Positions 1 through 64,000 of a DNA stretch of 64,000 nt are shown here, in pieces. The stretch is from Palleronia salina (GTDB lineage Bacteria > Pseudomonadota > Alphaproteobacteria > Rhodobacterales > Rhodobacteraceae): contig NZ_FQZA01000002.1 of NCBI RefSeq assembly GCF_900141995.1, positions 379,501 through 443,500 of the forward strand, given 5' to 3'. The stretch's first letter is position 1. The number at the start of each line of letters is the position of its first letter. A program made the position numbers and the translations under genes. The notes under the pieces were generated by a model. That model had not been told where the DNA came from and made no database searches. It worked only from the letters and a program-made list of their open reading frames with translations.

Positions 1-810
1 CGCATGATGTTCAAGAACATGGCCATGCGGATGCAGCTGGACCAGGCGGATGCCGGGTTCAGCCCGACCCATTGGCAGGCCGATTCGCACCCGCCCGAGC
101 TGCGCCAGCGGCTGACGGTGCTGCATGACGGCATCGACACGGACGCGATCCGGCCCGACCCCGAGGTGCGGCTGACGCTCGAGGGCCATGGAAGCTGGAC
201 GCGGGATGACGAAGTCGTCACCTTCGTCAATCGCAACCTCGAGCCCTATCGCGGCTTCCACGTCTTCATGCGCATCCTGCCCGAGCTCCTGCGCCGCCGT
301 CCGAAGGCGCAGGTCATCGTGGTGGGCGAGGACGGTCTCAGCTACGGCAGCCCGCCCAAGGAAGGCGGCACCTGGAAGGACAAGATGATCGCCGAGGTGC
401 GCGGGCGGATTCCCGATGCGGACTGGGCGCGCGTGCACTTCACCGGCCGGGTCGCCCGGGGCGATTTCACCCGGCTGCTGCAGGTGGCGCGTGTGCACCT
501 GTATCTCACCTATCCGTTCGTGCTCAGCTGGTCCGCGCTCGAGGCGATGGCCTGCGAGGCGGCCATCGTCGCCAGCGACACCGCCCCCGTGCGCGAGGTC
601 ATGCGCCACGATGAGACGGCGCTGCTGGTGGATTTCTTCGACAGGGAGGGGATGGTCGATGCCATCGACCGCCTGCTGAGCGATCCCGACAAGCGCCGCG
701 CGATGGGCAAGGCCGCGCGGGCGCACGTTGTCGACAACTACGACCTGAAGCGCGCGTGCCTGCCGAGGCAGTTCGAATGGGTGGACAAGCTGGTGGCGCC
801 CCGCGACTGA
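1..810 (+). CDS. Glycosyltransferase family 4 protein, 5'-truncated by the window edge
   Basis: This is the C-terminal half of a GT-B fold, GT4-type sugar transferase, which would move a sugar from a nucleotide-sugar donor to a glycan or lipid acceptor. About 268 residues are visible. The frame is open to base 1, so the real start lies upstream and the ATG at 4 is probably internal. The fragment has the HDGIDTD stretch that begins the C-terminal Rossmann domain and a later block around SWSALEAMACEAAIVASD, which matches the donor-binding E-x7-E region of GT4 enzymes. The acceptor cannot be told from this half. Confidence 0.8.
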   Translation, partial: RMMFKNMAMRMQLDQADAGFSPTHWQADSHPPELRQRLTVLHDGIDTDAIRPDPEVRLTLEGHGSWTRDDEVVTFVNRNLEPYRGFHVFMRILPELLRRRPKAQVIVVGEDGLSYGSPPKEGGTWKDKMIAEVRGRIPDADWARVHFTGRVARGDFTRLLQVARVHLYLTYPFVLSWSALEAMACEAAIVASDTAPVREVMRHDETALLVDFFDREGMVDAIDRLLSDPDKRRAMGKAARAHVVDNYDLKRACLPRQFEWVDKLVAPRD

Positions 811-814
811 CGCG

Positions 815-1318
815 TCAGAGCGCGCCTTCCGCGATGCGTATCTGGCGGGCGCGGGTCAGGATCGCGTCCTCGATCGCGCGGGTGGTCGCGGCGTTCACCG
901 GGCCAGACCGCGTGGACAGCGCCACGTTCAGCGACCGCGCATCCAGCGCCGGGTCGGTGACGTAGACCGTGCCGCGATAGGCCGCGCCGCCGCCGGGCGG
1001 GCGCCCGTAGCCATAGACCAACACGCCCGAGAAGGGATCCGCGGTCTCGACCGGCATGAAGTCTAGGACCTGCTGCGTGGCGGCCCAGATATACTTGTTC
1101 ACCTCGACCGTGGTGTTTGGATTGTCGGCGTTGGTGAACAGGTCCCAGATCGTCTCGCGCCGTGGGCCGCCCAGCGGCGTGCTTTCGCGCTGGCGCAGGA
1201 TGCTGGCCTGGCGGTCCTGGTTGGGAATCAGGCCGTCGCGGGATTCGCGCGTGCCGCAGGCGGACAGGCTCAGCGCGGCGGCGATCAAACCGCCGATCAC
1301 GAAAAGGGATGATTTCAT
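815..1318 (-). CDS. DUF3576-type outer-membrane lipoprotein
   Basis: A 167-residue protein with a lipoprotein signal: a short basic start, a hydrophobic run and the lipobox LSAC with Cys near residue 22. The mature part contains IWDLFTN and VNKYIWAA, which I associate with the alphaproteobacterial DUF3576 family. The ATG at 1318 is preferred over the upstream ATG at 1435 because only it places the signal peptide at the N-terminus. It converges on the glycosyltransferase with four bases between the stops. The function is not known; an envelope role is inferred only from the lipobox. Confidence 0.75.
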   Translation of the reverse strand: MKSSLFVIGGLIAAALSLSACGTRESRDGLIPNQDRQASILRQRESTPLGGPRRETIWDLFTNADNPNTTVEVNKYIWAATQQVLDFMPVETADPFSGVLVYGYGRPPGGGAAYRGTVYVTDPALDARSLNVALSTRSGPVNAATTRAIEDAILTRARQIRIAEGAL

Positions 1319-1612
1319 AGTGTTCGTCCGCCCCGTCAGACCCATTTCGACCTTGCCTACCCCAGCCGCGCTGCACGGGCAAGAATCGTTGTGCGGCCGT
1401 TCATTCGCGGGCCAGGGCCGTCTTGACACATCCAATGCCTTGCGATGGCTGTAAAAAAAGTAATCGACACGTGAAACCTATGACAGGGCAATGGTGTTAT
1501 CGGTTCAGCAAGGCACATCAGAAAAAATCTGGTTGCCGAACGCTAACCGCCGCCTAGGTGGCATTCCGAAGCCGCGCTCGCGGCCTGAAACTGAAAAGAA
1601 GGGACTACTACT
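1319..1612. other. Divergent intergenic region, 294 bp
   Basis: This stretch separates the DUF3576 lipoprotein on the minus strand from the small secreted protein on the plus strand, so it should carry both promoters. A perfect TTGACA is present at 1423-1428 on the plus strand, but no convincing -10 box lies 16-18 bases downstream. A purine-rich AAGAAGGGA before the ATG at 1613 can act as its ribosome binding site. I see no ORF, repeat or hairpin worth calling here. Confidence 0.4.
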
Positions 1613-1867
1613 ATGAAACGTATTCTGACCGTCATCGCCGCATCCGCAACCCTGGCCGGTGCCACCGCGCCCGCCGCCATGGCCCAAGACGCCGAAGTCA
1701 CCATGCTGACCGGCAAGGTCTTCCGCGCCCTGCGTGACTGCGACATCGATGGCAACATGGTCGACAGCCTGACCATGGCGCAGGTCGCCGGCATCACCAT
1801 CGCGTCCGACGCCGATGACGAATCCGAGAAGTGCCAGCGCATCCGCGCCATCGCGATGGACGAGTAA
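1613..1867 (+). CDS. Small secreted protein, function unknown
   Basis: An 84-residue product. Residues 1-24 form a clear Sec signal peptide ending in AMA-QD, leaving a mature protein of about 60 acidic residues with two cysteines (in RDCDI and EKCQR) that could form one periplasmic disulfide. It has a good ribosome binding site (AAGAAGGGA) and is followed at once by a strong intrinsic terminator, so it looks like a real monocistronic gene. I do not recognise the family. The two-cysteine layout is reminiscent of small periplasmic modulators, but nothing more can be claimed. Confidence 0.7.
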   Translation: MKRILTVIAASATLAGATAPAAMAQDAEVTMLTGKVFRALRDCDIDGNMVDSLTMAQVAGITIASDADDESEKCQRIRAIAMDE

Positions 1868-1906
1868 TAACGTCCGTCTCGACGGGGCTTCGGCCCCGCT
1901 TGGACA

Positions 1907-1934
1907 AAGGCCGCCCTTCGAGGCGGCCTTTTTT
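1907..1934 (+). terminator. Intrinsic terminator after the small secreted protein gene
   Basis: A perfect 9-bp stem AAGGCCGCC / GGCGGCCTT with loop CTTCGA is followed by a T run. It ends the 84-residue secreted protein transcript and insulates it from the porin gene downstream. Confidence 0.85.
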
Positions 1935-2117
1935 CTTGCGACGTGAAGAATTCGCTCCGGGTGGGCCGCGGGACTGTGGCAGGACTGCACCAATCCGGCC
2001 ACCGTGGTTCCGGTCGCGTTCGGCATCGCTTGAATCGTGCAGGGGAAAGGCGCACTCCACCCTCGTACTCACGGGGCACAGCCCTTTGGGACCGGAAATG
2101 AGATCATGAGGGAAAGC

Positions 2118-3116
2118 ATGAAAAAGATCCTTTTTGCGACCACTGCGCTGGTTGCCTCGACGAGCTTCGCGATGGCTGACGTCGACCTGTCCGGCTCGGC
2201 CGAGATGGGTATCTTCGGTGGCGAAGGCGTCGGTGGCGTGGACATCGAAGACCAGTTCCACACGGACATCGACGTCACGTTCTCCATGTCGGGCGAAACC
2301 GACGGCGGCCTGACCTTCGGTGCGTCGATCGACATCGACGAGTCGACCAACGGCACCGCGTTCGCCAACCGCACCGGCGGCGGCGAGACCATCTTCGTGT
2401 CCGGCGCCTACGGCACCCTGACCATGGGTGAAACCGACGGCGCTCTGGACTGGGCGATGGACGAAGCCATCATCGGCTCGGCCCTGAACGACGACCACGA
2501 GCACGCCGGCTACAACGGCAACTCGCTGCTGGACAACCGCTTCACCGGCGGTGACGACCAGGTTGCGCGTTACGACTACTCGTTCGGCGGCTTCGCCGTT
2601 GGCGTGTCGGCCGAAGTGCAGAACGGCGCCGCTGGCGACGACACCTTCGGCATCGGTGCCACCTACGACGGTGAGTTCGGCGCCATCTCCTACGGCTTCG
2701 GTCTGGGCTACCAGCAGAACGACAACGGCGCCGCCGCTGACGTTTCGGCCACCGGCTTCAGCGCCTCGATGTCGATGGACAACGGCCTGTCGGCGGTCTT
2801 CAACTACACCGACTACGACAACTACATGGCCCCCGCGACCGGCCTGGGCGGCTTCGCTGCTTCCGGCGGTGTGATGGTTGACGACCACATCGGTGTGGCT
2901 GTCGGCTACGAGTTCGGCCAGTTCCTGGTTGCCGCCAACTACGGCAAGTTCGACACCGCCGCTGGCGACATGGACGGCTACGGCCTGGTTGCCAACTACG
3001 ACCTGGGCGGCGGTGCGTCGCTGCAGGCCGGCTACGGCAAGTCGGACTTCGACAACGGCGCCGCTGCTGACCAGGACCGCGACAGCTACTCGTTCGGTAT
3101 CGCGATGTCCTTCTAA
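2118..3116 (+). CDS. Rhodobacter-type outer-membrane porin
   Basis: A 332-residue beta-barrel protein that should form a general diffusion channel. Residues 1-20 are a signal peptide (MKKILFATT... cut after AMA), then alternating amphipathic strands rich in Gly, Asp and Tyr, and a C-terminal Phe (IAMSF) that is the usual Bam recognition signal. The ATG at 2118 is chosen because AGGGA lies just upstream; the in-frame ATGs at 2106 and 2037 lack that spacing and would bury the signal peptide. Codon use is strongly biased to C-ending codons, as expected for an abundant protein. The gene is monocistronic with its own terminator. Confidence 0.9.
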   Translation: MKKILFATTALVASTSFAMADVDLSGSAEMGIFGGEGVGGVDIEDQFHTDIDVTFSMSGETDGGLTFGASIDIDESTNGTAFANRTGGGETIFVSGAYGTLTMGETDGALDWAMDEAIIGSALNDDHEHAGYNGNSLLDNRFTGGDDQVARYDYSFGGFAVGVSAEVQNGAAGDDTFGIGATYDGEFGAISYGFGLGYQQNDNGAAADVSATGFSASMSMDNGLSAVFNYTDYDNYMAPATGLGGFAASGGVMVDDHIGVAVGYEFGQFLVAANYGKFDTAAGDMDGYGLVANYDLGGGASLQAGYGKSDFDNGAAADQDRDSYSFGIAMSF

Positions 3117-3142
3117 TCCCACAGGGATTGGAAACACGGATT

Positions 3143-3173
3143 GGGCAGGTCTTCGGACCTGCCCTTTTCTTTT
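3143..3173 (+). terminator. Intrinsic terminator after the porin gene
   Basis: A 9-bp stem GGGCAGGTC / GACCTGCCC closed by a TTCG tetraloop and followed by TTTTCTTTT. This is a strong factor-independent terminator, fitting a highly expressed porin. Confidence 0.9.
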
Positions 3174-3219
3174 GCGCGGGGCTATATCGGCGCGTGACCC
3201 CAACGACCGGAGACGCGCC

Positions 3220-3873
3220 ATGTCCCTGACCGATATCAAGACCCGGATCGCCAAGGCGGAAACCGATGCGGGCCGCGACCCCGGTTCGGTCCGGCTGATC
3301 GCCGTCAGCAAGGTACAGCCCGACGAACGGGTCGAGGCGGTGCTGGAGCAGGGTCACCGGTCGTTCGGCGAGAATCGCGTGCAGGAGGCGCAGGGCAAGT
3401 GGCCCGGCTTCGCCGAGCGCTACGGCGACCTGGACCTGCACCTGATCGGTCCGCTGCAATCCAACAAGACCCGCGCGGCGATGGAGCTGTTCGGAACGAT
3501 CCAGACGCTCGACCGTCCCAAGCTCGCCCGCACCATCGCCCGCATCGCGGACGAGATCGGCCACTGCCCCGACCTGTTCGTGCAGGTGAACACCGGCGAC
3601 GAGACCCAGAAGGCAGGCGTCGCGGTCGACGACACCGACGCTTTCGTGGCCGAATGCCGGTCCCTGAGCCTGCCGGTCATCGGGCTCATGTGCATTCCGC
3701 CCATCGATACGGACCCGGCGCCGCATTTCCGCCTGTTGGCCGATCTTGCCGCACGCAACGGGCTCGACGGCCTTTCCATTGGGATGAGCGGCGATTTCGA
3801 GGCCGCCATCGCCGCCGGTGCCACCCACGTGCGCGTGGGCTCGGCCATCTTCGGCGCGCGCGTGACCGGCTAG
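3220..3873 (+). CDS. YggS/PROSC-family pyridoxal phosphate homeostasis protein
   Basis: A 217-residue single-domain TIM-barrel PLP carrier that buffers free pyridoxal phosphate in the cytosol. The PLP-lysine motif AVSKVQP is near residue 29, followed by the conserved HRSFGENRVQEA and LHLIGPLQSNKT blocks. Near the C-terminus are the phosphate-binding LSIGMSGDFEAAI and VRVGSAIFG segments. Length and motif order are complete. The ATG at 3220 follows GGAGA. The stop overlaps the convergent L,D-transpeptidase stop by four bases. Confidence 0.92.
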   Translation: MSLTDIKTRIAKAETDAGRDPGSVRLIAVSKVQPDERVEAVLEQGHRSFGENRVQEAQGKWPGFAERYGDLDLHLIGPLQSNKTRAAMELFGTIQTLDRPKLARTIARIADEIGHCPDLFVQVNTGDETQKAGVAVDDTDAFVAECRSLSLPVIGLMCIPPIDTDPAPHFRLLADLAARNGLDGLSIGMSGDFEAAIAAGATHVRVGSAIFGARVTG

Positions 3874-4364
3874 GGGACGATCAGCTGCGTCTGGTAGGTG
3901 ATCCGGCGGGCCATCCACAGCAGGTCTTCGGGCGCCAGTGCGACGCATCCTTCGGTCGGATAGCCGGGCCGCCGCCAGCGATGGAGGAAGATGGCAGACC
4001 CGCGTCCAGGCGCCGAGATGGGCCAGTTCCAGTCCGTGAGGATCACCAGGTCATACAGCGGGTCCGGCCGGCGCAGCGTCTCGTGCGAGAAACCATGGGG
4101 CGCGCGCACCATCTTGTTGTAGTCGGGATCGCGCGGATCGTCGGACCACAGGTCGCACGGCCCGATGGGCAGGGCCCAGTCGGTCGGCCGGGCCATGCGG
4201 TCGGGGCGATAGAGCATCCCGACGATCCGGTGAATGCCGCGGGGTGTGGCGCCGTCGCCCTCGCGCTTGCGTCCGCTTACGCCGCCGCGCCCGATCGAGC
4301 ACGGCAGGCTGCGCCCCATGAACCGCAGCCCGCGCGGCGTCAGGACCATGTCCTCGGGTCTCAT
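3870..4364 (-). CDS. YkuD-type L,D-transpeptidase family protein
   Basis: A compact 164-residue L,D-transpeptidase domain. The catalytic signature is visible as His128 in FLHRWRR and Cys140 in YPTEGCVAL (HX12-(T)xGC). There is no signal peptide or LysM domain, so either the real protein is very short and exported by another route, or it acts on murein fragments. Family members form 3-3 peptidoglycan cross-links or anchor proteins to meso-DAP. It starts inside the end of ribA (ATGA overlap), so the two genes are transcribed and probably translated together. Confidence 0.82.
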   Translation of the reverse strand: MRPEDMVLTPRGLRFMGRSLPCSIGRGGVSGRKREGDGATPRGIHRIVGMLYRPDRMARPTDWALPIGPCDLWSDDPRDPDYNKMVRAPHGFSHETLRRPDPLYDLVILTDWNWPISAPGRGSAIFLHRWRRPGYPTEGCVALAPEDLLWMARRITYQTQLIVP

Positions 4365-5440
4365 TCCAGGTGCCCCGAGCGTTCATGCTTCACCCGCAGG
4401 TAGTCGCGGTTGAAATCGCCTTCGCCGACCCAGAGCGGCACACGCTCGACCACCTCGATCCCCTCGGCGTCGAAGGCGGCCAGCTTGCGCGGGTTGTTCG
4501 TCATCAGCTTGATCCGACCGATTCGCATCTGCCGCAGAATCTGGCCGCCCAGCCCGAAATTCCGTTCATCGTCGTCGAAACCAAGCCGGTGGTTCGCCTC
4601 GACGGTGTCGAAACCCTGGTCCTGGAGGGAATAGGCGCGCATCTTGTTGGCCAGCCCGATGCCGCGCCCCTCCTGGTTCAGGTACAGCAGGACGCCACCA
4701 CCCGCCTGTGCCATCTGCCGCAGCGCCGCGTTCAACTGCGGGCCGCAATCGCATTTGAGCGAGCCGAGCACGTCGCCGGTGAAACAGGCCGAATGCAGCC
4801 GCGTCAGCACCGGCGCGGACCTGTCCGGTTTTCCCACGACGACGGCATAGTGCTCGTCGCCCAGGCCATCGGGGCGGAAGATCTGCAGGGCGCTGTTCAC
4901 CTCGGCCGCGATGGGCAGGCGGGCGGAGACCACATGCGCGAGCGTCGTCTGCGACACGGCCGCCATGTCGGACAGCGAGATGCGCAGGACGCCCTCGGGC
5001 ACGGACTCCACCGGCGCGACGATGGCGGCGGGCAGCAGCTCGGCCTTGCGCAGCAGCAGAAGCGCGGCGCGCGACGGGGCCGCGTCGCCACCCCGCAGGG
5101 CAAGGAACGGACCCTTCATCGGCTGCGCCAGGTCGTTGGCCGGATCGATCACACCGCCCAGCCAAGCCCGATCGACGGCGCGCGGCAGGGACAGCCGGGC
5201 CATGTCGCCGTCATAGACGCTGATCTTCAGCGTTTCGGCCCGGCGCGCGGTGACGGCCAGGTGCGCCGCACCGGTCTCGGTCATCGCGTCCAGCCGCCCG
5301 GGGTCGGCCCGCTCGGCCGAGATCGCCAGCCAGGTGGTGTCGCCCCCGCCGATGGCGACCGCAAGCCCCAGCCGCAGGTCGGACACCGCGCGGGCCAGGC
5401 GTTCGGCGCGGTCGGGCAGGAAGGGAGAGGGTGAGACCAT
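4361..5440 (-). CDS. ribA: GTP cyclohydrolase II with a degenerate RibB-like N-terminal domain
   Basis: A 359-residue protein for the first step of riboflavin synthesis, opening GTP to the diaminopyrimidine product with release of formate and pyrophosphate. The C-terminal domain (about 170-359) is intact: zinc ligands Cys219, Cys230 and Cys232 in CFTGDVLGSLKCDCG, then LYLNQEGRGIGL, the DDERN catalytic region and TNNP. The N-terminal 165 residues align by eye with the DHBP synthase fold, for example ALLLLRKAELLPAAIV, but lack the acidic DDEDRENEGD active site, so RibB activity is unlikely. It is the first gene of the pair with the L,D-transpeptidase. Confidence 0.92.
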   Translation of the reverse strand: MVSPSPFLPDRAERLARAVSDLRLGLAVAIGGGDTTWLAISAERADPGRLDAMTETGAAHLAVTARRAETLKISVYDGDMARLSLPRAVDRAWLGGVIDPANDLAQPMKGPFLALRGGDAAPSRAALLLLRKAELLPAAIVAPVESVPEGVLRISLSDMAAVSQTTLAHVVSARLPIAAEVNSALQIFRPDGLGDEHYAVVVGKPDRSAPVLTRLHSACFTGDVLGSLKCDCGPQLNAALRQMAQAGGGVLLYLNQEGRGIGLANKMRAYSLQDQGFDTVEANHRLGFDDDERNFGLGGQILRQMRIGRIKLMTNNPRKLAAFDAEGIEVVERVPLWVGEGDFNRDYLRVKHERSGHLE

Positions 5441-5579
5441 GCGCTCTGCCTAGCCGCGAACCCCGGAAAAGTGAAACATATCTCGCATTTGTGACACGAC
5501 CCCGTGAGTCGGAGCACCGCAATCTTGCTAAACCGGGACCCTGCCGCCACCTCCGAAGTTGATATGCCGGAGGTATGCA

Positions 5580-6266
5580 ATGAGTGGTTTGAAAAAGCTT
5601 CTTTTGGTCGATGACGACGACGACCTGCGAGATGCGCTCAGCGAACAGCTGATGCTGACCGAGGATTTCGACGTGTTCGAGGCCGAAACCGGTGCGAATG
5701 CCATGGAGAAGGTCAAGGAAGGCCGGTTCGACCTGGTGATCCTGGACGTTGGCCTGCCTGACACCGACGGGCGTGAGCTGTGCAAGCTCATGCGCAAGCA
5801 GGGGGTGAAGTGCCCGGTTCTGATGCTGACGGGCCATGACAGCGATGCCGACACCATCCTTGGGCTGGACGCCGGCGCGAACGATTATGTCACGAAGCCG
5901 TTCAAGTTCCCCGTCCTGCTGGCCCGCATCCGCGCCCAGCTGCGCCAGCACGAGCAGTCCGAGGATGCCGTCTTCTCGCTCGGGCCCTATTCCTTCCGTC
6001 CCGCCCAGAAGGTCCTGGTGGACGAGGCCGACAAGAAGATCCGCCTGACCGAGAAGGAAACCAACATCCTGAAGTTCCTGTATCGCGCGACCGAGGGCGT
6101 GGTGGCGCGCGACGTGCTGCTGCACGAGGTCTGGGGCTACAACGCGGGCGTGACGACCCACACGCTCGAGACGCACATCTACCGGCTGCGCCAGAAGATC
6201 GAGCCCGATCCGTCGAACGCGCGGCTGCTGGTGACCGAATCGGGGGGCTATCGCCTGGCGATCTGA
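5580..6266 (+). CDS. OmpR/PhoB-family response regulator, orphan
   Basis: A 228-residue two-component regulator. The receiver domain (about 1-120) has the acidic pair Asp11-Asp12, phosphoacceptor Asp56 (VILDVGLPD), Thr84 and Lys106 (VTKPF). A winged-helix DNA-binding domain fills residues 130-228 with LTEKETNILKFLY and the HTLETHIYRLRQKIE recognition helix. GGAGGT sits five bases before the ATG at 5580, excluding the in-frame ATG at 5559. No histidine kinase is adjacent, so its partner is elsewhere. The compact form resembles essential envelope regulators of this group such as CenR, but the sequence alone does not prove that. Confidence 0.88.
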   Translation: MSGLKKLLLVDDDDDLRDALSEQLMLTEDFDVFEAETGANAMEKVKEGRFDLVILDVGLPDTDGRELCKLMRKQGVKCPVLMLTGHDSDADTILGLDAGANDYVTKPFKFPVLLARIRAQLRQHEQSEDAVFSLGPYSFRPAQKVLVDEADKKIRLTEKETNILKFLYRATEGVVARDVLLHEVWGYNAGVTTHTLETHIYRLRQKIEPDPSNARLLVTESGGYRLAI

Positions 6267-6283
6267 TCCGGCGGGCGCCGGAT

Positions 6284-6337
6284 GCGAGAGGCGCTGCCTC
6301 TCGCGCTCTCCGAGGTACTTGCGGAAAGATGAAGGGG
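6284..6337 (+). repeat. Interspersed hairpin / GGTACTT-GGAAAGATGAAG element, copy A
   Basis: A perfect 9-bp hairpin GCGAGAGGC / GCCTCTCGC (6284-6304) lies just after the response regulator stop. It is followed by CGAGGTACTTGCGGAAAGATGAAG and a run of G. The second half is nearly identical to the elements at 21570, 29550 and 33541. The hairpin may double as the terminator of the regulator gene; no T run follows it. Confidence 0.65.
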
Positions 6338-6370
6338 GGGGCGGCCGGGATTGGCTGCGCCCCTGTCGCG

Positions 6371-6877
6371 TCATTCGTCGCGGATGACCGTCGCCTGAAG
6401 ATCGGCGGAGAGGGTGACGCCCTCGTCCGACACGACCGACAGGTCGGCCTCGCCGGGACCCATGGTGGCGCGGATGTTGCCCTCGATCAGCAGGCTGTCG
6501 CCCGTCACCTCGAGCGAGTTCACCGTCAGGTCGATGGCCTCGTCCGTCGCGGTCAGGGTGTCGCCGTTGCGGGTGAGGGTGACCTCGCCGCTTTGCATCT
6601 CGCCCTGGCGGCTGGACGGGTCGGCGGTGACGGTGACGGTCAGGCTGTCGTCTTCGCCCTGGGGCCCGTCGGCGGGATAGGCGCGCAGCGTGAGCTCGAT
6701 CCCGGTATCGGTTTCGGACCAGCCGGTGGGCAGGTCTTCGCCATCGACGATGACATAGGCGACCTGCACCCCGTCGAGCGTCCCGTCGAGCGAGCCGATC
6801 GTGGTCGCGTCATCGGCGGTCTGGGCGGCGGCCGGCACCGCGAGCGCGGCCGAAAGCAGAAGGGCGGATCTGAACAT
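6371..6877 (-). CDS. Secreted beta-rich protein, function unknown
   Basis: A 168-residue product with a clean signal peptide at residues 1-18 (cut after AAA-QT). The mature part is acidic, lacks cysteine and is predicted from its alternating pattern to be mostly beta strands (SLTVTVTADPSS, DTLTATDEAIDL). I do not recognise a family. It converges on the response regulator across the interspersed element at 6284-6337. A periplasmic or secreted location is the only safe inference. Confidence 0.6.
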   Translation of the reverse strand: MFRSALLLSAALAVPAAAQTADDATTIGSLDGTLDGVQVAYVIVDGEDLPTGWSETDTGIELTLRAYPADGPQGEDDSLTVTVTADPSSRQGEMQSGEVTLTRNGDTLTATDEAIDLTVNSLEVTGDSLLIEGNIRATMGPGEADLSVVSDEGVTLSADLQATVIRDE

Positions 6878-7006
6878 GCGTTTCTCCGAGTGTTTGAACT
6901 TGGCCTGTCAACGGTCGCAGCGCGCCCCGCGTTCCCGCGATGGGCTGTCGCGCCCGGGGACGATCTGCGCTAGTCAGGCGGCCAATTGACCAGACCGGAG
7001 CCGCCG

Positions 7007-7789
7007 ATGCCCTTCACCCTTGCCACCTGGAACATCAACTCGGTCCGCCTGCGCGAAGGGCTGGTGCGCGACTTCCTGGCCGAGACGCACGTGGACGTGC
7101 TGTGCCTGCAGGAATGCAAGTCGCCGGTCGAGAAGATCCCCGATTTCGCCGACGCGGGGTTCCCCCATGTCGTGGCGCGCGGGCAGAAGGGCTACAACGG
7201 CGTGGCGATCCTGTCGCGCAGCCCGCTGGACGAGGTGGGCGCGGACGATCACGCCGGGCTGGGCCATGCCCGCCACGTGGCGGCGCGGCTGGAGAACGGG
7301 GTCACCATCCACAACTATTACGTGCCGGCTGGCGGCGACGTACCGGACCGCGAGGTGAACGAGAAATTCGGCCAGAAGCTCGATTACCTCACGGCCATGC
7401 GCGACGCGTTCCGGGCCGCGCCGCCCGCCCGGTCGATCCTGGTGGGCGACCTGAACATCGCCCCGCGCGAGGATGACGTCTGGTCCCACAAGCAGCTGCT
7501 GAAGGTGGTGTCCCACACCCCCGTCGAGGTCGACCACCTGGCCGAGACGCAGGCGGCGGGGGCCTGGGTCGACATCACCCGCGCGCATATCCCGGAGGGG
7601 CAGCTGTATTCCTGGTGGTCCTACCGGGCGAAGGACTGGGATGCCGCCGACAAGGGGCGCCGGCTGGACCATATCTGGGCGACACCCGACATCGCCGATG
7701 CGGCCCGGGACAGCCGGATCCTGCGTCACGTGCGCGGCTGGGAGAAGCCGTCGGACCACGCCCCGGTGCTGGCAACCTTCGACCTCTGA
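7007..7789 (+). CDS. xthA: Exodeoxyribonuclease III (AP endonuclease family)
   Basis: A 260-residue endonuclease/exonuclease/phosphatase-fold enzyme that cleaves DNA at abasic sites and degrades 3' ends in base excision repair. Active-site blocks are complete: ATWNINSVR near residue 10, the metal ligand Glu36 in LCLQECK, YNGVAIL, the VGDLNIAP motif, and the C-terminal LDHIWAT and PSDHAPV with the catalytic His. The ATG at 7007 gives the usual family N-terminus (MPFTLATWNIN); the in-frame ATG at 6986 would add seven unrelated residues. Confidence 0.92.
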   Translation: MPFTLATWNINSVRLREGLVRDFLAETHVDVLCLQECKSPVEKIPDFADAGFPHVVARGQKGYNGVAILSRSPLDEVGADDHAGLGHARHVAARLENGVTIHNYYVPAGGDVPDREVNEKFGQKLDYLTAMRDAFRAAPPARSILVGDLNIAPREDDVWSHKQLLKVVSHTPVEVDHLAETQAAGAWVDITRAHIPEGQLYSWWSYRAKDWDAADKGRRLDHIWATPDIADAARDSRILRHVRGWEKPSDHAPVLATFDL

Positions 7790-7849
7790 CCTTGATTTGA
7801 CGCCGGCGCCACGCCATCTAGCGGGCGAACGGACAAAGGGATGCGCACG

Positions 7850-8776
7850 ATGATCGAACTGGGACAGGGCACCGCCGCCCCCGCCGCCGCCGACCTGATC
7901 AAGGAGGGCACCGAGGCGAGCTTCATGGCCGACGTGGTCGAGGCCAGCCAGCAGGTGCCGGTGATCGTCGACTTCTGGGCCCCCTGGTGCGGCCCGTGCA
8001 AGACCCTGGGCCCGATGCTGGAAAAGGCCGTGACCGAGGCCAAGGGCGCCGTGAAAATGGTCAAGATTGACGTCGACCGCGCCCAGTCCATCGCGGCGCA
8101 GCTTCAGATCCAGTCGATCCCGACCGTCTATGCCTTCTACAAGGGGCAGCCGGTGGACGGCTTCCAGGGCGCGATCCCCCAATCCGAGATCAAGGCCTTC
8201 GTCGACCGCCTGGTCGCACAGGGCGGCGGTGCGCCCGGCGGCGAGGAAGACGGCCTGGCCGAGGCCTTGCAGACGGCCGAGGACATGCTCGCGGCCGGGC
8301 AGGCCGAGGACGCCGCGCAGGTCTTCGCCGCCATCGCGGGCGAGGCGCCCGACCGCGCCGCCGCCCATGCGGGCCTGGTGCGCGCCCACATCGCCATGGG
8401 CGACCTGGAACAGGCCGAGGCCATACTGAACGGCGTCGATGCGTCGATCAGCCACGCGCCCGAGCTCGAGGCCGCCCACGCCCAGCTGCAACTGGCGCGA
8501 CAGGCCGCCGATGCCGGCCCCGTGGACGATCTGCGCGCCCGGGTCGAGGCCGACCCCGACGACCACCAGGCCCGGATCGACCTGGCCAAGGCCCTGCACG
8601 CCACGGGCAACACCGAGGAGGCGGTCGACCAGCTGCTCGAATCCTTCCGCCGCGACCGCGAGTGGAATGACGGCGCGGCCCGTGCGCAGCTGTTCACCCT
8701 GTTCGACGCCTTGCCGCCGCAGGACCCGGTTGCGCTGAAGGGTCGCCGAAGATTGTCGTCGATGATCTTTGCTTGA
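7850..8776 (+). CDS. Thioredoxin-TPR protein of the CnoX/YbbN family
   Basis: A 308-residue fusion of a thioredoxin domain (about 20-120) and a tetratricopeptide-like helical region (about 135-305). The active site WCGPC (Cys47, Cys50) is intact, unlike E. coli YbbN/CnoX, so disulfide reduction should be possible in addition to chaperone holdase activity. AAAGGG abuts the ATG at 7841 but sits nine bases before the ATG at 7850, so the latter is preferred. It belongs to a run with exonuclease III, a LON-like protein and Trm112, all on the same strand. Cytosolic: no signal peptide. Confidence 0.88.
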   Translation: MIELGQGTAAPAAADLIKEGTEASFMADVVEASQQVPVIVDFWAPWCGPCKTLGPMLEKAVTEAKGAVKMVKIDVDRAQSIAAQLQIQSIPTVYAFYKGQPVDGFQGAIPQSEIKAFVDRLVAQGGGAPGGEEDGLAEALQTAEDMLAAGQAEDAAQVFAAIAGEAPDRAAAHAGLVRAHIAMGDLEQAEAILNGVDASISHAPELEAAHAQLQLARQAADAGPVDDLRARVEADPDDHQARIDLAKALHATGNTEEAVDQLLESFRRDREWNDGAARAQLFTLFDALPPQDPVALKGRRRLSSMIFA

Positions 8777-8802
8777 GTGTCTGCCAGCCTAGGTAGCAGG
8801 GC

Positions 8803-9447
8803 ATGGCAAAGAAGTTCGATCTTCCGCAAACGATCCCCGTCTTTCCGCTCCCCGGCGCGCTGCTTCTGCCGCGCGGGAAACTGCCGCTGCATATCTTCGA
8901 GCCGCGCTACCTTGCGATGATCGAGGACACCATGCGCACCGATCACCGCCTGATCGGCATGGTGCAGCCGCGCGAGGTGCCCGGCGGCGCCGAAAAACGG
9001 CTGCACAGCATCGGTTGCGCGGGGCGCCTGACCCAGTGGTCCGAGACCGACGACGGGCGCTACATGATCACGCTCACGGGCGTGTCGCGCTACCGGATCA
9101 CCAGCGAACAGGAAGGGTTCGAGCCCTATCGCCGCTGCGACGTGACGTGGGACGCGTTCACCCGCGACCTGGGGCAGCCGGAAAAGGACCCGGGATTCGA
9201 CCGCGACGCGTTCCTAGACCTGCTCAGCCGCTATTTCGAGGCGCAGGAGCTGAAAACCGATTGGGAGTCGCTGTCGGGGGCCGAGGACGAGCTTCTGATC
9301 AACGCCCTGTCGATGCTGTGCCCCTTCGATCCCGAGGACAAGCAGGCCCTGCTCGAGGCGCCCGACCTGACCACCCGCCGCGAGACGCTGGTCACCCTGA
9401 TCGAGTTCGCCCTGCGCGGCGGCGACGACGAAGGCGTGCTGCAATGA
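8803..9447 (+). CDS. LON substrate-binding-domain protein
   Basis: A 214-residue protein made only of the N-terminal LON (PUA-like) domain, with no AAA+ or protease part. The opening [24 protein letters not shown] is the family hallmark; later blocks are VQPRE, GCAGRL and [11 protein letters not shown]. In Rhodobacteraceae it commonly follows the thioredoxin-TPR gene, suggesting a shared protein quality-control role, but its substrate is unknown. Its stop overlaps the next start (ATGA). Confidence 0.87.
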
Positions 9448-9626
9448 GCGAACAGAGCTACGACCGCAAGATGCTCGAGGCGCTGGTCTGCCCGCAAACG
9501 CAGGCGCCGCTGCATTACGACGCCGACCGGCAGGAGCTGGTCTCGAAGGCTGCACACCTGGCCTACCCGATCCGCGGCGGGATCCCGATCATGCTGATCG
9601 ACGAGGCGCGCAAGATCGACGACTAG
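9444..9626 (+). CDS. Trm112/UPF0434-family small protein
   Basis: A 60-residue protein of the Trm112/YcaR family. Visible features are [13 protein letters not shown] at the start, where the usual second zinc cysteine is replaced by Thr, and the conserved [16 protein letters not shown] block at the end. Eukaryotic Trm112 activates methyltransferases; the bacterial role is poorly defined. It is translationally coupled to the LON-domain gene by a four-base overlap. Confidence 0.85.
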
Positions 9627-9636
9627 AGCTAGCCGA

Positions 9637-10857
9637 CTAGATCGGGCGGCCCTGTAGAAGGCGCGGGCGGTCCCCGGTCAGGCCGGCCGCCTCGCGGATG
9701 GCGCCGCGGCGCAGACCGGGCAGGTGCCCGACCAACCCGAGCCCCGCGTCACGGACCGCCCGCAGGATCGGGTTGTCGTTGGAGAACAGTCGGTTGAACC
9801 CGTCGGTCGCCAGGGCCAGGGCCGAGACGTCGAAGCGCCGCCATTGCTCGTAGCGGCGCAGCACGTCGATTCGGCCGATATCCTCGCCCCGACGGTGCGC
9901 ATCCACGACGACCTCGGCCAGGCTGCCCACGTCCTTCAGCCCCGCGTTCAGGCCCTGACCGGCGATCGGGTGCACCGCGTGGGCCGCGTCGCCCACCAGC
10001 GCCACGCGCGGCGCGGCAAAGCTGTTGGCGATGCTCAGCGCAAGCGGGTAGGTAAAGCGCCGCCCGGCCAGCGAAATCTCCCCCAGGAAATTGCCGAAGC
10101 GGGGCCGCAACACGTCCAGGTAGGCGTCGTCCGGCAGGTCGGTGAGGGCGCGCGCCCGCTCGCGTCGCTCGGTCCAGACGATCGAGCAGCGGTTGCCCTT
10201 CAGCGGCAGGATGGCCAGGGGCCCCTCGGGCATGAAGAACTGGTGCGCGACGCCGTCATGGGGTCGCTCGTGGCCGATGGCGGCGACCAGCGCGTTCTGC
10301 GGATACTCCCACCCGGTGCGGCGGATGCCCGCGCGCTGCGCGGTGGCCGAGCGGCGCCCGTCGCAGCCCACCAGCAGACGCCCGTCGATCTCGCGCCCGT
10401 CGGACAAGGTGGCGGTGACACCGGATGCGTGGGGCGCCTGCCCGGTCACCGAGACGCCCGTGATCGCGGTGATCCGCGCGTCCTTGTCGATGGCGTCCAG
10501 CAGCGCTGGTCTCAGGTGCCGGTCCTCGACCATGAAGCCCATCGGGCCTTCCTCGATCTGGGCGTGGTCGAATTCCAGCGTCAGGGGCGACGGGCCGGTG
10601 CCCGCAGTCCCGTCGCTGATGCGGATGTCCAGGATGGGCTGCGCGCCATCGGCCAGCCCCGGCCAAAGGCCGAGCGCGCCGAGCAGTGCCCTTGAAGCCG
10701 CCGAAAGGGCGTAGCTGCGCCCGTCGAACTCGGCCCCGCCGCGTGTGTCCACCGGCACCGGGTCGATAAGCGCCACGTCCAGCCCGCCGCTGGCCAGCGC
10801 CAGCGCAAGGGTGCAGCCGTTCAGCCCGCCACCCGCGATGATAACGTCATGATCCAT
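9637..10857 (-). CDS. UbiH/UbiF-type FAD-dependent aromatic hydroxylase
   Basis: A 406-residue flavin monooxygenase likely to hydroxylate the ring of a ubiquinone precursor at the membrane. The FAD-binding GGGLNG motif is at residues 9-14, the DG-type motif CDGRRSATA is central, and the second FAD motif GDAAHAVHPIAGQGLN follows. The ATG at 10857 is right at the dinucleotide fold (MDHDVIIAGGG). It is divergent from the amidase, leaving an 82-bp shared promoter region. Which ring position it modifies cannot be told from sequence. Confidence 0.87.
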   Translation of the reverse strand: MDHDVIIAGGGLNGCTLALALASGGLDVALIDPVPVDTRGGAEFDGRSYALSAASRALLGALGLWPGLADGAQPILDIRISDGTAGTGPSPLTLEFDHAQIEEGPMGFMVEDRHLRPALLDAIDKDARITAITGVSVTGQAPHASGVTATLSDGREIDGRLLVGCDGRRSATAQRAGIRRTGWEYPQNALVAAIGHERPHDGVAHQFFMPEGPLAILPLKGNRCSIVWTERRERARALTDLPDDAYLDVLRPRFGNFLGEISLAGRRFTYPLALSIANSFAAPRVALVGDAAHAVHPIAGQGLNAGLKDVGSLAEVVVDAHRRGEDIGRIDVLRRYEQWRRFDVSALALATDGFNRLFSNDNPILRAVRDAGLGLVGHLPGLRRGAIREAAGLTGDRPRLLQGRPI

Positions 10858-10939
10858 GGCGCTGACTATGGTCTTGCGGCGGGCATTGTCCATGCGCCGC
10901 CGCGCCGCTACCGTCGCGGCGAACCGGGCGGGGGACACC

Positions 10940-12265
10940 ATGGACGATCTGACACGGGCGACGGCATGTGACCTGGGGCGCGCCATCGGGCAGGGCGCGC
11001 TGGACCCCGTGGAACTGGCGCAAACCTTCCTGGACGCCGCCAGCGACCACGACCTCGCCCCCCGCATCTTCGCGCGCATGACCCCGGACCGCGCGTTGTC
11101 CGAGGCACAGGCGGCGCGGCAGCGAGCCCGGCACGGTGTGCGGCGGGGGCTGCTGGACGGCGTGCCCATCGGCTGGAAGGACCTTTATGACTGCGCGGGT
11201 GTGCCCTGCGAAGGCGGCAGCGCGTTGCTGGAAGGCCGCGTGCCCGACCGGGATGCCGCGTTGCTGCGGCAGGCGACGCTGGCGGGACTGGTGTGCCTCG
11301 GCAAGACCCATCTGAGCGAGCTGGCGTTCTCGGGCCTGGGTCTGAACCCGTCGACGGCGACGCCGCCCTGCGTGAACGACCCCGACGCGGTGTCGGGCGG
11401 GTCGTCCTCGGGCGCGGCGGCGTCGGTGGCGTTCGGCCTGGCGCCGGCGGGAATCGGGTCCGACACCGGGGGATCGATCCGGCTCCCCGCGGCCTGGAAC
11501 GACCTTGTGGGCTTCAAGCCCGGTCACGGATCGCTGTCGATGGAGGGTGCTCTGCCGCTCTGCCCCAGCTTCGACACGGCCGGGCCGCTGGCGCGCTCCG
11601 TCGAGGACGCGGCCGAGATCTGGGCGGTGCTGGCGGGTCGGCGTGCGCCCGACCTTGCCTACTCGTCGCTGGCCGGGCGCCGCCTGATGGTGCTGGAGAA
11701 CGCGCTGGCCGACTGCGACGAGACCGTCGTGGAGGGTTTCGAACGCGCGGTGGCCCTGCTTGAACGGGCCGGGGCGGTGGTCGAGCGCCGCGCGCTGCCC
11801 TGCGTCGATACCGCGCTGGCGCAAAGCCCGCTGGTTTTCGCGCCCGAGGGCTATGCCATCTGGCGCGAGACGATCGAATCCGCGCCCGACAGGATGTATC
11901 ACCAGGTGCGGACCCGGTTCCGGGCGGGCGCCGATGTCAGCGCCTGCGACTTCGTGGCCGCGTGGCGCACGCTCGACCGAATGCGCGCCGAATACGCCGC
12001 GGCGACCGCCGGATACGACGCCGTGATCCAACCGACCTGCCCGATCCTGCCGCCCAAGCGCGCCCGGCTCGAGACCGACGACGACTACTACGTCAGCGCG
12101 AACCTGATGACCCTGCGCAACACCCGGATCGGCAACCTTCTGGGCCTGGCCGGGCTGAGCCTGCCCAGCGGCACGCCCTCGGTCGGCCTTCTTTTGCAGG
12201 GGCTTGCGGGGCACGAGGGGCGTCTTCTGCGGCTCGGGCAAGCGGCTGAACGGGCGCTGGCCTAA
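10940..12265 (+). CDS. Amidase signature family enzyme
   Basis: A 441-residue amide hydrolase with the full Ser-cisSer-Lys triad: Lys80 in GVPIGWKDLYD, cis-Ser155 in the SGGSSSG loop and nucleophile Ser179 in SDTGGSIRLPA, at spacings of 75 and 24 that match the family. GGGGGA precedes the ATG at 10940, excluding upstream ATGs. The substrate is unknown. It lacks the partner subunits expected for the GatCAB tRNA amidotransferase, so it is read as a stand-alone amidase. Confidence 0.88.
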   Translation: MDDLTRATACDLGRAIGQGALDPVELAQTFLDAASDHDLAPRIFARMTPDRALSEAQAARQRARHGVRRGLLDGVPIGWKDLYDCAGVPCEGGSALLEGRVPDRDAALLRQATLAGLVCLGKTHLSELAFSGLGLNPSTATPPCVNDPDAVSGGSSSGAAASVAFGLAPAGIGSDTGGSIRLPAAWNDLVGFKPGHGSLSMEGALPLCPSFDTAGPLARSVEDAAEIWAVLAGRRAPDLAYSSLAGRRLMVLENALADCDETVVEGFERAVALLERAGAVVERRALPCVDTALAQSPLVFAPEGYAIWRETIESAPDRMYHQVRTRFRAGADVSACDFVAAWRTLDRMRAEYAAATAGYDAVIQPTCPILPPKRARLETDDDYYVSANLMTLRNTRIGNLLGLAGLSLPSGTPSVGLLLQGLAGHEGRLLRLGQAAERALA

Positions 12266-12382
12266 AAGCCACAGGCCCCCCGCCAAGCCCCGTGCCGCCC
12301 GCCAGCCGGCTGGACCGCCCGGCGGGCTTCACGTTATCGTTCGTCCCAAATGGGGCGACAGACCCCTGTATCGAGGCACCTA

Positions 12383-13567
12383 ATGCAGCACCCCGCGCGG
12401 TTCCAAACCCTGCCGGCCTATGCGTTTCCGCGTCTGCGGAGCCTTCTCGACGTGCACGCTCCCGGCGGCGACGTGATCCACATGACCATCGGTGACCCGC
12501 GCCACGCGCCGCCGGACTTCGTCCTGGACGAGATCGCGGCGCATGTGGGGGCCTTTGCGAACTACCCGCCCAATGACGGCACGCCCGTGCTGCGCCACTC
12601 GATCACCGCCTGGCTCAAGCGGCGCTACGGTGTCGAGGTCTGCGCCGAAACCCAGGTCCTGCCGCTGAACGGCACACGCGAGGGGCTGTTCAACGCCGCC
12701 GTCGCCCTGTGCCCCGAGGAAAAGAACGGCCAGGTGCCGGTCGTTCTGACCCCGAACCCGTTCTACCAGGTCTACGCGGTCGCGGCGCTGGCCATGGCGG
12801 CCCAGCCGCATTACGTGCCCGCGACGGCCGCGACCGGGTTTCTGCCCGACTACACGGCGCTGCCGCCCGAAGTGCTGGACCGGGTCGCCGTCGCCTATAT
12901 CTGCTCGCCCTCGAACCCGCAGGGTGCCGTCGCGGACACCGAATACTGGCGCAGCCTGCTGGAGCTGGCCGAGCGGCACGATTTCCGGGTCTTCGCGGAT
13001 GAATGCTATTCCGAGGTCTATCGCGGCACGCCGCCGCCGGGCGCCATGGAAGTGGCGCAGAAGATGGGCGCCGACCCCGAGCGGCTGCTGATCTTCCATT
13101 CGCTGTCCAAGCGTTCGAACCTCGCCGGTCTGCGCTCGGGCTTCGTCGCGGGCGGCAAGCAGACGATCGCGGCGCTGAAGCAGCTGCGCAACTACGCGGG
13201 CGCGCCCCTTCCGGTGCCGTTGCAGGCGGTGGCCGCCCGCGCCTGGGCCGACGAGGCCCACGTGGACGCCAGCCGCGCGCGCTATGTCCGCAAGTACGAG
13301 ATGGCCGACCGCATCTTCGCGAACATACCGGGCTGCGCGGCGCCCCAGGCGGGGTTCTTTCTGTGGCTGCCGGTCGAGGATGGCGAGGCGGCCGCGCTGA
13401 AGCTGTGGCAGACAACGGGGGTCCGGGTGCTGCCGGGCGCCTACCTGTCGCGCGATACCGACGCGGGCAATCCGGGGAAGAAGTTCATCAGGGTGGCGAT
13501 GGTCGCCGACGAGGACGAGGTGGCCGAGGGTCTGACACAGATCCGCGACTGCCTGTTCAAAGAATAA
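12383..13567 (+). CDS. Class I/II PLP aminotransferase, DapC-like
   Basis: A 394-residue fold-type I aminotransferase. The PLP Schiff-base Lys243 is in [14 protein letters not shown]; Asn178 (SPSNPQG), Asp206 and Tyr209 (ADECYSEVY) and the C-terminal carboxylate-binding region (KFIRVAM) are present. The SKRSNLAG form of the lysine motif is typical of N-succinyldiaminopimelate aminotransferase (DapC) relatives, so lysine/murein precursor synthesis is the best guess. GAGG lies six bases before the ATG at 12383. ftsK follows after 19 bases, so the two may share a transcript. Confidence 0.85.
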
Positions 13568-13586
13568 AAAGAGCAACGAGGCAACG

Positions 13587-16466
13587 ATGGCGTATCAGAC
13601 ACGCGGGCGGGACCCGCTGTTCGACAGCAACACCCAGGCGGCGCTGGAACGGCGCGGGCGCGAACTGCTGGGCCTTCTGCTGATTGGTTTGGGCGTCGCC
13701 GTCGCGCTGATGCTGGCCAGCTATCGCCCAGACGATCCCAGCTGGCTTTCGGTCACCTCCGAGCCGGCGCGCAACCTGCTGGGGCGCATGGGCGCCTCGA
13801 TCGCGTCACCGCTGAACATCATCGTGGGCTGGGGCGCCTGGGGCATCGCGCTGACCTTCCTGGTCTGGGGCGGGCGGTTCCTGATGCACCGCGGCGAAGA
13901 GCGCGCCCTGTCGCGCGCCGTCTTCGCACCGATCGCCATCGCGCTGGGCTCGGTCTATGCCTCGACCCACGTGCCGGGTGCCGACTGGGGCCATTCCTTC
14001 GGTCTGGGCGGGCTGTTCGGGGATACCGCGCTGGGCACGCTGCTGGGCGTGCTGGGCGTCTCGGGGGCCTTCGGGCTCAAGGCCACGGCGTTCCTGCTGA
14101 TGGTCGCGACGCTGGTGATGGGCGGCTTCGTTCTGGGCGTGACCCGGGCCGAGCTGCGCCAGATCGCGGGCTGGCTGCTGCGCGGCATCGTGATGACCTA
14201 TGCCTCGCTGATGACCGCGCTGGCCGCCGGGTCTCGGACCGTGGGCGCCGGCGTGGGCGCGGGGGCCGCCGCCGCGGCACAGGCACGCGCCCGCCGGGCC
14301 GAGCGCGCCGCCGAACGCGAAGCCGCGCGCCAGGCCGCTCTGCTGGAACCCGAGACGGACGGCCCGGCGCAGCCTCGCCCCGTTCTGCGCGCCGCCCCGC
14401 CGCGCCCCGTCGCGAACGAGGACGAGGAGCTCTTCGGAGAGGACGAGGACGATTATGCCGATCAGCCCCGCGCCGGTATCCTGGGGCGGCTGACCGGCGC
14501 CCTGCGCACGTCCGACGCGGCCGCCGAGCAGATGCCGCCCCTGTCCGGTGAGGACCGCATCAAGTCCAAGATCTCCGATGTCATCAAGGCCCGGGCGCGC
14601 AGCCAGCCGGTGCTGACGGCGGGGCACGCGCGTGGCGCCGAGCCCTTGCTGGCGCGCCGCCATCCGCGCGGCCCGCAACCGTTGCGCATCGACCAGACGC
14701 CGCCGCTGACGGCGACGGACGCCCCCCAGGCCGAGCCGGTCGAGGATGACCTGAGCGCGCGTGAAATGCCCGAGCCCGAGCTGGTCGCGCCCACCCCGCA
14801 CCGCCCCGAACCGCAGCCGGCCCCCCGCGCCGCGCCGCCGGCCCCGCAGACCAAGCCCGTGGTCCAGCACATGAACCGCAAGGCCCCCGCGCCGTCGACC
14901 AAGGCCAAGGACGAGGCGCAGCCCAAGCTGGCCTTCGACGACCAGAGCGCGGCCTACGAGCATCCGCCGCTGTCGCTGCTGACCAGCCCCGACACGGTGA
15001 CGCGGCATGTTCTGAGCGACGAGGCGCTGGAAGAGAACGCGCGGATGCTCGAGAACGTGCTGGACGATTACGGCGTGAAGGGCGAGATCGTCAGCGTCCG
15101 CCCCGGCCCCGTCGTCACCATGTACGAGCTTGAGCCGGCGCCGGGTCTGAAGGCCAGCCGCGTTATCGGCTTGGCCGACGACATCGCGCGATCCATGTCG
15201 GCCCTGTCGGCGCGGGTTTCGACCGTTCCGGGGCGCAGTGTCATCGGCATCGAATTGCCCAACGAGAACCGCGAGATGTGCGTCCTGCGCGAGATCCTGG
15301 CCACCCGCGATTTCGGCGACGGCAACCACCGCCTGCCGCTGGCGCTGGGCAAGGATATCGGCGGTGACCCGGTGGTCGCGAACCTTGCCAAGATGCCCCA
15401 CCTCCTGATCGCGGGGACGACCGGCTCGGGCAAGTCGGTGGCGATCAACACCATGATCCTGTCGCTGCTTTACAAGCTGACACCGGACGAGTGCCGGATG
15501 ATCATGATCGATCCGAAGATGCTGGAACTGTCTGTTTATGATGGGATTCCGCATCTTCTGAGCCCCGTCGTCACCGACCCCAAGAAGGCGGTCGTCGCCC
15601 TGAAATGGGTCGTTGGCGAGATGGAGGACCGGTACCGCAAGATGTCCAAGATGGGCGTGCGCAACATCGAGGGCTACAATGGCCGCGTGCGCGAGGCGCT
15701 GGCCAAGGACGAGATGTTCGAGCGGACGGTCCAGACCGGGTTCGACGACGACACGGGCGAGCCGATCTACGAGACCGAGGAGATCCAGCCCGAGATCCTG
15801 CCGTTCATCGTCGTCATCGTGGACGAGATGGCCGACCTGATGATGGTCGCGGGCAAGGAAATCGAAGCCTGTATTCAACGGCTTGCGCAGATGGCACGGG
15901 CCAGCGGCATCCACCTGATCATGGCCACGCAGCGCCCGTCGGTGGACGTCATCACCGGCACGATCAAGGCGAACTTCCCGACGCGGATCAGCTTCAGCGT
16001 GACCTCGAAGATCGACAGCCGCACCATCCTGGGCGAGCAGGGGGCCGAGCAGCTTCTGGGCATGGGGGACATGCTCTACATGGCGGGCGGATCGAAGATC
16101 ACCCGCGTGCACGGGCCGTTCTGCTCGGACGAGGAGGTCGAGGAAATCGTCAACTATCTCAAGAGCTTCGGTCCGCCCGAATACATGTCGGGCGTGGTCG
16201 ACGGCCCCGCCGAGGACAAGGGCAGCGACATCGACGCGGTGCTGGGTCTGGGCGGCGGCGACGGCAATTCCGAGGACGAACTGTACGACAAGGCGGTCGC
16301 CATCGTCATCAAGGACCGCAAGTGCTCGACCTCGTATATCCAGCGCAAGCTGGCCATCGGCTACAACAAGGCTGCACGGCTGGTGGAGCAGATGGAGGAA
16401 GAGGGCGTCGTCAGCAGCGCCAACCACGTGGGCAAGCGCGAGATCCTGGTGCCGGAACCGACCTGA
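13587..16466 (+). CDS. ftsK: DNA translocase FtsK
   Basis: A 959-residue septal DNA pump that clears chromosome termini and activates XerCD recombination. The N-terminal 200 residues hold several transmembrane helices. A long Pro/Ala/Glu-rich linker runs to about residue 460. The RecA-like motor has Walker A in [13 protein letters not shown] (about 609-621) and Walker B in [13 protein letters not shown] (about 740). The C-terminal gamma winged-helix domain (about 895-959, [20 protein letters not shown]) reads FtsK-orienting sequences. All parts are intact. Confidence 0.97.
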
Positions 16467-16508
16467 GGGGGCGCGCAACCGCGGCGCGGGCCGTCCTGTC
16501 CACGATCT

Positions 16509-16664
16509 GTGCACGGATGGTGCCGCGGTCGTGCCCCTAGCGTGCGCCCCGCGTGCCGCTTCCGTGCGGCGGGGGTGCACCGGCAGGCCCATGATGTCGG
16601 ACCGGCGGCCTAGATCGTGCACGGGGCGTGCACCGGACGTGCCGACGCGAAGACGACAATGTGC
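16509..16664. repeat. Array of GTGC motifs at 11-bp steps, non-coding
   Basis: This lies in a 322-bp gap between ftsK and dps that has no credible gene. GTGC starts at 16509, 16520, 16531, 16542, 16553, 16564 and 16575, seven times at exactly 11 bp. After an interruption it resumes at 16617, 16628, 16639 and, skipping one unit, 16661. The seven bases between motifs vary freely, though GTGCAC(C/G)G recurs. The step is close to one DNA helical turn, so the motifs lie on one face of the duplex. Eleven is not a multiple of three, which argues against a protein repeat. I know of no named element with this form. Confidence 0.7.
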
Positions 16665-16732
16665 ACCTGGGCCATTGGGGTTGAATACTGAAGGCGCTCG
16701 CCGGGACACGGGATCTGCGCCTTGCGGGGTGC

Positions 16733-16770
16733 AAAAACGAGAACGGCCCGCCGAGGGCGGGCCGTTTCGT
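16733..16770. terminator. Bidirectional intrinsic terminator between ftsK/array and dps
   Basis: A 10-bp stem ACGGCCCGCC / GGCGGGCCGT with a GAG loop (16743-16765). On the plus strand it is followed by TTCGTCTT; on the minus strand by TCTCGTTTTT. It can end the dps transcript and any plus-strand RNA that crosses the GTGC array. Confidence 0.8.
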
Positions 16771-16788
16771 CTTAAGCGGTCGTGACGC

Positions 16789-17268
16789 TTACTGCTTGCC
16801 GTTGGCGCCGATGAACCAGCAGTCCTTGTCCATCGTGCGGCTGATCTCGACGAACAGGTCTTCGCTGTCGGGGTCGCCGGCCTCGTCGGCGGTCTCGGCG
16901 GCCTTGCGGATCATCTCACCGCATTTCAGGAACCGGTCCTTCAGCGCTTTGATGTGATCCTCGATGTGCTCCATGTCGGTCGGATACGGCTCGATGTTCG
17001 ACTCGGCCGCGACGACCTCGACGGTGCCTTTCGCCTGGCCGCCCAGGATGGTGCAGCGTTCGGCGATGGTGTCCTGCGCCTCGCGCAGGTTGTCGGCCAC
17101 GTCGTCCAGCAGCTCGTGGACGCCGATGAAGCCGGGGCCCTTCAGGTTCCAATGGGCCTGCTTCACGGCGAGGGCCAGGGCCGACACGTCGGCGAGGCGG
17201 GCGTTGAGCAGGTCGATGACCTTGTGGCGGGCCTGATCGTCGATTCCTTGAACAAATGCTTCGGGCAT
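16789..17268 (-). CDS. dps: Dps-family ferritin-like DNA protection protein
   Basis: A 159-residue mini-ferritin that oxidises Fe(II) with peroxide and shields DNA under stress. The inter-subunit ferroxidase ligands are all present at family spacing: His39, His51, Asp55, Asp66 and Glu70. The N-terminal basic tail is short, so DNA binding may be weak. It is oriented against ftsK and lolA, which are usually neighbours in related genomes, and ends at a bidirectional terminator. Its 190-bp upstream region is shared with lolA. Confidence 0.93.
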   Translation of the reverse strand: MPEAFVQGIDDQARHKVIDLLNARLADVSALALAVKQAHWNLKGPGFIGVHELLDDVADNLREAQDTIAERCTILGGQAKGTVEVVAAESNIEPYPTDMEHIEDHIKALKDRFLKCGEMIRKAAETADEAGDPDSEDLFVEISRTMDKDCWFIGANGKQ

Positions 17269-17458
17269 TGCGGATTCCTTTTATCAGTCGTGCATGGGTG
17301 CGAGCGGCCTTGCCGCCGCGCTTGTCCCAGTAATCCGCGCGGGGCCTGCCCGGTTCCATCGCCTTTGTCGCAGGGCGACACGGGCGTGTTATTGCCTGAC
17401 GATGGCGGGGTGCGGCATGCGGTCCTATATGCGGTGCAAGAAACGGAAGGACGCAACC

Positions 17459-18061
17459 ATGCTTACCAAACGACATTTTCTGATGGGCACCGCCGCCGTG
17501 CTGGCCGCCAGGCCGGCGATGGCCGCGCCGATCTCGCTGAATGCGTTGTCGCAATACTTGAACGCCATGCGCACCGCCGAGGCCGAGTTTACCCAGATCA
17601 ACGCCGACGGCACGATCTCGACCGGGCAGATCTACATCCAGCGGCCCGGGCGCGTGCGCTTCGACTACAACCCGCCGGAGGAAACGCTGGTCATGGCCGG
17701 CGGCGGACAGGTCGCCGTGTTCGACGGCAAGTCCAACACCGGCCGCCCCGAGCAATACCCGCTGAGCCGCACGCCGCTGAGCATCATCCTCGAGGCGAAC
17801 GTGAACCTGGCGCAGCGCAACATGGTGGTCGGCCACCGCGAGGACGGCGCCAAGACCATCGTCACCGCGCAGGACCCCGAGAACCCGCAATACGGCCGGA
17901 TCGAGCTGGTGTTCACCGCCAACCCGATCCAGCTGCGCCAGTGGGTGATCATCGACGGGCAGGGCAGCCGGACCACGGTGGTGCTGGGCGATCTGCAGAC
18001 CGGGGGCAACTTCCCGGCGCGGTATTTCTCGATCCCGACCGAGATTTCGCGCCGCGGCTAG
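17459..18061 (+). CDS. lolA: Outer-membrane lipoprotein carrier protein LolA
   Basis: A 200-residue periplasmic chaperone that takes lipoproteins from LolCDE to the outer membrane. Residues 1-22 form a signal peptide with a twin-arginine-free RHFL start and AMA cut site. The mature chain has the LolA pattern: AEAEFTQINADG, GQIYIQRPGRVRFDYNPPEE and the C-terminal FSIPTEISRRG. AAGGA lies seven bases before the ATG at 17459. A CTATAT hexamer at 17425-17430 is a candidate -10 box. The DMT permease follows after 45 bp. Confidence 0.9.
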   Translation: MLTKRHFLMGTAAVLAARPAMAAPISLNALSQYLNAMRTAEAEFTQINADGTISTGQIYIQRPGRVRFDYNPPEETLVMAGGGQVAVFDGKSNTGRPEQYPLSRTPLSIILEANVNLAQRNMVVGHREDGAKTIVTAQDPENPQYGRIELVFTANPIQLRQWVIIDGQGSRTTVVLGDLQTGGNFPARYFSIPTEISRRG

Positions 18062-18106
18062 GGGCGGCCACTGGCCGCCGCCGCCGCCCGGGTGTAAGGC
18101 CGCCCC

Positions 18107-19024
18107 ATGGCCCCCACCCGCGGCATCCTGATGATCCTCGTCGCCATGGCGCTCTTCACCCTGATGTCGAGCTTCGTGAAGGCGGCATCGGTGCGCGTGC
18201 CCACGGGCGAGGTCGTTTTCTTCCGCGCCGGCCTGTCGATCCCGATCATCGCGGCGTGGCTGTGGATGCGGGGCGACCTGGCGGCGGGGCTGCGCACCGC
18301 GAACTGGCACCGCCACGCCGTGCGCGGACTCGCGGGGACGATGGCCATGGGCATGGGGTTCGCCGGATTGGCGCACCTGCCGCTGGCCGAGGTGACGGCG
18401 ATCCGCTTCGTCACGCCGGTGATGCTTGTGATCTTCGCAGCGCTGATCCTGGGCGAACGGGTGCGGCTGGTGCGGATCACCGCCGTGGCCATGGGCTTGG
18501 TCGGCGTGGGCATCATTGTCTGGCCGCAGCTTGGGCAGGAGGGGCTGGGCCCCACCGCCACCCTGGGCGTGGCGCTGACGCTGGGCTCGGCCACGCTGGC
18601 CGCGCTGGCGCAGACCTTCATCAAGGCGATGTCGGGCTCCGAGCGGGTCGAGGCCATCGTCTTCTACTTCTCCTGCACCGCCGCCACCCTGTCGCTGCTG
18701 ACGCTGCCCTTCGGCTGGGTCTGGCCCACGCCCTATGAATGGGCGCTGCTGCTGGGCGCGGGCAGTATCGGCGTGGTGGGGCAGTTGCTGATGACCGCCA
18801 GCTATCGCCACGCCGACGCGGGCGCGCTGGCGCCGTTCACCTATACCTCGATGCTGTGGGCGATCGGGCTGGGCTATGTCTGGTTCGGGGACGTGCCGGG
18901 GCTTTATACGCTGGCGGGCGCCGCTCTGGTCATCGCGGCGGGCATCGTCATCGTCTGGCGCGAACGGCAGCTGGCCCGCGGCGGCACCGCGCGCCGCAAG
19001 CTGCGCGCCAAGGGGATGATGTAG
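18107..19024 (+). CDS. EamA/DMT-family permease
   Basis: A 305-residue inner-membrane protein with about ten hydrophobic helices in two EamA repeats (about 5-140 and 150-285), the usual drug/metabolite transporter architecture. The basic tail RRKLRAKG would lie in the cytosol. Conserved EamA pieces include FVKAASVRVPTGEVVFFRAG at the first loop and LAPFTYTSMLWAIGLGYVWFG near the end. The substrate is unknown; family members export amino acids, nucleosides or osmolytes. Confidence 0.87.
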   Translation: MAPTRGILMILVAMALFTLMSSFVKAASVRVPTGEVVFFRAGLSIPIIAAWLWMRGDLAAGLRTANWHRHAVRGLAGTMAMGMGFAGLAHLPLAEVTAIRFVTPVMLVIFAALILGERVRLVRITAVAMGLVGVGIIVWPQLGQEGLGPTATLGVALTLGSATLAALAQTFIKAMSGSERVEAIVFYFSCTAATLSLLTLPFGWVWPTPYEWALLLGAGSIGVVGQLLMTASYRHADAGALAPFTYTSMLWAIGLGYVWFGDVPGLYTLAGAALVIAAGIVIVWRERQLARGGTARRKLRAKGMM

Positions 19025-19123
19025 CCGGTCCTTGCATTCCCGTCGCGGGCCGAGGTCGGGGCATGAAATCGGCGCGGTGTTATGGTATGTTCAGCGCACG
19101 CATTGGCACTGGGAGGAGCCGAC

Positions 19124-19318
19124 ATGACACGCCACATCATCGACAAGAGCGCGCCGAGCCCGTCGCGCCGCGCGATTCGCACGTTCCTGCGGATGGAGCG
19201 GGCCGAGGCCAGCGGCGGCATCAGCCGGCTGGTCGCCCGGCTGGACCGGCAGCCCGGCCGGCGCACCGGGGCGCGCCTGCCTGCGTTTCTGCGGATCGAC
19301 CGCGGCCGCGAGGCCTGA
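19124..19318 (+). CDS. Small basic protein, function unknown
   Basis: A 64-residue arginine-rich product with no cysteine, signal peptide or membrane segment. It is supported mainly by a strong GGGAGGAG ribosome binding site five bases before the ATG at 19124. Its composition (15 Arg, few Lys) resembles small nucleic-acid-associated proteins of Rhodobacteraceae, but no family is recognised. It is convergent with ilvE, with six bases between the stops. Confidence 0.5.
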   Translation: MTRHIIDKSAPSPSRRAIRTFLRMERAEASGGISRLVARLDRQPGRRTGARLPAFLRIDRGREA

Positions 19319-19324
19319 CCGGCC

Positions 19325-20194
19325 CTAGCTGCGGACCAGCTTTTCGTAGCTTTCGGCCACGTCGCGGGTCAGCGCGCCGACCTCGAACGTGTAGTCGCCG
19401 ATCTGGCCCACCGGCGTGACCTCGGCCGCGGTGCCGGTCAGCCAGCACTGCTCGAAGCCCTCGAGCTCTTCGGGCATGATGTGGCGTTCGTGCACCGTCA
19501 CGCCCTTGTCGCGCAGCATGGCAAGCACCGTCTGCCGGGTGATCCCGTTCAGGAAGCAGTCGGGCAGGGGGGTGTGCACCTCGCCGTCCTTGACGAAGAA
19601 GATGTTGGCGCCGGTCGCCTCGGCCACGTAGCCGCGATAGTCCAGCATCATGGCGTCCGAGCATCCCTTGGCCTCGGCCGCGTGCTTGGACATGGTGCAG
19701 ATCATATAGAGACCGGCCGCCTTCGCCTCGCAGGGGATGGTTTCGGGCGACGGGCGCTTCCACTTGGACAGGTCGAGCTTGGCGCCCTTCATCTTGGCGT
19801 CGCCGTAGTAGTTGCCCCATTCCCAGGCCGCGACGGCCATGCGCACCGGGTTACGCGCCGAGGCGACCCCCATGTCGGACCCCGCCCCGCGCCACGCCAC
19901 CGCGCGGACATAGGCGTTCTCCAGCCCGTTGGCCTTCAGCACCGCTTCTTTCGCGGCGTCGATCTCGGCCACGGTATAGGGGATCTCGAAGTCGACGAGG
20001 TTGGCGGATTTCTTCAGACGCTCCGAATGCTCGGTGCCCTTGAAGATCTTGCCGTTGTAGCAGCGCTCGCCCTCGAAGACCGAGCTTGCGTAGTGCAGCG
20101 CGTGGGTCAGGATGTGCACCTTCGCGTCACGCCATTCCACCATCTGGCCGTCCATCCAGATCTTGCCGTCACGATCGTCATAGCCGCCAGACAT
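19325..20194 (-). CDS. ilvE: Branched-chain amino acid aminotransferase
   Basis: A 289-residue fold-type IV PLP aminotransferase for the last step of Ile, Leu and Val synthesis and the first of their breakdown. Lys158 in PCEAKAAGLY is the expected Schiff-base residue, followed by the conserved Glu192 region YVAEATGANIFFVKDG and FLNGITRQTV. The N-terminal HYASSVFEGERCY block is canonical. Monocistronic, divergent from petP with 153 bp between, an AT-richer stretch holding both promoters. Confidence 0.93.
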   Translation of the reverse strand: MSGGYDDRDGKIWMDGQMVEWRDAKVHILTHALHYASSVFEGERCYNGKIFKGTEHSERLKKSANLVDFEIPYTVAEIDAAKEAVLKANGLENAYVRAVAWRGAGSDMGVASARNPVRMAVAAWEWGNYYGDAKMKGAKLDLSKWKRPSPETIPCEAKAAGLYMICTMSKHAAEAKGCSDAMMLDYRGYVAEATGANIFFVKDGEVHTPLPDCFLNGITRQTVLAMLRDKGVTVHERHIMPEELEGFEQCWLTGTAAEVTPVGQIGDYTFEVGALTRDVAESYEKLVRS

Positions 20195-20291
20195 GGCCGT
20201 ATTCCTTACCTAATTTTCCGTTTGTTACCCGAATGCGTCCGCTTCGGACATTTTATTGCGATAATTGCGAGAATCCGCTAACAGTCGGTGC

Positions 20292-20320
20292 TTGGAATGT
20301 CAATAAGGCTGACGTAAACT
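20292..20320 (+). promoter_or_regulatory. Candidate sigma-70 promoter of petPR
   Basis: TTGGAA at 20292-20297 and TAAACT at 20315-20320 are separated by exactly 17 bases and lie 27 bases before the petP ATG. The region is locally AT-rich. Matches to consensus are four of six in both boxes, so this is tentative. Confidence 0.35.
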
Positions 20321-20347
20321 CGGGGCAATTCGGCGATGAGGGGCGCG

Positions 20348-20851
20348 ATGAACAAGCCACATTCTCCGGGCGGCGAGGGATTGCTGTTCCTGACCGACGC
20401 CCAGCTGCGCAAGGGGATCGAGGCGATGTTCTTCGCCTATCGCGGCTTCACCGCCGATCCCGACCGGATCCTGGCGCAATACGGCTATGGCCGGGCGCAT
20501 CACCGGGCGGTGCATTTCATCAACCGGACGCCGGGCACGAACGTGAACAACCTGCTGCAGATCCTGGGCGTGACGAAGCAGTCGCTGAACCGCGTGCTGC
20601 GGACGCTGATCGCCGACGGGCTGGTCGACAGCCGCGTGGGCGCGCGCGACAAGCGCGAGCGGCACCTGTTCCTGACCGACAAGGGCGCCGCGCTGGAGGC
20701 CGAGCTGAGCGAGGCGCAGCGCGTGCGCATGCGCGCCGCCTACCGCGATGCCGGTCCGCAGGCCGTGGCAGGCTTTCGCGCCGTGCTCGAGGCGATGATG
20801 GACCCCGAACAGCGCCGCCAGTTCAACGAAGACCTCGAGGCCGGGTCATGA
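20348..20851 (+). CDS. petP: MarR-family regulator PetP
   Basis: A 167-residue winged-helix regulator. The HTH core is NVNNLLQILGVTKQSLNRVLRTLIADGLVD (wing at SRVGARDKRERHLFLTDKG). It is translationally coupled to a PhoB-type response regulator by an ATGA overlap, the arrangement described for petP-petR in Rhodobacter capsulatus, where the pair affects cytochrome bc1 expression and growth. The start at 20348 follows GAGGGG; the ATG at 20336 lies ahead of that site. The bc1 genes are not in this window. Confidence 0.85.
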   Translation: MNKPHSPGGEGLLFLTDAQLRKGIEAMFFAYRGFTADPDRILAQYGYGRAHHRAVHFINRTPGTNVNNLLQILGVTKQSLNRVLRTLIADGLVDSRVGARDKRERHLFLTDKGAALEAELSEAQRVRMRAAYRDAGPQAVAGFRAVLEAMMDPEQRRQFNEDLEAGS

Positions 20852-21558
20852 GCGGGCCCGACGCGCACCTGATGATCGTCGACGACGACGAGCGGATCCG
20901 GTCGCTTCTGTGCAAGTTCCTGGCGCGCAGCGGGTTCTTCGTGACCGGCGCGCGGGACGCGGCCCACGCGCGGCGCCTGCTGGAGGGGCTGGATTTCGAC
21001 CTGATCGTGCTGGACGTGATGATGCCGGGCGAGGACGGCGTGTCGCTGACCCGCCACCTGCGCGAGACGCGCGCGATCCCGGTCCTGCTGCTGACGGCGA
21101 AGGGCGAGACCGCCGACCGCATCGCGGGCCTCGAGGCGGGGGCGGACGACTACCTGGCCAAGCCGTTCGAGCCGAAGGAGCTGCTGCTGCGCATCAACGC
21201 CATCCTGCGCCGCGTGCCCCAGGAGGTCGAGACCGACGCCGCGCCCAAGGTGCTGAACCTGGGGGACGTGCGCTACGACATCGCGCGGGGCGAGATGTGG
21301 CGCGGCCCCGACATGGTGCGCCTGACTGCCACGGAGGCGCAGCTGATGCGCATCTTCGCGGGACAGGTGGGCGAGCCGGTGTCGCGCGCCAAGCTGATCG
21401 AGGACCTGGGCCGCACCGGGCCGGACGGCGAGATCGCGCAGGACCGCGCGGTGGACGTCCAGATCACCCGCCTGCGCCGCAAGATCGAGGCCGACTCGAA
21501 ACAGCCCCGCTATTTGCAGACGGTCCGCGGCGCGGGCTATGTCCTGATGACCGACTGA
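20848..21558 (+). CDS. petR: OmpR/PhoB-family response regulator PetR
   Basis: A 236-residue response regulator. The receiver domain has Asp12-Asp13, phosphoacceptor Asp56 (LIVLDVMMPGEDG), Thr83 and Lys105 (LAKPFEP). The C-terminal winged helix carries LTATEAQLMRIFA and RAVDVQITRLRRKIE, ending in VRGAGYVLMTD. No histidine kinase is adjacent; its MarR partner petP overlaps its start by four bases. Assignment to PetR rests on the pairing plus overall form, not on a search. Confidence 0.87.
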   Translation: MSGPDAHLMIVDDDERIRSLLCKFLARSGFFVTGARDAAHARRLLEGLDFDLIVLDVMMPGEDGVSLTRHLRETRAIPVLLLTAKGETADRIAGLEAGADDYLAKPFEPKELLLRINAILRRVPQEVETDAAPKVLNLGDVRYDIARGEMWRGPDMVRLTATEAQLMRIFAGQVGEPVSRAKLIEDLGRTGPDGEIAQDRAVDVQITRLRRKIEADSKQPRYLQTVRGAGYVLMTD

Positions 21559-21563
21559 CGTCG

Positions 21564-21592
21564 GACAAAGGTATTTTTGGAAAGATGAAGGC
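21564..21592 (+). repeat. Interspersed GTATTT-GGAAAGATGAAG element, copy B
   Basis: CAAAGGTATTTTTGGAAAGATGAAG follows the petR stop by a few bases. It matches the second half of the elements at 6284, 29521 and 33517 but has no upstream hairpin here. Its ATG at 21585 is in frame with the HDAC-family gene. Confidence 0.6.
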
Positions 21593-21599
21593 GGCAGCG

Positions 21600-22526
21600 A
21601 TGCTCTACTACGCCACCGACGCGGGGTATGCCCATGTCACGCCCGATGGCCACCCCGAGCAGGTGGCCCGGCTGACGGCCATCGCCGACGCTCTGGAGGG
21701 CGTGGAGGGGCTGGACCGGCGCGAGGCGCCCGTGGCCGACGACGCTGCCCTGCTGCTGTGTCATACGCAGGCCCATATCGACCGCATCCGCCGCGCCGCG
21801 CCCGAGCGGGGCCGCCGCCGCCAGCTGGACGGGGACACGTATATGAGCCACGGCTCGCTCCAGGCCGCGCTTGGCGGCGTGGGCGGCTGCGTGGCGGCGG
21901 TGGACGCGGTCCTGGATGGTGAGGCGCGCGCCGCCTTCGTCGGCTGCCGCCCGCCCGGCCACCACGCCGAGCGTCAGACCCCCATGGGGTTCTGCCTGTT
22001 CGGCAACGTGGCCATCGCCGCGCGCCACGCGCTGGAGCGCCACGGCCTGAGCCGGGTCGCCGTGGTGGATTTCGACGTGCACCACGGCAACGGCACGCAG
22101 GACCTGCTGTGGGACGAGGGCCGCGCGCTGTTCGTCAGTTCGCACCAGATGCCGCTGTTTCCCGGGACGGGCGCCCCGGACGAGCGGGGCGCGCACGGGC
22201 AGGTGGTGAACCTGCCGCTGGCGCCCGACACCGACGGCCAGCACATGCGCGACGTCTACGAAAGCCACGTCTTCCCGAAACTGCTGGAATGGCAGCCCGA
22301 GCTGCTGCTGATCTCGGTCGGGTTCGACGCGCATTTCGATGACCCGCTGGCGCAGCTGCAGTGGGAGACCGAGGATTTCGCCTGGCTGACCGAACGGCTG
22401 TGCGACGTGGCGGACCGGACCTGCGACGGGCGCGTCGTCTCGACTTTGGAGGGCGGATATGATCTGGACGCCTTGGGCGCGTCCGTCGCCGCCCATGTCA
22501 CGACCCTGAGGGACCGCAGCCGATGA
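21600..22526 (+). CDS. Histone deacetylase-family (acetoin utilisation/acetylpolyamine) hydrolase
   Basis: A 308-residue zinc amidohydrolase of the HDAC/AcuC superfamily that removes acetyl groups from small amines or proteins. Active-site motifs are intact: RPPGHHAERQTPMGFCLFGN with the paired His, VVDFDVHHGNGTQD with zinc ligands, and GGYDLDAL with the catalytic Tyr. The ATG at 21600 is preferred because GAAGG lies seven bases before it and the frame-sharing ATG at 21585 is part of the interspersed element. It overlaps xseB by ATGA, heading the conserved HDAC-xseB-ispA-dxs run. Confidence 0.88.
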   Translation: MLYYATDAGYAHVTPDGHPEQVARLTAIADALEGVEGLDRREAPVADDAALLLCHTQAHIDRIRRAAPERGRRRQLDGDTYMSHGSLQAALGGVGGCVAAVDAVLDGEARAAFVGCRPPGHHAERQTPMGFCLFGNVAIAARHALERHGLSRVAVVDFDVHHGNGTQDLLWDEGRALFVSSHQMPLFPGTGAPDERGAHGQVVNLPLAPDTDGQHMRDVYESHVFPKLLEWQPELLLISVGFDAHFDDPLAQLQWETEDFAWLTERLCDVADRTCDGRVVSTLEGGYDLDALGASVAAHVTTLRDRSR

Positions 22527-22765
22527 CCGAGACCCCCGTCGAAAGCCTCAGCTTCGAGGATGCCATGGCCGAGCTGGAACGCGTGGTGGCCAAGCTCGAT
22601 TCAGGCGACGTGCCGCTGGAGGAGTCCATCGCGCTCTACAAGCGCGGCGCGGCTCTGAAGGAGCATTGCGCCCAGAAGCTGAAGGATGCCGAGGAGAAGG
22701 TCGCGATGATCACCCTCGACGGGCAGGGCCAGCCCAAGGGCACCGAGCCTCTCGACCCGCAGTGA
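22523..22765 (+). CDS. xseB: Exodeoxyribonuclease VII small subunit
   Basis: An 80-residue helical protein that forms ExoVII with XseA to degrade single-stranded DNA. The family signature is clear: SFEDAMAELERVVAKLDSG, then DVPLEESIALYKRGAALKEHCAQKL. It overlaps the HDAC stop (ATGA) and the ispA GTG start (GTGA), so all three are translationally coupled. xseA is not in the window. Confidence 0.93.
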   Translation: MTETPVESLSFEDAMAELERVVAKLDSGDVPLEESIALYKRGAALKEHCAQKLKDAEEKVAMITLDGQGQPKGTEPLDPQ

Positions 22766-23628
22766 GATTTGCCGCGCGACTGACCGGCTGCGCCGCGCGC
22801 ATCGGGGCGCGGCTGGACACGGCCGTGACCGGCGGCGACCCGGTGCACCACGCCATGCGCCACGCTGTTTCGGGCGGCAAGCGGTTGCGCGGGTTCCTGG
22901 TGATGGAAGGCGCGCGGCTGAACGGCCTGGACGATGCCGACGCGGTGACCGCCGCCGCCGCGATCGAGGCGCTGCACGCCTACAGCCTGGTGCATGACGA
23001 CCTGCCCGCCATGGACGACGACGACCTGCGGCGCGGCCTGCCCACGGTGCACGTGAAATGGGACGATGCCACCGCGATCCTGGCGGGGGACGCGTTGCAG
23101 ACCCTGGCGTTCGAGCTGCTGTCCCGCGCCGACTGCCACCCCGACCCGGCGGTGCGCGTGGCGCTGGTGGCGGGGCTGGCGCGCGCCGCGGGCGCGCAGG
23201 GCATGGTGCTGGGACAGGCGCGCGACATCGCCGCCGAGGCCGCGCGGACGCCGCTGGACCTGGCGGCGATCACCGACCTGCAGGCGGGCAAGACCGGCGC
23301 GCTGATCGAGTGGTCGGGCGGCGCGGGCGCGACGCTGGCGGGCGCCGACCCCGCGCCGCTGACCGCCTATGCGCGCGCGCTGGGGCTGGCCTTCCAGATC
23401 GCCGACGACCTGCTGGACGTGGAGGGCGACGCGGCTGCCACCGGCAAGGCGGTCGGCAAGGACGCGGCGGCGGGCAAGGCCACCTTCGTGTCGCTTCTGG
23501 GCGTGGACGGCGCGCGGGCGCGGGCGGGCGCGCTGGTGGCGCAGGCCTGCGACGCGCTGGCCCCCTACGGGCCCAGGGCCGAGATCCTGCGCGACTGCGC
23601 CCGCTTCGTCATTGACCGCAAGGCGTGA
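22762..23628 (+). CDS. ispA: Farnesyl diphosphate synthase (geranyltranstransferase)
   Basis: A 288-residue prenyl chain-elongating enzyme making FPP from IPP and DMAPP/GPP. First Asp-rich motif HDDLPAMDDDDLRRG is at about residues 78-92 and the second, QIADDLLDVEG, near 211-221; GGKRLRG near 39 binds IPP. Start is GTG at 22762, the only one giving standard family length and overlapping the xseB stop. Residues before the first Asp-rich motif are small, as in short-chain synthases. It feeds quinone, carotenoid or hopanoid synthesis together with dxs downstream. Confidence 0.92.
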   Translation: MRFAARLTGCAARIGARLDTAVTGGDPVHHAMRHAVSGGKRLRGFLVMEGARLNGLDDADAVTAAAAIEALHAYSLVHDDLPAMDDDDLRRGLPTVHVKWDDATAILAGDALQTLAFELLSRADCHPDPAVRVALVAGLARAAGAQGMVLGQARDIAAEAARTPLDLAAITDLQAGKTGALIEWSGGAGATLAGADPAPLTAYARALGLAFQIADDLLDVEGDAAATGKAVGKDAAAGKATFVSLLGVDGARARAGALVAQACDALAPYGPRAEILRDCARFVIDRKA

Positions 23629-23700
23629 GGGCTATCTGCGCCGAAGGTCGGGCCGATCCGGATGACGACTCCTTTGCCTGTGGCGCCAAAGCGCGCTACG

Positions 23701-23728
23701 TTGACAATACTGTAAACCGAGGTTGACA
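23701..23728 (+). promoter_or_regulatory. Inverted repeat in the dxs leader, possible operator
   Basis: TTGACA-N4-TGTAAA (23701-23716) is an imperfect inverted repeat, and TTGACA recurs at 23723-23728 overlapping the dxs ATG. The spacing from TGT (23711) to ACA (23728) also equals TGT-N12-ACA. No known regulator can be assigned from this alone. Confidence 0.3.
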
Positions 23729-25653
23729 TGACCGACCGCCCGAAAACCCCGCATCTCGACCGGATCTCCAGCCCCGCCGACCTGCGGCGGATGGATGATA
23801 CCAGCCTGTCGCACGTGGCCGATGAGCTCAGGGCAGAGACGATTTCGGCCGTGAGCGAAACCGGCGGCCACCTGGGCGCCGGGCTGGGCGTGGTGGAGCT
23901 GACCGTGGCGCTGCACGCGGTGTTCGACACCCCGCGCGACCGGCTGATCTGGGACGTGAGCCACCAGTGCTATCCCCACAAGATCCTGACCGGGCGGCGT
24001 GACCGCATCCGCACCCTGCGCAAGAAGGACGGGCTGAGCGGTTTCACCAAGCGCAGCGAGTCGCCCTACGACCCGTTCGGCGCGGCCCACAGCTCGACCT
24101 CGATCAGCGCGGCGCTGGGCTTTACCGTGGCGCGGGACCTGGGCGGCGCGCCGGACCCGGCGCTGGGCGACGCGATCGCGGTGATCGGCGACGGCGCCAT
24201 GTCCGCCGGCATGGCCTACGAGGCGATGAACAACGCGGGCCACCTGGGCAAGCGGATGTTTGTCGTCCTCAACGACAACGAGATGTCCATCGCCCCACCC
24301 GTGGGCGCGATGTCGTCCTACCTGTCGCGCCTTTACGCGGGCGCACCGTTCCAGGAGCTGAAGGCCGCCGCCAAGGGCGCGGTGTCGATGCTGCCCACGC
24401 CGTTCCAGCAGGGGGCGCGGCGGGCGCGCGACCTGCTGAAGCACTCGGTCATCGGCGGCACGCTGTTCGAGGAACTGGGCTTCAGCTATCTCGGGCCCAT
24501 CGACGGGCACGACATGGAGCAGCTTCTACCGGTGCTGCGCACCGTGCGCGCGCGGGCGACCGGGCCCGTCCTGATCCACGTCATCACCAAGAAGGGCAAG
24601 GGCTATTCCCCCGCCGAGAACGCGGCGGACCGCGGCCACGCGACCGCCAAGTTCGACGTGCTGAGCGGCAAGCAGTCGAAGGCCAAGTCGAACGCGCCGT
24701 CCTACACCTCGGTCTTCGCCAAGTCGCTGGTCGAGGAGGCCGCGCGCGACGACCGGGTCTGCGCGGTGACCGCCGCCATGCCCGACGGCACCGGGCTGAA
24801 CCTGTTCGCCGAACGCTACCCGTCGCGCTGTTTCGACGTGGGGATCGCCGAACAGCACGGCGTGACATTCAGCGCGGGGCTGGCCGCCGGCGGGATGAAG
24901 CCGTTCTGCGCGATCTACTCGACCTTCCTGCAGCGCGGCTATGACCAGGTGGTGCACGACGTGGCGCTGCAACGGCTGCCCGTGCGCTTTGCCATCGACC
25001 GGGCCGGGCTGGTGGGCGCCGACGGCGCGACCCACGCGGGCGCGTTCGACACCGCCTACCTGTCGAACCTGCCGGGCTTCGTCGTCATGGCCGCGGCAGA
25101 CGAGGCCGAGCTGAAGCACATGGTCGCCACCGCCGCGGCGCATGACAGCGGGCCGATCGCGTTCCGTTTCCCCCGGGGCGAGGGCACGGGCGTCGAGATG
25201 CCCGAGCGGGGCGAGGTGCTGGAGATCGGCAAGGGCCGCATGATTCGCGAAGGCAAGGGCGTCGCGCTGCTGAACTTCGGCGCGCGGCTGAAAGAGATCG
25301 AGGAGGCGGTCGAGGCGCTGGACGCGCGCGGCATCAATCCCACCGTCGCGGACGCGCGGTTCGCCAAGCCGCTGGACCGCGAGCTGATCCTGGACCTGGC
25401 ACGCGACCACGACGCGCTGATCACCATCGAGGAGGGCAGCATCGGCGGCTTCGGCAGCCACGTGGCCCAGCTTCTGGCCGAGGAAGGCGTCTTCGACACC
25501 GGGCTGAAGTTCCGGTCGATGGTGCTGCCCGACATCTTCATCGACCAGGCCAGCCCGCGCGACATGTACGCGGTCGCCGGCCTGAACGCCGAGGATATCG
25601 AGGCCAAGGTGCTTTCGGTCCTCGGGGTCGAGCAGATCGGGAAGCGCGCCTGA
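23728..25653 (+). CDS. dxs: 1-deoxy-D-xylulose-5-phosphate synthase
   Basis: A 641-residue TPP enzyme that condenses pyruvate and glyceraldehyde-3-phosphate in the first committed MEP-pathway step. The TPP-binding motif [18 protein letters not shown] is near residue 153, the catalytic Glu is in [10 protein letters not shown] near 371, and the C-terminal transketolase-like domain ends the protein. GAGG sits five bases before the ATG at 23728. Its place after ispA, 99 bp downstream, groups entry and chain-elongation steps of isoprenoid synthesis. Confidence 0.96.
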
Positions 25654-25684
25654 GCAACATTCTTTGACGCAGCACATCTTCCAG

Positions 25685-25729
25685 TTGACTGCGCGGCGAA
25701 ACGGCGGACAATCCTTAACAAATGGTTAA
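25685..25729 (+). promoter_or_regulatory. Candidate promoter with a CtrA-like box before the peroxiredoxin gene
   Basis: TTGACT (25685) and GACAAT (25707) are spaced 16 bases apart and resemble a sigma-70 promoter. Just downstream, TTAA-N7-TTAA (25715-25729) matches the half-site spacing of the alphaproteobacterial cell-cycle regulator CtrA. Placed there, bound CtrA would overlap the transcription start and act as a repressor. Confidence 0.35.
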
Positions 25730-25780
25730 TCCGGCAACGCGGGCAAAGACCCGTGACCCGGTTCATGGCGAGCGGGTCAC

Positions 25781-26347
25781 ATGTTCTTTCGCAAATCGAG
25801 CAGTTTCTTCGACGGCACCGGCGGTGGCGCCACCGAGGCGCGCGTGCCGGCGGCCTATGCCCGTCAGGTCCCCTGGGTGCCGGGAATCGGGGATATTTTC
25901 GCCGATTTCTCGGCCGACAGCACGTTTGGCCGGTTCGAATTCCACGACTGGGCGAAGGATCAGTGGACCGTCCTTTTCGGCCACCCGCAGGCCAATTCGG
26001 CTGTCTGCGCGACCGAAATCGCCGAGTTCGCCGCCGCCCAGGATGACTTTGACCGACGCAACGTCAGGTTGCTTGGCGTCACCCAGAGCGACATCCAGAC
26101 CGAGTCGGCCTGGATCGCCGATATCGAGGGCACCTTCGACGTCTCGGTGGTCTTTCCCGTGGTCGCCGACGAGGGCGGCAAGCTGGCGCGGCTGATGGGG
26201 ATGTTCCACCCCAACTCGGTGCGCCCCTTGCCGGTGCGCAAGACCTTCATCCTGGACGAGACCATGCGCATCCGGGCGATTTTCGAGTATCCCAACGCCA
26301 TCGGCCGCAGCACGCACGAGATCCTGCGCGTCATCGACGGGATGTAG
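25781..26347 (+). CDS. 1-Cys peroxiredoxin, catalytic part ended by a premature amber codon
   Basis: A 188-residue thioredoxin-fold peroxidase of the Prx6/1-Cys type that would reduce peroxides with an external thiol. Peroxidatic Cys76 is in PQANSAVCATEI; the usual Thr before it is Ser73, a tolerated change. The conserved Arg lies in VRKTFIL. A 30-residue N-terminal extension precedes the domain. The frame stops at TAG 26345-26347 (after VIDGM), exactly where family members have Gln, and the missing C-terminal arm continues in the same frame to 26512. The catalytic domain remains but the dimerisation arm is lost unless the stop is read through. Confidence 0.85.
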   Translation: MFFRKSSSFFDGTGGGATEARVPAAYARQVPWVPGIGDIFADFSADSTFGRFEFHDWAKDQWTVLFGHPQANSAVCATEIAEFAAAQDDFDRRNVRLLGVTQSDIQTESAWIADIEGTFDVSVVFPVVADEGGKLARLMGMFHPNSVRPLPVRKTFILDETMRIRAIFEYPNAIGRSTHEILRVIDGM

Positions 26348-26512
26348 ATCGTGGATCGCGACGGGCTGTACGCGCCGGCCAACTGGGAGCCGGGCAGCAC
26401 CATGGTCGTCCCGCCCACCATGAGCGACGAAGAGGCCGAGACGGGCTTCGCCGGTCGTTGGCTGCGCGTGAACGCCTACCTGCGGACGGCCGTGCCGGGG
26501 CGCCGCCGCTAG
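26348..26512 (+). pseudogene. In-frame C-terminal remnant of the 1-Cys peroxiredoxin
   Basis: The codons after the amber stop read in the same frame for 54 residues to a second TAG at 26510. They include YAPANWEPG, the MVVPPTMSDEEA block and LRVNAYLR, which are the normal C-terminal arm of Prx6-type enzymes (PxxW, VPPxxSDEEA, PYLR). Codon use matches the catalytic part, so decay is recent or the codon is misread or a sequencing error. There is no credible ribosome binding site for separate translation. Confidence 0.8.
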
Positions 26513-26513
26513 G

Positions 26514-27848
26514 TCAGCCCAGGTAGATCTGCCCCGAGGGGTAGCGGACGCGCGGCGTCACGCGCGTGGCCAGGAAGAAGCCCAGCGCCAGCGGACCGAC
26601 CCGGCCCGCGAACATCAGCACCATGATGACCGCGCGGCCCCAGCCGTCGAGCTCGCCCGTGGCGCCCAGCGACAGGCCCACGGTGCCGAAGGCCGATGCG
26701 ACCTCGAACAGGGCCAGCTTGAACTCGATGTCGGTGCTGAGCGTCAGGGCGAAGAAGCTGGTGAAGATCAGCAGCGTACTGATGGTGGTCAGCGCCATGA
26801 CCTTCTGAACCTCGTCCGCGCCGATGGACCGGCCGAACGCGGTCAGCTGCGTGCTGCGGCGAAAGAAGGCGATCACGCCCATCAGCAGCACGAGCACGGT
26901 GGTCACCTTGATCCCGCCCGCGGTCGAGGCCGAGCCGCCCCCCACGATCATCAGCCCGATGGTTAACAGCGTGGTGCTGTCGCGCATGGCGGCGGTATCG
27001 ACGCTGTTGAACCCGGCGGTGCGCGGCGTGACGGCCTGGAACCAGCCGGCCAGCAGGCGGTCGCCCACCGAGTCCAGCCCGCCCAGCGTGTCGGGGTTGG
27101 TCCATTCCAGCATCGTGAACAGCAGGAAGGACGCGGCGATCAGGATCGCGCTGCCCGCCAGCATGAGCTTGGAATGCAGCGACAGCGCGCGCCAGGACCG
27201 CCTGCGCCAGACCTCCGACAGGACGACGAAGCCCAGCCCCGAGACCACGAACATCAGCGAGATTACCAGGGTGACCACCGGGTCGCCGGCGTAGTCGATC
27301 AGCGAGTTCGAGAAGGTCGAGAAGCCCGCGTTGTTGAAGGCCGAGACCGCGTGGAAAACGGCGTCCCACAGGCCGGGGCCCCAGCCCTCCTGCGGGACGA
27401 AGCGCGTGGCGAGCAGGGCCGCCCCGATCAGCTCGGCCCCCAGTGCGACGGCGAAGATCGTGCGCACGAGCGGGCCCAGGTCGGACACCGAGGTCTGGTT
27501 CACCTCCTCGCGCAGGATCATCTGCGAAGGCAGGCCGATTGGCACGCCCAGCGCCGAGAGCAGAAGCACGGCGAACGCCATCAGGCCCAGGCCGCCCAGC
27601 TGGATCAGGATGGCGATGACGATCTGCCCGAACAGCGTGAAGTCGGACCCGGTATCGACCACCACCAGCCCCGTCACGGTGACGGCCGACACGGCGGTGA
27701 AAAGCGCATCGCCGAACCCCACGGCATCGTTGTGCGAGATGGGCAGCCACAGCACCAAGGCGCCCAGCGAGATGAAGACGGCGTAGATGGCGGTCAGGAT
27801 ACCCGGCGGCGGCGTCGCGCGGAGCCAGGCCTGGAGCGTCCGGGTCAT
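26514..27848 (-). CDS. ktrB: KtrB/TrkH-type potassium (or sodium/potassium) transporter subunit
   Basis: A 444-residue membrane protein with four repeated M1-P-M2 units. Selectivity loops are recognisable, for example AVSAVTVTGLVVVDTG in the first, AVSAFNNAGFS in the second and AVTPRTAGFNSVD in the third, each with the key Gly. Length and form fit KtrB better than the longer TrkH. It overlaps the regulatory subunit gene by four bases (ATGA), forming a KtrAB operon for K+ uptake and osmotic adjustment. Confidence 0.9.
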   Translation of the reverse strand: MTRTLQAWLRATPPPGILTAIYAVFISLGALVLWLPISHNDAVGFGDALFTAVSAVTVTGLVVVDTGSDFTLFGQIVIAILIQLGGLGLMAFAVLLLSALGVPIGLPSQMILREEVNQTSVSDLGPLVRTIFAVALGAELIGAALLATRFVPQEGWGPGLWDAVFHAVSAFNNAGFSTFSNSLIDYAGDPVVTLVISLMFVVSGLGFVVLSEVWRRRSWRALSLHSKLMLAGSAILIAASFLLFTMLEWTNPDTLGGLDSVGDRLLAGWFQAVTPRTAGFNSVDTAAMRDSTTLLTIGLMIVGGGSASTAGGIKVTTVLVLLMGVIAFFRRSTQLTAFGRSIGADEVQKVMALTTISTLLIFTSFFALTLSTDIEFKLALFEVASAFGTVGLSLGATGELDGWGRAVIMVLMFAGRVGPLALGFFLATRVTPRVRYPSGQIYLG

Positions 27849-28504
27849 AGGCTGGAGGTGAACGCGCGCAGATCGGCCCGGAGGCCCAGGAGCAGCAGCC
27901 GGTCATCGCATTCCAGCGTGGTGTTGTCCCCCTCGGTCCCGAGATAGTCGGTCCCGCGCATGACACCGAGACAGCGCAAGTCGAACTTGGACAGGTTCAG
28001 ATCGCCCAGCGATTCGCCGTTCAGCGCGTCCGGGATGATCAGGTTGACCACGTAGAACCCGTTGCCCAGCGTGACGAAATCCCGCACCAGCGGGTTGTTC
28101 ATCATCTGCGCGACCTGGTTGCCCACGTCGACCTCGGGGTGGATCACGCGCTCGACCCCCAGGCGCGACAGGATGCGGTGATGGGTCTTGGACGTGGCCT
28201 TGGCCCAGATCGTTTCGACCCCGATCACCTTGAGGTTCATGGTGGCCAGCACGCTGGCCTCGAGGTCGTGGCCCATGGAAACAAGCGCCGCGTCGCATTC
28301 GCCGACGCCCGCCTCGCGCAGGGCCGCCTCGTCGCGCACGTCGAGGATCAGCGCCTGGTCCAGCTTGTCGGCCATGGCGTTGACGACCTTGTCGTCGCCG
28401 TCGATGCCGATGACGTAGTTCTCGAAGCGGGCAAGTTCGGTCGCGACCGTCGCGCCGAAATTTCCCAGCCCGAGCACGGCGAAACTGCCTTTCTTCTCGG
28501 CCAT
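27845..28504 (-). CDS. ktrA: KtrA/TrkA-type RCK regulatory subunit
   Basis: A 219-residue cytosolic protein that binds NAD(H)/ATP-type ligands and gates KtrB. The N-terminal RCK_N Rossmann domain has GLGNFG (residues 12-17) and acidic IDGDD at the end of beta-2; the C-terminal RCK_C domain begins near residue 135. It is the upstream gene of the pair. The gap of 93 bp to the SDR gene suggests its own promoter there. Confidence 0.9.
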   Translation of the reverse strand: MAEKKGSFAVLGLGNFGATVATELARFENYVIGIDGDDKVVNAMADKLDQALILDVRDEAALREAGVGECDAALVSMGHDLEASVLATMNLKVIGVETIWAKATSKTHHRILSRLGVERVIHPEVDVGNQVAQMMNNPLVRDFVTLGNGFYVVNLIIPDALNGESLGDLNLSKFDLRCLGVMRGTDYLGTEGDNTTLECDDRLLLLGLRADLRAFTSSL

Positions 28505-28597
28505 GGTTCCCAGCCCTTCATTCGGTTGGGAAGAAGGGTATCGCGGGCGCGGGGGAAGTCGAGGCCGCGCCGCATCAACATTTGCGCCGGGACCGGG

Positions 28598-29455
28598 CTA
28601 GTCGCCGCCCTTCAGCAGCGCGGCCAGCCCGTCGCGATAGGTCGGGTGGATCAGCTTCACCCCCAGTTCCGACTTGATGCGGTCGTTCCGCACGCGCTTG
28701 CTTTCGGCGTAGAAGCTGCGCGCCATGGGGGTCATGTCGGCGTCGTCGAAGGCGATCGCCGGGGGGCGCGGCACGCCCAGCAGGTCGGCGGCGTGGGCGA
28801 TCACGTCCTCGGGCGGGGCCGGGTCGTCGTCGCAGAGATTGTAGACCGCGCCGGGATTGGGGCGGTCGATCGAGGCCGCGAGCACCTGCGCGATATCGTC
28901 CACGTGGATGCGGCTGAACACCTGTCCGGGCTTGACGATCCGCCGCGCGGTGCCCGCGCGCACCTTGGCGAAGGGGCCGCGGCCGGGGCCGTAGATCCCC
29001 GCCAGCCGGAAGATGTGCAGCGGCAGGCCGGTGTCCCGGGCGAGGTCCCGCCACGCCGTTTCGGCCGCGACGCGGGCCACGCCGCGCCTTGTCGAGGGCG
29101 TGAGCGCCGTGTCCTCGTCCACCCAGCCGCCGCCGTGGTCGCCGTATACCCCCGTGGTCGACAGGTAGCCCACCCACAGCAGGTGCGGCGCGGCCCGCGC
29201 GATGGCGTCGCGGGCGACGGCCAGGGTGGGGTCGGTGCCATCGTCCGGCCCGGCCGAGATCAGCAGATGCGTGGCGCGCGCCAGCGCGGGCCCCGGGTCA
29301 TCGCCGGGAAAGATCATGGGCGTGACGCCGGTGGCCGCGATGGCGCCGGCCTTGTCGGCGCTGCGGGTGGTGCCGGTGATGCGCCAGCCGCGCTCCAGCA
29401 GGATCGGCGCGAGCGCGCGGGCGGAGAAGCCGTGACCGAAGGACAGGAGGTTCAT
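28598..29455 (-). CDS. Extended SDR / NAD(P)-dependent epimerase-like protein
   Basis: A 285-residue Rossmann protein resembling the YeeZ group. The dinucleotide motif is the variant SFGHGFSARAL at residues 5-15. A catalytic-like YLSTTGVYGDHGG contains Ser and Tyr residues, but a clear YxxxK is not evident, so catalytic activity is uncertain. The ATG at 29455 follows AGGA and begins with the first beta strand; much longer readings upstream in this frame are antisense to other genes. Substrate unknown. Confidence 0.75.
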   Translation of the reverse strand: MNLLSFGHGFSARALAPILLERGWRITGTTRSADKAGAIAATGVTPMIFPGDDPGPALARATHLLISAGPDDGTDPTLAVARDAIARAAPHLLWVGYLSTTGVYGDHGGGWVDEDTALTPSTRRGVARVAAETAWRDLARDTGLPLHIFRLAGIYGPGRGPFAKVRAGTARRIVKPGQVFSRIHVDDIAQVLAASIDRPNPGAVYNLCDDDPAPPEDVIAHAADLLGVPRPPAIAFDDADMTPMARSFYAESKRVRNDRIKSELGVKLIHPTYRDGLAALLKGGD

Positions 29456-29520
29456 GGGAACGGGGTAGACGGGCGGTGGGCCCTGATCAAGCCCGGGCCG
29501 TGGCGCGGGGGGTGAGATGC

Positions 29521-29575
29521 GTGGGGGCTGCCTGCCCCCACACCCCCGGAGGTATTTGGGGAAAGATGAAGGGCG
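29521..29575 (+). repeat. Interspersed hairpin / GGTATTT-GGAAAGATGAAG element, copy C
   Basis: An 8-bp hairpin GTGGGGGC / GCCCCCAC (29521-29541) with loop TGCCT is followed by ACCCCCGGAGGTATTTGGGGAAAGATGAAG. It lies between the topoisomerase stop and the SDR start, both on the minus strand, so here the element is reversed relative to the flanking transcription. It closely matches copy D at 33517, including the hairpin. Confidence 0.7.
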
Positions 29576-29622
29576 GGGGCGAGACCGTCTGGCGAGGCCC
29601 GGCCGGGCGGCCCGTTCGCGGG

Positions 29623-30606
29623 TCAGCCGGTGAGCAGATGCAGCACGGCGCGCTCGGCGATGCGCAGGCCGCGCCGATCGGGCGCGGCGTCGGCCAGCGC
29701 GGCGCGGTCGTCCGCGTCGCGATCGGTGAGGGCGATCACCTCGGGGTGGATGTAGCTGTTGCGCGCGATGGTCGGCGTGTTGCCGAGGCGGTTGGCGGCG
29801 GCCTCGGCCATGGCCTTGATCGTCAGGCGGTCCTCTTTCAACGCGATCTCCATCGCGGCGGTGGTGCCGTTCCAGGTGCGGAAGGTCTTGGCGGTGAATC
29901 CGTCCTGCCCGGTGATGTCGTGCAGAAGCTCGTTCACCTGGCTCGACGTGACCTCGTGCGCCGCGCCCGCGTCGTCGAGCCAGGTGACCAGCGTCGCGCA
30001 GGGCAGGTCGTCGAGCTGGTGGAGCACCTGCGCGAGGCGCTTGTCGCGCAGGCTGCGCTTTATGGTGGCGCCGCCCTTGCCGGGATAGCGGAGCTTCAGC
30101 GCGTCGGGGCCGAGCTGCACGTGCCGGGGCCGCAGCGTGGTGGCGCCGTAGGTGCCGTTCTCCTCGGCGTAGTCGCGGTTGCCCACGCGCAAGGACAGCC
30201 GGTCGATCATCGCGAGCACCGCCGCCGTGGCCACGGCGCGGTCGCCCGCCGCGCCTTGCAGGTCGCGCCGGATGCGCCGCCGGATCGCCGGCAGGGCCGC
30301 GCCGAACCCGGCGAGATCGTCGAATTTCCGGCGCGCGCGGAAGGCGGTCCATGCCGCGTGGTAGCGGTACTGCTTGCGGTCGCGGTCGTCGCGCCCGGTG
30401 GCCTGCAGGTGGCCGTCGGCGCGGGGGCAGATCCAGACATCGCCATAGGCGGGCGGCACGGCCAGCGCGTCCAGGCGCCGCCGCTCGGCCCGGTCGTCGA
30501 TGCGGGTGCCGTCGGGCGCGGTGTAGGACCAGCCGCGCCCGGCCCGCCGCCGGGTTATGCCGGGCCGGGTGTCGGGGTAGTAGACCAGGTCGGGTACATC
30601 CTTCAT
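29623..30606 (-). CDS. DNA topoisomerase IB (poxvirus/bacterial type)
   Basis: A 327-residue eukaryotic-like type IB topoisomerase that relaxes supercoils via a 3'-phosphotyrosyl link. Catalytic residues can be placed: the SLRVGNRDYAEENGTYG Arg, the Lys in YPGKGG, KTFRTWNGT with the second Arg, a His in the helix before the nucleophile, and Tyr285 in ARNSYIHP. The N-terminal domain (about 1-80) carries the VPPAYGDVWICP block. The ATG at 30606 starts the conserved LVYYPD region. Bacterial members are patchy in distribution; physiological role unclear. Confidence 0.87.
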   Translation of the reverse strand: MKDVPDLVYYPDTRPGITRRRAGRGWSYTAPDGTRIDDRAERRRLDALAVPPAYGDVWICPRADGHLQATGRDDRDRKQYRYHAAWTAFRARRKFDDLAGFGAALPAIRRRIRRDLQGAAGDRAVATAAVLAMIDRLSLRVGNRDYAEENGTYGATTLRPRHVQLGPDALKLRYPGKGGATIKRSLRDKRLAQVLHQLDDLPCATLVTWLDDAGAAHEVTSSQVNELLHDITGQDGFTAKTFRTWNGTTAAMEIALKEDRLTIKAMAEAAANRLGNTPTIARNSYIHPEVIALTDRDADDRAALADAAPDRRGLRIAERAVLHLLTG

Positions 30607-30712
30607 CGTGCCCGTCAACACCCGCCCGGAACGCGCGGTTCCGCGTCGGCCTTGCTTGTGGGGAAGGGGCCTTTTCGCTAAGCCTCGCGCAACCCCCGAG
30701 GAGCCGCGATCC

Positions 30713-32194
30713 ATGACAGAACCCCGCAGCCTGCCCATCGAAAGCCCCGAGGCGCCGCAGCCCCAGGCGTTCACCGATCCCGACGCGGCGGTCGCGCGCC
30801 TGAAGGAGCTGTACGACCAGGCGTCGCAGTTCCTGTGCGACCGGTTCACCGCCGCCATCGGGGGCGAAACGCCGCAGGCCCGGTACCGCGCGTTCTATCC
30901 CGAGATCCGGATGACGACGACGACCTACGGCACCACCGACAGCCGCCTGAGCTTCGGCCACGTGGCGGTGCCGGGGCGGTACTCGACCACGATCACCCGG
31001 CCGGACCTGTTCGCCAACTACCTGCGCCAGCAGCTGCGGTTCCTGCTGACGAACCAGGACGTGCCGGTCATCATCGGCGCGTCCGAGACGCCGATGCCGG
31101 TGCATTTCGCCGTGGCCAACAGCCCCGGCCTGACCGTGCCGCAGGAAGGCGCGGCGGATTTCGTGCTGCGCGACATGTTCGACGTGCCCGATCTGAGCAC
31201 CACCCACGACGCCATCGTGAGCGGCGAGGGCTTCACCTACGAGGACGGATCGGGGCCGCTGGCGCCCTTCACCGCGCAGCGCATCGACTATTCGCTGGCG
31301 CGCCTGTCGCATTACACCGCGACCGACGCCGAGCATTTCCAGAACCACGTGCTGTTCACGAACTACCAGTTCTACATCGAGGAGTTCGAGGCCTACGCCC
31401 GCCAGGCGCTGGCCGATCCCGACAGCGGCTATACCGCCTTCGTGGGGCCGGGCAACGTGGTCATCACCGACCCCGAGGCGCCGCTGCCCGCGCCCGCCAA
31501 GATGCCGCAGATGCCGACCTATCACCTCGTGCGCGACAAGGGGCAGGGCATCACCATGGTCAATATCGGCATCGGCCCGTCCAACGCGAAGACCGCGACC
31601 GACCACATCGCCGTGCTGCGCCCCCATGCCTGGCTGATGGTCGGCCACTGCGCGGGGCTGCGCAATTCGCAGCGGCTGGGCGATTTCGTGCTGGCCCACG
31701 GGTATCTGCGCGAGGATCACGTTCTGGACGACGACCTGCCGGTCTGGGTGCCGATCCCGGCGCTGGCCGAGATCCAGATCGCGTTGGAGACCGCGGTCGA
31801 GGACGTGGCCGAGCTGGAAGGCTACGAGCTGAAGCGCATCATGCGCACGGGCACCGTGGCCACCATCGACAACCGCAACTGGGAGCTGCGCGACCAGTCC
31901 GGCCCGGTGCAGCGGCTGAGCCAGTCGCGCGCCATCGCCCTGGACATGGAGAGCGCCACCATCGCCGCCAACGGGTTCCGCTTCCGCGTGCCTTACGGCA
32001 CGCTTCTGTGCGTCAGCGACAAGCCGCTGCACGGCGAGCTGAAGCTGCCCGGCATGGCGAGCGACTTCTACCGCACCCAGGTGGCGCGTCACCTGCTGAT
32101 CGGCGTGCGCGCCATGGAGAACATCCGCGAGATGCCGCTGGAGCGGATCCATTCCCGCAAGCTGCGGTCCTTCGAGGAGACGGCGTTCCTGTGA
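30713..32194 (+). CDS. amn: AMP nucleosidase
   Basis: A 493-residue enzyme that splits AMP to adenine and ribose-5-phosphate, adjusting the adenylate pool. The N-terminal AMP-specific domain (about 1-180) precedes a nucleoside-phosphorylase-like domain with GHCAGLRNSQRLGDFVLAHGY and the ribose-binding LDMESATIAANGFR. GAGGAG lies six to nine bases before the ATG at 30713. It overlaps the next gene (GTGA), a DMT permease, suggesting export or exchange of a purine-related product. Confidence 0.9.
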   Translation: MTEPRSLPIESPEAPQPQAFTDPDAAVARLKELYDQASQFLCDRFTAAIGGETPQARYRAFYPEIRMTTTTYGTTDSRLSFGHVAVPGRYSTTITRPDLFANYLRQQLRFLLTNQDVPVIIGASETPMPVHFAVANSPGLTVPQEGAADFVLRDMFDVPDLSTTHDAIVSGEGFTYEDGSGPLAPFTAQRIDYSLARLSHYTATDAEHFQNHVLFTNYQFYIEEFEAYARQALADPDSGYTAFVGPGNVVITDPEAPLPAPAKMPQMPTYHLVRDKGQGITMVNIGIGPSNAKTATDHIAVLRPHAWLMVGHCAGLRNSQRLGDFVLAHGYLREDHVLDDDLPVWVPIPALAEIQIALETAVEDVAELEGYELKRIMRTGTVATIDNRNWELRDQSGPVQRLSQSRAIALDMESATIAANGFRFRVPYGTLLCVSDKPLHGELKLPGMASDFYRTQVARHLLIGVRAMENIREMPLERIHSRKLRSFEETAFL

Positions 32195-33072
32195 GCGACG
32201 CGCCGGCGCCCGCCGGGGATGCGGCGCCGCGTCCCCTGGTGGCCGTGGCGATCATGGTGGTCGCCATGTCGCTGATCCCGGTGGGCGATGCCTTCAACAA
32301 GGCCGCCGCGAACGCGTCTGACCACGCGCCGGTCACGCTGGCCTGGTGGCGGTTCGCCGTGGGCACGGTCCTTGTGCTGCCCGTCGCGCTGGGACTGGCG
32401 CGGGACCGGCGACCGCGGCGGGCGTTCCTTGCGGCGGCCGCGCTGCGCGGCGCGCTGATCGGGGGCGGCATCGTCTGCATCACCACCGCGCTGACGCAGG
32501 TGCCGCTGGCCGACGCCTTCGGCGCGTTCTTCATCGGACCCTTCGTTGCCATGGCGCTGGCCCGCATCGTGTTGGGCGAGCCGGTCGCGCCCCGCGACTG
32601 GGCCGCGGCGGCCCTGGGATTTGCCGGCGTGCTGCTGGTGGTGCGGCCGGGCGCGGAGATGCAGCCGGGCGTGCTGTGGGCCGTGGGGGCGGGCTGCTTC
32701 TATGGCACCTACATCACCGCCACCCGGGCGACGGCGCATATCGGGCGGCCGCTGTCGCAGCTGGCCGGGCAGCTGGTGGCGGGGCTGATCCTGCTGTTGC
32801 CCTTGGCGCTGGCCGACCCGGTGCCGCTCTGGCCGCAGGTGCCGGGATTGCTCGTTGGCTCGGGCGCGGCGTCGGGCACCGGCAACCTGCTGGCCATCGT
32901 GGCGCTGTCGCTCGGGGCCACGGGGCTGCTCGCACCGCTGATCTACACGCAATTGCTGGTGGCGGCGGTGCTGAGCGTGCTGGTTTTCGGCGATCCGATT
33001 TCGGGCGTCGCGGCGTTTGGCATGACGCTGATCGTGCTTGCGGGGCTCAGCCGTGTGGTTTCGAGGGCCTGA
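32191..33072 (+). CDS. EamA/DMT-family permease coupled to AMP nucleosidase
   Basis: A 293-residue protein with about ten transmembrane helices in two EamA repeats. Translation begins at GTG 32191, overlapping the amn stop. Typical pieces are TLAWWRFAVGTVLVLP and YGTYITATRATAHIG between halves, and GLLAPLIYTQLLVAAVLSVLVFGD in the last hairpin. Coupling to amn makes a purine base, nucleoside or pentose-related substrate plausible, but this is inference. Confidence 0.85.
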   Translation: MSDAPAPAGDAAPRPLVAVAIMVVAMSLIPVGDAFNKAAANASDHAPVTLAWWRFAVGTVLVLPVALGLARDRRPRRAFLAAAALRGALIGGGIVCITTALTQVPLADAFGAFFIGPFVAMALARIVLGEPVAPRDWAAAALGFAGVLLVVRPGAEMQPGVLWAVGAGCFYGTYITATRATAHIGRPLSQLAGQLVAGLILLLPLALADPVPLWPQVPGLLVGSGAASGTGNLLAIVALSLGATGLLAPLIYTQLLVAAVLSVLVFGDPISGVAAFGMTLIVLAGLSRVVSRA

Positions 33073-33208
33073 TTACACGTATTTTTCGTGTTACAGGCGA
33101 TTACACCCCTTGTTTTCCTTGACCTGACAGCCCCTAGGCGTTGTGTTGATGCCATAGATGGCGGCACTGCCGCATCACGACAGGCAAGAATGCACGAGGA
33201 GAGCACTG

Positions 33209-33499
33209 ATGGCCACGAAACCGATGACGAAGACCCAGCTGGTGGCGGCCCTGGCCGAGAAGATGGGCAGCGACAAGAAATCCGCCAACGAGGCGCTGGA
33301 GGCGATGACCACCGTCATCACCGAGGAAGTGTCGAACGGCGGCGCCGTGACCCTGCCCGGCGTCGGCAAGATCTACTGCCGCGAGCGCCCCGAGCGCATG
33401 GTGCGCAACCCCGCCACCGGCGAGCAGATCAAGAAGGACGCCGACAAGGTGGTCAAGATGACCATCGCCAAGGCGCTGAAGGACAGCGTGAACGGCTGA
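33209..33499 (+). CDS. HU-family nucleoid protein
   Basis: A 96-residue histone-like DNA-bending protein. The fold is complete: helical MTKTQLVAALAEKMG dimer core, then TLPGVGKIYCRERPERMVRNPATGE, whose RNPATGE loop is the DNA-intercalating beta-arm tip, and a C-terminal helix. GAGGAGAG lies five bases before the ATG at 33209. The 136-bp upstream region is AT-rich relative to its surroundings and contains three TTACA-type hexamers and a small ACACG/CGTGT hairpin. Confidence 0.92.
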   Translation: MATKPMTKTQLVAALAEKMGSDKKSANEALEAMTTVITEEVSNGGAVTLPGVGKIYCRERPERMVRNPATGEQIKKDADKVVKMTIAKALKDSVNG

Positions 33500-33516
33500 T
33501 GTTCCGCGGGGGACCC

Positions 33517-33568
33517 GTGGGGGCCAGCCCCCACACCCCCGAGGTATTTCGGGAAAGATGAAGGGGCG
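33517..33568 (+). repeat. Interspersed hairpin / GGTATTT-GGAAAGATGAAG element, copy D
   Basis: Hairpin GTGGGGGC / GCCCCCAC with a CA loop (33517-33534), then ACCCCCGAGGTATTTCGGGAAAGATGAAG. It follows the HU stop by 17 bases. The arm sequence and the spacer are the same as copy C 4 kb away, although the two copies face opposite ways relative to nearby transcription. Confidence 0.7.
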
Positions 33569-33711
33569 GGGCCGGCGGCCGCGCCCCTTTTCGTTTGCGA
33601 GGCGCGAGGCGACGGACAGCGAGGCGCCCGTCCGGAGGACCGGCATTGCCCGGAAAGATGGGGCGCCATACGCTGCAGGGAGCGGGAGCCGTTCACTAGG
33701 GAGAGGTTCGC

Positions 33712-34005
33712 ATGACCGCCTTCATCGTCGGCCGGATGACGATTCACAGCCGGGACTGGATGGACGAATACTTCTCCGCGATCCCCGACCTCGTGGCGCG
33801 GCACGGGGGCGCGTTCCGGGTGCGGGGGGGAGACCCGGCGGCCCTGGAGGGGGACGGCCCCCTGCCGGACGCCGCCTTCATCATCCAGTTCCCCGACCGC
33901 GCGCATGCCCGGTCCTTCTGGGAGTCGGACGCGTTCCAGGCGCTCGCGGTCCTGCGGCGCTCCGGGTCCACGCTGGACGCCATTCTCGTCGACGGGGTGG
34001 CGTGA
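33712..34005 (+). CDS. DUF1330 (ferredoxin-like fold) protein
   Basis: A 97-residue dimeric alpha/beta-barrel-type protein. Family features are the opening FIVGRMTIHSRDWMDEYF, GGAFRVRGGDPAALEG and IIQFPDRAHARSFWESDAFQAL. DUF1330 members are related to ABM monooxygenase-like folds but mostly have no known reaction. GGGAGAGG lies six bases before the ATG. Possible terminator follows at 34121-34154. Confidence 0.82.
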   Translation: MTAFIVGRMTIHSRDWMDEYFSAIPDLVARHGGAFRVRGGDPAALEGDGPLPDAAFIIQFPDRAHARSFWESDAFQALAVLRRSGSTLDAILVDGVA

Positions 34006-34120
34006 CTCCGCTGGCTGCCGCCCCGGTCTGCCGCCGGTCCGGGCGCGGCGCCGGCAGCATCCGGTCGCGCCGGTGCCCGGTTGTGCCCGCCGCCGCAGGG
34101 GGGACCGGCCGTGGCTCGCC

Positions 34121-34154
34121 CCCCGGAAACAGACCGGGGCGGCGCGCCGTTTTT
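34121..34154 (+). terminator. Possible terminator before mtgA
   Basis: CCCCGG / CCGGGG hairpin (34121-34139) is followed by the palindrome GGCGCGCC and GTTTTT. It may end the DUF1330 transcript 39 bases before mtgA. The stem is short, so this is tentative. Confidence 0.4.
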
Positions 34155-34192
34155 CGGCTTGCAGGACCGGCGGTCGGCGGTGAAAGGAAGAC

Positions 34193-34948
34193 ATGGCGAA
34201 ATCCACCCGCAAGAAGACCGCACGCCGGAGCGAGCCGAAGCTGAGCGCGAAGAAGGGCGGCGCGACGCGGCGCCGGCCGCGCCCGGTGCGCTGGCTGCTG
34301 CGCTGGGTCCTGGGGCTGGGGCTGGTGGCGGTGACGCTGGTCCTGCTGGCCGTGTCCCTGTTCGCCGTCTTCAACCCGCCCACCACCTGGTACATGGCGT
34401 CCGAGACGCGGCGGCTGGGCGCCGTCGACCATGAATGGGTGCCGCTGTCGGGCGTCGCGCCGGTGATGGCGCGCGCGGTCGTGGCGGCGGAGGACGCGAA
34501 TTTCTGCACCCATTGGGGGTTCGACATCGCGGCCATCCGCAAGGCCATCGCCGAGGGCGGCGAGCGCGGCGCCTCGACCATCAGCCAGCAGGTGGTGAAG
34601 AACGTCTATCTCTGGCACGGGCGGTCGTGGTTGCGAAAGGCGCTGGAGGCCGCGATCACCCCGGTGATGGAGCTGGTCTGGCCCAAGGCGCGCATCGTCG
34701 AGGTCTACCTGAACGTGGCCGAGTTCGGCGAGGGCGTGTTCGGCATCGACGCCGCAGCCTACCGCTATTTCCGGGTGACGCCGGCCCAGCTCAACGCCGA
34801 GCAGGCATCGCGGCTGGCCGCCATCCTGCCCGATCCCAAGGGGCGGTCGGCCTCGAACCCGTCGGATTTCGTGCTGCGGCGGGCGCGATCGATCCGTGAC
34901 GGGGCGGCGACCATCGAAGCGGACGGGCGGGCCGCCTGTTTCCAGTAG
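34193..34948 (+). CDS. mtgA: Monofunctional biosynthetic peptidoglycan transglycosylase
   Basis: A 251-residue GT51 glycosyltransferase that polymerises lipid II into glycan strands. A basic cytosolic tail (KSTRKKTARR...) and one transmembrane helix (about 36-60) anchor it. The GT51 motifs are intact: AAEDANFCTHWG with the catalytic Glu near residue 99, RGASTISQQVVKNV, and EVYLNVAEFGEGVFGI. There is no transpeptidase domain. AAAGGAAG precedes the ATG at 34193. Confidence 0.92.
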   Translation: MAKSTRKKTARRSEPKLSAKKGGATRRRPRPVRWLLRWVLGLGLVAVTLVLLAVSLFAVFNPPTTWYMASETRRLGAVDHEWVPLSGVAPVMARAVVAAEDANFCTHWGFDIAAIRKAIAEGGERGASTISQQVVKNVYLWHGRSWLRKALEAAITPVMELVWPKARIVEVYLNVAEFGEGVFGIDAAAYRYFRVTPAQLNAEQASRLAAILPDPKGRSASNPSDFVLRRARSIRDGAATIEADGRAACFQ

Positions 34949-35019
34949 CGCCCCCACTGGACGCGGCGCCGCGATCAAGGCATTCATCCCCTACTCCCCC
35001 ATTTGCACCCGAGGCTGCC

Positions 35020-35684
35020 ATGTACCGCCTGTTCCACGTCCCGTTGTCGCCGTTCTGCCGCAAGGTGCGGCTGGCCCTGGCCGAGAAGCGCATCGAGGTC
35101 GAGCTGGTCGAGGAGCGCTACTGGGAGCGCGACGCCGACTTCATGCGCCGCAACCCGGCGGGCAAGGTGCCCGTGCTGCGCGTGGACGGCGCGCACCTGT
35201 CGGAATCCATGGCGATCTGCGAGTTCCTGGAGGAAACCCACCCCGAGCCCGCGCTGCTGCCCGCGACCACCGAGGGCCGCTATGAGACGCGGCGGCTGGT
35301 GTCGTGGTTCGACGACAAGTTCTTCAACGAGGTGACGTCGAAGCTGCTCTATGAACGGGTGAACAAGAAGGTGATGAAGCAGGGCTATCCCGACAGCGCG
35401 GCGGTGAAGGCGGGGGCCAAGGCGATCAAGTTCCACCTGGATTACATGGCGTGGCTGCTGGACCAGCGACGCTGGCTGGCGGGCGACCAGATGACCCTGG
35501 CCGATTTCGCCGCCGCCGCGCACCTGTCGTCGCTGGATTACATCTCGGACGTGGACTGGCGCCGGTCCGAGACCGTCAAGGACTGGTACGCGACGATCAA
35601 GTCGCGGCCCGCCTTCCGCAGCATCCTGGCCGACCAGGTGCCGGGCTTCCCGCCGCCCGCGCATTACACCGACCTGGATTTCTG

Positions 35685-35685
<1 letters not shown>
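35020..35685 (+). CDS. Glutathione S-transferase-family protein
   Basis: A 221-residue GST. The thioredoxin-like N-terminal domain has [16 protein letters not shown] with a Ser/Cys pair at the active-site position, [13 protein letters not shown] with the cis-Pro, and [12 protein letters not shown] for glutathione gamma-Glu binding. The helical C-terminal domain has [18 protein letters not shown] with the folding Asp. Its TGATG junction with queG implies coupled translation. Confidence 0.88.
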
Positions 35686-36770
<1,085 letters not shown>

Positions 36771-36783
36771 CCGGAGGACACCC

Positions 36784-37800
36784 GTGGCCCAACGCGGCTT
36801 GCTGCACAGGATCGCGATCAGGGCCGAGGCGTGGGTGGACCGGGTGCGACCGCGGCGGCGGCCCGAGGCCCCGGTGCTGGACGCCTATCGCGGATACGCC
36901 GTGCCGGGGGGCGTGGTCCTGCGCGGCCGCGTGCTGGGCAGCCTGCGCCGCACGACCCCCGACCCGGAGCAGAGCCGCTGGCAGAACGCGCGCGAGATGA
37001 TCTCGCTGTTCCTGAGCGACGAGGTGGCCGACGTCACCGTCCTGGCGCCCGATCACGGCGTGGCGGTCCAAAGCGACGAGGAAGGCTATGTCACGCTGGA
37101 GGTGCCGGTCACCGGCGCGCCGCCCGGCTGGTACGACGTGCCCCTGGAAATCGAGGGCCAGCCTGACAGCCGCAAGATGTTCCGCGCGATGATCCCGTCG
37201 CCGCAGGCGCGGCTGGGCGTGATCTCGGACATCGACGACACGATGATGCAGACCGGGGCCTATTCGCTAATGCGCAACCTGTGGACCACCTTCACCGGCT
37301 CGGCCGAGACGCGGCGGATCTTTCCCGATGCCATCGTGCTGATGGACTGGCTGACCAACCACGGGCGTAACCCGGTTTTCTACGTCAGCTCCAGCCCCTG
37401 GAACCTGCATGCCTTCCTGGAACGGGTGTTTGACCGAGCGGGGCTCGCCACCGGCCCGATGTTCCTGCGCGACCTCGGGATCAGCGAGACGCAGTTCATC
37501 TCGGGTACCCATGGCGACCACAAGGGCAGCGCCATCGACCGGATCATGGCGGCGAACCCGGGCCTGGATTTCGTGCTGCTTGGCGACACCGGCCAGCACG
37601 ACGCCGAGGTCTACCTTGAGGCCGCGCACCGCCATGGCGGGCGCGTGCGCGCCGTGGCCCTGCGCGAGCCGGGACCGGGGCCCGACGACGCCAGCCGCGC
37701 GGCGATCGCGGCGCTGAAGCGGCAGGGGGTGAAGGTTGTGCATGACCGCGACTTCAGCGCGGCGGCGGACCGGCTGTCGGCGGCCGGGCTGGCGCCCTGA
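36784..37800 (+). CDS. App1-family (DUF2183) phosphatase-like protein
   Basis: A 338-residue protein with the DUF2183/App1 catalytic domain of the HAD superfamily. The nucleophile motif is SDIDDTMMQTGAY (about residue 148), followed by FYVSSSPWNLHAFLERVF and HGDHKGSAIDRI, with DFVLLGDTGQHDAEVY as the last HAD motif. In yeast App1 is a phosphatidate phosphatase; bacterial substrates are not established. Start is GTG at 36784, five bases after GGAGGA, 13 bases behind queG. Confidence 0.85.
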   Translation: MAQRGLLHRIAIRAEAWVDRVRPRRRPEAPVLDAYRGYAVPGGVVLRGRVLGSLRRTTPDPEQSRWQNAREMISLFLSDEVADVTVLAPDHGVAVQSDEEGYVTLEVPVTGAPPGWYDVPLEIEGQPDSRKMFRAMIPSPQARLGVISDIDDTMMQTGAYSLMRNLWTTFTGSAETRRIFPDAIVLMDWLTNHGRNPVFYVSSSPWNLHAFLERVFDRAGLATGPMFLRDLGISETQFISGTHGDHKGSAIDRIMAANPGLDFVLLGDTGQHDAEVYLEAAHRHGGRVRAVALREPGPGPDDASRAAIAALKRQGVKVVHDRDFSAAADRLSAAGLAP

Positions 37801-37806
37801 GCGGGA

Positions 37807-38913
37807 TCAGTCGCTGCCGGCGCCCACGATCATCTCGGCCGCGCTGATCAGCAGGTTGTCCAGCGTGGCCCGGAATTCGTTCACCGCCTGCACGTAGACC
37901 GCCAGGGCGGGTTCCGCCGCGGGCAGGGCCAGCACGATCTGCGGGGCGAGGTAATAGAGCAGCATCGCCAGCGCCGTCAGGAACAACACGAGGCCGAAGC
38001 CCAGCCGGAAGGCCGACCTCGACCTGCGGGCCGGACCGTCATCCTCGTCGTCGAAATCGTCGTCGAAGCTGTCGGATTGCCGCCGCGACGTGGCCGTGAG
38101 GGTCGAATTGATCTGGTCGATATCCGGCAGCAAATCGCCGCGCGACGCGGCGGCGGCCCGGGCGCGGTCCTGCGTGTCGCGCGCGTCCTGGCGCCGGGCC
38201 GGGGCCGGGTCATCCATCGTGTCCGAGCTGTCGTCCCGGGTCGCGCGGTCGTCTTCGAGCGTGGCGGCGATGTCGGCAGCGACGGGGTCGTGGGGCGGCG
38301 TTTCCACGCGATCGGGCCCGGTGTCCCAATCCTCGAGAAAGGCGTCGTCCTCGTCGTCCTCGTCGTCCTCGTCGTCCACGTCCGGCGCGCCGGCGTCGGC
38401 CTGTCCGGCCGGGTCCCGGTCGTCCGCGTCTTCGGCGGTCTCCTCGTCCACCGGGAGCGTCTCGTCGGGCAGGTCCACGGGCGCCGTCGCGGCCGGTTCG
38501 CCCCAATCCGCCTCGTCGTCGTAGTCGTCCGTCGCGGCGGGGTCCGGCACAGGCGGCGGCGGGGGTGCCTCGCGGCGGCGCGCGGGCTCGGGCAGGCCCA
38601 TCTCGGTCTGCTCTTCCACGGGCTGGGCGGCGGCGCGGCGGCGTTGGGCGGCCTCGCGCTCGGCCTCCTCGCGCAGGATGGCGCGGGTGCGTTCGTCAAG
38701 CTCGCGCCGGCGGCGGCGCTGCTCGGTCCCGTCCTCGGATGACGTGTCGTCGACGGAGGGCGTGGATGCGCCGGCGGGGTCACGCGCAACACCGTCGGGG
38801 CCGGCAAACCACGTGTGCCCGCAATTCGAGCATTGCACGTCGCGGCCCTCGGAAGGGATGAGACCCGGGTCGATTTCGTACTGCGCCTCGCAATTCGGGC
38901 AGATCAGCCGCAT
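37807..38913 (-). CDS. MJ0042-type zinc-ribbon membrane protein with acidic linker
   Basis: A 368-residue protein. The N-terminal zinc ribbon has Cys5, Cys8, Cys28 and Cys31 (CPNC...CSNC). A long disordered region rich in Asp, Glu, Ala and Pro follows, including a run of Asp/Glu coded by a 9-nt tandem repeat. One transmembrane helix lies near residues 300-325 (LGFGLVLFLTALAMLLYYLAP region), leaving a short periplasmic tail. It is divergent from ftsEX, a conserved place in Rhodobacteraceae, suggesting a link to division or envelope control. Confidence 0.82.
   Translation of the reverse strand: MRLICPNCEAQYEIDPGLIPSEGRDVQCSNCGHTWFAGPDGVARDPAGASTPSVDDTSSEDGTEQRRRRRELDERTRAILREEAEREAAQRRRAAAQPVEEQTEMGLPEPARRREAPPPPPVPDPAATDDYDDEADWGEPAATAPVDLPDETLPVDEETAEDADDRDPAGQADAGAPDVDDEDDEDDEDDAFLEDWDTGPDRVETPPHDPVAADIAATLEDDRATRDDSSDTMDDPAPARRQDARDTQDRARAAAASRGDLLPDIDQINSTLTATSRRQSDSFDDDFDDEDDGPARRSRSAFRLGFGLVLFLTALAMLLYYLAPQIVLALPAAEPALAVYVQAVNEFRATLDNLLISAAEMIVGAGSD
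38343..38378. repeat. Tandem 9-nt repeat inside the zinc-ribbon gene
   Basis: About four copies of TCGTCCTCG in tandem encode the DDEDDEDDEDD run of the linker on the minus strand. Copy number can change by slippage in steps of three residues without a frameshift. Confidence 0.7.
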
Positions 38914-38992
38914 CACGTTTCCCTTTGTCGCGGCGCCATTTTCGACTTCCGCTTGCCTGTACTGAATTGTTAGCTGTGCGTCAGAGCATTTC

Positions 38993-39038
38993 AAACCCCT
39001 GACGCCGTGTCCGGGGGTTTCACGCCACACTGTGTGGC
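38993..39038 (+). promoter_or_regulatory. Two inverted repeats in the ftsE leader
   Basis: AAACCCC / GGGGTTT (38993-38999 and 39014-39020, 14-base loop) is followed at 39024-39038 by the palindrome GCCACACTGTGTGGC. They sit directly before ftsE in the 137-bp divergent gap. The second could be an operator or an RNA hairpin close to the start codon. Confidence 0.4.
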
Positions 39039-39050
39039 ACAGCTGCCGGG

Positions 39051-39740
39051 ATGGGGACCGTTTTGATCGAGCTTTCGGGCGTGAGCTATGGCTATGACGG
39101 GCGGCCATTGATCCAGGACCTGGACCTGGCATTGGCGCCGGGGTCGTTCCATTTCCTGACCGGGCCGTCCGGCGCCGGGAAAACCACGCTGTTGAAATTG
39201 TGCTACCTGGAATTGGCGCCGGTCCAGGGACGGATCTCGGCCTTCGGCAAACCCGCGGAGCAGCTGGGCCGGGACGGGATCGCGCAGCTGCGCCGCCGCG
39301 TGGGCGTGGTGCACCAGGATTGCCGGTTCCTTGACCACCTTCCGCTGCTCGACAACATCGCGCTGCCGCTGGCGGCCTCGGGCCAGCCGATCGAGGCACA
39401 CGCCGCCGATATCTCGGCGCTGCTGGAATGGGTGGGGCTGGACGGGCGGGCCGATGCCCTGCCGCCACAGTTGTCGGGGGGCGAGCGGCAGCGCGCCGCG
39501 CTGGCCCGCGCGCTGATCCTGTCGCCCGACGTGATCCTGGCCGACGAGCCCACGGGCAATGTCGACTGGGAGATGTCTTTGCGGCTTCTGTCGCTGCTGG
39601 TCGAGCTGAACCGCATGGGTAAGGCGGTGCTGATCGCCACCCATGACCTGAACCTTATCCGGCAGGCCAAGTCGCAGGTGCAGGCCCGTGTGCTGCGCCT
39701 GCGGGCCGGACGGCTGGACGTGGCGGGGGCGGACCTGTGA
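39051..39740 (+). CDS. ftsE: Cell-division ABC ATPase FtsE
   Basis: A 229-residue ABC ATPase that with FtsX controls septal peptidoglycan hydrolases. Walker A is GPSGAGKTT (38-46), the signature is LSGGERQRAALARAL and Walker B is VILADEPTGN. The Gln of the Q-loop is in VVHQDCRFLDHLP. The start is uncertain: ATG at 39051 has no good ribosome binding site, while TTG at 39063 follows GGGGA by five bases and would give the usual MIEL N-terminus. It overlaps ftsX (GTGA). Confidence 0.92.
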   Translation: MGTVLIELSGVSYGYDGRPLIQDLDLALAPGSFHFLTGPSGAGKTTLLKLCYLELAPVQGRISAFGKPAEQLGRDGIAQLRRRVGVVHQDCRFLDHLPLLDNIALPLAASGQPIEAHAADISALLEWVGLDGRADALPPQLSGGERQRAALARALILSPDVILADEPTGNVDWEMSLRLLSLLVELNRMGKAVLIATHDLNLIRQAKSQVQARVLRLRAGRLDVAGADL

Positions 39741-40639
39741 GCCGGATGGTGCCGATCCTGGGGCTGCTGCGGGGCGACACCTCGGCCGACCGGGTGGTGC
39801 CGCCCACGGGCTTCACCGCGCGGCTGACCGTGTTCACCGCGGCGGCCATGGCCTTCCTCGCGGTCTTCGCGCTGGCGCTGTCGCTGGCCACCGCGCGGCT
39901 GGCCGACCGCTGGGGCACCGCGCTGGCGCAGGGGGCGACGATCCGCATCTCGGCCCCCGCCGAGCAGCGCGCCGCGCAGACCGAGGCGGTGCTGCGGATC
40001 CTGCGCGAGACCCCGGGCGTCGCGTCGGCCCGCGCGCTGGGCGAGGACGAGCAGCGCGCGCTGCTGGCGCCGTGGTTCGGCCCCGACCTGCCGGTCGAGA
40101 CCCTGCCGATCCCGCAACTGGTCGAGGTGGTCGAGGACGGCCGCGGCTTCGACGCGCAGGGGGTGCGCCTGCGGCTGAGGGCCGAGGCGCCCGGCGCCGT
40201 GCTGGACGACCACAGCAGGTGGCGGCGTCCGCTGGTGCGCGCGGCGGATCGGCTGAACCTGCTGGGGCTGGGCGCACTGACGCTGATCGTGCTGACCATG
40301 GCCGCGATGATCACGCTGGCCGCCGGTGCCGCGCTGGCCGCCAACCGGCAGGTGATGGCGGTGCTGCGGCTGGTGGGCGCGCGCGACACCTACATCGCGC
40401 GGGCCTTCGTGCGCCGGTTCACCCTGCGCGCGGGGCTTGGCGCCGCGGTGGGCACGGCCCTGTCCATGGGCGCCGTGGCCGCGCTGCCGCGGATGGACGC
40501 CGCCGGCAGCTTCCTGACCGGGCTGGGCTTCACCGGGGCGGGCTGGTTGCTGCCCTTGCTGATCCCGCCGCTTGCTGCTTTGATCGCGTTCTGGGCCACG
40601 CGATACGCCGCGATGAAAGCGTTGAAGGAGATTCCATGA
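39737..40639 (+). CDS. ftsX: Cell-division permease FtsX
   Basis: A 300-residue protein with four transmembrane helices: one at about 30-52, then a periplasmic domain of about 110 residues, then three after residue 170 (LIVLTMAAMITLAAGAALAA, and a C-terminal pair). Conserved VLRLVGARDTYIARAFVRR links it to the FtsX/MacB permease family. Translation begins at GTG 39737 inside the ftsE stop. Its stop overlaps the acyltransferase ATG. Confidence 0.9.
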   Translation: MSRMVPILGLLRGDTSADRVVPPTGFTARLTVFTAAAMAFLAVFALALSLATARLADRWGTALAQGATIRISAPAEQRAAQTEAVLRILRETPGVASARALGEDEQRALLAPWFGPDLPVETLPIPQLVEVVEDGRGFDAQGVRLRLRAEAPGAVLDDHSRWRRPLVRAADRLNLLGLGALTLIVLTMAAMITLAAGAALAANRQVMAVLRLVGARDTYIARAFVRRFTLRAGLGAAVGTALSMGAVAALPRMDAAGSFLTGLGFTGAGWLLPLLIPPLAALIAFWATRYAAMKALKEIP

Positions 40640-41382
40640 ACGCGCTCCAGTTCCTGCGCTCGCTGGCGTTCAACATCTACATGTACGTCTTCATGGCGGG
40701 TCTGGGGATCGTGTTCTTCCCGTGGGCCGCGTTCTCGTCGCGGGGCGCACGCACGGCCTGCACCATCTACGCCAACCACATCGTGCGGATGGCGGCGATC
40801 ATGGTGGGCCTGAAATCCGAGGTGCGCGGCCCCGTTCCGCAGGGCGAGGTCATGGTCGCGGCCAAGCATCAGTCGTTCCTGGATATCCTGATCATCTTTG
40901 CCGCGCTGCCCCGTCCCAAGTTCATCATGAAGGCCGAGCTGATGTATGCCCCCGTGCTGGGTCAGTACGCTTATCGGCTCGGCTGTGTGCCGGTGAACCG
41001 GGGCAAGCGGGGCAAGGCCGTCGCCAAGATGCTGGAGGACGTGCAGCGCGGGCGGCGCGAGCCGGGGCAGCTTTGCATCTATCCGCAGGGCACCCGCGTG
41101 GCGCCCGGCGTTCCGGCCCCCTACAAGATCGGGACCCACGTCCTTTACGAACAGCTGGGACAGGACTGCGTGCCCGTGGCGACCAATGTGGGCGTGTTCT
41201 GGCCCAAGCGCGGCGTCATGCGCCGCCCGGGCACCTGCGTGGTCGAATTCCTCGAGCCGATCCAGCCGGGGCTGGGCCGCCGCGAGTTCATGAAGCAGCT
41301 GGAAGACTCGATCGAAGGGGCCTCGAACCGCCTGAACGACGAGGCGGGGTTCGTCCCGCCGGCGGCCCGCACGGCGGACTGA
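40636..41382 (+). CDS. plsC: 1-acyl-sn-glycerol-3-phosphate acyltransferase (PlsC type)
   Basis: A 248-residue membrane-bound lysophospholipid acyltransferase adding the second acyl chain to phosphatidic acid. Catalytic HX4D is HQSFLD (about 78-83); the glycerol-phosphate block is VPVNRGKRGKAV and the third motif is CIYPQGTRVAPG. An N-terminal hydrophobic helix anchors it. It is coupled to ftsX by ATGA, giving the ftsE-ftsX-plsC operon. Confidence 0.9.
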   Translation: MNALQFLRSLAFNIYMYVFMAGLGIVFFPWAAFSSRGARTACTIYANHIVRMAAIMVGLKSEVRGPVPQGEVMVAAKHQSFLDILIIFAALPRPKFIMKAELMYAPVLGQYAYRLGCVPVNRGKRGKAVAKMLEDVQRGRREPGQLCIYPQGTRVAPGVPAPYKIGTHVLYEQLGQDCVPVATNVGVFWPKRGVMRRPGTCVVEFLEPIQPGLGRREFMKQLEDSIEGASNRLNDEAGFVPPAARTAD

Positions 41383-41395
41383 GCCCCGGCGGGAT

Positions 41396-41407
41396 TTGGT
41401 ATACCAA
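41396..41407. promoter_or_regulatory. GntR-type operator O1 before the 2-hydroxyacid dehydrogenase
   Basis: Perfect 12-bp palindrome TTGGTATACCAA, 49 bases before the dehydrogenase ATG. It shares the TGGTATACCA core with four other sites in the island. Confidence 0.75.
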
Positions 41408-41456
41408 GGCGGCGCGTTCGCTGTTAGCGTCCCGGCAATCGCATCAGGAGGACGCC

Positions 41457-42398
41457 ATGACCGCCAAGACGCTTGCCATCGGCAACTACAACGACACCGA
41501 CGCCGCCGCGCTGGAGCATGACCTGAACGCTCAGCGCGTGTCCAACCTGGACGAGGCGCTGGCGCTGGACGACGCCGCGCGCGAGGCCGTGACCGCCATC
41601 GCCTACATGGGCCACGCGGCGTTCGGCGGCGACGCCATGGACGCGTTCCCGAACCTTTGCCTGATCGCGAATTTCGGCGTGGGCTACGACGCCATCGACG
41701 TGGACGCGGCGAGCGCCCGGGACATCGCGCTGACCAACACGCCGGACGTGCTGAACGACGACGTGGCCGACCTGGCCGTGGCCATGCTGCTGATGCAGGG
41801 ACGGCGGATGCGGCAGGGCGACGAACTGGTCCGCTCGGGCCGCTGGGCCGACGGCGAAAGCTTTCCGCTGAACCGCAAGATGAGCGGCGCGAAGGTGGGT
41901 ATCCTCGGGCTGGGCCGGATCGGGCACGACATCGCCAGCCGCCTGGCCGCGTTCAAGATGGACCTGCATTACTGGTCGCGCTCGGAAAAGGACACGCCCG
42001 GCTGGACCTACCACGGCGATCCCATGGACCTGGCCCGCGCGGTGGACGTGCTGGTCATCGCGCTGGTGGGCGGCCCCGAGACCGAGAACATGGTGAATGC
42101 CGCCATGCTGGACGCGCTGGGCAAGGACGGCGTGGTCATCAACATCTCGCGCGGGACGACCGTGGACGAGGGCGCGCTGCTGGACGCGCTCGAGGCCGGA
42201 CGCATCGCCGGGGCCGGGCTGGACGTGTTCGTGGGCGAGCCGAAGGTCGATCCGCGCTTCTACAAGCTGGACCAGGTGGTGCTGCAGCCGCACCAGGGCT
42301 CCGGCACCGTCGCGACGCGGGCCGCCATGGGTCAGCTGCAGCGTGACAACGTGGCCGCCTTCCACGATGGCAAGCCGCTGCTGACCCGCGTGAACTAG
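41457..42398 (+). CDS. D-isomer-specific 2-hydroxyacid dehydrogenase, glyoxylate/hydroxypyruvate reductase-like
   Basis: A 313-residue NAD(P)-dependent dehydrogenase reducing 2-oxoacids. The Rossmann motif is GILGLGRIGHDIA (about 149-161); the catalytic Arg is in NISRGTTVDEGAL, Glu in VFVGEPKVDP and His in LQPHQGSGT. The overall pattern is nearest to hydroxypyruvate/glyoxylate reductases. GGAGGA precedes the ATG at 41457. The palindromic operator O1 upstream makes it an outlying member of the sugar-acid regulon. Confidence 0.87.
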   Translation: MTAKTLAIGNYNDTDAAALEHDLNAQRVSNLDEALALDDAAREAVTAIAYMGHAAFGGDAMDAFPNLCLIANFGVGYDAIDVDAASARDIALTNTPDVLNDDVADLAVAMLLMQGRRMRQGDELVRSGRWADGESFPLNRKMSGAKVGILGLGRIGHDIASRLAAFKMDLHYWSRSEKDTPGWTYHGDPMDLARAVDVLVIALVGGPETENMVNAAMLDALGKDGVVINISRGTTVDEGALLDALEAGRIAGAGLDVFVGEPKVDPRFYKLDQVVLQPHQGSGTVATRAAMGQLQRDNVAAFHDGKPLLTRVN

Positions 42399-43333
42399 CG
42401 CGTGGCGGGCGAGGGCGGCGGGGGGCCCCGCCGTTCCCGTTCACGGTGCCAGATATAGACGCCGGCCGCGATGATGATGAGGCCGCCCAGCAGCGTCCAG
42501 ACGGTGGGCCAGGTGCCGAACACCAGGATCGAGGCGATGGCCGCCAGCACGATCTGGATGTAGATCATCGGCGCGAGGATCGACGCATCCGCCAGCCGGT
42601 GCGCGTAGGTCGCGAAGATATGGCTGGTGCCGCCGAAGATCCCGACGAGGCACAGCACCACGTAGCCGCCGACGCTGTCGGGCCAGACCCAGACCGACCA
42701 GGCGAAGGGCAGCAGGACCAGCGTGGCGAGTCCCGAAGCCCAGACCTGCGAGGTCGCGTTGCTTTCGATCCCCGCCAGCATCCGCGTCATGATGAAGTAG
42801 AGCGACGCCAGCGTCATCGCGAGCAGGTTCAGCAGCATCGCCGGGTGGAACTCGGCCCCCCAGGGCTGCATCACGACCAGCACGCCCAGGAAGCCCACGC
42901 AGACGGCCACCAGCCGGTGGATGCCCACCCGTTCGCCCAGGATCGGGATGGCGAGCAGCGTCACCGCGATGGGCCCCGAGAACATGATCGTCGTCGTCAC
43001 CGTCAGCGGCAGGTATTGCAACGCGGTGAAGTTGCATACGGTGCTGCCCATCAGGAACAGCGACCGCAGCGCCTGCCGCTTCGGCGCGTTCGACCGGATG
43101 GCGTCGCCCCCCTCGCGCGGGAGGAACATCACCAGCGCCTGCAGGAAATGCACCGCGTAACGCGCGAACACGACCTGGATCGCCGGCAGCCCCGCCAGCA
43201 CCAGCCACTTGGCCGAGGTATCGATGCAGGTGAAGCCCAGCACGGCCAGGGCCATCATCCCGACGCCCAGGCCCAGCCGGTCTTCTCGGGCCGCCACCTC
43301 GTGATGAAGTGGCGGCTGATGAACGCTTGGCAT
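42395..43333 (-). CDS. EamA/DMT-family permease, last gene of the TRAP operon
   Basis: A 312-residue permease of about ten helices in two EamA repeats. Visible pieces are GFTCIDTSAKWLVLAGLP in the first helix pair, MFSGPIAVTLLAIPILGERVG at the end of the first repeat and HIFATYAHRLADASILAPM in the second. The ATG overlaps the SDR stop (TGATG). Cotranscription with the catabolic genes suggests export or uptake of a pathway compound, but the substrate is unknown. It converges on the 2-hydroxyacid dehydrogenase with a 4-base overlap. Confidence 0.85.
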   Translation of the reverse strand: MPSVHQPPLHHEVAAREDRLGLGVGMMALAVLGFTCIDTSAKWLVLAGLPAIQVVFARYAVHFLQALVMFLPREGGDAIRSNAPKRQALRSLFLMGSTVCNFTALQYLPLTVTTTIMFSGPIAVTLLAIPILGERVGIHRLVAVCVGFLGVLVVMQPWGAEFHPAMLLNLLAMTLASLYFIMTRMLAGIESNATSQVWASGLATLVLLPFAWSVWVWPDSVGGYVVLCLVGIFGGTSHIFATYAHRLADASILAPMIYIQIVLAAIASILVFGTWPTVWTLLGGLIIIAAGVYIWHRERERRGPPPPSPATR

Positions 43334-44058
43334 CAGCCCACCGACCACCCGCCGTCGATGACATGCGCGTGCCCGGTGGTGAAGGCGCTCTCGTCCGAGC
43401 CCAGGTAGATCGCCAGCTTGGCGATTTCCTCGGGCGTGCCGACGCGGCCCATGGGCTGGCGGGCGATGAACTGCTTCTTCGCGGCCTCGTAGTCGCCGCT
43501 GTCCTCCCACCGCTGGTGCAGCGACGGGCTGTCCACGGTGCCGGGACAGATGCAGTTGCAGCGCACGCCGGTGGTCACGTAGTCCAGCGCGACCGACTTG
43601 GTCATGGCGATGACCGCCGCCTTGGTCGCCGCGTAGACGAAGCGGTTCGGCGCCGCGATGATCGAGCTGGCCACGGACGAGACGTTGATGATCGAGCCGC
43701 CGCCGCGTTCCACCATGCCCGGCAGCGCGACCTGCATCCCGTGAAACTGCGTGCGGCAGTTCAGGTCGAACGCGAAGCCCCACTGCTCGTCCGTGCAATC
43801 GGCGATGGTGCCGTTATGCACGAAGCCCGCGCAGTTCACGAGGATGTCGGGCTTGGCGTCGGTGATCGCCTTTTGCAGCGCATCCTTGTCGGTGGCGTCC
43901 AGCGCGAAGCTTTCGGCCGCCTTGATGTCCGACAGCAGGTCACCCTTCAGGTCGGTGGCCACCACGTGCGCACCCTCGGCGGTCATCGCCTCGGCCACGG
44001 CGCGGCCGATGCCTTGCCCGGCCGCCGTGATGAAGGCGCGTTTTCCGTTCAGTCTCAT
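43333..44058 (-). CDS. Classical SDR dehydrogenase, 2-keto-3-deoxy-L-fuconate dehydrogenase-like
   Basis: A 241-residue short-chain dehydrogenase. TAAGQGIGRAVAEAM near residue 12 is the cofactor loop and ATDLKGD favours NAD. The catalytic set is Ser in NVSSVASS and Tyr-x3-Lys in RFVYAATKAAV. The start MRLNGKRAFITAAGQGIG and the lack of an N-terminal extension resemble DHRS6/2-keto-3-deoxy-L-fuconate dehydrogenases, so oxidation of a 3-deoxy-2-ketoacid is a fair guess. One base separates it from the upstream dehydrogenase. Confidence 0.85.
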   Translation of the reverse strand: MRLNGKRAFITAAGQGIGRAVAEAMTAEGAHVVATDLKGDLLSDIKAAESFALDATDKDALQKAITDAKPDILVNCAGFVHNGTIADCTDEQWGFAFDLNCRTQFHGMQVALPGMVERGGGSIINVSSVASSIIAAPNRFVYAATKAAVIAMTKSVALDYVTTGVRCNCICPGTVDSPSLHQRWEDSGDYEAAKKQFIARQPMGRVGTPEEIAKLAIYLGSDESAFTTGHAHVIDGGWSVG

Positions 44059-44059
44059 G

Positions 44060-44947
44060 TTACTTGCTTTCCAGGTTCTTGGTCATCCAGTCCACCATCT
44101 CGGGGACGTTCAAATCGCCCGAGCCGCCATCGCGCGCGGCCCGAAGGGTGGCATCGGCGCAGCCGGCCATGCGGCTGTCGACGCCGAAATTCTCGGCCAT
44201 CTGCTTGTAGTAGCCCACGTCCTTGGCCGCGTTCGCGACCGAGAAGGCCAGGTCGATCTGCCCGTCGGTGGCATAGTTCTTGATGAAGTCCATCATGCCC
44301 GAGTGGTTCGGCCCCGCCGCCATCACGTCGTAGACCATCTGGCGCGGCACGCCGACCTTGTCCGACACGGCGAAGACCTCGGACATGGCCATGGCGGTGG
44401 TCATGGCGAAGAAGTTGTTCATCAGCTTGATCTTGTGGCCGTTGCCCAGGTCGCCCAGGTGAAAGACGTTCTCGCCCAGGTCGTCGAGCACCGGCTTCAC
44501 CTTGTCGTAGGCGTCCTTGTCGCCCGCGCACATGATGTTCAGCTTGCCGTCCACCGCGTGGGCGGGCGTGCGGCCCAGCGGCGCGTCCAGGTAGGCCGCG
44601 CCCTTCTCGGCCAGGTCGGCGCCGATCTTGGTGGTCGAGCTCGGCAGCGAGGTGCCGAAGTCGATGACCACCTGCCCGGATTTCGTGCCGGCCAGTACGC
44701 CGTCATCGCCGTAGATGCGCGATTCGACATGGTCAGACGTGCCCATGCAGAGCATCACGATGTCCGAGCCTTCGGCCAGTTCCCGGGCCGACGCGGCCTC
44801 GGTCGCGCCGCGCGAAATGGCTTCCTCGATCCCGCTGCGGTCGCGGTTGCCCAGTGCGATGACGGGATAGCCGGCCTTCTGCAGGCACTCGACCATGGCG
44901 CGGCCCATCAGCCCCAGCCCGATGAATCCGATAGTTGGCTTGCTCAT
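44060..44947 (-). CDS. Beta-hydroxyacid dehydrogenase (tartronate semialdehyde reductase/HIBADH family)
   Basis: A 295-residue NAD(P)-dependent enzyme. The fold-defining GFIGLGLMGRAMVECL motif is at residues 6-21, the substrate motif DAPLGRTPAHAVDGKLNI replaces the usual DAPVSGG, and the catalytic Lys is in GNGHKIKLMNNF. The Ser/Gly change in the substrate loop hints at an unusual substrate within the family. It lies between PhyH and SDR genes in one operon. Confidence 0.86.
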   Translation of the reverse strand: MSKPTIGFIGLGLMGRAMVECLQKAGYPVIALGNRDRSGIEEAISRGATEAASARELAEGSDIVMLCMGTSDHVESRIYGDDGVLAGTKSGQVVIDFGTSLPSSTTKIGADLAEKGAAYLDAPLGRTPAHAVDGKLNIMCAGDKDAYDKVKPVLDDLGENVFHLGDLGNGHKIKLMNNFFAMTTAMAMSEVFAVSDKVGVPRQMVYDVMAAGPNHSGMMDFIKNYATDGQIDLAFSVANAAKDVGYYKQMAENFGVDSRMAGCADATLRAARDGGSGDLNVPEMVDWMTKNLESK

Positions 44948-44968
44948 GCTTTCTTCCTTTCGTGATCG

Positions 44969-45919
44969 TCAGGCGCAGGCCGGGCTGTCGCCCGTCCAGC
45001 GATGAATCGGGATGTGCGGCTGCGGCGCGAGCCGGGCGCGCGTGTCCAGCCACATCTGCCGCCACGTCGACCAATCCCCCAGGACCGCGTTCGGGTCCCT
45101 GGCCGAGCGGGCGACGAATTCGGGGAAATGCGACCGCCCCGTGGGCTGGCCGGTGACGTTGTAGCGGATGTCGAAGCTCCACCGGAACCGGTCCGAGCGG
45201 TTGTCGAGCGATGCGTGCGGCGTCAGCGGGTGGAAGATCACCGCGCCGCCGGCCTTCACCGGCAGGGGGATCGCCCTGGATTCGTCCAGGAAGCCGTCCG
45301 CGATGGCGGTCTGGCGCTTGGGGCAGTGCGGGTACATCTGCGGCCGGCCCGGCACGACCTGCAGGCAGCCGTTCTCGACGGTGGCATCCTCGACCGCGAT
45401 CCAGACGGTGACCATCCGCGTGTCGTCGCCGTCCTCGTGCGCGACGGCGCGGTCCTGGTGCCAGTCGGTCTGCATCAGGTGGGCGCGCGTCTCGGTCTCG
45501 CGGATATTCGGCGCGGGCGGCTTCAGGCGGACGTGCTGGATCGGGTTCGACGTGATCTCGGGGCCGATCAGGTCCTCGACCAGGTCCAGAAGCCGCGGGT
45601 CGGTCACCATGTCGAAGACCGCGGGCCCGATATGGAAGGGCGTGTCGGCATGGATCTTGTCGCCGGGCAGCGAGATGTCCATCGGCTGAAACCAGTCGCA
45701 GCCGGCGTGGTACGAGGTCAGCAGCTTCTGCCAGAAATCGGCGCCGTTGGCGGGCGGCACCAGCCCCTGCGCGTGCCAGTCGTCGTAAAGACGGTCGAGC
45801 AGGTCGACATATTCGCGGCGCACGGCCTCGAGGGCGGCGGGCGACACTGCGTTCTCGACGACCAGGTAGCCGTCGGACTCGAATTTCGCGATCTGGGTGT
45901 CCGTGAGGTGGAGGGGCAT
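44969..45919 (-). CDS. Phytanoyl-CoA dioxygenase (PhyH)-family Fe(II)/2-oxoglutarate oxygenase 1
   Basis: A 316-residue cupin-type dioxygenase. The iron triad is intact, His154 and Asp156 in TDWHQDRA and His235 in PHASLDNRS, with Arg244 or Arg246 placed to bind 2-oxoglutarate. AAGGAG precedes the ATG at 45919, excluding the in-frame ATG at 45988. It is the fourth gene of the dctPQM operon, 70 bases behind dctM. Family members hydroxylate small acids, ectoine or halogenate; substrate here is unknown but should be linked to what the TRAP transporter imports. Confidence 0.86.
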   Translation of the reverse strand: MPLHLTDTQIAKFESDGYLVVENAVSPAALEAVRREYVDLLDRLYDDWHAQGLVPPANGADFWQKLLTSYHAGCDWFQPMDISLPGDKIHADTPFHIGPAVFDMVTDPRLLDLVEDLIGPEITSNPIQHVRLKPPAPNIRETETRAHLMQTDWHQDRAVAHEDGDDTRMVTVWIAVEDATVENGCLQVVPGRPQMYPHCPKRQTAIADGFLDESRAIPLPVKAGGAVIFHPLTPHASLDNRSDRFRWSFDIRYNVTGQPTGRSHFPEFVARSARDPNAVLGDWSTWRQMWLDTRARLAPQPHIPIHRWTGDSPACA

Positions 45920-45989
45920 GGCCTCGCTCCTTGAAATGGGGAAATGGAAGCGTGCGCCGCCCCGGGGACCGGGACGGCGCGCGGTCACG

Positions 45990-47585
45990 TCAGAGGAATA
46001 GCGTGACGATGGGCGGATACATCAGCAGGACCGACAGCGCGCAAAGCTGCAGCGCGATGAAGGGCAGGAACCCCTTGAAGATGTCGGTCAGCTCGATCCC
46101 CGGAGGGGCCACCGATTTCAGGTAGAACGCGGCCGGCCCGAAGGGCGGCGACAGGAAACTGACCTGCATGTTCATACAGAACACCACGCCGAACCAGATC
46201 GGGATGTAGCGCGCATCGATGCTGGCGAAGAAGCCGATCTCTTCGGCGGGCAGTTGCGTCACGATGGGCAGGAACACCGGCATGATCAGCAGCACGATCC
46301 CGATCCAGTCCATGAACATCCCCATGATGAGGAAGATGAACATCATGATCAGGATGATCCCCATGGTGGGCAGGTCGGCCCCGGTGATCAGGTTCGCCAC
46401 GTAGGTCGGTCCGCCGGCCAGCGTGTAGGCGGCCGCCAGCGCCGCGGCGCCGATGGTGACCCAGATGATCGTGCCCGTGGACTTCAGCGTGCGCATCAGG
46501 CTGTCCCACACGATGATGAACGTCATCTCGCGCCGGAAGAGGCCGATCACGAAGACGGCGATCACGCCCATGCCCGCGGCCTCGGTGATGCCGGTGATGC
46601 CGCCGTAGATGCTGCCCAGCACCACGCCGATGACGACGATGGGCGCGACAAGGCCCTTGCCCATGTTCCATCCGCGCGACGTGCGTTCACGGCCCACCAC
46701 GAAGAAGATCGTGGCCAGCGCGATCGCGAAGGCGCCGATCAGGTAGGGGAAGTCGCTGACCATGCCCAGCAGGATCGGATCCTCGCCCTCGCGCGGGACG
46801 TTCGCCCCGGTGAGCGTGAAGAACAGCGCCCGGATGATCAGCACGCCCACGACCCAGCACGCCATCCGCGCGAGGAAGCCCAGGAACATCAGGGCCTTCT
46901 CGCTGCCCTCGGGGGCGTCGGGATCGGCTTCGGGCAGGGGCGCCATCGACGGCGTGATGCGGGTGCGCACGACGATGTAGATGATGAAGAACGACGCCAG
47001 CATGAAGCCCGGCAGGAAGGACGCGGTGAACAGCGCCTTGATCGAGGTCTCCGTCACCAGCCCGTAGAAGATCAGCACGATCGAGGGCGGGATCATGGTG
47101 CCGAGGCTGCCGCTTGCGCAGATGGTGCCGATGGCGAGGTTCTGGTTGTAGCCCAGCCGCAGCATCTGCGGCAGCGCGATCAGGCCCAGCAGCACGACTT
47201 CGCCGCCGATGATGCCCGACATGGCGGCCATGATGACGGCCATGATCGAGGTCACGATGGCGATGCCGCCCCGGGTCCGCGCCAGCCACACGTTCAGGGA
47301 CGAATACATGTCGCGCGCGATGCCGCATCGTTCCAGTAGTGCCGCCATGAAGATGAAGAGCGGGATCGAGATGAGGACGTAGTTCGTCATCTGCCGGTAC
47401 ACGGCCTGCGCCAGCACCGACAGGGGCCCGCGGCCGAAGGTGTTGAACAGCAGGTCCACGTCGAACTTGAGGATCAGCGTGACCACCGCCAGGAAGGCCG
47501 AGGCGAAGCCCAGGGGCATCCCGATGGCCAGCAGCGCGAACATTGCCAGCAGGATGATCAGGCTGAGGGTTCCGATATCTACCAT
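45990..47585 (-). CDS. dctM: TRAP transporter large permease DctM
   Basis: A 531-residue membrane protein with 12 or more helices that couples Na+ entry to solute uptake. It is about 100 residues longer than the usual 430, with extra sequence around residues 205-300, seen in some TRAP subfamilies. Recognisable blocks are GMPLGFASAFLAVVTLI at the start and GGEVVLLGLIALPQMLRLGY. It is 7 bases behind dctQ. Confidence 0.9.
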   Translation of the reverse strand: MVDIGTLSLIILLAMFALLAIGMPLGFASAFLAVVTLILKFDVDLLFNTFGRGPLSVLAQAVYRQMTNYVLISIPLFIFMAALLERCGIARDMYSSLNVWLARTRGGIAIVTSIMAVIMAAMSGIIGGEVVLLGLIALPQMLRLGYNQNLAIGTICASGSLGTMIPPSIVLIFYGLVTETSIKALFTASFLPGFMLASFFIIYIVVRTRITPSMAPLPEADPDAPEGSEKALMFLGFLARMACWVVGVLIIRALFFTLTGANVPREGEDPILLGMVSDFPYLIGAFAIALATIFFVVGRERTSRGWNMGKGLVAPIVVIGVVLGSIYGGITGITEAAGMGVIAVFVIGLFRREMTFIIVWDSLMRTLKSTGTIIWVTIGAAALAAAYTLAGGPTYVANLITGADLPTMGIILIMMFIFLIMGMFMDWIGIVLLIMPVFLPIVTQLPAEEIGFFASIDARYIPIWFGVVFCMNMQVSFLSPPFGPAAFYLKSVAPPGIELTDIFKGFLPFIALQLCALSVLLMYPPIVTLFL

Positions 47586-47592
47586 TTTGGAC

Positions 47593-48396
47593 TCAATCGT
47601 TCAGGGTGCTGCGGATGTTCTCGATCTCGGTCTCGTCCACCGCATCGGGATTGGCGTAGGCGTCTTCCTTCGACCAGTCGGCGATCAGGTTCGACACGGC
47701 CTGCAGGGCCACCAGAACCATCGACAGCAGGAGGAAGGGCTTGATGATGCCGGGAATGGGCGGATCCCAGGCGGTGCCGAAGGTCTCCATCCGCATGAAA
47801 CGGGTCTCGGCGTCGTTGTAGCCGCCCCAGACCAGCGCGAAGACGAAGAAGCAGATCAGCAGGACCGACATGCTGTCGGACAGCTTGCGCATCCACCGCG
47901 GCATCCGGTCGTAGATCACCGGGATGCGGATGTGACAGCGCTGCTGCATGGCGTACTGACCCGACAGCAGGAACACGAAGGCCGCGATCCAGAGCGACAG
48001 CTCGTTCGCCCAGAGCGTCGGCGCCGAGAAGACGTAGCGCGACACCACCTCGTAGAACATCACCACGACGATCAGCGCGATCGAGATCATTGCGGCGCGG
48101 GACAGGACCAGCGACACGATGTCGAAGATGCCGTCGCGGGGCGGTTCGATGTCGCCCTTGAAATCGGACAGGTAGACCGACGCGAACAGGATCGCCCCGA
48201 AGACGCAGGCCAGCATCAGCTGGACCATCGGGCGTTCGGCCGGGCGGATCATCTCGTACATCGCGATGGCCTCGGGATCGAGGATGCGCATGGCGACGAA
48301 GTAGACATAGAGCAGCAGCGACGCGGCGATGAACGCGATCATGATGAGCTTGACCGGCCTGCGCAGGCTGCCGAGCCAGACGGATTTGCCTTCCAT
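47593..48396 (-). CDS. dctQ: TRAP transporter small permease DctQ
   Basis: A 267-residue, longer than average small TRAP subunit with about six hydrophobic helices rather than four; an N-terminal pair precedes the DctQ core (SRAAMISIALIVVVMFYEVV, then WANELSLWIAAFVFLLSGQ, the family hallmark). It lies between the dctP terminator and dctM. Together with the long DctM it indicates a distinct TRAP subfamily. Confidence 0.86.
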   Translation of the reverse strand: MEGKSVWLGSLRRPVKLIMIAFIAASLLLYVYFVAMRILDPEAIAMYEMIRPAERPMVQLMLACVFGAILFASVYLSDFKGDIEPPRDGIFDIVSLVLSRAAMISIALIVVVMFYEVVSRYVFSAPTLWANELSLWIAAFVFLLSGQYAMQQRCHIRIPVIYDRMPRWMRKLSDSMSVLLICFFVFALVWGGYNDAETRFMRMETFGTAWDPPIPGIIKPFLLLSMVLVALQAVSNLIADWSKEDAYANPDAVDETEIENIRSTLND

Positions 48397-48422
48397 GGGG
48401 GCCCCCAGTCGGATCGTAGGTT

Positions 48423-48456
48423 AAAAAAGGCGGACCCCTTGCGCGAAGGGGCCCGC
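48423..48456 (-). terminator. Intrinsic terminator/attenuator between dctP and dctQ
   Basis: On the minus strand an 11-bp stem, GCGGGCCCCTT / AAGGGGTCCGC with one G-U pair, is followed by CTTTTTT. It would let most transcripts end after the binding-protein gene and some continue into dctQM. Confidence 0.75.
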
Positions 48457-48484
48457 CGCGGACCTTTGCGGCCTTCGGCCGTCC

Positions 48485-49504
48485 TTATTCGCCCGAGATC
48501 AGGCCGAGGTCGGACAGGTAGGACTTGTGGCTTTCCAGAAGCGCGGCGGCCTCGGGCGAGCGGGTGCCCCAGTCGTCCCAGGCAACCTGAGCGGCGCGAC
48601 GGAACTCGGCGCGGTCCTCGGCCGACCAGTCATGCAGCGTGACGCCCTGCTCCTGCAGATCGGCGGCGGCTTCGGCGTTGGCCTTCTCGTTCGCCAGGGC
48701 GACCTGGAAGGACAGCTTCTGCCAAGCGGTGTCGATGATGCGGCGGTGCTGTTCGCTCAGACCTTCCCAGACGGCCTGGTTGCAGGCGAGGTGGTCCGAC
48801 GGCATCGAGTGGAAGCCGGGATAGGTCGCGTGGCTGACGATGTCGTAGAGACCGAGGCCCACGTTGTTGGCCAGGCCCGACGCGTCGGCGCCGTCGATGA
48901 TGCCGGTTTCCAGCGCGGTGAAGATCTCGGTGAAGTCCATCACGATGGGCGAGGCGCCCAGTTCTTCGAAGATCTCGGTTTCCATGCCCGGGGGCGACCG
49001 GAACTTCCAGCCTTCCAGGTCCGCGAAGCCGGCGATCGGCGTCGACGAGGACAGCGATTCCTGGCCGTAGATCGACCAGCCGATCAGCTGCATGCCCTGC
49101 GCGTTGTAAAGCTCCTGCGCGGCTTCGTAGCCGTCACCGTAATACAGCCAGCTGTACTGCTGCCACGGGGTGTCGTAGCCGCCCATGATGTCGCCGACGA
49201 ACTGGAACGCCGGGTTCTTGCCTGTCTGGTAGGCGCCGCCGGTGGCGTCGCAGTCCAGGATGCCGTTGATCGCCGCGTCGAAGGTTTCGACGGTGGCGAC
49301 GACCGAGGACGAGTAGAACATCTCGATGGAAATGTCGCCGCCCGACATGGTTTCGACGTCGTCGATCCACTGGGCCAGAAGCTGGCCGGTGGGGTGTTCG
49401 GTCGCGTAGTGGGTTTGGATCCGCAGGGTCACTTCCTGCGCCATGGCCTGGCTGGCAAGCAGAGCGCCAGCGGCAGCCGTGACCATCAAGGTCTTGGTCT
49501 TCAT
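48485..49504 (-). CDS. dctP: TRAP transporter solute-binding protein DctP
   Basis: A 339-residue periplasmic protein with a signal peptide of 22 residues (ending AMA-QE). The DctP core shows LRIQTHYATEHPTGQLLAQW, and the ligand-binding region KFRSPPGMETEIFEELGASP contains the Arg that grips a carboxylate. The length and motif order resemble the 2-oxoacid-binding TakP group. First gene of the operon, preceded by operator O2. Confidence 0.92.
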   Translation of the reverse strand: MKTKTLMVTAAAGALLASQAMAQEVTLRIQTHYATEHPTGQLLAQWIDDVETMSGGDISIEMFYSSSVVATVETFDAAINGILDCDATGGAYQTGKNPAFQFVGDIMGGYDTPWQQYSWLYYGDGYEAAQELYNAQGMQLIGWSIYGQESLSSSTPIAGFADLEGWKFRSPPGMETEIFEELGASPIVMDFTEIFTALETGIIDGADASGLANNVGLGLYDIVSHATYPGFHSMPSDHLACNQAVWEGLSEQHRRIIDTAWQKLSFQVALANEKANAEAAADLQEQGVTLHDWSAEDRAEFRRAAQVAWDDWGTRSPEAAALLESHKSYLSDLGLISGE

Positions 49505-49576
49505 TGATTTTCCCTCCCGAGCGGCTGTTGCGCCGCCTTTTTAGTATGAAACGTGGCTGACGCCGCGTCGCACGAA

Positions 49577-49590
49577 GATGGTATACCATC
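49577..49590. promoter_or_regulatory. GntR-type operator O2 before dctP
   Basis: Perfect 14-bp palindrome GATGGTATACCATC, 72 bases upstream of the dctP start. Its centre is 55 bp from that of O3. Confidence 0.75.
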
Positions 49591-49631
49591 GCTGGAAACG
49601 CTAGCGAATGGTCTGTCGACAATCAATGGTT

Positions 49632-49645
49632 TTTGGTATACCAAA
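49632..49645. promoter_or_regulatory. GntR-type operator O3 before the regulator gene
   Basis: Perfect 14-bp palindrome TTTGGTATACCAAA, 84 bases before the gntR start. It probably allows autoregulation. Confidence 0.75.
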
Positions 49646-49729
49646 TTTCGAAACCGTTATCGCTCCTGGTTTCGATGCGCGGCAGCCCCTGTCGCCGCGT
49701 TGCGAAACGGGGGCTTAGCAGGAAACCGA

Positions 49730-50380
49730 ATGTCCGAGCCGTCCTTGCCCGAACAGATCGCCAACGAGCTTCGGCGCGACATCCTGCGGGGCACCCTGGT
49801 GCCGGGCGCGCCGCTGAAGGAACGCGACCGGGCGCTGGAAATGGGTGTCAGCCGCACTCCCATGCGCGAGGCGATCCGAATCCTCAGCCAGGAGGGGCTG
49901 GTGGTCCTGCGTCCCGCGCGCAGCCCGCTGGTCGCCGACCCGCCCCTGTCGGACATCATGGACCACGTGATCGTGCTGCGCGCGCTGGAAGAGCTGTCGG
50001 GCGAACTGGCCTGCACCAACGCCACCGAAGAGGACCTGGACAAGCTGCGCGCGATCAACGCCAAGTTCGAGTCCGAATTCTATACCGCCGACCGTCTCGT
50101 GTCGTTCGAGACCGACATGTCGTTCCACATGGCCATCGCCCGCGCGTCGCATAACTACGCCCTGGCCGACACGCACAGGTCGTTCCTGGCGCGGCTGTGG
50201 CGGGCGCGGTTCCTGACCTCGACCCGCCGGCGTAACCGCCAGACGGTTCTGGAACAGCACGCCGCGCTTCTGGATGCGCTCTGCCGCCGGGACCGCGCGG
50301 CGCTGAAGACCGCGTTCGACGCGCACCTGGGACACCTGGCCGACGATATCCGCAAGGTCTTCGAAAAAGAGCAGACCTAG
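49730..50380 (+). CDS. GntR-family regulator, FadR/FCD subfamily
   Basis: A 216-residue transcription factor. Residues 8-68 are the GntR winged helix (IANELRRDILRGTLVPGAPL, then SRTPMREAIRILSQEGLV). Residues 75-205 form an all-helical FCD effector domain with FHMAIARASHN and EQHAALLDALCRRD, containing metal-binding Asp/His positions. CAGGAAA lies before the ATG at 49730. Flanked by two copies of the palindrome it probably binds; FCD regulators such as UxuR bind almost the same TTGGTATACCAA, and respond to sugar acids or 2-ketoacids. Confidence 0.9.
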   Translation: MSEPSLPEQIANELRRDILRGTLVPGAPLKERDRALEMGVSRTPMREAIRILSQEGLVVLRPARSPLVADPPLSDIMDHVIVLRALEELSGELACTNATEEDLDKLRAINAKFESEFYTADRLVSFETDMSFHMAIARASHNYALADTHRSFLARLWRARFLTSTRRRNRQTVLEQHAALLDALCRRDRAALKTAFDAHLGHLADDIRKVFEKEQT

Positions 50381-50449
50381 GCGCGACGGCCCCAACACCC
50401 GATCAACCGATTCAACAGGAAAGCCCCGAAAGGGCGGAAAGGACACGCG

Positions 50450-51295
50450 ATGAAGCTGCTGAGATTTGGACCCAAGGGCGCCGAGAAGCCCGGACTGCTG
50501 GACGACGACGGCCAGGTGCGCGACCTGTCGGGCAAGGTGGACGAGCTTGCCGGCGACGGCGTGTCGCTGGACGCGCTGGAGAAGATCCGCGGCATCGACC
50601 CGTCCAGCCTGCCCGTGGTGTCCGACCCCGGCCGGATTGGCAGCCCGCTGGCCTGGGTGCCGAACTTCTTCTGCATCGGCCTGAACTATTCCAAGCACGC
50701 CGCCGAGACCGGTGCCGACGAGCCGAGTGAGCCGATCCTGTTCAACAAGACCAGCTCGGCCCTGTCGGGTCCGAACGACCCGGTGATCCAGCCGCGCAAC
50801 TCGACCAAGCTGGACTGGGAAGTCGAGCTGGGCATCGTGATCGGCAAGCCCTGTCTCTACGTCTCGGAGGACGACGCGCTGGATTACGTGGCCGGTTACG
50901 CGACCATCAACGACGTGAGCGAGCGCGCCTTCCAGATCGAGCGTGGCGGCCAGTGGACCAAGGGCAAGTCCGCCCCGACCTTCGGCCCCGTCGGCCCCTA
51001 CCTGGTCACCGCCGACGAGGTGGGCGACCCGCAGAAGCTGGCCGTGTCGCTGAGCGTCAACGGCAAGGTCATGCAGGATTCGAACACCTCGGACATGATT
51101 TTCACCGTCCGCCAGATCGTCAGCTACATGAGCCAGTTCATGGAACTGCGCCCCGGTGACATCATCGCCACCGGCACGCCCGAGGGCGTGGGCATGGGCC
51201 TGAACCCCCAGGTATTCCTGAAGCCCGGCGACGTGATGGAAGTCACGATCGAGAAGCTGGGCGGCCAGCGCCAGGAAGTGGTCGCCGCCGACTGA
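50450..51295 (+). CDS. Fumarylacetoacetate hydrolase-family protein
   Basis: A 281-residue FAH-fold enzyme. The catalytic/metal block is IGLNYSKHAAETGA followed by LDWEVELGIVIGK with the Glu-x-Glu ligands, then ATINDVSERAFQ and ATGTPEGVGMG. This form is typical of 2,4-diketo-3-deoxy-aldonate hydrolases in oxidative deoxy-sugar pathways and of related acylpyruvases. It follows gntR on the same strand with its own terminator. Together with the SDR at 43333 it could cut an oxidised ketoacid into pyruvate and a hydroxy acid. Confidence 0.88.
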   Translation: MKLLRFGPKGAEKPGLLDDDGQVRDLSGKVDELAGDGVSLDALEKIRGIDPSSLPVVSDPGRIGSPLAWVPNFFCIGLNYSKHAAETGADEPSEPILFNKTSSALSGPNDPVIQPRNSTKLDWEVELGIVIGKPCLYVSEDDALDYVAGYATINDVSERAFQIERGGQWTKGKSAPTFGPVGPYLVTADEVGDPQKLAVSLSVNGKVMQDSNTSDMIFTVRQIVSYMSQFMELRPGDIIATGTPEGVGMGLNPQVFLKPGDVMEVTIEKLGGQRQEVVAAD

Positions 51296-51336
51296 AGACG
51301 CCCCCGGCCCTCGTGCCGGGATGCGCGCAACACCGG

Positions 51337-51367
51337 ATCGGCCCCCTTGCGGGGCCGATTTTCATTT
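51337..51367 (+). terminator. Intrinsic terminator after the FAH-family gene
   Basis: 9-bp stem ATCGGCCCC / GGGGCCGAT with loop CTTGC, followed by TTTCATTT. Confidence 0.85.
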
Positions 51368-51459
51368 CCGGAATTCAGCCGGGCGCTTCGATCATCGACC
51401 GATGCGCCGGATCGCCGCCGTCACCATCCACGCTTCTTCGGTGCGAATAGGCGCCCGGG

Positions 51460-52047
51460 TCAGCTCCGCTCGACGCAGCCCCGGGCTGACGTTTCGAGAT
51501 CGACCACGCTGCCGCCGCCGGACGCTTCGGCCAGGAAGCCGTCAACGGCGTCGCGCAGCGCGAGCCAGTCGGTGAACTCGCGCGGGCCGTCGCTCACGTC
51601 CACGTCCACGTTGTGCAACAGGACGTGCTGCACGATCTGGCGCTGGTAGTAGTCGTAGTTGTCGGACCGGATCGCCCCCGCGACCAGAAGCTCGCGATCC
51701 GGGGTGAAGCCCGTCCGCATCTTCATCTCGTCCAGGAAATCCTGCGCCTCGTCGCGCCCCTCCGGGAAGGCGGCCTTCAGGCTGACCGACAGCATCAGCG
51801 TCGGCACCGCCGCCAGGTCCTCGAGGCTGGTGGCGACCAGCAACTCGAAATTCTTGGGGTGGCGGCGTTCGTGGACCGGTGCGGCCAGGATCACCCGGTC
51901 GGTGGTATTCAGGCGCAGCGGCGCGGTCTGCTGGCTGGCGTCGAACAGGCCGACACTGCCCCCGGCGGCATGGACGCGCTCGGCCACCCGCTCGACGATG
52001 CGGCGGGTCTGCCCCTCGTAGCTTTCGAAGATGATGATGGTGCGCAT
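51460..52047 (-). CDS. Flavodoxin-domain protein, HemG-like
   Basis: A 195-residue protein with the flavodoxin_5 fold: FMN loop IIFESYEGQTRRIVERV at the N-terminus, VILAAPVHERRHPKNFELLV and LMLSVSLKAAFP, as in protoporphyrinogen oxidase HemG. The ATG at 52047 has GGAGGG five bases upstream. It stands 106 bp behind the split transketolase, so it may be a separate unit. A role in haem synthesis or as a redox partner is possible. Confidence 0.78.
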   Translation of the reverse strand: MRTIIIFESYEGQTRRIVERVAERVHAAGGSVGLFDASQQTAPLRLNTTDRVILAAPVHERRHPKNFELLVATSLEDLAAVPTLMLSVSLKAAFPEGRDEAQDFLDEMKMRTGFTPDRELLVAGAIRSDNYDYYQRQIVQHVLLHNVDVDVSDGPREFTDWLALRDAVDGFLAEASGGGSVVDLETSARGCVERS

Positions 52048-52153
52048 TCCGCCCTCCGCGACGTGTGCCGGGGGCATCCGCCGCCCCGGTCGTCCGTGTC
52101 TCTAGGACGGTGCCGGGGCGGCTTCCTTGCGCCAGATCAATTCAGGCGCGATG

Positions 52154-53191
52154 TCACAGCAGGCCTTTCACCCGCTTCACGACGGCATCGACCGACAGGC
52201 CGTACTGGTCGTGCAGGGTGGGCAGGGCGCCGGCATCGAGCCATTCGTCGGGCAGTGCGACCTGCGCGAAGGCGGGGCGCAGGCCGCGCCGCATGAGCGT
52301 GCCGGCCACGGCCTCGCCCAGCCCGCCGTTGATCGAATGGTTCTCGGCCGTGACGACCAGGCGTCCGGTCTTGCCGCAGGCCTCGGCGATGGTGTCCTCG
52401 TCCAGCGGCTTGATCGTCGGCACGTGCAGCACTCCGGCCTCGACCCCGTCCTTTTGCAGCCGCGCGGCGGCATCCAGGGCGCGCATGGTCATCAGCCCGG
52501 TCGAGACGAACAGCACGTCGCCCCCGTCGCGGATCATCTGCGCCTTGCCCAGCTTGAACCGGTAGCCGTATTCTCCCAGCACGTCCGGCACCTGCCCGCG
52601 CAGAAGGCGCATGTAGACGGGGCCGGGGTGATCGGCGATGGCGCGGGTGGCCTGGTCGATCTCGGTCGCGTCGCAGGGATCCAGGACCGTGAGGCCCGGC
52701 ATCCCGCGCATGATGGCGATATCCTCGGTCGACTGGTGCGACGGCCCATAGCCCGTGGTCAGGCCCGGCAGCGCGCAGCAGATCTTCACCGGCAGGTTGT
52801 CCTCGGCGATGGCCATGGCGATGAAGTCGTAGGCCCGCCGCGCCGCGAACACGGCATAGGTGGTGGCGAAGGGGGTGAAGCCTTCCTTGGCCAGCCCAGC
52901 GGCGGCCGAGATCAGCACCTGTTCGGCCATGCCCATCTGGTAGAACTTGTCCGGGTGCGCCTTGGCGAAGACGTGCAGGTCGGTGTATTTCGACAGGTCC
53001 GCCGACAGCCCGACGATGTCGTCGCGGGTCTGGGCGAGCTCGGCGAGGGCGTGACCGAACGGCGCGGGCTTGGTCGCCCGCCCCTCGGCATCCAGCGACG
53101 CGATCATGGCCGAGGTGCGCGCGCCCCCCTTGGGCGGTGCGCTGCGGGCGACGTTCTTGGGCGTGCGGCGGGAATTGGGACCGAGGCTCAT
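52154..53191 (-). CDS. Transketolase C-terminal subunit (split)
   Basis: A 345-residue subunit with the pyrimidine-binding and C-terminal domains of transketolase. The catalytic Glu is in YQMGMAEQVLISAAAGLA; the TPP-pyrimidine contact region is LTTGYGPSHQSTEDIAI. The N-terminal 35 residues are basic and disordered. The start at 53191 overlaps the partner subunit stop by ATGA, so the two chains should form one complex. Confidence 0.88.
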   Translation of the reverse strand: MSLGPNSRRTPKNVARSAPPKGGARTSAMIASLDAEGRATKPAPFGHALAELAQTRDDIVGLSADLSKYTDLHVFAKAHPDKFYQMGMAEQVLISAAAGLAKEGFTPFATTYAVFAARRAYDFIAMAIAEDNLPVKICCALPGLTTGYGPSHQSTEDIAIMRGMPGLTVLDPCDATEIDQATRAIADHPGPVYMRLLRGQVPDVLGEYGYRFKLGKAQMIRDGGDVLFVSTGLMTMRALDAAARLQKDGVEAGVLHVPTIKPLDEDTIAEACGKTGRLVVTAENHSINGGLGEAVAGTLMRRGLRPAFAQVALPDEWLDAGALPTLHDQYGLSVDAVVKRVKGLL

Positions 53192-54033
53192 GCGGGTTTT
53201 CCTTCGTCCAGAATGGCCAGGGCGCGGTCCCATTCATCCTCTTCCACGCGGACGAAATGGGTGATCTCGCGTTCCTCGAGGAACGGCACGCCCTTGCACA
53301 TGGTCGTGCGGCAGATGACGACGCGGGGTTGCGGGCCGGGGTGGTGGCGCGCGGCGTCCAGCGCGGCGACGACGGCGTCGATATCGTTGCCGTCGACCTC
53401 TTGCGCGAACCAGCCGAACGCCTCCCAGCGGGGCGCCTCGGGCATCTGCATCAGCGCGTCCGACGGTTTGCCGTCGGCCTGCTGGTCGTTCACGTCGACG
53501 ATGGCGATCAGGTTGTCGAGCTTCCACTGCGTGGCGCTCTGGACCGCTTCCCAGGTCGAGCCCTCGCCCAGTTCACCGTCGCTGAGCAGGTTGTAGACGA
53601 AGGCCGGGTTGTCCTTGCGCTTGAGCCCCAGCGCCATGCCCACGGCGATGCCGAGCCCGTGGCCCAGCGAGCCGCCCGTGATCTCCATCCCGGGAGTGTA
53701 GGACGCCATGCCCGACATGGGCAGGCGGCTGTCGTCGGTGCCGTAGGTCTCGAGCTCCTGCTCGGGCAGGATGCCGGCCTCGATCATCGCGGCATAGAGC
53801 GCGATGGCGTAGTGGCCGATGGACAGCAGGAAGCGGTCGCGCCCCTCCCATTCGGGGTCGTCGGGGCGATAGCTGAGCGCGTGGAAATAGCTGGCGGCCA
53901 GCACGTCGGCCACGCCGAGCGCCTGACCGATATAGCCCTGGCCCTGTACCTGCCCCATGCGCACCGCGTTGTGGCGGATGGCCCAGGCGCGGCGCGCGAG
54001 GCTCACGTTGGATCTGTGATGATCGGGTGTCAT
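53188..54033 (-). CDS. Transketolase N-terminal subunit (split)
   Basis: A 281-residue TPP-binding subunit. The diphosphate motif runs SDGELGEGSTWEAVQSATQW to VDVNDQQADG, with Ser for the first Gly of GDG. HYAIALYAAMIEAG and TGGSLGHGLGIAVGMALG are canonical. It starts inside the isomerase stop. With the C-terminal subunit it may transfer a two-carbon unit from a pathway ketose or ketoacid; standard pentose-phosphate duty is less likely in this island. Confidence 0.88.
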   Translation of the reverse strand: MTPDHHRSNVSLARRAWAIRHNAVRMGQVQGQGYIGQALGVADVLAASYFHALSYRPDDPEWEGRDRFLLSIGHYAIALYAAMIEAGILPEQELETYGTDDSRLPMSGMASYTPGMEITGGSLGHGLGIAVGMALGLKRKDNPAFVYNLLSDGELGEGSTWEAVQSATQWKLDNLIAIVDVNDQQADGKPSDALMQMPEAPRWEAFGWFAQEVDGNDIDAVVAALDAARHHPGPQPRVVICRTTMCKGVPFLEEREITHFVRVEEDEWDRALAILDEGKPA

Positions 54034-54797
54034 GTCCGGCCCTCCCGTGCCGTTTTCAACCAGTCGAGCGTTTCGTCCGTGGGGCGCGGATCCTTGTATT
54101 CCGCGCCCAGCGGGGTCTGCCATCCGAGCTGGTCCAGCAGCCCGAAGATATAGGGGTAATGCACTTCGCCATGGTCGGGCGTGCCGCGGTCGGGCACCGC
54201 GGCGAACTGCACATGGCCGATGATGGGCATCAGGTCCTGCAGCTGGTGGGTCAGGTCGCCGCCCATCATCTGCAGGTGATAGCAGTCGAACATCAGCTTC
54301 ACCGTGTCGTCGCCCACCGCGTTGATGATGCGGGCGGCCTCGGTCGCGGTCTTCAGGAAATAGCCCGGCGCGTCGTAGCGGTTCAGCGGCTCGATCAGGA
54401 TGCCGCGTCCGCCCGCGCGCGCGCAGGCGAATTGCAGGTTGTTGATGAAGGTCGCCTCGGCTTCCATCCCCTCGGCGAAACCTGCCATGACGTGGACGTT
54501 CGCCGCGTCGATCGCCACGGCGTAGTCCAGCGCCTGCTCGATGGCCGCTCGGGCGTCGCCTTCGCGGCCGGGCAGGGCCGACAGGCCGTTCTCGCCCGCG
54601 TCGACATCCCCGCGCGAGGTGTTGAGCCCCAGGCAGGGCAGGCCCGTCTCGTCCAGCGCGGCCTTCACGTCGGCCGGGTCGTCATCGTAGGGCCAGTGCA
54701 GCTCGACAGCGTCGAAGCCCGCCGCCCTGGCCGCACGGATGCGGTCGGGATAGGGGCGGTCGTCCCAGAGAAACCCGAGATTGGCCGAGAATTTCAT
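54030..54797 (-). CDS. otnI: 2-oxo-tetronate isomerase / hydroxypyruvate isomerase-family protein
   Basis: A 255-residue TIM-barrel isomerase. The start is MKFSANLGFLW and metal-site residues fall in LIEPLNRYDAPGYFLKTA, KLMFDCYHLQMMGGD, IGHVQFAAVPDRG and LGAEYKDP. These match the Hyi/OtnI family, which interconverts 2-oxo- and 3-oxo-tetronates (or hydroxypyruvate and tartronate semialdehyde). With ltnD, otnK and otnC in the same operon, OtnI is the better reading. Confidence 0.82.
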   Translation of the reverse strand: MKFSANLGFLWDDRPYPDRIRAARAAGFDAVELHWPYDDDPADVKAALDETGLPCLGLNTSRGDVDAGENGLSALPGREGDARAAIEQALDYAVAIDAANVHVMAGFAEGMEAEATFINNLQFACARAGGRGILIEPLNRYDAPGYFLKTATEAARIINAVGDDTVKLMFDCYHLQMMGGDLTHQLQDLMPIIGHVQFAAVPDRGTPDHGEVHYPYIFGLLDQLGWQTPLGAEYKDPRPTDETLDWLKTAREGRT

Positions 54798-54843
54798 CGC
54801 GCTGTCCTTTCGGTTGCGTTCCGTCGCTGGCCGCGTGGCCGCC

Positions 54844-56334
54844 TCACATCACCGCGCCGATCTGCCAGGGCACGAATTCGTGGTCGCCCAGACCCTGCGC
54901 CTCGGATTTCGTGCGCTCGCCCGAGGCGACCCGCAGCCACATCTCGTAGATCTCGCGGCCGACATCCTCGACCGAGCGCTCGCCCGACAGGATCGTGCCC
55001 GCGTTCACGTCCATGTCCTCGGTCATGCGGTTGAACATCTCGGAATTGGTGGCGACCTTCATGCTAGGCGAGGGCTTCGCGCCGAATGCCGAGCCGCGCC
55101 CGGTGGTGAAGCACACGAGGTTGCAGCCCGACGCGATCTGGCCGGTCACGCTGGCCGGGTCGTAGCCGGGGCTGTCCATGAAGGTGAAGCCCTTGGCCGT
55201 CACCGGCTCGGCGTACTTGTAGACGCCGGTCAGCGGCGTGGTGCCGCCCTTGGCCGCCGCGCCCAGCGACTTTTCCAGGATCGTGGTCAGGCCGCCGCGC
55301 TTGTTGCCGGGGCTGGGGTTGTTGTCCATCGAGCCGTTGTTGCGGGCGGTATAGTCCTCCCACCACTTGATGCGCTCGATCAGCCGCTCGCCCACGGTGC
55401 GGTCCACCGCGCGGGCGGTCAGCAGGTGTTCGGCGCCGTAGATCTCGGGCGTCTCGGCCAGCACGCCGGTGCCGCCCTGCGCCACCAGCAGGTCGCAGGC
55501 ATGGCCCACGGCGGGGTTGGCGGTGATGCCCGACCACGCGTCCGAGCCGCCGCATTGCAACGCGACCATCAGGTCCGAGACCGGGCACTCCTCGCGCTCG
55601 GCCGCGTTCACCACGGGCAGCATCGCCTCGATCTTCTTGATGCCCAGCTCGACCGTCTTGCGCAGCCCGCCCACGTCCTGGATGTTCATGTGCTGGAACA
55701 GCGGCCCGGGCGTCAGGCCATAGGCTTCGACCAGCCAGTCGATCTGCATCATCTCGCAGCCGAGACCGGCCATCAGCACGGCGCCCACGTTGGGGTTGCG
55801 GGCATAGCCCCACATCACGCGCTGCAACGCCTCGAACCCGTCGCCCGAGCCGGCCATGCCGCAGCCGGTGCCGTGGGCGAAGGCCACCACGCCGTCCACG
55901 TTGGGATAATCCGCGAGCCGTTCGTCGGTGAAGTGCTCGGCGATCTTGTGCGCCGCCGTCGCCGAACAGTTCACCGAGGTGATGACGGCGATGAAGTTGC
56001 GCGTGCCGACGCGGCCCGTTTCGCGGCGGTAGCCCATGAAGGTGTCCTGCCGTTCGGCGGGGGCGACCGGTTTCAGGTTGGTCGCGAACTCGTATTCGTG
56101 GTCGACCGACCGGAATTCCAGGTTGTGGCTGTGCACGTGGGCGCCGGCCGGGATGTCGTCCGAGGCATAGCCGATGATTTGCGCGTACTTGCGGACGGGG
56201 GCGCCCTTGGCGATGGGCTCGACCGCCATCTTGTGGCCGCGCGGGACCAGCGTGGTCGCGCCCTCCTGTCCGATTTCCAGCGGTTTGACGGCGGTGACGA
56301 CGTTGTCCTCGGGGGACAGGCGGACGGTCAGCAT
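54844..56334 (-). CDS. UxaA-family sugar-acid dehydratase (altronate/galactarate dehydratase family)
   Basis: A 496-residue iron-dependent dehydratase that removes water from an aldonate to give a 2-keto-3-deoxy acid. The N-terminal SAF domain (about 1-100) has the HVHSHNLEFRS iron region; the catalytic part has VGTRNFIAVITSVNCSATAA, GTGCGM, GLGCEMMQID, LQCGGSDAWSGITANP, NPSPGNKRGG and CFTTGRGSAFG, with the conserved cysteines. Size equals E. coli UxaA, but the exact aldonate is unclear. It lies 4 bases from otnC. Confidence 0.88.
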   Translation of the reverse strand: MLTVRLSPEDNVVTAVKPLEIGQEGATTLVPRGHKMAVEPIAKGAPVRKYAQIIGYASDDIPAGAHVHSHNLEFRSVDHEYEFATNLKPVAPAERQDTFMGYRRETGRVGTRNFIAVITSVNCSATAAHKIAEHFTDERLADYPNVDGVVAFAHGTGCGMAGSGDGFEALQRVMWGYARNPNVGAVLMAGLGCEMMQIDWLVEAYGLTPGPLFQHMNIQDVGGLRKTVELGIKKIEAMLPVVNAAEREECPVSDLMVALQCGGSDAWSGITANPAVGHACDLLVAQGGTGVLAETPEIYGAEHLLTARAVDRTVGERLIERIKWWEDYTARNNGSMDNNPSPGNKRGGLTTILEKSLGAAAKGGTTPLTGVYKYAEPVTAKGFTFMDSPGYDPASVTGQIASGCNLVCFTTGRGSAFGAKPSPSMKVATNSEMFNRMTEDMDVNAGTILSGERSVEDVGREIYEMWLRVASGERTKSEAQGLGDHEFVPWQIGAVM

Positions 56335-56338
56335 GGAT

Positions 56339-56986
56339 CTAATCCCATTTCACATCGAATTTGGTGACGACGGCCTGCACCTGGTCGTCGGTCAAGGGGC
56401 GGGCATTCATCCCGCGCGTGAGCAGCGCGAGCTTCGCGGTCTCTTCCAGTTCCTCGATCGCGTTGCAGGCGGCCTGCGGGTCCTTGCCCGCGACCACCGG
56501 GCCGTGATGGGCCAGCATGACCGCGCTGCGCTTGCCCGCGAGGCCGCGCACCGCGTCGCCCATGGCCGGGTCGCCGGGCAGGAACACCGGCAGCAGCTTG
56601 ACCTTGCCCAGCTGCATGATCGCGTAGGGCGTCAGCGGCGGCAGGAAGTTGTCCTCGTCCGCGCCATCGAGCAGCGACAGCGCGACCGAGTGGGTGGAAT
56701 GCAGGTGCACCACGGCGCCCGTGGTGCCGCGCGTATCGTAGAACGCGGTATGAAGCGGCATTTCCTTCGTGGGCCTGTCGCCCGCGATGTGATTGCCCTG
56801 ATCGTCGAATTTCGACAGGCGCGCGGGGTCGAGCCGCCCGAAGCTGGATCCGGTGGGCGATACCAGCAGCCCGCCATCGGGCGTGCGGGCCGAGATGTTG
56901 CCGGTCGAGCCATGGGTCAGCCCCCGGTCGAACAGGGACTTGGCCAGAAGGCACAGGTCTTCGCGCAGGCGGGTCTCGTCGCTCAT
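56339..56986 (-). CDS. otnC: 3-oxo-tetronate 4-phosphate decarboxylase, class II aldolase family
   Basis: A 215-residue zinc enzyme that should decarboxylate 3-oxo-tetronate 4-phosphate to DHAP and CO2. Class II aldolase motifs are intact: phosphate loop HGSTGNISART, zinc His pair in VVHLHSTHS, the acidic KEMPLHTAFYD block and MLAHHGPVV. The ATG at 56986 overlaps the otnK stop, and kinase-decarboxylase coupling is the diagnostic context of OtnC. Confidence 0.9.
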   Translation of the reverse strand: MSDETRLREDLCLLAKSLFDRGLTHGSTGNISARTPDGGLLVSPTGSSFGRLDPARLSKFDDQGNHIAGDRPTKEMPLHTAFYDTRGTTGAVVHLHSTHSVALSLLDGADEDNFLPPLTPYAIMQLGKVKLLPVFLPGDPAMGDAVRGLAGKRSAVMLAHHGPVVAGKDPQAACNAIEELEETAKLALLTRGMNARPLTDDQVQAVVTKFDVKWD

Positions 56987-58221
56987 AGCTTCTCCAGCGC
57001 CTCGGCGAAGAAGCCTTCGCTGCCGAAATTGCCGGATTTCAGCGTGATGGCGATATCGTGCCCGTCCGAGGTGGCGAAACACCACGGCACGCCCGGCGCG
57101 ATCTCGGGGCCGATCTCCAGCCGCGCGACGCCGAGCGCCTGCGTCACGGCGCCCGAGGTCTCGCCGCCGGCCACGACGAAGCGGCGGGCGCCGCTTTCAC
57201 GGGCCGAGCGGGCGCATCGGGCCAGCGCCTGTTCCACGATCTCGCCCGCTTGCGCCGTGCCCAGCTTGTCCTGCGCGGCGCGGACCTCGTCCGGCTCGGC
57301 CGTGGCGTAGATCAGCGGCGCGTCGGCCAGGTCCTGCGCCACCAGCCAGTCGAGCGCGGCTTGCGGTCCGTCACTGTCCAGCGTCAGCGGGTCGAGCTTG
57401 AATTTCGGCCCGTCATAGGCCGCCACCTGCTTGCGCGTCATGGCCGAGCACGAGCCCGACAGGATCACGGCACCCGCGTCCGGGGCGGTCGGCGCGGGCG
57501 CCTCGGCCTCATCGCCGATCAGGTCCGCCGCGCGGTAGAGGTCGGGCAGGGGCGCGGCCACGGCGCTGCCGCCGGTCATCAGCCCGAAGTCGCGGCAGGC
57601 GGTGGCGATGGTGGTCAGGTCCTCGTCGGCGACGGCATCCACGATCACGTGGGGCGGCGCGTCGGCCAGTGCCGCGCGCAGCGCGTCGGCGCCGCGCGCC
57701 ACGGTCAGACGGTCGACGAGGCCCACGTCCCGTTTCACCTGCGGCGCGAGCAGCCGCACCAGGTTGCTGTCGCGCATGGGCGTCAGCGGATGGTCCTTCA
57801 TCGGGCTTTCGGCCAGCGGTTGCTGCCCGACGAAAAGGTTGCCCATGAAGATCGACCGCCCGTTCTCGGGGAAGGCGGGGCAATAGATGGTCTGCGTGGC
57901 GCCGATCCGGTCCATCAGCGCCTCGGCCACGGGGCCGATATTGCCGTGGTCGGTGGAATCGAAGGTCGAGCAGTATTTCCAGAAGAAGCGCTCGGCCCCC
58001 GCCTTTTTCAGCCAGTCCAGCGCCGCGAGCGCCTGGGACACCGCGTCCTCCACCGGCGCGGTGCGGATCTTGAGCGCGATGACTTCGAACGCCGCCGCAT
58101 CCTCGGGCGGGCCGTCCGGCACGCCGATGCGCAGGCTCACGCGCACGCCGGACCGGGCCAGCAGCCCGGCCAGGTCCGTCGCGCCGGTGAAGTCGTCGGC
58201 GATGCAGCCGAGGACGGTCAT
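56983..58221 (-). CDS. otnK: Four-carbon acid sugar kinase (3-oxo-tetronate kinase)
   Basis: A 412-residue DUF1537 kinase. The N-terminal substrate domain begins VLGCIADDFTGATDLAG; the C-terminal nucleotide domain has FVVAGGETSGAVTQALG. It phosphorylates 3-oxo-tetronates at C4 in L-threonate and D-erythronate breakdown. ATGA overlaps join it to ltnD before and otnC after. Confidence 0.91.
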   Translation of the reverse strand: MTVLGCIADDFTGATDLAGLLARSGVRVSLRIGVPDGPPEDAAAFEVIALKIRTAPVEDAVSQALAALDWLKKAGAERFFWKYCSTFDSTDHGNIGPVAEALMDRIGATQTIYCPAFPENGRSIFMGNLFVGQQPLAESPMKDHPLTPMRDSNLVRLLAPQVKRDVGLVDRLTVARGADALRAALADAPPHVIVDAVADEDLTTIATACRDFGLMTGGSAVAAPLPDLYRAADLIGDEAEAPAPTAPDAGAVILSGSCSAMTRKQVAAYDGPKFKLDPLTLDSDGPQAALDWLVAQDLADAPLIYATAEPDEVRAAQDKLGTAQAGEIVEQALARCARSARESGARRFVVAGGETSGAVTQALGVARLEIGPEIAPGVPWCFATSDGHDIAITLKSGNFGSEGFFAEALEKL

Positions 58222-59117
58222 GATTTCCCCGGCAGATCGAGCCCGGCGTTGCGGGCATAGACCTTGACCAGTGCGGCATCATCCTCGCGTCCCAGCCCAG
58301 ACCCTTGGGCGGCCAACCATTGCTGCAGGGCCGCCGCCGTCACCGGCGCGCCGAACTTGGCCGAATGCGCCACGTCGAGGCAGATGCCCAGGTCCTTGGG
58401 CCAGATGTCCACGGCCGAAAGCGGGGTGTAGTCGCCCGCCACCACGTGGGGCACGCGGTTTTCCAGCACCCACGAGGTGCCCGCGCATTGCGGGATGATC
58501 TCGGCGAATTTCTCGGGGCTGACACCTTGCGTCATGCCGAAGGTCAGCGCCTCGGCCATGCCCGCCAGGTTGATGCCCACCAGCATCTGGTTGATCGCCT
58601 TCATGGCCGAGCCGGGGCCGGCCTCGCCGCCCAGTTCGTAGACCTGGCTGGCCATGGCGTCGAGGCAGGGGCGCGCCTTGTCGAACGCGTCGGGCGTGCC
58701 CGAGGCCAGCACCGAAAGCTCGCCCTTGGCGCTGCGCTGTGGCCCGCCCGAGATCGGCGCGTCGAGGTAGAGGCAGCCGGCCTCGTGGCACTTCGCCTCC
58801 ATCTCGCGGGCGAAATCGGGGGCGACGGTGGCGCAGGACATGACGACCGTGCCGGGCTTCAGATGCGGCACGATCCCGTCGTCGCCGAACAGCACCGTCT
58901 CGGTCTGCGCGGCGTTGATGACGACGCTGATGACGACGTCGCAGTTGCCCGCGACATCGGCCATGGCGCCCTCGGCCCCGCCATCCGAGACGAAGCGCGC
59001 CATGCTGTCGGGGTTGATGTCGAAGCCGTGAACCGTGTGGCCCGCCCGCAGAAGCGACGAGGCCACGCCGTAGCCCATGGAGCCCAGGCCGATGACGGCG
59101 GCGGTTTGGGTGGTCAT
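58218..59117 (-). CDS. ltnD: L-threonate dehydrogenase, beta-hydroxyacid dehydrogenase family
   Basis: A 299-residue NAD-dependent dehydrogenase oxidising L-threonate at C2. Motifs: GLGSMGYGVASSLLRAG near residue 11, DAPISGGPQRSAKGEL for substrate, and catalytic Lys in GSAMKAINQMLVG. Its place ahead of otnK-otnC and next to denD supports LtnD over other HIBADH-family members. Confidence 0.87.
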   Translation of the reverse strand: MTTQTAAVIGLGSMGYGVASSLLRAGHTVHGFDINPDSMARFVSDGGAEGAMADVAGNCDVVISVVINAAQTETVLFGDDGIVPHLKPGTVVMSCATVAPDFAREMEAKCHEAGCLYLDAPISGGPQRSAKGELSVLASGTPDAFDKARPCLDAMASQVYELGGEAGPGSAMKAINQMLVGINLAGMAEALTFGMTQGVSPEKFAEIIPQCAGTSWVLENRVPHVVAGDYTPLSAVDIWPKDLGICLDVAHSAKFGAPVTAAALQQWLAAQGSGLGREDDAALVKVYARNAGLDLPGKS

Positions 59118-59129
59118 ATCGTGTCCTCC

Positions 59130-60098
59130 TCAGGCGGCGGGCTTGTCGTCTTCCAGGTAGTAGCGGACGTTGTCTTCGAAGCTGTCGTCGGCCTCGAGCC
59201 CCAGCGCCAGCGCCTTGTCGGCGTGGATGTCGAAGCGCCAGCCGGTGACGATGGACTGGATCGACGGGTCGTCCTCGAACTTGATGAGCTTGGCGGGTTC
59301 CGGTCCCGCGACGGCGGTCATCGCGTCGATCATCTGGCGGATCGACCAGGTGCGGCCCGGCATCTGCATGACGTGGTTCTTGCCCATGTCGGCGCGGTCG
59401 ACCTCGGCGATCTTCACCAGGTTCTCAACGCATTGCCGCAGGCTGAGGTAGTAGTGCAGGAAGTCGTCGCCCACGGGGCAGACGGCCTCGACCCCGTTCA
59501 GCGGTTCGCGGATGATCGACGACATGAAGGACGACGCCGCGCGGTTGGGCTTGCCCGGCCGGACCGAGATCGTGGGCAGCCGCACGCCGCGCCCGTCGAT
59601 ATAGCCCTTGCGCGAGAAGTCGTTCAGCAGCAGCTCGCCCGCCGCCTTCTGCGCGCCGTAGCTGGTCTGCGGGTTCAGGAAGGTCTGGCCGGTGATCGGG
59701 TCGTCGACCTCGCCGCCGTAGACGGCGATGGACGAGGTGAAGACGACGACCGGGTTGGTACCCAGCTTGCGGCAGCGTTCGAACACGTTCCAGACGCCGA
59801 AGAGGTTGATGTCGTAGCCGGCCTCGAATTCTTCCTCGGCGTGGGCCGACACGACCGCGGCCAGGAGATAGACCACGTCGGTGTCTTCGGTCAGGCAGGC
59901 CGCGATGCTGTCGGGGTCGGTGATGTTGCAGCTGGCATAATCGACCGCGACCTTGCCCGCGTCGATCTGGGGCGGATCGTTCACGTCGGCCAGGGTGATC
60001 TTGTCGATGCCCTTGCCGCGCAGGGTGCCGCGCTGGGCGAGCTTGGCGCCGAGCCGGTTGCCGACAACGCCGCCGCCGCCGATGATCAGGATGTTCAT
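59130..60098 (-). CDS. denD: D-erythronate dehydrogenase, extended SDR family
   Basis: A 322-residue extended SDR. GGGGVVGNRLGAKLAQRG near residue 7 binds NAD; the catalytic Ser and Tyr-x3-Lys are in FTSSIAVYGG and TSYGAQKAAGELLL; PTISVRPGKPNRAASSF is characteristic of DenD. It oxidises D-erythronate to a keto-tetronate that enters the OtnI/OtnK/OtnC route. A UDP-sugar epimerase is a weaker alternative. It overlaps the kinase start upstream. Confidence 0.87.
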   Translation of the reverse strand: MNILIIGGGGVVGNRLGAKLAQRGTLRGKGIDKITLADVNDPPQIDAGKVAVDYASCNITDPDSIAACLTEDTDVVYLLAAVVSAHAEEEFEAGYDINLFGVWNVFERCRKLGTNPVVVFTSSIAVYGGEVDDPITGQTFLNPQTSYGAQKAAGELLLNDFSRKGYIDGRGVRLPTISVRPGKPNRAASSFMSSIIREPLNGVEAVCPVGDDFLHYYLSLRQCVENLVKIAEVDRADMGKNHVMQMPGRTWSIRQMIDAMTAVAGPEPAKLIKFEDDPSIQSIVTGWRFDIHADKALALGLEADDSFEDNVRYYLEDDKPAA

Positions 60099-61012
60099 GT
60101 GTCTCCTCCCTCGAAAATCTGGGGCACCAGGGCGCCCGTGTGTTGGATGACGCCGCCCGCCAGCCCCATGGCCGAGGCCGCCGCCGTTTCCAGGTCTGCG
60201 CCCGTGGCCAGCCCGGCCAGCAGCCCGGCGGCGAAGCTGTCGCCCGCCGCCGTGGTGTCGACAGGCGTGACTGGTTGCGGCGACAGCGTGCGCTCGCCCG
60301 TCGCCTCGGACCACAACGTGATGGGACCTTCGCCGTCCTTGACCACCACCATGGCCGAGCCGCCTTCGCGATAGCGGGCGATGGTGTCGGACGGGGTCGC
60401 GTCGCCGAAGAGCGACGTCTCCTCGTCGAAGGACGGCAGCACCAGGTCGGCCGCCGCAGCGCCGCGGGTCAGGCCCGCGCGCATGGCGTCCTCGCCCTCC
60501 CACAGCCGGGGGCGCAGGTTGGTGTCGAAGCTGACCTGCGTGCCGGTCTCGCGCGCGCGGTCCAGCGCCTGGCACAGGGCAGTGCGCCCGGTGGGCGGCA
60601 GAATCGCCAGGGTGATGCCCGACAGGTGGATCCAGTCACGGCCCGACAGAAGCGTTTCGATCCAGCCCATGTCCTCGGTCATGCGCCGCGCGGCGGACTG
60701 GTCGCGCCAGTAGGAAAAGCTGCGCTCGCCGTTCTCGACCGAGATCATGTAAAGCCCGACGCTGCGCCCCTCGACCCGGCGGATGGCCCGGATGTCGATG
60801 CCCGCGTCGCGCATGAAGGCCAGCATCTCGTCCGACACGGCGTCGTGGCCCACGCAGGTGCCGTAGGAGACGTTCCACTCCGGCGGCAGCAGGCGGCGTG
60901 CGTACCACGCGGTGTTGAACGTGTCGCCGGCAAAGCCGCGCCGATAGGTGTCGGGCCCGGTCTGGGCCAGTTCCACCATGCATTCCCCGATACTGAGAAC
61001 CGATCCGCTCAT
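60095..61012 (-). CDS. kdgK: 2-dehydro-3-deoxygluconokinase (PfkB family)
   Basis: A 305-residue ribokinase-type sugar kinase. N-terminal GECMVELAQ and FAGDTFNTAWYARRL are KdgK-like; GERSFSYWRDQSAARRM is a strong KDG-kinase marker; the C-terminal TPVDTTAAGDSFAAGLL holds the catalytic Asp and anion hole. It makes KDPG from KDG supplied by the dehydratases here. No KDPG aldolase is in the window. Overlaps lysE and denD by four bases each. Confidence 0.88.
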   Translation of the reverse strand: MSGSVLSIGECMVELAQTGPDTYRRGFAGDTFNTAWYARRLLPPEWNVSYGTCVGHDAVSDEMLAFMRDAGIDIRAIRRVEGRSVGLYMISVENGERSFSYWRDQSAARRMTEDMGWIETLLSGRDWIHLSGITLAILPPTGRTALCQALDRARETGTQVSFDTNLRPRLWEGEDAMRAGLTRGAAAADLVLPSFDEETSLFGDATPSDTIARYREGGSAMVVVKDGEGPITLWSEATGERTLSPQPVTPVDTTAAGDSFAAGLLAGLATGADLETAAASAMGLAGGVIQHTGALVPQIFEGGDT

Positions 61013-61608
61013 CGCGCGCTTGCCCCCGAAATCAGCGCCAGCGCCACGACCGCCAGCATGGACGCCGCCATGGCGTAGTTGATGCGGCGCTGGGCGCGCT
61101 CGCTCAGGTCCAGCCGGTGCAGCGTCGCCCCGGCGAAGAGCCACGCCAGGTGCAGCGGGATCCAGATCGCGTTGGTGATGATCAGCTTGGTCACGATCTC
61201 GAACCCGTAGCTGTCGGGCGCGTAGGGAAACCCGGCAAACAGTGTCGTGTTCACGGCATAGGCCTTGGGGTTGATGGTTTGCAGCAGGATCCCCGCGCCG
61301 ATGCCGGGGGCTGTCGCCTTCTCGATGAAGGCGATGCGGCTGCCCGCCGTGGCGATGCGGAAGGCCAGGTAGCACAGGTATGCGACCGAGGCCGCCATCA
61401 GCACCGTGCGAACCACCGGCACCGACAGCACGATGGCCGCCACCCCGGTGATGACCGCCAGCGCCACCAGGTTCGTCCCGATGAACAGCCCCGTGACATA
61501 GCGAAACCCGGCGCGAAAGCCGTAGCCCGACCCGACGCCCGCGGTGGACAGCACGCCCGGTCCCGGCGTCACGATCAGGAAGAACACCGCCGCGGCGAAT
61601 GTCAGCAT
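61009..61608 (-). CDS. LysE/RhtB-family exporter
   Basis: A 199-residue membrane protein of six helices. TPGPGVLSTAGVGSGYG near residue 13 is the LysE family loop, and NPKAYAVNTTLF is conserved further on. It is the first gene of the ten-gene operon and may export an overflow acid or amino acid. Its promoter region is shared with PhyH 2 and has operator O4 midway. Confidence 0.85.
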   Translation of the reverse strand: MLTFAAAVFFLIVTPGPGVLSTAGVGSGYGFRAGFRYVTGLFIGTNLVALAVITGVAAIVLSVPVVRTVLMAASVAYLCYLAFRIATAGSRIAFIEKATAPGIGAGILLQTINPKAYAVNTTLFAGFPYAPDSYGFEIVTKLIITNAIWIPLHLAWLFAGATLHRLDLSERAQRRINYAMAASMLAVVALALISGASAR

Positions 61609-61676
61609 GGGGCTGTCCCTGCGGCCTTGGTCGTCATCACGCGCCCTCGCCGCCCTTGTCTAGGCGGACCTACGGT

Positions 61677-61697
61677 TTTGGTATACCATTTACCAAA
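61677..61697. promoter_or_regulatory. GntR-type operator O4 between lysE and PhyH 2
   Basis: TTTGG-TATACCA followed by TTTACCAAA. The TGGTATACCA core (61679-61688) is perfect and an additional right half ACCAAA follows. It is 70 bases from the lysE start and 69 from the PhyH start, so one site could govern both. Confidence 0.7.
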
Positions 61698-61757
61698 TCG
61701 CAGCCGCCGGGCAGAGTCAACCAACTGCGCCGTGCGCAGGAGAGGGGGAGAAAAAAG

Positions 61758-62648
61758 ATGCTGAGCGCCGAGCAGAAACGCTTCTACGACGAGAACGGCT
61801 ACCTGATGGTCGAGGACGTGGTCACCGGCGATGCGCTGCGCCGGTTGCAGGCCGTCACGCACGACCTGATCGACGCCTCGCGCGGGGTTGCCGAGAGCGA
61901 CGAGATCTACGACCTGGACCACGGCCATTGCGCCGAGACGCCCCGGCTGACCCGGATCAAGCTGCCGCACAAGGTCGACCCCTGCTACGACGAGATCCTG
62001 AAATCGTCCGCCGTGACCGAGGTGCTGCGCGACCTGCTGGGGCCGGACGTGACCCTGCTGACGACCAAGCTGAACACCAAGGCGCCGGGCGGCGGCGCGG
62101 CGGTGGAGTGGCACCAGGATTGGGCCTTCTATCCGCACACCAACGACACCCTGCTGGCCGTGGGGCTGATGCTGGACGACGTGGACATGGCCAACGGCCC
62201 GCTGCAGGTCATCCCCGGCAGCCACCGCGGCCCGGTCCTGAGCCATCACGCCAACGGCTTCTTCTGCGGGGCGGTCGACCCCGAGGACCCGGATTTCCAC
62301 CGTGACCGGGCGGTGACGCTGACCGGACGGGCGGGCAGCATGACGGTGCATCACTGCCGCACCCTGCACGGCTCGGCGCCGAACCGGTCCGACCGGCCGC
62401 GGCTGGTGCTGTTCTACGAATGCGCGACCGCCGATGCCTGGCCGATCCTGGGGGCCGCGTCCTATATCCACGAGCTGGGTCAACGGCGGTTCTGGGACGA
62501 TCTGCAGGACCGCCTGGTCTGCGGTGCGCCCTGCCTGGAGCCGCGACTGGCCGATGTCCCGGTGCGGATGCCGCTGCCGCCGGCGCGCGACAACACGTCG
62601 ATCTTCAAGACCCAGGCGGCGGGCGGCGTGAAATCGGCCTTCGGCTGA
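61758..62648 (+). CDS. Phytanoyl-CoA dioxygenase (PhyH)-family Fe(II)/2-oxoglutarate oxygenase 2
   Basis: A 296-residue dioxygenase distinct from that at 44969. The iron triad His119, Asp121 ([12 protein letters not shown]) and His204 ([11 protein letters not shown]) is intact, with Arg215 for 2-oxoglutarate. It starts [16 protein letters not shown], typical of the family. GAGGGGGAG is seven bases upstream. Ectoine-hydroxylase-like enzymes share the WHQD form, but the context points to a sugar-acid or a co-imported substrate. Confidence 0.88.
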
Positions 62649-62834
62649 GCGGGAATCTCGCCCCGCCAGATCCAGCCCGACCTTGGGCGCGGGTGGAGGG
62701 GGTCGCGCGTCGGGGATCCCTGCCGCGCCGATCGGGCCGACACATGTCCGCCGCGCATCCGCCGGGGCAGTGCTCGCGCGCGGTCTCGAACGTCTCGCAC
62801 GACATTCGTGCGGCAATGGTGGCGTGCCCCGAAA

Positions 62835-62850
62835 TTTTGGTATACCAAAA
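62835..62850. promoter_or_regulatory. GntR-type operator O5 before the IlvD/Edd dehydratase
   Basis: Perfect 16-bp palindrome TTTTGGTATACCAAAA, 55 bases before the ATG at 62906. It is the longest and most symmetrical of the five sites. Confidence 0.8.
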
Positions 62851-62905
62851 AATCAGATGCCGGGGCCGGCCCTGTCGCCGTGCCCGTCCGCAAGGGAGAT
62901 TTCAC

Positions 62906-64000
62906 ATGGCCAATACCCGCGCCAACAAGCGGTTTCGTTCGCAGGAATGGTTCGACAACCCCAACAACCCGGGGATGACCGCGCTCTATCTCGAGCGCTA
63001 CCAGAACCAGACCCACACCCGGGCCGAGCTGCAATCGGGCAAGCCGATCATCGGCATCGCCCAGACCGGCAGCGACCTGGCGCCGTGCAACAAGATCCAC
63101 GTGTTCCTGATGGACCGGATCAAGGCGGGCATCCGTGACGCGGGCGGCATCCCGATGGAATTTCCCGTCCACCCGATCCAGGAAACCGGCAAGCGCCCCA
63201 CCGCCGCGCTGGACCGCAACCTGACCTATCTGGGCCTGGTCGAGGTGATGCATGGCTACCCGCTGGACGCCGTGGTGCTGACCACCGGCTGCGACAAGAC
63301 AACGCCCGCCATGCTGATGGGCGCGGCGACCATGGACCTGCCCGCGATCACGCTGAACGGCGGACCGATGCTGGATGGCTGGTTCAAGGGCAAGCGCGTC
63401 GGCTCGGGCGGGGTGATCTGGGAAGGCCGCCGCCTGCTGGCCGAGGGCAAGATCGACTATGACGAATTCATCGACCGGGCCTGCGCGTCGGCCCCGTCGC
63501 TGGGCCACTGCAACACCATGGGCACGGCCAGCACCATGAACGCCATGGCCGAGGCGCTGGGCATGTCGCTGACCGGCTGCTCGGCCATCCCCGCGCCGTT
63601 CCGCGAGCGGATGGAGATGGCCTATGAAACCGGCAAGCGCATCGTCGCCATGGCCTACGAGGACCTGAAGCCGTCGGACATCATGACCCGCGAGGCCTTC
63701 GAGAACGCGATCGTCGTGAACTCGGCCATCGGCGGGTCCACCAACGCGCCGCCGCACCTGCAGGCCGTCGCCCGTCACATGGGGGTCGAGCTGAACGTGA
63801 AGGACTGGCAGACGGTGGGCTACGACGTGCCGCTGATGGTCAACATGCAGCCCGCGGGCGCTTACCTGGGCGAATCGTTCCACCGCGCGGGCGGGGTCCC
63901 GGCGGTGATGGCCGAGCTGGCCAAGGCCGGCCGCATCCACGGCGGCTGCATGACCGTGACCGGCCGGACCATGGCCGAGAACATCGCCGACCGCGAAAGC
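62906..64000 (+). CDS. IlvD/Edd-family sugar-acid dehydratase (xylonate/arabonate type), 3'-truncated
   Basis: The first 365 residues of a roughly 590-residue Fe-S dehydratase. Motifs: [38 protein letters not shown] with the first cluster Cys, [16 protein letters not shown] with the second, and [20 protein letters not shown]. These match D-xylonate/L-arabonate dehydratases rather than IlvD. CAAGGGAG lies about six bases before the ATG at 62906. It would convert an aldonate to a 2-keto-3-deoxy acid. The reading frame is open to the window end. Confidence 0.9.

Follow-up and report, generated by a model that had tools for sequence, protein, structure and literature searches.

Dispersed arrays of polar 11-bp DNA units in Palleronia and other Rhodobacteraceae, with a ribbon-helix-helix protein as candidate binder

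The locus downstream of ftsK

The window analyzed in this study is a stretch of 64,000 nucleotides from Palleronia salina, whose genome is designated G000; the genome of its sister species, Palleronia pelagia DSM 26893, is designated G008. Between ftsK, which ends at 16466, and a convergent ferritin-like gene, which ends at 16789 and which we take to be Dps-like, the window contains an array of GTGC words at regular distances. The first array unit lies 31 bp beyond the end of ftsK. The features of the locus, with matches to the sequence models R1 and R2 described below, are as follows.

13587 to 16466, plus strand: ftsK (Pfam FtsK_4TM, FtsK_alpha, FtsK_SpoIIIE and FtsK_gamma, all above cut-off)
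16498 to 16508, plus strand: degenerate first unit GTCCACGATCT (GTCC), in phase with the main run; the sister species has GTCCACGAAAT, also GTCC
16509 to 16585, plus strand: main array, seven 11-bp units starting GTGC; R1 match G000:C27:395998-396082, E 4.3e-12, this array being itself among the 26 from which R1 was built
16617 to 16649, plus strand: three further GTGC units, which form a second series on an 11-bp grid of its own; the sister species has the same sequence here; R2 match G000:C27:396116-396147
16661 to 16671, plus strand: last unit, GTGC in the window and GTCGG in the sister species
16742 to 16766, minus strand: hairpin with a T-rich tail, scored as a minus-strand terminator
16789 to 17268, minus strand: ferritin-like gene, the convergent neighbor (Pfam PF00210, E 2.6e-24)

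The seven GTGC words of the main array start at 16509, 16520, 16531, 16542, 16553, 16564 and 16575, a step of exactly 11 bp throughout. This series had been claimed in an earlier sequence-only reading of the window and was confirmed. GTGC occurs 376 times in the 64,000 nucleotides (1 in 170). When all fixed periods between 5 and 59 were scanned, the other 4-mers of the window formed runs of at most five (two 4-mers reach five), and each of 20 third-order Markov windows had a longest run, over all 4-mers and these periods, of four or five. The four further GTGC words of the same reading are present at 16617, 16628, 16639 and 16661; they are shifted by 42 bp from the main series and thus form a separate 11-bp grid of their own. 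The terminator that had been placed on the plus strand downstream scores on the minus strand, where the hairpin is likely the terminator of the convergent gene.

A tie to ftsK, also proposed earlier, was not borne out. The ftsK site is one of about eight array loci in G000; its array is present in G008, and in a comparison of 12 other genomes none carries an array next to flanking genes shared with this locus. Thus, ftsK is probably not linked to the array as a functional partner.

Distribution of the arrays

An exact four-unit pattern matched 3 of 20 relatives searched, with two loci in G000, the same two in G008 and six in the congener G011, and allowing one or two mismatches gave additional array loci. 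The reversed-pattern control for these searches was not independent, since the unit CGTGC holds the reversed word in phase. The R1 model was a sequence-only model built from 26 arrays, 20 from G011 and six from G000 and G008. Among the 14 congeners searched, R1 gave 47 matches in G011 (about 30 loci; 20 of these arrays are in the model), nine in G008, five in G009, one each in G003 and G010, and none in the eight others. In the window's own genome, nine matches represent eight loci. In a family-wide search of 295 genomes, in which only 13 candidates were scored for each genome, R1 matched at least 30 at E 0.001.

In other genera the arrays are shorter, mostly three to five units, such as GTGCACAACCC or GTACACCGGCT. 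The R2 model was built from 44 arrays, so part of the matched arrays had been used in building it. R2 gave 55 matches in G011, 47 in G310, 34 in G037, 19 in G302 and seven in G000, some arrays being counted on both strands. Behind these matches lie at least 25 loci in G310, at least 24 in G037 and at least 17 in G302, which belong to three other genera, and in G037 the arrays were found on all four contigs. R2 found no array in G009, although R1 has five matches there. Across a class-wide sample of 385 genomes, which includes at least five family members, R2 matched at 1e-5 only G000 itself. Two further genomes, G257 and G126 (loci L016 and L017), have true identical 11-bp tandem repeats beginning GTGC, which are apparently unrelated to the phased arrays.

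Structure, constraint and age of the units

A weight matrix from 29 loci, in which some arrays were pooled on both strands, gave the unit G T (A/G) C (A/G) (C/G) N N N N C. A direct-repeat test gave an exact step of 11 bp, about one helical turn, with 3 to 13 units per array; the 20 G011 arrays examined have 8 to 13 units, with strict phase up to 13. The arrays start sharply, several of them, as judged by eye, immediately past a stop codon or terminator.

Each unit consists of a constrained core of about 6 to 7 bp, (C)GTRCRS, and about four free bases. Across 55 units aligned between G000 and G008, positions 1, 2, 4, 5 and 6 had no changes and position 3 had three, while positions 7 to 10 had 25 and position 11 had two. 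A wider recount of 67 units, which includes the window's second series with a last unit changed at several core positions, found 8 changes in 402 at positions 1 to 6 and 28 in 268 at positions 7 to 10 (p 4e-6). The sequence-only reading had taken the units for a series of phased motifs and not for copies of a tandem repeat, and the kept positions 1 to 6 and unconserved positions 7 to 10 agree with that description. A lack of such series in close relatives, with the region evolving neutrally, would have told against it; arrays are present in G008, G011 and others, and the core is constrained, so that the reading was not refuted.

Grouping of 131 array loci from 13 genomes by flanking genes gave 17 groups common to more than one genome, 14 of them across genera (raw count). 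For example, arrays are shared across genera inside valS (G011, G037, G310), at chorismate mutase (G011, G091, G302) and at lpd (G011, G310). A group of common array loci at a cold-shock gene may rest on paralogues. The array sites are thus old, being common to different genera. At one locus where G000 and G008 carry an array, G004 is shorter by about 128 bp.

The valS array lies in frame within a variable loop in the three genera (L042:735-4022 in G011, L188 in G037 and L197 in G310), and the peptide it encodes before TVN.WI looks alike in G011 and G037, which points to an old shared insertion. Another array occupies the beginning of bchM, immediately behind bchL (L104, G000 C7:40859; L091 in G008; L122 in G011), where it would lengthen the N-terminus of the methyltransferase.

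Gene context and orientation

The 131 loci comprise 115 in gaps between genes, nine inside a predicted ORF and seven that could not be placed. A protein-coding repeat was rejected on these counts. The 115 gap arrays lie in 30 convergent, 67 co-directional and 18 divergent gaps, and 176 control gaps of at least 60 bp from the same loci divide into 24, 102 and 50. The convergent to divergent ratio is therefore 30:18 for the arrays against 24:50 for the control gaps (p 0.0015). In 20 co-directional gaps the array was oriented with the genes in eight and against them in 12. In addition, a consensus fold was computed from 26 arrays; just one of its 12 pairs shows any double change, so no RNA covariation was found. 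Orientation unrelated to the flanking genes and the lack of RNA covariation indicate that the arrays act as DNA.

Array orientation was also compared with replication, the leading strand being inferred from local 20-kb GC skew. This comparison covered 58 stretches (20 from G011, 17 from G302, eight each from G000 and G204, and five from G009), with some G011 and G204 arrays left out. In G011, the array-richest congener, array polarity agrees with skew in 19 of 20 stretches, the exception having a skew of -0.0003. After correction for gene direction the agreement is again 19 of 20, with a different exception (mean share of co-directed genes 0.53). Where the corrected skew exceeds two standard errors, agreement is 16 of 16 in G011, 4 of 4 in G204, 3 of 4 in G000, 2 of 3 in G009 and 4 of 7 in G302. 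The window's own stretch agrees with the corrected skew. Over all G302 stretches, agreement is 13 of 17 with raw and 8 of 17 with corrected skew. Replication orientation is thus clear in G011 alone, suggestive in others and not clear in G302. Among the matches listed for contig C31 of G003, which carries arrays with a GYCSG core (see below), all are on the minus strand, again suggesting polarity.

A ribbon-helix-helix protein linked to the arrays

One group of common array loci, spanning five genomes, holds a gene of the BrnA/DUF4415 family of ribbon-helix-helix (RHH) proteins. All five genes have a co-oriented array 65 to 127 bp upstream; since these genes were found as array neighbors, the informative part is the uniform distance and the co-orientation. 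In the window's genome the gene lies outside the window, at G000:C9:52111-52374, and the window's own array has no RHH gene as neighbor. A frame downstream of the G000 RHH gene (L308:2-889, contig C9) looks transposase-like by eye.

A profile of the five proteins, A3, was searched in 36 genomes and had matches in 25 at E 1e-6. These include nine of ten array-bearing genomes outside the genus, G267 being array-bearing without an RHH match, and six of 12 family genomes without R1 matches. A blind set was formed from eight further matches with E 1e-15 or better that were found regardless of arrays and lie in array-bearing genomes other than those of the profile and the sister species G008. Seven of the eight have three or more consecutive in-phase GTRC words within 215 bp upstream (G124, G310, G149, G302, G295, G091 and G279b), and the eighth, G279a, has a variant with ATGCAC units. 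The same upstream test was passed by 23 of 1028 background genes, taken from 20-kb stretches mostly chosen around arrays. The RHH loci examined leave out a third match in G279 and a second in G037, and the genomes compared are related, so these counts are not independent. Pfam PF14384 (BrnA_antitoxin) was above cut-off in all 12 RHH proteins scanned, five from the first group and seven others. The sequence-only reading had suggested looking for a matching DNA-binding protein in genomes with the array, and this RHH protein is the putative binder.

Loci from genomes without R1 matches (G022, G028a and G035) have no upstream array, nor do three loci that appear by eye to be BrnT-BrnA pairs (G001a, G204b and G028b). 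A search of the RHH profile against PDB sequences at E 1 gave no match, and no common partner gene was recognized beside the RHH gene among neighbors listed without full annotation. The RHH homologue of G295 (G295:C74:6670-6921, L319) has an array about 80 bp ahead of it and is reported with in-frame stops, though arrays are plentiful in that genome. In two genera without GTRC matches, short AT-rich 11-bp repeats were seen by eye before RHH homologues, TTTCATAACTC-like in G020 (L320) and CATATG-like in G032 (L324). The linkage of RHH genes and arrays may thus be wider than GTRC.

Other cores and a second paralogue

Three congeners with at most one R1 match each, G003, G006 and G002, have 11-bp arrays with a GYCSG core before the RHH homologue. 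A model of this core, R3, was built from six stretches of four arrays of these genomes, so a few of the matches there exist by construction. R3 gave 31 matches in G003, 13 each in G006 and G002, none in G000, one in G011 and at most four in the remaining genomes. The 13s each include one match that looks like coding sequence (L353 and L354). Three new G003 matches have 10 in-phase units each, and one of them ends at the 3' side like the array before the RHH gene. The dispersed GYCSG arrays of these three genomes fit the prediction from the core of their RHH-gene array. Of the 14 congeners, seven possess a homologue at E 1e-18 or better, and each of these has at least five R1 or at least 13 R3 matches; the other seven have at most one R1 and three R3 matches, the cut-offs having been chosen after the counts were seen.

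The protein changes together with the core. At the first residue of the presumed DNA-contact strand, a position which we assume from RHH structures to contact DNA, Arg is found in 13 proteins with GTRC-type arrays and Lys in three with GYCSG arrays, although the lineages behind this match are not independent. The residue alone does not set the core, because the core differs for another Arg protein, that of G032, and no array accompanies three Lys proteins.

A second RHH paralogue has its own 11-bp array of the GTAGGAGTCCC type in G005 (L325), G010 (L326) and G002 (L331). These GTMGG arrays go with His, His and Gln at the first contact-strand residue. G010, which has only the second paralogue, has one degenerate array, at a locus where G003 also has one. 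A cold-shock gene and a ParA-type gene lie near the second paralogue in all three genomes, and the ParA-type gene passes the NCBIfam ParA_partition cut-off. ParA was considered as a general partner and rejected. A ParA_partition ATPase is found in all 14 congeners, with or without arrays, four array-bearing genomes gave no match in the same search, and an in-phase run of at least three known-core units lies near just 2 of 26 ParA loci, by a strict test that misses two-unit runs. ParA presence is therefore uncorrelated with GTRC arrays.

Comparison with known systems

The closest parallels were sought among systems with repeated or dispersed sites. ParR proteins are typically RHH proteins; on the direct repeats of parC, to which they bind, they seed a segrosome in the form of a solenoid, and the ParR of plasmid R1 is described as requiring at least two 11-bp repeats (PMC9426499). 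The present system resembles the ParMRC system of this Escherichia coli plasmid in pairing an RHH protein with directly repeated 11-bp units, to which binding is here predicted, and in having the cognate RHH gene adjoin an array, here at one array per genome. It differs in that many sites are scattered over the chromosome, the RHH protein is of the BrnA family, and no ParM was recognized among the partly annotated neighbors listed for the array system.

MatP of E. coli is an RHH-containing organizer of Ter with a couple of dozen dispersed chromosomal sites, and its site matS, found in the terminus region only, consists of one short palindrome. An RHH-containing protein and dispersed chromosomal sites are common to both systems; here, however, the sites are polar multi-unit arrays and occur on all four G037 contigs. 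The octamers of KOPS lie scattered and are recognized by FtsK gamma. Like KOPS and other architecture-imparting sequences, the units are short polar motifs, with a leading-strand skew that is 19 of 20 in G011 and not clear in G302, and with few sites elsewhere. They differ from KOPS in having no GGGNAGGG-like octamer, a GTRC or GYCSG core with 11-bp phase, and tens, not hundreds, of multi-unit arrays with a candidate binder of their own.

The array-linked protein shares with BrnT-BrnA toxin-antitoxin systems a match to Pfam BrnA_antitoxin above cut-off, but in the array-linked genes examined the array occupies the upstream place of brnT. Of 29 loci, G001a alone gave a match to a BrnT-like motif, a weak test because the motif missed the BrnT seen by eye at G204b. 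Boxes of the OmpR/PhoB family (PhoB, Streptomyces PhoP) and alphaproteobacterial LexA and CtrA boxes are direct repeats with an 11-bp step, those of PhoB having about seven conserved and four free positions. The arrays share direct repeats at this step with the OmpR/PhoB-family boxes, which serve promoter regulators; no such gene was recognized beside the arrays. A PhoB- or LexA-type binder, suggested by the 7+4 layout, was set aside once the RHH linkage emerged. A DNA gyrase wrapping site, considered because 12 units make about 130 bp, was dropped because arrays of other genera have three to five units and the array is not symmetric. Finally, TAACTGA heptamer repeats of Beggiatoaceae and cyanobacteria are likewise dispersed intergenic direct-repeat sets, many in number and with no binder proven; they differ in being 7-bp units mostly just upstream of start codons, and no 11-bp phase is mentioned in the part of the source available (PMC4679880).

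Interpretation

We consider it probable that the arrays are a dispersed family of polar 11-bp-phased sites, bound head to tail by their own orphan RHH protein in the manner of ParR on parC, for chromosome organization. The array of the window would be one member of this family. One RHH dimer would sit on each unit and cover about 11 bp, with neighboring dimers bound cooperatively side by side, and with this coverage 4 to 12 units would nucleate one short nucleoprotein filament. An RHH protein on 11-bp direct repeats is the ParR-parC arrangement, from which cooperative head-to-tail binding, short filaments and autoregulation would be expected, and the array ahead of the RHH gene probably lets the protein control its own expression. 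Filaments spread over the chromosome would serve its organization or segregation, a role suggested by the dispersal of the arrays, their avoidance of divergent promoters, their survival inside a coding gene and the replication polarity in G011. The sequence-only reading had proposed a protein that covers one face of the DNA cooperatively. Cooperative coverage is also our best reading, but "one face" is only roughly right: B-DNA turns every 10.5 bp, so that sites exactly 11.0 bp apart drift around the helix unless binding keeps the DNA at 11 bp per turn.

A global transcription regulator was weighed against this reading. The RHH protein would then repress or activate array-adjacent genes through an operator network, and the array before its own gene does resemble an autoregulatory operator; some arrays placed just ahead of start codons, for example at chorismate mutase and leuD, also speak for such a network. 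However, gaps with divergent promoters hold fewer arrays than expected (18 of 115 arrays, against 50 of 176 control gaps) and convergent gaps hold more, some arrays lie inside coding sequence as in valS, and no common function was recognized among the neighboring genes, so that we regard this explanation as unlikely. The empty site in G004, about 128 bp shorter than the G000 and G008 locus, would suit a mobile or selfish element, that is, a non-autonomous, replication-strand-biased insertion kept or spread by the RHH protein or an unseen enzyme. In-frame presence within the ValS loop, 11-mer words that recur across loci, leading-strand polarity in G011 and the transposase-like frame near the G000 RHH gene are of the same kind. 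Such an element is nevertheless rather improbable: neither target duplication nor terminal repeat was seen by eye at the single empty site compared, phase and core persist in copies that have otherwise diverged strongly, as would not be expected of dead copies, and sites common to several genera must be old. A linked enzyme may nonetheless have escaped notice, as most of the neighboring genes were listed rather than annotated.

Two further explanations carry little weight. The plus strand from 16467 to 16790 folds better than its shuffles (z -3.4) and GURC can pair with GURC, as would fit the small RNA with regularly spaced GUGC units proposed in the sequence-only reading, or an mRNA 3' element. 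The orientation of the arrays relative to transcription is mixed, the covariance check suggested with that proposal gave a double change in only one of 12 consensus pairs in 26 arrays, and the window has no Rfam match at gathering thresholds; the RNA reading is thus very improbable. A decayed 11-bp minisatellite without function is the least credible explanation of all. Some words do recur within one array, and true identical 11-bp tandem repeats exist in G257 and G126, but a phase that stays strict for as many as 13 units, conservation that depends on the position in the unit, with 7 to 10 unconserved, and the link of the arrays to one gene family all argue against it.

The reading as head-to-tail sites of an RHH protein can be stated more fully. 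It would then be a hitherto undescribed ParR-like chromosomal system in which the orphan protein builds short polar filaments on 8 to 30 dispersed arrays that mark the direction of replication along the Rhodobacteraceae chromosome. The core and the first residue of the beta-strand would change in concert from lineage to lineage, Arg going with GTRC, Lys with GYCSG, and His or Gln with GTMGG. We offer this fuller version tentatively, as possible rather than probable.

Significance

Our literature search, in which few subscription journals were covered, found no description of these arrays or of such a role for BrnA/DUF4415 RHH proteins. The pieces are of known kinds, and their combination appears to be new. 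To our knowledge, little is known of chromosome organization and segregation in Rhodobacteraceae beyond ParABS. The results provide a concrete candidate pair of protein and sites, the sites being predicted to the single base, in Palleronia pelagia DSM 26893, a strain available from a collection. They also provide a natural series for how a DNA-binding protein and dozens of sites shift specificity together, and a case in which a protein of an antitoxin family has apparently been recruited as a chromosomal site-binding protein.
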